Below are positions 1 through 12,078 of a DNA stretch of 12,078 bases, in pieces (within the stretch, counting starts at the first letter, position 1; every line of letters begins with the position of its first letter). The stretch covers positions 1 to 12,078 of the forward strand of contig DUVT01000060.1 in the NCBI GenBank assembly GCA_012840905.1, given 5' to 3'. Source of the stretch: Acholeplasmataceae bacterium (lineage in GTDB: Bacteria > Bacillota_I > Bacilli_A > ML615J-28 > CAG-698). Made by a program: the position numbers and the translations under genes. The notes under the pieces were generated by a model. It was not told the origin of the DNA. It did not search any database and was given only the letters and a program-made list of their open reading frames with translations.

Positions 1-935
1 AATTTATTACGATGAGCCATCTCTTCTTTTAACATCAATTCTGAGATTTCCTTGATGTTTGGCTCTAAAATAAATTCACCAGCGATTTCGCTTCCGCGTC
101 TTAGAGTTCTTGAAGCTTCTTTTTTAGCTTCTTTAGATTTGAATTTATAATTAGCTAATTGCTTTTCATATTTAGTAAGAGTGAATTTTTTTAATTCACT
201 TTCCAATTTACTAATTAATTTTGTGTTTTCAATAACTTTTTTATAAGCATTCATTGTATCCCCGTGAGGAATATGAAGTAATGTAATATAGTTTTCAATT
301 GCTACTTTTCCATCATATTCTTCAAGGAACTTACGAACCTTATCAACTTCTTCTTCCCATCTAATACCTTTACCAATAACTTCTAAATCTGGATTTGCTT
401 CTTTGAATTTAGTTCTATCGCGTTCTAAAGCTCCAATTGTTGCTTTTACATTTTCCTCGCGAACTTTTTTAGTTGCTTCAATTTGTTCATGAAGTGCTCT
501 AATGCTTTCTTCTGAAACTTTTTTTAATGCTTTATGTTCTTCAGAATTTATAAATGCTTCTAATTCTTCAACTTTCTTATCATATACTAATGATTTATCA
601 AAGAATCTTTTTGCTCTAGCCTGAATTCTTGGTAAAGATTTAATTCCTTTAATTACATATTTAGGATTTAGTTTACGAAGTGGAATCCCATAATATAGGG
701 CACTTCCACTTGTTGGAGGGTAAAGTTGAAGAATAACTCTACCTAAAGTTGACTTACCACAGCCACTCTCACCAACTAAACCAAATGTTTCTCCTCTGTA
801 TATTGTAAAGGAAATATCTTCATTAGCTTTAACACTATATACTTCCCTTTGGAAAATATGTTTCTTTTTTAAAGGGAAATATTTTTTCATCTTTCTGACC
901 TCAATTAGAGGTTCTTTTCTCATTTTATCAGTCAT
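1..935 (-). CDS. oppF: Oligopeptide ABC transporter ATPase OppF with a large insertion (3' end off window)
   Basis: This is the second ATPase of the Opp importer and powers peptide uptake on the cytoplasmic face. I translated 311 residues from the ATG at 933-935; the frame runs off the left edge. That start overlaps the oppD stop by 8 bases and has AGGTG six bases upstream; an in-frame ATG at 921-923 is a weaker alternative. Residues 9-50 look like an OppF N-terminus, and Walker A GESGCGKST is at 55-63, followed by LYPPTSG. A normal OppF would reach its Q-loop (FQDP..SLNP) roughly 40-45 residues later. Here residues 84-311 are instead Lys/Glu-rich, helical and coiled-coil-like (strongest about 119-180 and 238-285), and no Q-loop, signature or Walker B appears before the edge. 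Mycoplasma OppF proteins are, as I recall, also unusually long (about 800 residues), so a lineage-specific insertion is more likely than a broken gene. Confidence 0.88.
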   Translation of the reverse strand, partial: MTDKMRKEPLIEVRKMKKYFPLKKKHIFQREVYSVKANEDISFTIYRGETFGLVGESGCGKSTLGRVILQLYPPTSGSALYYGIPLRKLNPKYVIKGIKSLPRIQARAKRFFDKSLVYDKKVEELEAFINSEEHKALKKVSEESIRALHEQIEATKKVREENVKATIGALERDRTKFKEANPDLEVIGKGIRWEEEVDKVRKFLEEYDGKVAIENYITLLHIPHGDTMNAYKKVIENTKLISKLESELKKFTLTKYEKQLANYKFKSKEAKKEASRTLRRGSEIAGEFILEPNIKEISELMLKEEMAHRNK

Positions 936-1914
936 GTCTTGCACCTACTTTCGGGTAGAGACATCTTACATAATGTCCTGGTTCTACTTCAATCATTTCT
1001 ATTTCTTGAGAAACACATTTCTCTGTTCTGTACTTACATCTTGGTGCAAACTTACAACCTTTTGGTAAATTTAGCGGATGTGGCACAGACCCTGGAATAA
1101 CTTCTAATTTTCCTTTAGGTGTATCTAACCTTGGAATAGAAGCCATTAAGCCTTCAGTATATGGATGTGAGTATTTAGTGTTTGGATCAAAGATCGTAGA
1201 ACTTGGAGCCATTTCCACTATTTGCCCACAATACATAACAGCTACATCATCTGCCATTTCATTAATTACACCTAAGTCATGTGTTACGAATAAAATTGAA
1301 GTACCATACTCTTCTTTTAAATCATTCATTAATTTTAAGATTTGAGCTTGGATTGTTACGTCAAGTGCAGTCGTTGGCTCGTCTGCTATTAACAACTTAG
1401 GACGGCAAGCTAAAGCCATCGCAATCATTACACGTTGGCTCATTCCCCCAGATAGTTGGAATGAATATACATCAACGATTTTTTCCGGGTTAGAAATACC
1501 AACTGCTTCTAATAATTCGATGGATTTATTTAAAGCTTGTTTCTTATCCATCCCTTGATGTAACATTAATACTTCACTAATTTGTCTTCCAACTTTGAAG
1601 ACAGGGTTTAAACTTGTCATCGGTTCTTGGAAAATAATAGAGATTTCATCTCCACGAATAGATCTTAGTTCATCGTCGCTCATTTCTGATAATACTTTTC
1701 CATCGAAAGTAATTTTACCTTGATGAATTTTTTGATTCTCTTCAAATAAGCGTAATATACTCATCGCAGTAACACTCTTACCAGAACCACTCTCACCAAC
1801 AAGTCCTAAAGTTTTTCCTTCTTCTATACTCAAAGACACACCATTGGCTGCCTTGATAATACCACGTTTAGTAGTAAAATATGTATGCAGATTTTCAATT
1901 TCTAATAATTTCAT
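928..1914 (-). CDS. oppD: Oligopeptide ABC transporter ATP-binding protein OppD
   Basis: OppD hydrolyses ATP, with OppF, to drive peptide import through OppB/OppC. At 328 residues it has normal family length and all motifs: Walker A GESGSGKS (40-47), Q-loop Q96 in [10 protein letters not shown], signature LSGGM (154-158), Walker B LLIADE (174-179) and switch His212. The C-terminal oligopeptide/dipeptide domain has Pro-His-Pro (278-280) and four cysteines at 287, 293, 300 and 318 (C-X5-C-X6-C-X17-C). That spacing fits the [4Fe-4S] site known in some OppD/DppD C-terminal domains; a cluster here is inferred. The ATG at 1912-1914 has AGGTGA six bases upstream, next to the oppC stop (gap 10 bases). 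The gene ends TGA followed directly by an in-frame TAA, and the stop lies inside the oppF start region, suggesting translational coupling. Confidence 0.95.
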
Positions 1915-1924
1915 ACATTTTCAC

Positions 1925-4282
1925 CTATCTTTCGCTGGACTTCGGATCCATTGCTTCTCTTAAACCATCTCCTATTAAGTTAACACTTAAAGCAGTTGCG
2001 ATAATAAAGAATGCAGGAATTATCCAAAGCCACCAATAATTTTTTAATGTTGTCATACTTTGTGCACCGGTTAGCATATTACCCCAAGATGGTTGAGGAT
2101 ACATAACACCGAACCCTAAGAATGATAGTCCAGATTCTGTTAATAATGCACCAGCATATGATAAAGTTGTATTAACAATAACAACATTAACTACATTTGG
2201 TAGGATGTGACGTATAATAATATGTCGTTCCTTTACACCAAGTGCTTTAGCTGCTAAGATATAATCTTTTTCACGCTCAGCAAGTATTTGCCCACGCACA
2301 AGTCTTGCAAGTCCTGGCCATGATAAGATACCTAGGATGAACATAATCATAAATACACGTTCTCTTTCATTAATGCTTGATGCGTTATGAACAATACTTG
2401 AAAGCGTCATGGCAAGTGGTAAGAATGGAAAGGCACTAATGATTTCCCCGAAACGCATTAATACGTTATCTAACCATTTACCATAGAATCCAGCAATTAG
2501 ACCTACTGTTAAACCGATGATTAGCGATACAACAACCGCTACAGCAGCAACAGATAGTGTCATGCTTCCACCAGCAACTATACGTTTATATACGTCAGCG
2601 CCAACTTGGTCAGTACCAAATAAATATCCCTTATTTCCCCAAGCTCTTATAGTTCCATCATTTTCAATTGCTATACTATTGAAGAAGTTTGCAATAACTT
2701 TCTTCGAAGGTTTAATATCATCTGGCATATTTAAATGGCCAAGTGTATTCTTGAACCCCATAACATGAACTGTACCATTATCTTCAAGTAGAGTAATATG
2801 GTACATTCCGCCAGCACCATCAATAATTTTCTTATCTTCAAATACATCATCAACTGTATTTAATCTATTTTCAGATGAGATTTCACCCCATCCAACGATT
2901 CCACCATTTTCATCAATATAAAATCCATTTTTAGATGAAGCAAATATTTTTTCAATACGATAGCCTCTTTCTTCAGCTGTTTGAGATAAAATTCTTGGAT
3001 AATCTTCTTTGACTAATCCTCCAACGCCGACAATAATAAATCTATTGTCTTCTAGTTCGTATGCAACGTGTTCAAACATAATATGAACATCCACAATTTT
3101 TGCATTAGTAACTTCTTCATCTACATATTGCATTAAGAAATCATAGCCATAGTATTCAGGATCATCATCTTCAGTTTCTGGCTCTTTGAGAATTGCGTTT
3201 TCCCAAGGTTCATTTCCAGTTTTTCTATTCCTGTACTGAATTCTATCTGAGAAATAACGAAGTTCTAGTGTTGCACCATCTTCTTCAACTAAACCAAGTT
3301 CAGAAATCAATTCTTCTTTAGTAAGAACTAATCTATCACTTAAGTTGTAAGCAAGGTTATCTTCAGCACTATATTTCCATCTTAATCCGCCTTGCTCTGT
3401 GTAACGCAACATTACTTCAAGGGCATTAAATGTTTTAGCTGGATTATCTAACTCTTTAGTTCTTACAACACCCCAAGCATAAATATTGTTATTTTCAGTG
3501 AATACTATTGTGAATTGATCTCCTGCATAAACACGCTTGATTGGATCTTCTTCAATTTTTGATACTACTTCATTAGGATACTTTGTTCTTGCACTTGGAT
3601 TAAAGTACGCTTCAACAGATTTTTTAAACTGTTGTTGTTGGTCAGTCCCTGGATTAAATACTGGGATTTGTGATTGATGGAAAGTATTACTTCCCCAACC
3701 AATTAATTCACCATTATTAGTCAGAGCAACAACATGTCGTGATCCAACTGATAGTTGAACAATATCTCCTACTCTATCTTTTACTTCAGCTGGGACTTTC
3801 TTAACATCATCGATATTAGCCCCCCAAACATAAATTTTATCTTCATTTGAAATTGCAACAGTAAATGCTGTTCCAATTCCAATTAAATATTCGCCATCAA
3901 CTTCTTTAATACCTTCTTTTTGAAGTCCTCTAGGAACTTTTGTATAACCAAATCCTGGTTCAATATGTCTTTGTGAAGGCTCTAAATATGAAGCATTAAA
4001 TTCAATTGTATTGCTGCCAATAACTACAAATAAGATTACTGCAGCAAACATTACTAATCCTACAATTGCAACTCTATTTCGAATAAATTTTCTAAAGATT
4101 TGTCTTGAAGGACTGATTATTTCTGATTCAATTAGATCTTTATTTTCAATGAGTTCTTCCTCATTTTTGTTGATTAATTCTTCTTCTAATTGTTTCTTGT
4201 GTCTTCCAAATCCAAATAAACTAATAAAAATATTTTTAAATGCTTTACCGATTTTACTTAAAAAACTATCTTCTTTTTTCAC
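1925..4282 (-). CDS. oppC: OppC permease with a seven-repeat RCC1-like propeller inserted in the first extracytoplasmic loop
   Basis: This is the second membrane subunit of the Opp importer, 785 residues against roughly 300-350 for usual OppC. Order: a charged cytoplasmic N-terminal extension (about 1-60, with an acidic helical stretch at 31-56), the OppC start motif RKFIRNRVAIVGL (64-76), TM1 (about 71-90), RCC1-like repeats (about 120-550), then normal OppC resuming at FGTDQVGADVYKR (555-567). Further membrane helices follow, with the EAA coupling loop at 671-697 (EKDYILAAKALG...RHILPN) and the usual end SVNLIGDGLREAMDP. Removing the insertion leaves about 355 residues, a normal permease. 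One frame runs throughout with no internal stop and no visible change in base composition. The start is GTG (4280-4282), fixed by AAGGAGGG seven bases upstream that overlaps the oppB stop. The insertion should face outward, where the OppA lipoprotein docks. Its function is unknown; docking, substrate selection or binding another surface partner are guesses. Confidence 0.95.
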   Translation of the reverse strand: MKKEDSFLSKIGKAFKNIFISLFGFGRHKKQLEEELINKNEEELIENKDLIESEIISPSRQIFRKFIRNRVAIVGLVMFAAVILFVVIGSNTIEFNASYLEPSQRHIEPGFGYTKVPRGLQKEGIKEVDGEYLIGIGTAFTVAISNEDKIYVWGANIDDVKKVPAEVKDRVGDIVQLSVGSRHVVALTNNGELIGWGSNTFHQSQIPVFNPGTDQQQQFKKSVEAYFNPSARTKYPNEVVSKIEEDPIKRVYAGDQFTIVFTENNNIYAWGVVRTKELDNPAKTFNALEVMLRYTEQGGLRWKYSAEDNLAYNLSDRLVLTKEELISELGLVEEDGATLELRYFSDRIQYRNRKTGNEPWENAILKEPETEDDDPEYYGYDFLMQYVDEEVTNAKIVDVHIMFEHVAYELEDNRFIIVGVGGLVKEDYPRILSQTAEERGYRIEKIFASSKNGFYIDENGGIVGWGEISSENRLNTVDDVFEDKKIIDGAGGMYHITLLEDNGTVHVMGFKNTLGHLNMPDDIKPSKKVIANFFNSIAIENDGTIRAWGNKGYLFGTDQVGADVYKRIVAGGSMTLSVAAVAVVVSLIIGLTVGLIAGFYGKWLDNVLMRFGEIISAFPFLPLAMTLSSIVHNASSINERERVFMIMFILGILSWPGLARLVRGQILAEREKDYILAAKALGVKERHIIIRHILPNVVNVVIVNTTLSYAGALLTESGLSFLGFGVMYPQPSWGNMLTGAQSMTTLKNYWWLWIIPAFFIIATALSVNLIGDGLREAMDPKSSER
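2633..3925 (-). other. RCC1-like beta-propeller domain inside OppC (residues about 120-550)
   Basis: Seven repeats follow the RCC1 pattern: hydrophobic strand, turn, (H/x)-x-x-A-(I/L)-(T/S/E)-x-(D/N)-(G/N), strand ending in WG or a variant. Their cores start near residues 133 (TAFTVAISNEDKIYVWG), 174 (GSRHVVALTNNGELIGWG), 248 (GDQFTIVFTENNNIYAWG), 396 (degenerate, ending VGVG), 443 (ENGGIVGWG), 486 (GMYHITLLEDNGTVHVMG) and 527 (NSIAIENDGTIRAWG). Start-to-start spacing is 41, 74, 148, 47, 43 and 41 residues, so the basic unit is about 41-47 with extra material after repeats 2 and 3. Classical RCC1 propellers have seven blades, so the count fits a closed ring. The repeats were recognised by eye, not by a profile search; repeats 1, 2, 3, 5, 6 and 7 are clear and repeat 4 is weak. 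Confidence 0.85.
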
Positions 4283-4288
4283 TGTTAA

Positions 4289-4296
4289 CCCTCCTT
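4289..4296 (-). promoter_or_regulatory. Ribosome binding site setting the GTG start of oppC
   Basis: On the minus strand AAGGAGGG lies seven bases before GTG (4280-4282). It overlaps the TAA of oppB (4295-4297). No in-frame ATG competes with such a site, so the non-ATG start is well supported, and the overlap suggests coupled translation of oppB and oppC. Confidence 0.85.
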
Positions 4297-5290
4297 AATC
4301 AAACTTAACTCTAGGGTCTACTAATGCATAAGATATGTCCATGATAACATTAGCGACTAAACCTAAGATTGCATAGAAGAAATTCATAGCTAATACAACT
4401 GAGTAGTCTCTAGCAATTAATGCTTGAATTAATGTTTGACCTATTCCACTTATAGCGAATACGTTCTCTGTAATCGCAGAACCACCAAACACTGCAACAA
4501 GACTACCTGCAACGATAGTAACAACCGGTATTAAAGCATTTCTAAATGCATGTGAATAAATAACTACTTTTTCGCGTAAACCTTTAGAACGTGCTGTTCT
4601 AATATAATCTTTCTTTAACACTTCTAACATAGCATTTCTTACATATCGGATAGTTCCCGCCAAACTTCCGATTGTTAGCGTAAGTACTGGTAAGAACAAG
4701 TGCTCCGCATATTTAAAGAATGTCTCAATGAAATTCATATCCGATCTAACAGCAGGCAGACCTCCAAATTGGAATATTCCAAGTGAAACCGGGAATATAA
4801 AGATTAACCCCATACCAATAAAGAATGTTGGCATTGAGGTAAATACAAGCGAGGTGACTTGCCATGTCGAATCATATAATGAGAACCTCTTAACTGCAGA
4901 TTTTATTCCGATAAATATTGAAGCAATAAAAGCTATTGTTATCGATATGACGTTAATTAATATCGATATTTTTAGAGGTTGACCTAGTACTTGAGTAACT
5001 GGTTTCTTGTGAGAAAGTGAGTAACCCAAGTCACCACGGATAGTTCTACCTAACCAATTCACATATTGAATTGGAAGTGGTTGGTCTAATCCGAATTCCT
5101 TACGTTTTTCATCTATGAATTGCTGACGTAATTCTGGGTTTCTAACATATTCTTCTTGAGATAATACATCACCAAACGCAAGTTCAATAGGATCACCTGG
5201 TACTAGCTTTACTACTGTAAACAATATTATTGATATCACAATAACGACTGGGATTAAAGATAAGAATCTTTTTAATAAATATTTACCCAT
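4295..5290 (-). CDS. oppB: Oligopeptide ABC transporter permease OppB
   Basis: OppB is the first membrane subunit of the peptide importer and forms the pore with OppC. It has the family layout: TM1 after the start MGKYLLKRFLSLIPVV, the VPGDP motif, an extracytoplasmic loop ending GDLGYSLSHKKPV, then helices with the EAA coupling loop near residues 222-255 (KKDYIRTARSKG...HAFRNALIPV), the GG..ITE motif, and the typical tail ALVDPRVKFD. I chose the start at 5288-5290 (331 residues) because GGAGG lies five bases before it. The ATG at 5300-5302 would add MEEI, but it has no ribosome site and itself contains the Shine-Dalgarno. There is no large insertion here, unlike its partner OppC. The gene is followed by oppC after 12 bases. 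Confidence 0.94.
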   Translation of the reverse strand: MGKYLLKRFLSLIPVVIVISIILFTVVKLVPGDPIELAFGDVLSQEEYVRNPELRQQFIDEKRKEFGLDQPLPIQYVNWLGRTIRGDLGYSLSHKKPVTQVLGQPLKISILINVISITIAFIASIFIGIKSAVKRFSLYDSTWQVTSLVFTSMPTFFIGMGLIFIFPVSLGIFQFGGLPAVRSDMNFIETFFKYAEHLFLPVLTLTIGSLAGTIRYVRNAMLEVLKKDYIRTARSKGLREKVVIYSHAFRNALIPVVTIVAGSLVAVFGGSAITENVFAISGIGQTLIQALIARDYSVVLAMNFFYAILGLVANVIMDISYALVDPRVKFD

Positions 5291-5310
5291 AATTTCCTCC
5301 ATATTTGTTT

Positions 5311-5316
5311 ATTATA
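5311..5316 (-). promoter_or_regulatory. Possible internal promoter -10 before oppB
   Basis: The minus strand has a perfect TATAAT here. A transcript would begin about seven bases later, close to 5304, and give a very short leader with the GGAGG site before the 5290 start. No good -35 box lies 16-18 bases upstream, so the element may be weak or fortuitous in AT-rich DNA. Confidence 0.35.
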
Positions 5317-5328
5317 GTATATTTTACC

Positions 5329-5368
5329 ATTTTCATCGTCCTGGTTCAAGAGTCAGAAAGATGAAAAT
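5329..5368. repeat. Inverted repeat between oppA and oppB
   Basis: ATTTTCATC (5329-5337) and GATGAAAAT (5360-5368) are perfect 9-base arms separated by 22 bases. In the transcript this gives a second stem-loop downstream of the GC-rich terminator-like hairpin. It could protect the 3' end of oppBCDF mRNA, or be an operator; the sequence does not decide. Confidence 0.5.
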
Positions 5369-5393
5369 AGCAAAATACCCCTTATAGCAAAGA

Positions 5394-5418
5394 AAGGGAG
5401 AGAGTGTCTCTCTCCCTT
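5394..5418 (-). terminator. Terminator or attenuator hairpin after oppA
   Basis: The minus strand has a perfect 10-bp stem AAGGGAGAGA / TCTCTCCCTT with a 5-base loop, 27 bases after the oppA stop. It is followed by TCTTTGC, which is a poor U-run, so partial read-through into oppBCDF is likely. Such an arrangement commonly lets the binding protein be made in excess over the membrane complex. Confidence 0.75.
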
Positions 5419-5445
5419 ACGTTATAATTTTATTTTAAAATTCAA

Positions 5446-7377
5446 TTAGTCTGCCCACTCGATATCACAAATATCATTAGCCCAGCTCCATACTGGAGTT
5501 GTTTGTAGACCTTTGATTCTTGTGTTATATACGTCAAAGTATTCGTTAGAGTATAGTGGAATATTTGGTAATAATTCATTCCATCTAGTTACGAATTCAA
5601 CGAATTTTTCTTTGAACTCATCTTTTTGAGTAGGGTCTAATCTTCTCATTTCTTCTGTTAATTGATCGATTATCTCATCTTCTAATCCACCTGGGTTGTT
5701 AGTTGTTCCAGCCCAGTCTGAATGCCATGAATAATATGGATCATAAGCAGATGTGAAGTTTGTAGCTAAGTTGAAGCTGTGGTATGTTCTTTCGCTTTCG
5801 CTTAATGAAGAACCATAATAGTAATGATTTAATAGTAGGTCGAAGTCTTCAGTATTAGTGAAGTTGAACTTCAATCCAACTTTCCAAGCTTCTTCTTGTA
5901 ATGATAAGTTAATTAAGTTACCAACTTCTGCAGAAGCACTTAAGTGGTTGATTTCTAATGCATTACCATCTTCATCATGACGTAAGTAAGTATAATCACT
6001 CCTAGCTTTTGTAGGATCAAATGGAGTTTCTCCATCTGCTTCAAATTGATATGGACTTGCGTCTAATTCTTCGTTTGCTTTAGCAACGTTTAATGTATAG
6101 TTAGTTAATGCTTCTTCTAATTCAGCCTTAGTTTCTTGGTAGAACCATTGAGCTTCACCATAAGGACCGTTAACTAATGAACCGAATCCTCCTAAGAACT
6201 GATCTAAGAATACGTTTCTATCGATTAGATATGCGATTGCACGACGTACTTCAGCAAATTGAGAAGGACCCCAATATTGAGCAAACGCCATTAATCCGTA
6301 TCCGTTTCTGAAGTAAGAAACTAATTCTGCGTTTTCAGCGTTTTGAGCTGCTTCAATTTTCGCACCTTCAATAACACCACTTACGATGTCGATTGTACCA
6401 GCGATAACTTGGTCAACGTCAACTTCGCTGTTAACATAAGTAATTTCGATTCTTTCAATCTTAGGTTTTTTACCTTCATGATTTGTCTTGAAATTAGGGT
6501 TAAGTTCTACAGTTGCAGTATCGTTAGCGAAGCTTACGAATTGGTATGGACCAGCAGTAACTGTAGGCTTATATCTTTGACCATCTTCAGCATTTACTGT
6601 TTCTTTAATTGTGTCAACAATTGATTTGTCAGTATCTACTGCAGTAATGTATGCACCATTACCATCATCTTTAATGTCAAAGCCTGGTAAATAAGTATCT
6701 AAATCAATTGGACCAGCTGATACAGAAGCAACTTCATAGAAATATGGTAAGTTTTCTGCAGCGATCGTTAATGAGAATTCAAATTCTCCTAATAATCTAA
6801 CACCAGCAAATGGTTGATCTAATACTGTATAATTTTCATCATATACAGTTTCCATCACTGGATCACCATTCTCATCAAGAACAGGTTCGCCATCTTCATC
6901 AAGTTTTGGCTGTTCAGTTCCTTCACCTTTATTGAATTTAGTATAACCAACAAGATCGATACCTGCACTAGCTGTTGTAGCAATAGATAACCAATCCTTT
7001 GAAGAATATAGTAACATTTGAGCTACATAGTCCTTTGCAGTGATTCTTTCTCCGTTGTTCCATTTTAGATCGTCTTGGAGAACAAATCTATATGTCTTGT
7101 TTCCTTGAGCATCTTCTGTTGTTGTTGGCTCATCAACTAGTACAGCAGTAGTGTCCCAAACGAACTCACCGAATTCGTCTTCAACTAATGTACCATAACC
7201 ATGGATTAAGTCACGTACATATCTATCATATGCACTGTTTGAGAAACCAGCAACAAAGTCACCACTCATTTTTGGTGTACCAACTCTAAGAGTTCTAGTT
7301 TTGCCGCCACATGCACTAAGTACTAAAACAGCAACAAATGCAAGTGCCAAAACGAAAACTTTTCTAAACAATTTCAT
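5446..7377 (-). CDS. oppA: Peptide-binding lipoprotein OppA (family 5 extracellular solute-binding protein)
   Basis: This lipid-anchored receptor captures peptides outside the cell and delivers them to OppB/OppC. The 643-residue protein has a lipoprotein signal: MKLFRK, a hydrophobic stretch, then lipobox LSAC with lipidated Cys23. The family-5 binding-protein layout is visible: YRFVLQDDLKWNNGERITAKDYV (read in two parts, 96-108 and 109-118), AGPYQF near 275-280, the hinge-side YGLMAFAQYWGP and AIAYLIDR (380-387), and a C-terminal W..ELLPNIPLYSNEYFDVY region. An acidic loop at about 150-180 has a tandem 8-residue repeat. ATG at 7375-7377 follows a GGAGAGG-type site. It is the first gene of the operon and has its own consensus promoter. 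Substrate specificity cannot be read; oligopeptides are inferred from the operon and the family. Confidence 0.93.
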   Translation of the reverse strand: MKLFRKVFVLALAFVAVLVLSACGGKTRTLRVGTPKMSGDFVAGFSNSAYDRYVRDLIHGYGTLVEDEFGEFVWDTTAVLVDEPTTTEDAQGNKTYRFVLQDDLKWNNGERITAKDYVAQMLLYSSKDWLSIATTASAGIDLVGYTKFNKGEGTEQPKLDEDGEPVLDENGDPVMETVYDENYTVLDQPFAGVRLLGEFEFSLTIAAENLPYFYEVASVSAGPIDLDTYLPGFDIKDDGNGAYITAVDTDKSIVDTIKETVNAEDGQRYKPTVTAGPYQFVSFANDTATVELNPNFKTNHEGKKPKIERIEITYVNSEVDVDQVIAGTIDIVSGVIEGAKIEAAQNAENAELVSYFRNGYGLMAFAQYWGPSQFAEVRRAIAYLIDRNVFLDQFLGGFGSLVNGPYGEAQWFYQETKAELEEALTNYTLNVAKANEELDASPYQFEADGETPFDPTKARSDYTYLRHDEDGNALEINHLSASAEVGNLINLSLQEEAWKVGLKFNFTNTEDFDLLLNHYYYGSSLSESERTYHSFNLATNFTSAYDPYYSWHSDWAGTTNNPGGLEDEIIDQLTEEMRRLDPTQKDEFKEKFVEFVTRWNELLPNIPLYSNEYFDVYNTRIKGLQTTPVWSWANDICDIEWAD

Positions 7378-7427
7378 TCTTTCCTCTCCTTTGTAGGTTT
7401 TTTTTACACTTTGTTGTGTATGTTAAT

Positions 7428-7455
7428 ATTATACATTGTTTTTTTTTATTGTCAA
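7428..7455 (-). promoter_or_regulatory. Sigma-A type promoter of oppA
   Basis: The minus strand has TTGACA (7450-7455), a 16-base spacer and TATAAT (7428-7433), both hexamers perfect. Transcription should start near 7421, giving a leader of about 44 bases with the ribosome site close to the oppA ATG. This is the best promoter in the window and fits high expression of the binding protein. Confidence 0.88.
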
Positions 7456-7488
7456 CTAAAAAATTAACAATAATTAAATTTTTTAAAA

Positions 7489-7502
7489 TGTAAACGTTAT
7501 TT
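7489..7502. promoter_or_regulatory. Candidate cre-like site upstream of the oppA promoter
   Basis: TGTAAACGTTATTT matches the CcpA operator pattern TGWAANCGNTNWCA except for the last two bases. It lies about 33 bp upstream of the oppA -35 box. Position and a CcpA-like gene in the same window support it; the imperfect right half weakens it. Confidence 0.4.
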
Positions 7503-7540
7503 TCTTTCGTAAAATCTTTAAAAACGGCTTATTTTCACTA

Positions 7541-7555
7541 TGTAAAGCGCTTACA
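7541..7555. promoter_or_regulatory. Candidate LacI/CcpA-family operator between oppA and trpS
   Basis: TGTAAAGCGCTTACA, extended to ATGTAA-AGCGC-TTACAT, is a near-perfect palindrome of the LacI/CcpA type and has the highest GC content in this intergenic region. It differs from a classical 14-base cre by one extra A in the left half. It sits 20 bp upstream of the trpS -35 box and about 85 bp upstream of the oppA -35 box, so either gene could be the target. Confidence 0.6.
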
Positions 7556-7575
7556 TTAAGTTTTTTCAAAAAAAC

Positions 7576-7603
7576 TTGAATTTTTTGTAAAAAGATATAT
7601 AAT
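7576..7603 (+). promoter_or_regulatory. Promoter of trpS
   Basis: TTGAAT (7576-7581), a 16-base spacer and TATAAT (7598-7603) lie 43 bases before the trpS start. A second TATAAT at 7609-7614 could also serve as a -10. The leader would be under about 40 bases, leaving no room for a T-box, although many Bacilli control trpS that way. Confidence 0.7.
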
Positions 7604-7646
7604 ACTATTATAATCGTAATAATATAATAAGGAAAAGGAGTAATTT

Positions 7647-8639
7647 ATGAATATAGTATTATCAGGGGTTAAGCCAACGGGTATTCCTACTTTAGGAAAT
7701 TATATTGGAGCATTAAGAAATTTTGTAAAGTTGCAAAATGAAATGCCTAATGCTGAGTTTTTCTTTTTCATCGCAGATTTACATGCAATTACAGTTCCTC
7801 AGGATCCAAAAGTATTAAAACAAAATATCAAGAACTTAGCAGCCCTTTATTTAGCTTGCGGTCTTAATCCAAAAAATTTAACATTATTTATTCAGTCCGA
7901 AGTTAAACAACACTCAGAAATGGGATACATTATGCAAAGCATCTCATATATGGGTGAATTAGAAAGAATGACCCAATATAAAGATAAGGTTCAAAAACAA
8001 GTAACAGGAGTTACTTCTGCACTCTTTACATATCCAACTTTAATGGCTGGAGATATTTTATTATATGATACAAGATATGTGCCTGTAGGTGATGACCAAA
8101 AACAACATTTAGAACTAGCTAGGGACCTTGCAATTCGCTTCAACAATCGCTTCGGAAATACATTTAGAGTTCCAGAAGAACTAATTAGTAAAACTGGTGC
8201 AAGAATTATGGACTTACAAAATCCAACTAAAAAGATGGATAAATCAGATGATGCTAATAAAGGTTGTATCTTTTTATTAGAACCAATTAATTCGATTAAG
8301 AAAAAGATTAAAGCAGCAGTTACAGATAGCGAAGCAGTTGTTAGATATGATAAAGAAAACAAACCTGGAATTTCAAATCTTATGACTATCTACTCGGCAT
8401 TAACTAATTTAAGCTTTGAAGATATCGAATCTAAATATGAAGGTAAAGGATACGGAGACTTTAAAGGTGATTTAGCAGAGATAGTTGCAGCTGAAATTGA
8501 AGCAATTCAAAACAAATTTAACGAAATCATCTCTTCTCCAATGCTAGATGAATTATTAGATAAAGGAAGAGAAAAAGCAACTATGCTAGCACAAAGAAAA
8601 ATTCAAAAAGTCTATAAAAAATTAGGGCTTGGTAGATAA
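7647..8639 (+). CDS. trpS: Tryptophanyl-tRNA synthetase
   Basis: Class I aminoacyl-tRNA synthetase that activates tryptophan with ATP and loads it on tRNA-Trp in the cytoplasm. At 330 residues it is the normal bacterial length. The HIGH-type motif appears as PTLGNYIGA (14-22). The active-site regions FFIADLHAITVPQDP, IQSEV, MGELERMTQYKDK and VPVGDDQKQHLELARDL are intact, and the KMSKS loop is KMDKS (196-200) inside GARIMDLQNPTKKMDKSDD (184-202). The C-terminal YEGKGYGDFKGDLAE block (264-278) is typical of the Bacillus-type enzyme. The ATG has AAGGAG six bases upstream. It is transcribed divergently from oppA and convergently with tyrS, and appears to be monocistronic. Confidence 0.96.
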   Translation: MNIVLSGVKPTGIPTLGNYIGALRNFVKLQNEMPNAEFFFFIADLHAITVPQDPKVLKQNIKNLAALYLACGLNPKNLTLFIQSEVKQHSEMGYIMQSISYMGELERMTQYKDKVQKQVTGVTSALFTYPTLMAGDILLYDTRYVPVGDDQKQHLELARDLAIRFNNRFGNTFRVPEELISKTGARIMDLQNPTKKMDKSDDANKGCIFLLEPINSIKKKIKAAVTDSEAVVRYDKENKPGISNLMTIYSALTNLSFEDIESKYEGKGYGDFKGDLAEIVAAEIEAIQNKFNEIISSPMLDELLDKGREKATMLAQRKIQKVYKKLGLGR

Positions 8640-8646
8640 TAATATT

Positions 8647-8678
8647 AAAGACGGTTCATTTTTAGAACCGTCTTTTTT
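8647..8678. terminator. Bidirectional terminator between trpS and tyrS
   Basis: AAAGACGGTTC / GAACCGTCTTT forms a perfect 11-bp stem with a 7-base loop (8658-8664). The plus strand has a T-run at 8673-8678, so it is a good terminator for trpS. The tyrS stop codon (8677-8679) overlaps the end of this T-run, and tyrS transcripts enter the same stem from the other side, where the T-tract is weaker. Confidence 0.88.
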
Positions 8679-9933
8679 AATGTTTTATTAAATAGTAATT
8701 TTTCTTACCACGTTTAATAATAGTAAATTTACCTTCAATTGCATTTTCTTTAGAAACTATAAAGTCAAATGAGTTTTGAACTTCGCCATTCACAGAAATT
8801 GCATTGTTTTTTAGAAACTCTCTTGCTTCTCTTTTTGATGATGCAGCTTTAACTTCTACAAGCAAATCAATAATATTCTTATCTTCTTTTGCTTCAATCG
8901 AAGGAACATCCTTAAAACCAATCGCAATTTCGCTTGCATCTAAACTTCTAATATCTCCACTAAATAAAACTTCACTAATCTTTTTAGCTTGTAAATACGC
9001 TTCTTTTCCATGAACAAATGTAACCACTTCTTCAGCTAATACTTTTTGCGCTAAACGTTCATGTGGAGCTTTATTAAATTCCGCTTCAATCTTTTCAATC
9101 TCTTCTTTACTTAAGAATGTATAGTATTTTAAGAATTTAATTACATCTGCATCAGCGGTATTAATAAAGAATTGATACATTTCATATGGTGTAGTTTTTT
9201 CTGAGTCTAACCAAACAGCACCACTTTCTGTTTTACCAAACTTTGTTCCATCACTCTTTGTAATCAGCGGGATTGTTAAACCGTATGCTTTTGCATTGCT
9301 ACCTTCAACTTTACGGATTAGATCCATTCCAGCAGTAATGTTACCCCATTGGTCTTGACCACCTATTTGCATTTCACATTTCAATATTGGATCTTGATAC
9401 ATCTTTAAGAAGTCAATACTTTGCATGATCATATATGAAAATTCTAAGTAAGTTAAACCAGTTTCAAGTCTTGATTTAACCGAGTCTTTACCAAGCATTA
9501 CATTAACGCTGAAATGCTTACCGTAATTACGCCACATATCAATAGCAAGCATACTTCCTAACCATTTATAGTTATCTACAAAGAATGCTGTTTTATCGTC
9601 AAAAGGTATGAACTTTGAAAATTGCTCTTTAAATAAATTAGTCCATTTTTTTACAACTTCTACATCATTTAGGCTTCGTTCACTACTTTTACCACTAGGA
9701 TCACCAATTAGACCTGTCCCACCACCAGCTAGGGCAATGATACGATGGCCAGCTTTATGGAATCTAAGTAGAGTAATAATAGGAAGAAGCGAACCAATAT
9801 GTAGACTATCTGCTGTTGGATCAAACCCACAGTATAAAGTAATAGGTCCTTCTTCTAGTCTTTTTGCTAAATCTTCTTCATTTATAATATCATAAACTAG
9901 TCCACGCCATTTCAATTCTTCTAATAATGTCAT
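8677..9933 (-). CDS. tyrS: Tyrosyl-tRNA synthetase
   Basis: Class I aminoacyl-tRNA synthetase that charges tRNA-Tyr. The 418 residues match the Bacillus-type TyrRS. Tyrosine pocket and HIGH motif: Y34 in LYCGFDPTADSLHIGS, with the motif HIGS at 45-48. GGTGLIGDPSGKSSER (71-86), YLEFSYMIMQ (162-171) and GGQDQWGN (191-198) are all conserved. The KMSKS loop is KFGKT (231-235). A C-terminal S4 RNA-binding domain covers about 352-415 (SSKREAREFLKNNAISVNG, 366-383). ATG at 9931-9933 follows AGGAGGTT (9941-9948). A T-box leader precedes it, so expression should rise when tRNA-Tyr is uncharged. No clear separate promoter is seen, so it may be co-transcribed with the ccpA-like gene upstream. Confidence 0.97.
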   Translation of the reverse strand: MTLLEELKWRGLVYDIINEEDLAKRLEEGPITLYCGFDPTADSLHIGSLLPIITLLRFHKAGHRIIALAGGGTGLIGDPSGKSSERSLNDVEVVKKWTNLFKEQFSKFIPFDDKTAFFVDNYKWLGSMLAIDMWRNYGKHFSVNVMLGKDSVKSRLETGLTYLEFSYMIMQSIDFLKMYQDPILKCEMQIGGQDQWGNITAGMDLIRKVEGSNAKAYGLTIPLITKSDGTKFGKTESGAVWLDSEKTTPYEMYQFFINTADADVIKFLKYYTFLSKEEIEKIEAEFNKAPHERLAQKVLAEEVVTFVHGKEAYLQAKKISEVLFSGDIRSLDASEIAIGFKDVPSIEAKEDKNIIDLLVEVKAASSKREAREFLKNNAISVNGEVQNSFDFIVSKENAIEGKFTIIKRGKKNYYLIKH

Positions 9934-9956
9934 TTTAATTAACCTCCTATTAACTT

Positions 9957-9987
9957 AAAAATCGCCCCTAAGAATCTCTTAAGGACG
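9957..9987 (-). terminator. T-box controlled terminator before tyrS
   Basis: The minus strand has CGTCCTTAAGA / TCTTAGGGGCG, 11 bp with two G-U pairs and a 3-base loop, followed by five T (9957-9961). The 5' arm contains CCTTAA, which also pairs with the T-box segment, so this stem and the antiterminator are mutually exclusive. Confidence 0.88.
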
Positions 9988-10157
9988 AATAAAATATCCG
10001 CGGTACCACCTTAATTTTTAGCTCTAAAGCTAAACACTTAATCTATTAATGAAACTCATAAGGTGTAATTCTAAATTAAACTGTTTTAGGTTCGCACCAT
10101 CCACCTAAATCTCTTGCTTTTACAAGTTTAATTTATACTGATCCTTAATCATCGTCT
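9957..10157 (-). ncRNA. T-box riboswitch (tyrosine) controlling tyrS
   Basis: The leader fills the gap between the ccpA-like stop and tyrS. The T-box core AAGGTGGTACCGCGG lies at 9998-10012. Stem I shows an S-turn with AGTA (10136-10139) facing GAA, closed by a perfect 10-bp helix (10126-10135 with 10072-10081). The apical part contains AGAG and GGTGGATGGTGCGAACC. The specifier loop has GAATTACACC, with TAC (a Tyr codon) at 10065-10067, agreeing with the downstream gene. The UUAAGG before the T-box can pair with CCUUAA of the terminator, giving the antiterminator. Known mechanism: uncharged tRNA-Tyr binds the specifier and T-box and prevents termination. Confidence 0.94.
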
Positions 10158-11144
10158 CTATTTAGTTGACCCTCGCCAAATTACTTGATAATCAACTTGT
10201 AAATTTGCCGGTTGTTTCTCGTCTTCATTTTTCATAAGTTCTGTTAAATGAGCCATTGCTTTATTCCCAATTTCATAAATAGGTGTTTCGACACATGTTA
10301 ATTTTGGATTTGAAAGAACAGCATATCTTGTGTTTTGGAATCCGATTACTTGTAGGTCGTCAGGAACTTTATAGCCCTTGTTCATTGCAATATTCATAAA
10401 TGAGATTGCCATTGAGTCCCTAACAACTAAAACAACTTCAGGGATGCCCTCTTCAATAATCTCAGTAAATTGTGGTTCATTAATACTTAAATCTCCACTT
10501 GAACGAACAATGTTAGCATCTAGTCCTGCTTCTTCCATTGCTCTTCTATAGCCTTTTTCTTTTAACTCATTAACAGTATACTTATGTTCTGTACTAATAA
10601 ACATAATATCTTTATTACCACGAGAAATCATCTCTTTAGTAATATCGTAAGCACATTTCTCATAATCAATACCAACACTACCAAATTCTTCAGTAGGAGA
10701 AATTTGATTTACAAAGACTACAGGTACTGGAGTATTTCTAATGTGTTCGATTGTTTCTTTAGTGATTTCATCGTTCATTAAAAGGATTCCATCAACACTT
10801 GAAGCAATTACTTCACTCCATACCTCAGAAGCAAGATTCGGGTCATTATTTGTGAACAAGCGAATAGTATAGCCAAATTTTTTGGCACTGTCATCAATAC
10901 CAGCAATCATCTCTGCAACACTTGCACGAGAAATTTGCGGTATAACAATTGCAACTGTGGTAGATCTACGACTAGCTAAACCTCTTGCATTAGCATTTGG
11001 TTTATAGCCCATTTCTTTAATTATTTTTAAAACTCTCTTTCTTGTTGATTCCTTAACTTTTTCAGGATGGTTAAGGACACGAGAAACAGTTGCTAAGCTT
11101 ACGCCAGCAGCTCCTGCAATATCATAAATTTTTGCTTGATTCAT
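10158..11144 (-). CDS. ccpA: LacI-family transcription regulator, CcpA-like
   Basis: DNA-binding regulator with a LacI-type helix-turn-helix (IYDIAGAAGVSLATVSRVLN, 6-25), a hinge helix at NARGLASRRSTTV (52-64, with Leu56 in the usual minor-groove position) and a periplasmic-binding-protein-like sensor domain to residue 328. The hinge and the following AIVIPQIS...IAGIDDSAKKFGY segment resemble CcpA of Bacilli closely. Gene order supports this, since tyrS, ccpA and murC lie in the same region in Bacillus subtilis. CcpA with HPr-Ser-P represses or activates carbon-responsive genes at cre sites; that role is inferred here. The ATG at 11142-11144 has GAGGGTG five bases upstream. The stop abuts the tyrS T-box leader. 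Another LacI-family regulator is the alternative. Confidence 0.8.
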   Translation of the reverse strand: MNQAKIYDIAGAAGVSLATVSRVLNHPEKVKESTRKRVLKIIKEMGYKPNANARGLASRRSTTVAIVIPQISRASVAEMIAGIDDSAKKFGYTIRLFTNNDPNLASEVWSEVIASSVDGILLMNDEITKETIEHIRNTPVPVVFVNQISPTEEFGSVGIDYEKCAYDITKEMISRGNKDIMFISTEHKYTVNELKEKGYRRAMEEAGLDANIVRSSGDLSINEPQFTEIIEEGIPEVVLVVRDSMAISFMNIAMNKGYKVPDDLQVIGFQNTRYAVLSNPKLTCVETPIYEIGNKAMAHLTELMKNEDEKQPANLQVDYQVIWRGSTK

Positions 11145-11163
11145 TTTTTCACCCTCTTACAAT

Positions 11164-11215
11164 AAGTATTTTATCATATTATGAAAATATTTTCAAGACT
11201 TTTTAGAAAATACTT
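11164..11215. repeat. Nested inverted repeats over the ccpA-like promoter
   Basis: Outer arms AAGTATTTT (11164-11172) and AAAATACTT (11207-11215) are perfect 9-base complements. Inside lies the perfect 14-base palindrome TGAAAATATTTTCA (11182-11195). The two symmetry centres differ by only one base. The inner palindrome has the half-sites of a cre (TGAAA...TTTCA) but with AT-rich centre instead of CG. It may be an autoregulatory operator, or part of a weak murC terminator. Confidence 0.65.
11168..11196 (-). promoter_or_regulatory. Promoter of the ccpA-like gene
   Basis: The minus strand has TTGAAA (11191-11196), a 17-base spacer and TAAAAT (11168-11173). Transcription would start near 11161, about 16 bases before the ATG and just upstream of its ribosome site. 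The -35 box overlaps the inner palindrome and the -10 box lies in an outer repeat arm. Confidence 0.65.
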
Positions 11216-11221
11216 TTTCGT

Positions 11222-12078
11222 TTACATTTTTCCAATAATACTGCCAATATACTTGTCAATATTTCCTGCTCCTAAAAATAAAATTACTTTATTGTTTAAA
11301 GTTTTAAAGTATTTAATATCTTTTTCGCTAAACGGTTTTGCATTAGAAAAAATATTAAAAATTTGTCTTTCTAAATCTTTATTATATCTTTCGCGTTTGG
11401 ATGTGAAAGTTGATGCTAAGTATAAATTCACATCTTTAAAGACTTCTCTAAATTCGTTTTCTAAAGCTAAAGTTCTTGAATAAGTATGTGGTTGAAAAAT
11501 TACAATTAACTCTTTTGTAGGGTGTTTTTGTTTTATTGCCTGAAATAATGCATCAATTTCTTTAGGGTGATGAGCATAATCATCAATAATAATATTATCA
11601 TAATATAGATGTTCTTCCATTCTTCTAGATGGTTTTTTATATGTTATTATTAAATCTTGAATTAAGTCAAAATCAAGTCCACATAAATAATAAACCCCAA
11701 GTGCAGCTAAAAAATTATAAATCATATATTCACCTGTGAACGGAAGTATAAACTGATAAATTTCTCCTAATACATTTACTTTTATTGTATACCCATTATT
11801 GTGAGTTTCTAAGATTTCCGCCCAAATATCAGCATTTTTATTAAATCCAAATGTTAACTTATTTTTATGAATTATATATTTAGTATTTATATCATCATAA
11901 TTAATTATTAACTTCTTTGTATTTTTCGCTACCTTTTGAAAGGACTTTATTACTTCATCAAAATTTTTAAAATAATCTGGATGATCAAAATCTATATTAT
12001 TAATTATTAAATAATCATAAGTATATTTTAAGAAATGATCTTGGTATTCGCAAGCTTCAAATATAAAATAATCATAAT
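11222..12078 (-). CDS. murC: UDP-N-acetylmuramate--L-alanine ligase MurC (5' part off window)
   Basis: MurC adds L-alanine to UDP-N-acetylmuramic acid in cytoplasmic peptidoglycan synthesis. I read 284 residues in one frame from the right edge to TAA at 11222-11224; the N-terminal UDP-binding domain and P-loop lie outside. Visible marks: EACEYQDHFLKY followed by YLIINNIDFDHPDYF (middle domain), RRMEE (the RRF region), IIDDYAHHPKEI (start of the C-terminal ligase domain), IVIFQPHTYSRT, and the terminal ILFLGAGNIDKY. These features separate MurC from MurD/E/F. The segment usually reading G-x-H-N-x-x-N is GEYMIYN, lacking the usual His-Asn pair. An internal ATG at 11723-11725 is not the start, because the frame and homology continue upstream. 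Its presence argues for cell-wall synthesis. Confidence 0.93.
   Translation of the reverse strand, partial: YDYFIFEACEYQDHFLKYTYDYLIINNIDFDHPDYFKNFDEVIKSFQKVAKNTKKLIINYDDINTKYIIHKNKLTFGFNKNADIWAEILETHNNGYTIKVNVLGEIYQFILPFTGEYMIYNFLAALGVYYLCGLDFDLIQDLIITYKKPSRRMEEHLYYDNIIIDDYAHHPKEIDALFQAIKQKHPTKELIVIFQPHTYSRTLALENEFREVFKDVNLYLASTFTSKRERYNKDLERQIFNIFSNAKPFSEKDIKYFKTLNNKVILFLGAGNIDKYIGSIIGKM

Follow-up and report, generated by a model that had tools for sequence, protein, structure and literature searches.

A predicted seven-bladed RCC1 ring in the OppC permease of an oligopeptide importer from an Acholeplasmataceae bacterium

In the dipeptide importer Dpp of Escherichia coli, the B subunit pairs with D and the C subunit with F (DppC-DppF), and the TM1-TM2 regions of the permeases are periplasmic. 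The DppB scoop, with TM1 on one side and a short helix on the other, inserts into the DppA cleft. These features are described in the accessible part of PMC12136057. RCC1-type rings are known from other proteins. BLIP-II, a ring of the same fold, binds beta-lactamases (PDB titles), and the Hepatoplasmataceae have proteins with slight RCC1 similarity, which might be host-interaction proteins (accessible part of PMC10928387). The original prediction knew of no described peptide importer with such a domain in its permease. The open-licence papers listed by the searches, judged from their listings, did not contradict this and gave no description of an RCC1-permease fusion, which may be described elsewhere.

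The oppC frame and its operon

The window (the whole stretch of 12,078 nucleotides analysed) contains oppA, oppB, oppC, oppD and oppF in one operon-like run, with oppF cut by the contig end. The ORF list gives oppC as one uninterrupted GTG-start frame of 785 aa, running from 4282 down to 1925. Read from the sequence, AGGAGGG lies six bases 5' of the GTG, and the gene begins 12 bases past oppB and ends 10 before oppD. The genes are as follows.

5446..7377, minus strand: oppA, lipoprotein-like binding protein of 643 aa (SBP_bac_5 match; lipobox by eye)
4295..5302, minus strand: oppB, with the scoop region kept (Pfam, alignment)
1925..4282, minus strand: oppC with the predicted RCC1 ring, 785 aa, GTG start (ORF, Pfam, AlphaFold2 model)
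928..1914, minus strand: oppD, of ordinary length (ORF, Pfam)
3..944, minus strand: oppF, first 314 residues only, running off the contig start (ORF, Pfam)
3..671, minus strand: first part of the OppF insert, which lies between Walker A and the Q-loop; start position approximate (no Q-loop in the 314 residues; homologous inserts)

Several other elements were observed around the operon. The palindrome TGTAAAGCGCTTACA (window 7541-7555) lies between oppA and a TrpS-like gene and resembles LacI-family operators by eye; a LacI-type gene is found at 10158-11144. TGTAAACGTTTACA occurs upstream of oppA in loci L043, L049 and L050. A shared catabolite operator for the RCC1-type operons was rejected, because such sites lie upstream of only 3 of 45 oppA genes and a stricter operator pattern had 0 matches in the window. 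The TrpS-like gene (within 7647-9933) adjoins the opp operon in the window and in L108 and L112, and in the latter two a Spx-like gene comes after it. The order trpS-opp-spx in B. subtilis is similar. A T-box leader (RF00230, 9978-10161, minus strand, 99.2 bits, E 2.3e-21) is located upstream of a TyrS-like gene. A partial MurC-like gene, named by eye (11222-12076, minus strand), hints at peptidoglycan precursors, though the related contig P0011 is labelled Acholeplasmataceae.

Anatomy of the OppC protein and its predicted ring

The Pfam analysis agreed with the claim of a normal OppC split by an insertion within a single uninterrupted frame. OppC_N (PF12911) matched residues 57-89 (29.5 bits, cut-off 23.9), and BPD_transp_1 (PF00528) matched residues 590-781 (114.2 bits, cut-off 26.4). 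The best NCBIfam model was Opp4C (NF045476), with 310.8 bits under the curated 350, and the insert splits the match. In the fold search, the permease part matched the OppC chain 8z21_B. Matches to two RCC1 families had been proposed for the insertion; RCC1_2 (PF13540) scored well above its cut-off (90.5 bits against 22, E 3.9e-26), whereas PF00415 stayed under it (16.8 against 21.7). PF25390 was also under its cut-off (97.4 against 150). The landmarks were placed as anticipated: TM1, put at about 71-90 from the letters, is helix 70-92 in the AlphaFold2 model, FGTD is at residues 555-558, and window positions 2633-3925 correspond to residues 120-550. The parts of the protein are listed below.

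4007..4282, minus strand: cytoplasmic N-terminus and TM1, residues 1-92 (OppC_N 57-89; helix 70-92)
3884..4006, minus strand: collar that links TM1 to the ring, residues 93-133, including P109 and P117 (homologue conservation)
2636..3883, minus strand: predicted RCC1 ring, residues 134-549, seven blades and extra subdomain (Pfam, model, fold search, repeats)
3821..3883, minus strand: blade 1, residues 134-154 (xG site, model)
3692..3763, minus strand: blade 2, residues 174-197 (xG site, model)
3470..3541, minus strand: blade 3, residues 248-271 (xG site, model)
3107..3460, minus strand: extra alpha/beta subdomain, about residues 275-392 (model secondary structure; absent in compact homologues)
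3026..3097, minus strand: blade 4, residues 396-419, the most degenerate (model, repeat comparison)
2885..2956, minus strand: blade 5, residues 443-466 (xG site, model)
2756..2827, minus strand: blade 6, residues 486-509 (xG site, model)
2636..2707, minus strand: blade 7, residues 526-549 (xG site, model)
1928..2635, minus strand: FGTD segment and rest of the permease, TM2-TM6, residues 550-785 (BPD_transp_1 590-781; 8z21_B fold match)

The propeller expected from structure prediction of OppC alone appeared in the AlphaFold2 model, which has seven three-strand blades, with a pLDDT of 92-98 per ten-residue block and of 80-91 at residues 291-320. The modelled ring aligned with BLIP-II chain residues 51-310 in the fold search. 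The window protein has seven xG sites (W, M or V before G) at residues 153, 196, 270, 418, 465, 508 and 548 (465 read from the sequence), corresponding to the seven OppC-RCC1 repeats, which are spaced 41-45 residues in the compact homologues. By a loose site test, all seven sites are present in 150 of 167 homologues; the degenerate site 4 alone is missing in 16, and L069 is without sites 4, 5 and 7. As modelled, the insertion is a seven-bladed closed RCC1 ring.

The original prediction of about 430 residues with seven RCC1-like repeats was right in the number of repeats; however, in the model about 120 of these residues (roughly 275-392) fold as an alpha/beta subdomain of their own, placed between blades 3 and 4. 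The compact homologues (about 607-637 aa) are without it. In OppC-RCC1 proteins of 1072-1144 aa (L107:6857-10291, P0016, P0027 and P0035), the extracytoplasmic part is larger still. The extra subdomain and these long forms show variation of the outer part from lineage to lineage. Conservation is lower in the ring (1.95 bits per column) than in the permease domain (3.04), and the conserved columns of the ring are mostly structural repeat residues. Outside the repeat pattern, the strongest conservation is at the base, in the two collar prolines (P109 kept in 99% and P117 in 97% of weighted homologues) and in the last blade by the FGTD join. Sequence and model together make it almost certain that this protein is a normal OppC with a complete seven-bladed RCC1 ring in its extracytoplasmic TM1-TM2 loop, the location originally proposed.

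Spread and origin of the fusion

Of 8000 candidates scored in the protein search, 989 matched, and both PF00528 and PF13540 were present in all of the 120 matches listed (120 of 989). The scan of genome contigs kept 80 loci, of which 51 are RCC1-type (L021-L071; L065 shows the ring end only) and 29 are plain; 51/80 is no prevalence, because the loci were drawn by searching for this fusion. OppA is encoded upstream in 50 of the 51. The survey of OppC homologues for loop insertions thus revealed a recurrent design in several classes. The carriers belong to Erysipelotrichia, Mycoplasmatota, Peptoniphilaceae and Clostridia, and include the isolates Erysipelothrix inopinata DSM 15511, Anaerococcus vaginalis ATCC 51170, A. 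nagyae, Peloplasma aerotolerans, Acetivibrio ethanolgignens and Anaerosporobacter faecicola. At least 5 of 40 relatives of the window's genome have fusion frames (G003, G011, G021, G022 and G026). A class survey detected the compact ring in 14 of 395 genomes at E 1e-20, which is a lower bound because neither the copy in the window nor the G011 copy was detected.

The original prediction would have failed if the insertion were an assembly join. An assembly chimera of an RCC1 gene with oppC is conceivable in an assembly of 308 contigs. However, the protein cluster (identity rounded to 100%) has 19 member sequences on 2 contigs, and a 55% identical full-length relative in another genome has the same flanking genes. 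The 51 further loci with the fusion, one of them on the complete Erysipelothrix inopinata chromosome, rule out such a join, whose chance is vanishingly small.

This OppC is the only protein with RCC1_2 matches in the assembly of the window (82% complete), and 0 of 14 controls matched PF13540; the PF00415 search of this genome found nothing, with its controls also negative. In five of five isolate genomes, all RCC1_2 matches fall in a single frame, which is the oppC of this type of operon. Besides it, one or more further OppC-like frames are present in every one of these genomes, with matches to the permease part only. In the OppC tree of the last 228 residues (insert left out), all RCC1 rows fall on one side of a branch. 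This side had 57 of 105 rows in the first tree (SH-aLRT 89). In a reduced tree, for which 13 of the 105 rows were dropped (7 long-branch or distant plain rows and 6 near-duplicates), it had 54 of 92 rows (bootstrap 95, SH-aLRT 83, branch in 97% of 200 bootstrap trees). The tree fits one gain of the ring, although the sample itself was obtained by a search for the fusion. Outside OppC, and apart from short-contig pieces such as P0126, the relatives with a ring coverage of 75% or more, both bacterial and eukaryotic, are at 19-28% identity, and a recent gift of the ring from a eukaryote has no support. The OppC tree puts G003, G021 and G022, of the window's family, among Clostridia; whereas the OppF tree puts G003 (L112), the one tested there, beside the window's relatives. 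A transfer of the operon between classes may have occurred.

A helical insert between Walker A and the Q-loop of OppF, which the original prediction had not covered, as it had not the extra subdomain inside the ring, has its beginning in the window. It was found in 44 of 46 measurable RCC1 loci vs 0 of 19 plain loci (OppF was not measurable in five of the 51: L028, L053, L056, L058 and L064); these are not 44 events, because the ring and the insert each seem to go back to a single shared origin. Strict coupling of the two is ruled out by L021 and L022, which lost the insert and kept the ring according to the OppF tree, where one of the 47 insert rows (L060_4572) is a different ABC protein. A fold-library search of the insert gave a list filled by ATPase chains and is uninformative on the fold of the insert. 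The predicted ring in OppC and the helical insert in OppF set this importer apart as a subclass of its own among the Opp type I ABC oligopeptide importers. Long ATPase inserts are also present in Opp systems without RCC1. A second Opp system was observed in nine relatives (L101-L106 and L109-L111), whose OppC of 440-917 aa has a long insert at the corresponding position between TM1 and GTD, with no RCC1 repeat pattern and, in the three scanned, no Pfam family. Its OppD has 209-445 residues from the Q-loop to LSGG in eight of the nine, vs 59, and the ninth locus, L109, has a long stretch in OppF instead. The TM1-GTD loop of OppC looks like a hot spot for domain insertion from these comparisons.

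Possible roles of the ring and comparison with known systems

The roles named in the original prediction (lid, OppA platform, adhesion or sensing) stay inference. Our best guess, a tentative one and the simplest role, is that the ring at the OppA seat might serve as a permanent platform for binding proteins or peptides. In favour of it are the conservation at the base of the ring, the upstream position of oppA in nearly all RCC1 loci and the binding of proteins by rings of this fold such as BLIP-II. The conserved proline collar after TM1 and the five-residue join to FGTD would mount it stiffly beside this seat, as the pseudo-symmetric counterpart of the B-subunit scoop motif. The ring could then hold or align loaded OppA, or larger cargo, above the translocation path. 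OppF, the ATPase expected on the OppC half, bears the helical insert; because the ring occupies the loop that holds the scoop in DppB, but in the C subunit, the outer ring and the inner OppF arm should share one half. The RCC1-type importer may be an extra, specialised system next to ordinary Opp systems. Among 24 chosen rows, the OppA of 16 RCC1 operons has common short inserts absent from 8 plain OppA. The scoop region of OppB is kept in the window and in the 12 other RCC1 operons that were aligned. The ring therefore need not stand in for the scoop, and a replacement of the scoop was ruled out. This, and the lower conservation of the ring compared with the permease domain, speak against the platform.

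Co-variation was tested in 39 operons, thinned to 26. The partial correlation of distances for OppA and OppB, whose contact is known in Dpp, was 0.39, with 0 of 2000 permutations as high; that between ring and OppA was 0.12 (292 of 2000), and special ring-OppA co-evolution was not significant, a weak negative because the distances are large and 26 operons are few. The ring and OppA thus co-vary no more than the rest of the operon, which is consistent with a ring that captures a target outside the operon (an extracellular peptidase, envelope material, or a host or neighbour protein) with OppA not its partner. Such a ring would place the importer at a peptide source. This reading is possible, if on the unlikely side. 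BLIP-II, the closest solved ring, is a stand-alone inhibitor gripping foreign enzymes, and the lineage-variable outer part also fits; however, no such partner was seen, although the flanking genes may encode one, and retention of the fusion across quite different habitats argues against one host target.

The only pair of the six tested, besides OppA-OppB, to stand out at all was the ring and the OppF insert (0.21, 55 of 2000, uncorrected). This, the joint presence of the two in most measurable RCC1 loci, and their place on the expected C-F half (by the Dpp pairing in the accessible part of PMC12136057) would suit a two-sided receptor-importer, whose outer ring reads an extracellular ligand while the OppC-OppF half signals to a cytoplasmic coiled OppF arm. 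One importer would then both feed and inform the cell. The single joint origins, the loss of the insert alone in two loci, and the inserts of Opp systems without RCC1 make this quite improbable. In a lid or selector role, peptides, or the tails of long ones, would come up against the ring before loading or in its course, and the ring would set the length or type of the cargo; this role is doubtful. The ring is positioned by the loading cavity, judging from the Dpp geometry (accessible part of PMC12136057), and the other OppC-like frames of the isolates suggest that this OppC may be specialised; however, no peptide-binding site was identified among ring columns that conserve mostly repeat structure. 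Nucleotide exchange on a small GTPase, as by RCC1 exchange factors, is unlikely because the ring is extracytoplasmic. A permease with such a ring raises a directly testable question about the way in which binding proteins and cargo come together with the permease at the membrane, and the named isolates make experiments possible now.

Compared with permeases of the Opp4C type (NF045476; E. coli OppC, 8z21), this OppC has about 460 residues between TM1 and FGTD and scores under the curated threshold. The rings of BLIP-II, UVR8, HERC and RCC1 differ from it, in that here the ring forms part of a membrane permease, with a transmembrane helix on either side, has an extra subdomain after blade 3 and is under the PF00415 cut-off. 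Like the DppB scoop (accessible part of PMC12136057), it is located in the TM1-TM2 loop of a permease subunit on the outer face; whereas it is in the C subunit and is a whole folded ring, and OppB retains its own scoop region. The Mycoplasma-type Opp (NCBIfam MMSYN1_0165 to 0168) also has enlarged ATPases, its OppF model having 649 positions, in which the two matched ends are far apart; however, its OppC model has only 307 positions and is therefore without the ring. The Hepatoplasmataceae proteins are likewise RCC1-like propellers in mollicutes, although no permease is mentioned for them in the accessible part of PMC10928387. The parts are known, and their combination is new as far as the open-licence literature was searched. 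The permease of a textbook peptide importer can, as modelled, bear an entire ring of seven blades that is anchored on both sides, and such a ring-bearing permease has been kept across several bacterial classes.
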